Source: an uncultured Eubacteriales bacterium (GTDB lineage: Bacteria; Bacillota_A; Clostridia; Christensenellales; Aristaeellaceae). Taken from it: 6,493 nucleotides of DNA. Below the pieces are notes generated by a model that was not told where the DNA came from, searched no databases, and saw only the letters and a program-made list of their open reading frames with translations. Of this stretch, positions 1-6,493 are shown piece after piece. Both the position numbers and the translations under genes were made by a program. The stretch covers positions 1-6,493 of the forward strand of contig ONXY01000212.1 in the NCBI GenBank assembly GCA_900321945.1, given 5' to 3'. How positions within the stretch are numbered: the first letter of the stretch is position 1; each line of letters starts with the position of its first letter.

Positions 1-378
1 AGGGGAATGCTGGCGCTTGTCGGCGTCTCCTCGGAGGACGGACCCGCGGATCTGAAATACATCGCGGAAAAGGTCATGAATCTCCGGATCTACGACGATG
101 AAAACGGCGTCATGAACCGCTCCATCCTGGACGCCGGAGGCGCCATCCTGGCGGTGAGCCAGTTTACCCTCTACGGCGACGCGCGGGGCGGCCGCCGTCC
201 CAGCTACTTCCGGGCCGCGAAGCCTGAGAAGGCCAATGAAATGTACGAGGAGCTGATCGCCTTCTGGCGGTCCGCCGGCATTCAGGTGGAGACCGGCCGG
301 TTCCGCGCGGAGATGCAGGTGTCTCTCGTGAACGACGGACCGGTTACGATCCTGCTGGATTCCGAAAAAGCGTTCTGA
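1..378 (+). CDS. dtd: D-aminoacyl-tRNA deacylase, 5'-truncated by the window edge
   Basis: The encoded enzyme hydrolyses D-amino acids (and glycine mischarged on tRNA-Ala) from tRNA in the cytoplasm, keeping D-residues out of translation. The reading frame is open from base 1 (Arg-Gly before the first Met), and alignment from memory to the roughly 145-residue family puts about 24 N-terminal residues outside the window. The ATG at position 7 is therefore an internal Met, not the start. Of 125 visible residues, the family signatures are SQFTLY at 53-58, the GRRPS segment at 64-68, TGRF at 98-101 and the C-terminal NDGPVT at 111-116. GPVT carries the Gly-cisPro pair that, with the SQFTLY loop, forms the chiral-proofreading site across the dimer interface. 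All key residues are intact and the gene ends normally with TGA. It faces the minus-strand operon tail to tail. Identification is secure; nothing links it functionally to the sensor genes. Confidence 0.96.
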   Translation, partial: RGMLALVGVSSEDGPADLKYIAEKVMNLRIYDDENGVMNRSILDAGGAILAVSQFTLYGDARGGRRPSYFRAAKPEKANEMYEELIAFWRSAGIQVETGRFRAEMQVSLVNDGPVTILLDSEKAF

Positions 379-405
379 CGGCGGGACCCGGCGGCCGGTC
401 CAACC

Positions 406-426
406 GGGACGGGAAGCGCCTGTCCC
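406..426 (+). other. Small hairpin downstream of dtd
   Basis: An 8-bp stem (GGGACGGG at 406-413 with CCTGTCCC at 419-426, one G-U pair in the plus-strand RNA) encloses the loop AAGCG. No T-run follows, so it is not a classical terminator by itself. It could add 3'-end stability to the dtd transcript or be a chance product of the GC-rich spacer. No gene is visible in the 116-nt spacer 379-494. Confidence 0.3.
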
Positions 427-442
427 AAGCCCGGAAAACAGA

Positions 443-480
443 ACAGGAAACGACCCGGCAGCGGCCGGGTCGTTTCCTGT
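443..480. terminator. Bidirectional Rho-independent terminator between convergent genes
   Basis: A perfect 17-bp inverted repeat (arms 443-459 and 464-480, loop AGCG at 460-463) lies in the spacer between the dtd stop and the operon's last stop. The core of the stem is GC-rich (CGACCCGGC with GCCGGGTCG). Its outer part is A-rich on the 5' arm and T-rich on the 3' arm, so transcripts from either strand end in a GC stem followed by U-rich sequence: TTTCCTGTCTT rightward, and TTTCCTGTTCTGTTTT leftward. The leftward U-tract is the better one. Position, symmetry and convergent flanks all favour a shared terminator serving dtd and the binding-protein operon. Confidence 0.85.
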
Positions 481-494
481 CTTCGGGGGCCGCG

Positions 495-1688
495 TCAGTT
501 TTCCACGACGACGCAGTCCTGCAGAATATAACCGAAGGAAGGTCTGGAGGAGTACTGGTTTTCCGTGTATCCGCCGTTCAGGTCGATGACGTCCGACGGA
601 TTCTGGGGATTCACGCCGGTGTAGTTTCCGCTGAATACCTTCAGCCGGCCCTTCTTCAGGCTGTCAACCGCTTTCGCGATCTTATCCTCCGTGCCTTCCG
701 CCGCGATGAACCGGTTGAGCTCCAGAAGCTCGACCCAGCCGTTCTCGAAGCCCGCGCTGAGGTCGCGGCCGTGGGCGTGGGCGGACACGGCGCTCTCGAT
801 CGTCTGCCCGTTCAGCACGGCGCCCACCGCCTCGAGAATATACGGGGCCCAGTTGGTCCGGATGCTGACCAGGGCGCTGGAAGGAGCCACGTCCATCATG
901 CTCTGATGATATCCCACGTGGAAAACGGTGCATCCGGCGGAGGCCGCCTCCTCGCAGACCACGGCTGGAGCCGCGGTGTTCACGTGCTGCGCGATGATCA
1001 CGCAGCCCTCCTCAATCAGCTGCCGGGTCTGCGCCTTTTCCTCGTTGAAATTGCTCCAGCTGCCGGTGTACCGGACCCGCATGACCGCTTCCGGCGCGAC
1101 GCTCCGGACGCCCAGGAGGAAGGCGGTGAAGCCGGATATGACCTCCGTGCTGGAGTTGGCGGCCACGTATCCCACCAGAGCCTCCCCGGACCGCAGCGTT
1201 CCGCTGTCGATCAGCTGACGGAGCTTCATGCCCGCCGCGATGCCGCTGACGTAGCGCGCCTGCCAGATTTCCCCGTTGAAGGTATGGTAGTTCTCGGGCG
1301 TCCCCTCGATGCCGATATCCGGCATGGAGATCTGGCAGAACTCGACCCCGGGGTTTTCCCGGGCCATTGTGACCGGGATATCCGTATCCATGTTGATGAA
1401 GACGATCCGGCATCCCTCCCGGATCAGCTCCTGGATCGGGACCTCGGAATCCCGGCTCAGCACGTTGCTCCGGGTAAGAATCTCAATCCGCCCGCCGTAT
1501 TTCTCCTCCAGATCGTGCCGCGCCTGCAGGAAATTGGCCGTGTAGGGGGTGCTTTCGTCCTCGGAGCAGACGAAGCCGACGCGGAGGACGCGGCTGTCGG
1601 GGGAAGAGACGAAGTACCCGGTATGCAGGGACGCCGCGAGCAGCACGGCCGCGCAGACGATCACCGTCAGGATCCACTGCTTCTTCAT
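495..1688 (-). CDS. BMP-family (PnrA/Med-like) extracytoplasmic substrate-binding protein
   Basis: This is a 397-residue member of the BMP family, a periplasmic-binding-protein fold whose characterised members (such as PnrA/TmpC) bind purine nucleosides for ABC importers. Family landmarks include the start of the first lobe at RVGFV (36-40), the hinge-region stretch from YHTFNGE to AGMKL (134-155), GYVAA (173-177), GSWSNFNEEKAQ (209-220), GCVIIAQHVN (228-237) and TNWAPYI (278-284). The late motif GYHQSMMDVAP (259-269) and TNWAPY resemble the Med/adenine-type subgroup more than classical PnrA. The N-terminus has a hydrophobic helix (about residues 5-20) but no good lipobox; Cys12 is preceded by Val. 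It may be an uncleaved membrane anchor. The start ATG overlaps the stop of the sensor gene by 4 nt and has AGGGAG 7 nt upstream. It is the last gene before the terminator. No ABC permease or ATPase gene follows, so a sensory rather than transport role is plausible, but the ligand is unknown. Confidence 0.9.
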   Translation of the reverse strand: MKKQWILTVIVCAAVLLAASLHTGYFVSSPDSRVLRVGFVCSEDESTPYTANFLQARHDLEEKYGGRIEILTRSNVLSRDSEVPIQELIREGCRIVFINMDTDIPVTMARENPGVEFCQISMPDIGIEGTPENYHTFNGEIWQARYVSGIAAGMKLRQLIDSGTLRSGEALVGYVAANSSTEVISGFTAFLLGVRSVAPEAVMRVRYTGSWSNFNEEKAQTRQLIEEGCVIIAQHVNTAAPAVVCEEAASAGCTVFHVGYHQSMMDVAPSSALVSIRTNWAPYILEAVGAVLNGQTIESAVSAHAHGRDLSAGFENGWVELLELNRFIAAEGTEDKIAKAVDSLKKGRLKVFSGNYTGVNPQNPSDVIDLNGGYTENQYSSRPSFGYILQDCVVVEN

Positions 1689-4600
1689 GCTTTGTCTCCC
1701 TTCTCCAGCCCGGCGCGGTCAGCGGTTCCGTCCGCGGGGACGGGCTCTTTTTTCTCCTGCCCGTCCGCGGCCGCTCCGGCGGCTTTCGCGTCTTCGGCTT
1801 CCTTCTTTTCCTGCTTTTCCGCTTCCGCCGCTTTTTCCGCCTGCTCGGTTTCCTTTCTGGAAACGTGATATATTTTGTTGAGGTCGATGGTTCCATCCCG
1901 GATGAGCCGCAGAAGGATGTCCACGAACTGCGGATCGAACTGCGTGCCCCGGCCCTTCTCCAGCTCGCTCAGCACGTAGCTGAAGTCCATCTGCTTCCGG
2001 TAGACCCGGTTCGCCGTCATGGCGTCGAAGGCGTCCGCGACGCCGATGATCCTGGCATACAGCGGAATATCCTCGCCCTTCAGCCCCTTCGGATAGCCGC
2101 GGCCGTCGTAGCGCTCGTGATGGTATTCCGCGCCCTCGATCACGTTGTCCAGCAGCGTGAAGCCGTTGAGGATCTCCGCGCCGCGGACGGTGTGGGATTT
2201 CATGACTGCGTATTCCTCGTCCGTCAGGCGGGAGTTCTTGTTCAGAATGGCGTCCGGAATGGAGATCTTGCCGATGTCGTGCATCTGCGCGGTCCATTCG
2301 ATATCCCGGCACTGCTTGTCGTCCAGCCCGTAGGCCCGGGCGATCTGCTTGGAGTAGATGGCCACGCGCTTGCTGTGCTCGCTGGTCCGCTCGTCCTTGG
2401 CGTCCACGGTCCGGGCGATGGCGATAACCGTCTGCTTGCCCATCTCGACCTGCCGCTCGGCCAGCGCCAGCTGCTCCTCCATCTTTCTCTCGTGACGCTT
2501 GACGAGGAGCCAGGTGAGCCAGAAGACGGTGAACATGGGAACGAAGAGAATATAGACGATGAACCAGCTGTTGTCGTACATCGCCTTTTCCTTCGTGAAG
2601 GCGTAGGCGCGCTCGGCGAGGATGCTGCTCCGGCTGTTGTCGAAAACCGCCAGGCGGAACGTGAAATCCCCCGTCGGGAGATTGGTGTACACGATGGAGT
2701 TCAGCGAGTTCTGGGGCACGATGGTCCAGTCCGTGTCAAAGCCTTCGAGCATATAGCCCACGTACGGGTCCTGAATCGTGTAGTTGATTACCTCGGGCAG
2801 GATTTCCAGCCGGCTGCTTCCCCTGGGAATTCTGCCGGTCCGGTTCTTTTCCAGCCCGTGAAGCTCACCGTCCACACGGAAGCCGGTCACGTTCATGCGG
2901 AACAGCCTTACGCCCGAGGAAAGGGAACCCGTATTGAGAACGAAAACGCCGGTGTCGCAGGGCAGGTACAGTTCGCCGGTCTCCGCGTCGTACCAGGTCC
3001 AGGCGTTCGCCGTCAGGCTTCCGTTCAGCCCGCGGCGCGTATCCAGCAGGTCGTAGGAGAGATCGTCCCGGCCGCTGAGCAGTTCCGTCCGGTTGACGGT
3101 GTAGATGCCGGCGCTAGAGAGAACGAAGAGGGTTTCCGCGTCCTGAACCCAGACGTCGTAGTTGTTGTAGTAGGGGAAATTGTCCAGCCTGCGGACGGTC
3201 TCGTACGCGCTGATGTAGCAGAGGCCGTTGCTCGTGACCACGAAAACGCCGCCGGTGGTGCTGTCCGGAACGGTCCGGAGGATCACCTCGCTGCTCAGAC
3301 CGTTCGCGCGCGTCAGCGTCCGGACCACCTTTCCGTCCTGGATCACGGCGATGCCGTTTCCGTCCGTGCCGGCCAGAATTTTACCGTCCTCCAGCTCGGT
3401 CAGGGTCAGAACCATGCTGCTGAGGTTTCCCTCCGTCAGGCCGATGGTATGCTCCACCCGGTGGTCCCGGATAAAGCTCAGGCCCGTGTCGCCGGCGGCC
3501 AGGACGGTTCCGTCCCGCAGCTGCTTCACCACGCGGGCCCGGTTTCCGAACGCGCCGCTTTCCCGGTCGTACAGGTATTCCGTTCCGTCCGGGGCCAGCT
3601 CCACCAGCCCGCCGCCGTAGGTGCAGATCCACAGGTGGTTCTCACTGTCCACGATCATGCAGCGGATCCGTATGCCGGAAAAGCGGTCCGTGACCGCGTC
3701 CGTCACCCGCTTTTTGCCGTCCCGGTCCACCGCGTCCATGCCCTTGTCCGTGCCGAAATACCAGGTTCCGTTCCACTGCACGACGGTGTTGACCACCCGG
3801 CTGGTCAGGCCGGCGGTGCTGTACACGTCCCGGAAATCCGAAGGCGCGAGCCGCAGCAGCCCCAGCCGGGAGGAAGTGAACCACAGGTTGCCCTGATAGT
3901 CCACAAGCATATTGTCGATGGAATTGTTGAAGTTGTTGGTGTTGACCCGCTCATAGGCGCCGGCGGCGGAGAAATACGCGATGCCGTTGTCCGCGCAGAC
4001 GAACATGTCCCCGTTCTCCATGAAGCGCAGGCTCTTGATGCTCTGCAGCCCCGGGCAGTTCAGGACGTCCAGCAGCTCGAAGGCCCCCCGGGAGACCCGA
4101 AAGCGGTAGATCTCGCTGCCCGAGGTGGCCGCCAGCAGCGTGCCGTCCGCTCCGAAGCAGCAGCTTTTGAAAACCGACTGGCTGCCGGGCAGCTTCCGGG
4201 AGGAAACGATCTGCCCCTGCCGCAGCAGGAAGAGCGTGCCCTCGTTGGTGACCGCCGCCACGTTTCCGGCGTCGTCCGCGGCGAGATGATCCGCGTAGCC
4301 GATCTCCGAAACGATATTCACGTGTTTCAGCCCGCAGTTCAGCGTCAGGATCTGCATGCTGCCCGTGGTGCCGATGTAGTAGTATCCGTCGGAGCTCTTG
4401 ATGATGGACTTGACGGAGCTGGAGGGCAGCCCGTCGTCCTGGCTGATGACGTTGGCCACCTTTTCGTTGATCAGGATGGAAACGCCGTTGTCGTTGGTGC
4501 CGACCCACAGCCTCCCCTCCTCGTCCAGATAGAGGCAGTTGACGTTCCGGATGGAATCGTAGCCATCCATCCACCTGAATTCACGGCCGTTGTAGCGGTA

Positions 4601-5431
4601 CAGCCCGGCGTAGGTTCCGATCCACATGACGCCGTCCCCGGTCATGGCGATATCGTTCGCCTCGCCGCAGGGCAGGCCGTTGGAAGTCGAGTATACGGTC
4701 TGGACGTAGTCGCTGTAGCCGGAGCCCCGGGAGACGGGCTGGTCCTCCGCGCGGGCCGGAACGGACGTCCCGGCCGCGGAGGCGAGGCAGCATCCCGCCG
4801 CGACGATCAGCGCCATGGCGCGCGCCGGAGCCGGCGCGCCGTCCTCCCCGCCTTCCCCGTCCTTTCCGCCCCGGCCGAAGCGTTTCCGCAGCGCGGCCAG
4901 GAGCCGGCAGGACAGGAAGACTGCCAGCAGGATGACCAGCTTGTCCAGCAGCTCCATATACAGTTCCCCGATGAGCAGGCCGCCCCACCGGGGGATCCCC
5001 AGCTCGCCGAGGAAGCCGATCACCGCGTCGCCCCAGTTGCTTCCGGTGCTTCCGCCGTTCAGCGTCAGATTGACGGGATAGGCGGCGACGGCTACGGCGC
5101 CGGCCAGCACGGCGCACGCGGTCAGCGTGCCGAGCAGCGTGTCCAGCGCTTTTTTCCGGGCCGCGAAACCGGTGATCAGACCGATCAGGACGCTGATGAG
5201 AGCATAATACCAGGGGGTTCCATACAGAAGGTACGCGAGCAGATTGGAAGTCGCCCCGACAACGGCGCCGCAGAAGGGCCCGTAAAGATACGCGCAGAAT
5301 ACCGTGCCCGCCGAGTCAAGCCAGATGGGCCAGTTCATTCTGGAAACGAACTGGTCCCCGGCCCAGTTCGCCCCCAGGAACAGCAGTATCTGCAGGACAA
5401 AAGCGGGAGCGGTGAAGCGCCTGCTTTTCAT
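1685..5431 (-). CDS. Multidomain membrane sensor: S-component-like domain, double regulator propeller, Y_Y_Y, HD-GYP c-di-GMP phosphodiesterase
   Basis: This 1248-residue protein should sense an extracytoplasmic signal and hydrolyse cyclic di-GMP inside the cell. Residues 1-182 form about six membrane helices resembling ECF-transporter S components (WLDSAGTVF at 37-45, YGPFCGAVVGA at 50-60). A Gly/Asp/Glu linker (187-200) and a signal-peptide-like helix ending in ARA|ED (206-230) follow. Residues 249-835 contain about 14 Reg_prop blades of the type GxLWxGTxxGG (for example 306-316 and 598-608), and 880-948 form a Y_Y_Y domain (GYMLEGFDTDW at 892-902). A membrane helix spans 955-977, with a short coiled coil after it. 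The HD-GYP domain (about 1005-1180) has HDIGK at 1051-1055, His1080, HHERYDGRGYP at 1104-1114 and VADAFDAM at 1131-1138, so its catalytic motifs look intact. The tail, 1191-1248, is rich in Ala, Glu and Lys. Positive charges after helix 6 (RKRFGRGGK) and after the last helix (KRHERK) place the propellers outside and HD-GYP inside. It overlaps both neighbours by 4 nt. Domain calls are firm except the S-component resemblance, and the ligand is unknown. Confidence 0.93.
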   Translation of the reverse strand: MKSRRFTAPAFVLQILLFLGANWAGDQFVSRMNWPIWLDSAGTVFCAYLYGPFCGAVVGATSNLLAYLLYGTPWYYALISVLIGLITGFAARKKALDTLLGTLTACAVLAGAVAVAAYPVNLTLNGGSTGSNWGDAVIGFLGELGIPRWGGLLIGELYMELLDKLVILLAVFLSCRLLAALRKRFGRGGKDGEGGEDGAPAPARAMALIVAAGCCLASAAGTSVPARAEDQPVSRGSGYSDYVQTVYSTSNGLPCGEANDIAMTGDGVMWIGTYAGLYRYNGREFRWMDGYDSIRNVNCLYLDEEGRLWVGTNDNGVSILINEKVANVISQDDGLPSSSVKSIIKSSDGYYYIGTTGSMQILTLNCGLKHVNIVSEIGYADHLAADDAGNVAAVTNEGTLFLLRQGQIVSSRKLPGSQSVFKSCCFGADGTLLAATSGSEIYRFRVSRGAFELLDVLNCPGLQSIKSLRFMENGDMFVCADNGIAYFSAAGAYERVNTNNFNNSIDNMLVDYQGNLWFTSSRLGLLRLAPSDFRDVYSTAGLTSRVVNTVVQWNGTWYFGTDKGMDAVDRDGKKRVTDAVTDRFSGIRIRCMIVDSENHLWICTYGGGLVELAPDGTEYLYDRESGAFGNRARVVKQLRDGTVLAAGDTGLSFIRDHRVEHTIGLTEGNLSSMVLTLTELEDGKILAGTDGNGIAVIQDGKVVRTLTRANGLSSEVILRTVPDSTTGGVFVVTSNGLCYISAYETVRRLDNFPYYNNYDVWVQDAETLFVLSSAGIYTVNRTELLSGRDDLSYDLLDTRRGLNGSLTANAWTWYDAETGELYLPCDTGVFVLNTGSLSSGVRLFRMNVTGFRVDGELHGLEKNRTGRIPRGSSRLEILPEVINYTIQDPYVGYMLEGFDTDWTIVPQNSLNSIVYTNLPTGDFTFRLAVFDNSRSSILAERAYAFTKEKAMYDNSWFIVYILFVPMFTVFWLTWLLVKRHERKMEEQLALAERQVEMGKQTVIAIARTVDAKDERTSEHSKRVAIYSKQIARAYGLDDKQCRDIEWTAQMHDIGKISIPDAILNKNSRLTDEEYAVMKSHTVRGAEILNGFTLLDNVIEGAEYHHERYDGRGYPKGLKGEDIPLYARIIGVADAFDAMTANRVYRKQMDFSYVLSELEKGRGTQFDPQFVDILLRLIRDGTIDLNKIYHVSRKETEQAEKAAEAEKQEKKEAEDAKAAGAAADGQEKKEPVPADGTADRAGLEKGDKA
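1696..1701 (-). promoter_or_regulatory. Ribosome binding site of the BMP-family gene
   Basis: AGGGAG (minus strand) lies 7 nt before the ATG at 1688, inside the last codons of the sensor gene. Together with the ATGA stop/start overlap (1685-1688) it fixes this start and points to translational coupling. Confidence 0.75.
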
Positions 5432-6396
5432 TCCGGTCTCCTCCCTTCAGCGCCGCTTCCGCCGGCATCCGGCAGCCCGAGTTCCTCAACCCGGTTCCGG
5501 GCCTCCTCCAGCCACGCTCCGTAGGTTCCTCTCCGGAGCGCCTCGTCGATCACGCCGTTCACAAAGGCGGCCAGCTGCGTCTCGCCCTTCCGGGCCGCGA
5601 CCCTGTATCCGAGAAACTGCTGATCCGGAGCGATTGAAACGTTCCCGGCCAGCGTCAGCCCGCAGTCCGGATTGTTCATGAAGAAGGTTTCCGCCGTCGG
5701 GATCCGGACGAACCCCGCGTCCGCGGTTTTCTGCTGAACGGCCTCAAAGACGGCCTGGGCGGAAGGAAGGCGGCGGAACTCCAGATATCCGGTCACGCGC
5801 AGGGCGCCGACGGCCTCGGGAACGGAACTGCTCTGGGCGGCGAGCACCTTATCCGACAGATCGCTGAGGGAGGTGATCCGCTCCCGGTCCTCCTCCCGGA
5901 TGAGCAGACCGGTTTTCTCCGTCTCCTCCGGGAAGAAGTATCCCTTGGACAGGGTATAGGACAGCGCCCGGGCCGGCGTGTAGGAGACCGCGGAGACCGC
6001 CAGGTCGCACCGGCCCTCCGTCAGCGAAGGCAGAATCAGCGCGGGTTCCATGGGCAGAACCACCAGCTCCACGCCCATCCAGTCCGCGATCTGCCGGGCC
6101 AGCCGGATGTCCGCTCCGGAATATCCGCCGCTGACGCCGCCGTCCGGATCCGGAAACACGAAAGGCGCGGCGGACGCGTCGACCGCGACCCGCAGGACGC
6201 CGTCCCGCTCAATCCGCCCAAGCGCGCCGGAAGCGTCCGCCGGGATACCGCGGTGGACGTTCATGGAGGCGTCCACGAAATTCCATTCGTTTTCCACATA
6301 GCCGGCCGTCTGGTCCGCCGCGGCGCGTACGAAACTGACGACGGACACGGCGGCCAGGAGGAGGCACAGCGCGGTTCTGAAAGAATGTCTGTTCAT
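5428..6396 (-). CDS. Family-3 solute-binding protein (amino-acid-type), possible sensor partner
   Basis: This is a 322-residue extracytoplasmic binding protein of the SBP_bac_3 family, whose members usually deliver polar amino acids to ABC importers and sometimes serve as sensor input domains. A Sec signal peptide (about 1-27, hydrophobic core ALCLLLAAVSVVSF, AAA/D-type cleavage site) is present, but there is no lipobox. The binding domain (about 61-304) begins GVLRVAV (66-72) and has GYSGADIRLA (91-100), LPSLTEGRCDLAVSAVSYT (122-140) and PARALSYTLSKGYF (141-154). Arg143 corresponds to the family arginine that holds the ligand alpha-carboxylate. In the second lobe the usual DAxxxD reads DAGFVR (226-231), so the amino-group-binding Asp is replaced by Arg231. 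ATG 6396 is the only start: no ATG, GTG or TTG lies between it and an in-frame stop upstream, and AGGGGG precedes it. Its TGA overlaps the sensor ATG by 4 nt. Family assignment is firm; an ordinary amino-acid ligand is doubtful. Confidence 0.9.
   Translation of the reverse strand: MNRHSFRTALCLLLAAVSVVSFVRAAADQTAGYVENEWNFVDASMNVHRGIPADASGALGRIERDGVLRVAVDASAAPFVFPDPDGGVSGGYSGADIRLARQIADWMGVELVVLPMEPALILPSLTEGRCDLAVSAVSYTPARALSYTLSKGYFFPEETEKTGLLIREEDRERITSLSDLSDKVLAAQSSSVPEAVGALRVTGYLEFRRLPSAQAVFEAVQQKTADAGFVRIPTAETFFMNNPDCGLTLAGNVSIAPDQQFLGYRVAARKGETQLAAFVNGVIDEALRRGTYGAWLEEARNRVEELGLPDAGGSGAEGRRPE
5438..5448 (-). promoter_or_regulatory. Ribosome binding site of the sensor gene
   Basis: GAAGGGAGGAG (minus strand), close to the full anti-Shine-Dalgarno complement, ends 6 nt before the ATG at 5431. 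It lies within the end of the binding-protein gene and supports this start and coupled translation. Confidence 0.8.
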
Positions 6397-6401
6397 CGGT
6401 T

Positions 6402-6410
6402 CTTCCCCCT
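6402..6410 (-). promoter_or_regulatory. Ribosome binding site of the family-3 binding-protein gene
   Basis: AGGGGGAAG on the minus strand lies 5 nt before the ATG at 6396. It selects this start, which is also the only candidate start in the frame. Confidence 0.65.
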
Positions 6411-6431
6411 GATCGGATTCCGGGCTTTCCG

Positions 6432-6493
6432 TTATTCTTTCCGTTCCTGATGAAGGGAATCATACATTCCGTTATAGCTTTCAGCCAGCTGCC
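6432..6493 (-). CDS. Possible 3' end of an upstream operon gene (partial)
   Basis: On the minus strand one frame is open from the window edge to a TAA at 6434-6432, giving 19 codons that read QLAESYNGMYDSLHQERKE. The composition (charged, helical, ending KE) resembles an ordinary bacterial C-terminus. The stop would lie only 35 nt before the binding-protein start, with that gene's ribosome binding site between them, as expected inside an operon. Against this, third codon positions are much less GC-rich than in the neighbouring genes, and 19 codons can stay open by chance. The same stretch has promoter-like features. No family can be named. Confidence 0.35.
   Translation of the reverse strand, partial: QLAESYNGMYDSLHQERKE
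6459..6476 (-). promoter_or_regulatory. Weak candidate -10 elements upstream of the operon
   Basis: If no gene ends here, this AT-richer stretch would be the operon leader. On the minus strand TATAAC (6476-6471) and TATGAT (6464-6459) each match five of six -10 consensus bases. The -35 position for TATGAT holds only TGGCTG at 17-nt spacing, and that for TATAAC is beyond the window. A short inverted repeat (GGAAT, 5-nt spacer, ATTCC; 6456-6470) overlaps the second element. This is a tentative call. Confidence 0.2.

Follow-up and report, generated by a model that had tools for sequence, protein, structure and literature searches.

An A-B-C gene cassette of Clostridia with two solute-binding proteins and an HD-GYP receptor: a candidate transporter-free sensing unit

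The window, by which we mean the whole 6,493-nucleotide stretch of DNA analyzed here, carries three genes, A, B, and C, that lie head to tail on the minus strand with ATGA at both junctions. They are accompanied by a convergent gene, a terminator-like hairpin, and the end of a fourth gene, as follows.

1-378, plus strand: D-Tyr-tRNA deacylase gene (Pfam), converging on A-B-C
442..481, minus strand: terminator-like hairpin 3' of C, with an 18-pair stem and a modest T tail
495..1688, minus strand: C, BMP gene (Pfam PF02608, 81.7 bits)
1685..5431, minus strand: B, HD-GYP receptor gene (Pfam Reg_prop, Y_Y_Y, and HD_5/HD)
5428..6396, minus strand: A, SBP_bac_3 gene (Pfam PF00497, 72.4 bits)
6434..6493, minus strand: fourth gene, 3' end only; the frame reads QLAESYNGMYDSLHQERKE* and the remainder lies beyond the window

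A sequence-only reading of this DNA had given the same coordinates and strands for A, B, and C, and Pfam agrees with the families it assigned to them (SBP_bac_3, Reg_prop/Y_Y_Y/HD, and Bmp, respectively). Its "strong terminator" after C corresponds to the terminator-like hairpin at 481-442, with its 18-pair stem and modest T tail; terminator-like sites on both strands of the window number 11, against 4.5 expected in shuffles. As that reading had also stated, no gene for an ABC permease or ATPase is present in the window, which is filled by A, B, C, and the gene at 1-378 with no space left; overlapping and antisense frames fall outside the scope of the Pfam scan. A 1219-aa open frame antisense to B was set aside as a composition effect. 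Two features had been missed, namely an ECF S-component-like domain in B and the 3' end of the fourth gene.

To place the window among its relatives, one genome per species was scanned with an alignment of C, which gave 42 loci; the scan required exact short peptide patterns and misses diverged relatives. The order A-B-C is intact in 37 of these, four are interrupted by contig ends (L019, L028, L031, and L034), and one (L033) has B-C with no A within 2.7 kb upstream, so that the three-gene order extends well beyond the one strain in which it was first noticed. Second copies in single genomes comprise one complete A-B-C (L059) and one B-C only (L060, with ~7.5 kb upstream checked). The 4-nt overlaps at 5428-5431 and 1685-1688, from which coupling of all three genes had been read, are present in the window, but such an overlap is possible at B-C in 30 of 41 loci and at A-B in only 2 of 37, where the usual gap is ~10 to 140 nt from the first candidate start. 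The coupling read from the overlaps therefore holds for B-C, whereas at A-B the overlap is incidental. The taxon labels of the 42 loci are Clostridia, Clostridiales, Lachnospiraceae, Christensenellaceae, Blautia sp., or simply bacterium, nearly all from uncultured organisms or MAGs, and the sources, where named, are goat, sheep, roe deer, and rumen.

Within a sample of 200 genomes of the family, a B bearing the S-component-like domain (S-domain) is present in 32, with a B fragment at a contig end in one more, and cassette-type C is present in 31 genomes as 33 copies, two genomes (G186 and G221) having two B-adjacent copies each. In most genomes scoring was limited to the three best candidates, which may leave copies of B undercounted, and one match (G106, E 5e-96, near importer paralogs) was left out of the count for C. 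Each of the 33 copies of C has a B match on its own strand no more than ~320 nt away (coordinates compared by eye); in the genomes with B only, the contig stops at B (G164) or within C (G143). Cassette-type A stands at the cassette in 12 of the 12 genomes searched for it. In wider samples, cassette-type C was found in 11 of 396 genomes of the order, all 11 also in the family sample, and in 3 of 398 genomes of the phylum; Aristaeella lactis (family Aristaeellaceae), with a C of 72% identity, is the named species among the matches listed. The range of the cassette is thus narrow, but wherever it was seen it is strictly kept. Neither A nor C was found by tblastn within 12-15 kb of eight relatives that have the propeller and HD-GYP domains without the S-domain; this absence was judged by tblastn, since greedy ORF picking masks A or C in L066-L068. 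Within the loci covered, A and C accompany the form of B that bears the S-domain and were not found next to the eight S-less relatives, a pattern suggestive of a functional tie. Gene neighborhood could also reflect co-regulation only, and this counts against a sensor unit.

SBP_bac_3 and BMP proteins normally serve ABC importers. With ATPases and BPD_transp_2 permeases taken from the paralogous importers as queries, we searched every frame of 80 aa or more at the 42 loci, covering 323,450 bases downstream (up to 10 kb each) and 166,692 bases upstream (up to ~5 kb from A). An ABC ATPase was found in seven of the 42 loci (L015, L032, L035, L036, L037, L038, and L041), in four of them (L032, L035, L037, and L038) ~0.8 kb downstream on the opposite strand, and a BPD_transp_2 permease in none within these flanks. 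A frame resembling putative SBP_bac_3-type (amino-acid-type) permeases, the seeds for which were chosen by hydropathy and position rather than by Pfam, occurs in one locus (L015). A permease and ATPase directly upstream in most relatives, the arrangement that would have spoken against the sequence-only reading, is therefore not what these flanks show. Among control BMP paralogs of the same genomes, an ATPase and two permeases adjoin 7 of 10 loci and two more loci run off their contigs, while at SBP_bac_3 paralog loci an ATPase is nearby in 8 of 10 with a TM-rich frame between it and the SBP gene, although the seeds were drawn from these control loci and the matches there are partly by construction. 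It should be noted that one importer-type BMP paralog (L052) stands with no ABC genes in 17 kb, so an orphan BMP gene alone is no proof of sensing.

B comprises 1248 aa in the order S-component-like membrane domain, TM7, two-component propeller, Y_Y_Y, TM8, and HD-GYP, where TM7 and TM8 represent the probable topology. Its three main parts are as follows.

4865..5431, minus strand: ECF S-component-like membrane domain, B residues ~1-189 (fold; match at residues 27-176)
2597..4729, minus strand: Reg_prop propeller and Y_Y_Y ectodomain, B residues ~235-945 (Pfam; PDB 4a2l, 3v9f, 3ott)
1877..2431, minus strand: HD-GYP, B residues ~1001-1185 (Pfam; PDB 5z7c, 4mcw, 4r8z)

The N-terminus of B has an S-component fold and a sequence match to NF045596 (68.5 bits, under its equivalog cut-off); Foldseek gave no match with E ≤ 0.001 for this domain. 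The AXXXA motif of helix 1, which is described as required for contact with EcfT (PMC11109136), is present in just one of 40 B sequences. All 10 genomes checked have an EcfT-family gene away from the cassette, either on a different contig or separated from it by at least ~120 kb, so that a transport role of the S-domain may remain. At the other end of B, the HD-GYP positions H1019, H1051, D1052, K1055, H1080, H1104, and H1105, as well as D1109, G1110, G1112, Y1113, and D1133, are invariant in all 40 sequences, and P1114 (the P of GYP) is present in 39; the window is among the 40 and its HD and GYP residues are intact. We take the positions checked to be the metal-site residues. By Pfam the output of B is an HD-GYP domain with no GGDEF-EAL, kinase, or receiver, and its best PDB matches are HD-GYP enzymes. 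B is accordingly a predicted HD-GYP phosphodiesterase for which c-di-GMP is the likely but not certain substrate, as the top match, 5z7c, is named a 3'3'-cGAMP-specific phosphodiesterase. A source of c-di-GMP is provided by GGDEF genes, which were found in all 10 genomes checked (12 to 32 per genome); PilZ was found in none of the 10.

The two binding proteins differ in how they appear to be held outside the cell. A, of 322 aa, has a signal peptide, then an N-terminal extension of ~28 residues (33-60), then the SBP domain, and by its AXA cleavage motif it is judged to be secreted. The extension, with the motif YVENEWN.V..., has a mean conservation of 0.73 against 0.65 for residues 61-300, and the closest PDB relatives of A begin only at profile position ~56-60. 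In nine of ten SBP_bac_3 paralogs the signal peptide runs directly into the SBP domain, the remaining one (L104) being a frame of 1111 aa, and no A-type extension was seen in the paralog N-termini compared by eye. This segment of A is a candidate docking element. C, of 397 aa, is a BMP/PnrA-type protein with PDB relatives 3s99 and 6pi5 and a hydrophobic N-terminal segment. With start codons picked by rule, AXA occurs in residues 15-42 of 31 of 38 A proteins (SBP_bac_3 paralogs, 9 of 10) but of only 11 of 41 C proteins (BMP paralogs, 7 of 10), the C of the window being among those that lack it. From this scarcity C looks membrane-anchored, the N-terminal segment probably being an uncleaved anchor; no lipobox was found ahead of the mature part in the paralog N-termini compared. 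A well-conserved stretch of C, DESTPY..NF, resembles that of the importer BMP paralogs, to which C has 31-33% identity over the aligned part.

The fourth gene lies directly upstream of A in 12 of the 42 loci (L001, L005-L008, L012-L017, and L039) and in the window, and ~3.7-3.9 kb upstream of A in L002, L003, L004, and L009. None was found in 26 of the 42 loci within the available flank, some of these being on short contigs; for three of them (L010, L011, and L040) the upstream stretch covered was ~13 kb. The tail frame of the window matches the 295-aa protein of L001 at 13 of 19 positions with an E of 0.32, so on this short tail the assignment is made by position as much as by score. The fourth protein (~295 aa, 2 TM) is predicted to consist entirely of helices, two of them long and TM-spanning (pLDDT 83, pTM 0.59), forming one helical bundle and not the tandem bundles with four TM of GlnX. 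A weak HAMP match, below cut-off, was obtained in five of seven fourth proteins scanned, and no output domain was found. The Foldseek matches, all with E > 0.001, include NarQ and the LytS part of a XylFII-LytS complex. The fourth protein is a predicted four-helix-bundle sensor with a HAMP-like end.

The pocket of A varies among the loci. Arg143 is conserved in all 38 A proteins. The residue presumed to hold the amino group of an amino-acid ligand is Asp in 28 and Glu in one. The window has Arg there, and eight further A proteins have N, S, L, or M instead. The non-acid forms come from 9 of the 13 loci with the fourth gene directly upstream, window included, and from 0 of 25 elsewhere. A clean link between loss of the acid and the fourth gene was nevertheless rejected, as the loci concerned seem to form a single related group in which four members (L005, L006, L007, and L015) keep Asp. 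The ratio of A to B distances is likewise 1.91 in the fourth-gene subgroup versus 1.26 in the other 25 loci (which include L015, itself with a fourth gene), but it is 1.65 in the eight closest of those 25, and faster change of A special to the subgroup is not a clean result either. We suggest that in the lineage of the window A may bind a different ligand or none at all. Across the cassette, the distance correlations between C and the parts of B run from 0.74 to 0.84, while A reaches 0.61 with the propeller and follows C only weakly (r 0.34). B and C are by this measure the tighter-linked pair, and A is the least bound member, which counts against the reading we prefer.

Based on these data we put forward a hypothetical mechanism, to which we assign a probability of roughly 60%, in which the cassette is a transporter-free sensing unit where A and C bind solutes, contact B, and set its c-di-GMP phosphodiesterase activity. 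It is based on the gene order, the domains, the catalytic residues, the general lack of adjacent importer genes, and the lack of the ECF-coupling motif. In the proposed unit, B would have its S-component-type domain in the membrane, the propeller/Y_Y_Y ectodomain outside, and the HD-GYP enzyme inside. A, secreted and of the amino-acid type, and C, of the BMP type and probably membrane-held, would bind small molecules and dock on the ectodomain and/or the S-component domain of B, and the open or closed state of A and C would then set the HD-GYP activity so that c-di-GMP is either lowered or released. What we infer is the docking, the identity of the ligands, the direction in which c-di-GMP changes, and the enzyme activity. 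A more tentative extension, which we regard as possible but doubtful, is that three unrelated modules of the uptake type (A, the tethered C, and the S-component domain), together with the propeller, feed amino-acid-like, nucleoside- or sugar-like, and vitamin-like solutes into one HD-GYP enzyme and hence one c-di-GMP output, with none of them being imported. The sequence-only reading had likewise proposed a multi-input switch; A and C do bracket B in the relatives, but the picture needs to change to take in the S-module of B, the fourth gene, and the altered pocket of A.

That reading had also called such a switch unusual, which it is less so given that NspS-MbaA of Vibrio cholerae is a known c-di-GMP enzyme under the control of an SBP (PMC8967002). 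NspS is described as a periplasmic SBP, distinct from the importer PotABCD1, that binds a solute and sets the activity of a membrane c-di-GMP enzyme, but MbaA is a GGDEF-EAL protein with one SBP, in contrast to an HD-GYP protein with two (PMC8967002). In Salmonella, the membrane c-di-GMP enzyme STM1987 needs the arginine-binding SBP ArtI for arginine sensing, with a dCACHE_1 ectodomain and a single SBP; the same source describes SBP-type input to c-di-GMP enzymes through SBP_bac_3 in RmcA and PBP-clan domains in GGDEF/EAL/HD-GYP proteins, where the SBP domain is within the enzyme chain, unlike A and C, which are separate proteins (PMC8846402). The clostridial CuaD of Ruminiclostridium is an SBP dedicated to the adjoining sensor CuaSR and apart from that of the importer, although the output is a two-component kinase and the ligand is cellobiose (PMC10384115), and receptor stimulation through SBPs is described as a general, widespread phenomenon (PMC9602780). 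The 5TMR receptors also use the S-component fold as a membrane receptor domain and lack AXXXA, and neither HD-GYP nor propeller is mentioned in the main text of that paper (PMC11109136). In GlnH-GlnX-PknG of Actinobacteria, an SBP_bac_3 protein is encoded with an outputless four-helix-bundle membrane protein, but GlnX has four TM and two bundles, the output is a kinase, and no BMP or c-di-GMP enzyme is described for it (PMC9769921). The propeller hybrid sensor kinases (PDB 4a2l, 3v9f, and 3ott) share the Reg_prop/Y_Y_Y ectodomain family with B but have kinase output, whereas B is without kinase and receiver. Neither the A-B-C trio nor a fusion of S-component, propeller, and HD-GYP domains is described in the titles and abstract openings listed from an open library that lacks most subscription papers, so their absence from the literature is unproven. 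MbaA reportedly has no S-component domain and no propeller, ArtI is said to belong to a transporter, and the propeller hybrid sensor kinases presumably have no S-component domain and no binding-protein genes. Taken as a class, the cassette is most likely an SBP-gated c-di-GMP phosphodiesterase that resembles NspS-MbaA in its working but is made from unrelated parts, outside that homologous system.

Any such mechanism has to be weighed against more conventional roles for the same proteins. That A and C are ordinary importer subunits, serving a permease and ATPase encoded elsewhere with B merely co-transcribed, would fit their homology to importer SBPs and the presence in the same genomes of full BMP-type importers and of SBP_bac_3 genes adjoining ATPases. 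We consider it unlikely, as the importers of these genomes mostly encode their own binding proteins adjacently, C differs from the importer paralog in both identity and AXA frequency, A has a conserved extension unseen in the paralog N-termini compared, and A and C are tied closely to one receptor architecture. This last point, that they accompany the S-bearing B and are absent beside the eight S-less forms, also makes it improbable that B senses directly through the S-component pocket and/or the propeller while A and C tune the free ligand or act separately, even though S-component-fold domains bind ligands unaided and form the receptor part of 5TMR kinases (PMC11109136), the solved propeller relatives of B are sensor kinases, and S-less relatives of B occur without adjacent A or C.

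Where the fourth gene is present, A might dock on the four-helix-bundle protein, as GlnH would on GlnX, leaving B to answer to C alone. The position of that gene directly upstream of A (or ~3.7-3.9 kb away), the predicted outputless helical protein with its HAMP-like end, the matches to NarQ and LytS, and the GlnH-GlnX-PknG case, where an SBP_bac_3 protein is encoded alongside a 4HB membrane protein that lacks an output (PMC9769921, in which GlnH-GlnX contact is likewise not demonstrated), would all be in keeping with this. However, helical-bundle matches are weak evidence, most of the 42 loci gave no fourth gene in the available flank, and a conserved amino-acid ligand is hard to square with the loss of the acid of A in 9 of the 13 loci where the gene directly precedes A; we regard such docking as highly improbable. 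Barely credible, in our judgment, is the proposal that B is an ECF-coupled transporter domain joined to a regulatory enzyme, in which the S-domain imports a vitamin via a shared EcfT module, since the S-component fold and the EcfT-family genes in all 10 genomes on which it would draw are set against the near absence of AXXXA and the distance of those genes from the cassette.

The ligands of c-di-GMP receptors are, to our knowledge, rarely known, and a conserved cassette that encodes its own binding proteins offers soluble, purifiable handles for signal discovery. If our preferred reading, the transporter-free sensing unit, is true, two SBPs of unrelated families together with an S-component-type domain would serve one c-di-GMP enzyme, which would extend the "transceptor" idea, and the cassette would be an entry to signaling in the little-studied Clostridia of the ruminant gut.

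On the window, the hairpin at 442-481 lies between the cassette and this gene:

1-378 (+), gene for D-Tyr-tRNA deacylase, truncated at its 5' end and in convergent orientation to the cassette

The 1219-aa open frame at 1865-5524 (+), antisense to the HD-GYP gene B, is taken as an effect of G+C-rich codons and not as a gene.

Several relatives carry domains of the two cassette binding proteins A (SBP_bac_3) and C (BMP) in other proteins, and one carries a further HD-GYP gene close to A:

L057:2735-4654, ~640-aa protein, Bmp half-domain at residues ~285-450
L058:2784-4718, ~640-aa protein, Bmp half-domain at residues ~285-450
L104:2288-5620, open frame of 1111 aa that includes an SBP_bac_3-like domain; the genome also bears the cassette
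L005:652-4083, 1143-aa PAS/HD-GYP/GGDEF protein, about 1.3 kb upstream of A

The two ~640-aa proteins gave no further Pfam match besides the half-domain, and their genes lie on the same contig as a cassette, about 14 and 26 kb away. No ABC ATPase or permease was found within 17 kb of L052, an importer-type BMP paralog. The L005 gene directly precedes the fourth gene, which encodes a predicted four-helix-bundle sensor. Ten genomes (G185, G211, G151, G107 and six others) each contain 12-32 GGDEF genes, and PilZ gave no match in the same ten.

Propeller/HD-GYP proteins that lack the ECF S-component-like membrane domain of B, mostly of ~1000 aa, were also seen (L069-L076), with neither A nor C adjoining them in the 12-15 kb around each. 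In the bacterial family that has the cassette they represent a parallel form of receptor, and genomes G221 and G186 have both forms. An ectodomain of this propeller type is also fused to other output domains:

L077:4531-8166, fusion to a hybrid kinase
L079:5386-8625, fusion to a SpoIIE phosphatase

From these fusions it follows that the propeller ectodomain is combined with several outputs in the family of the cassette.
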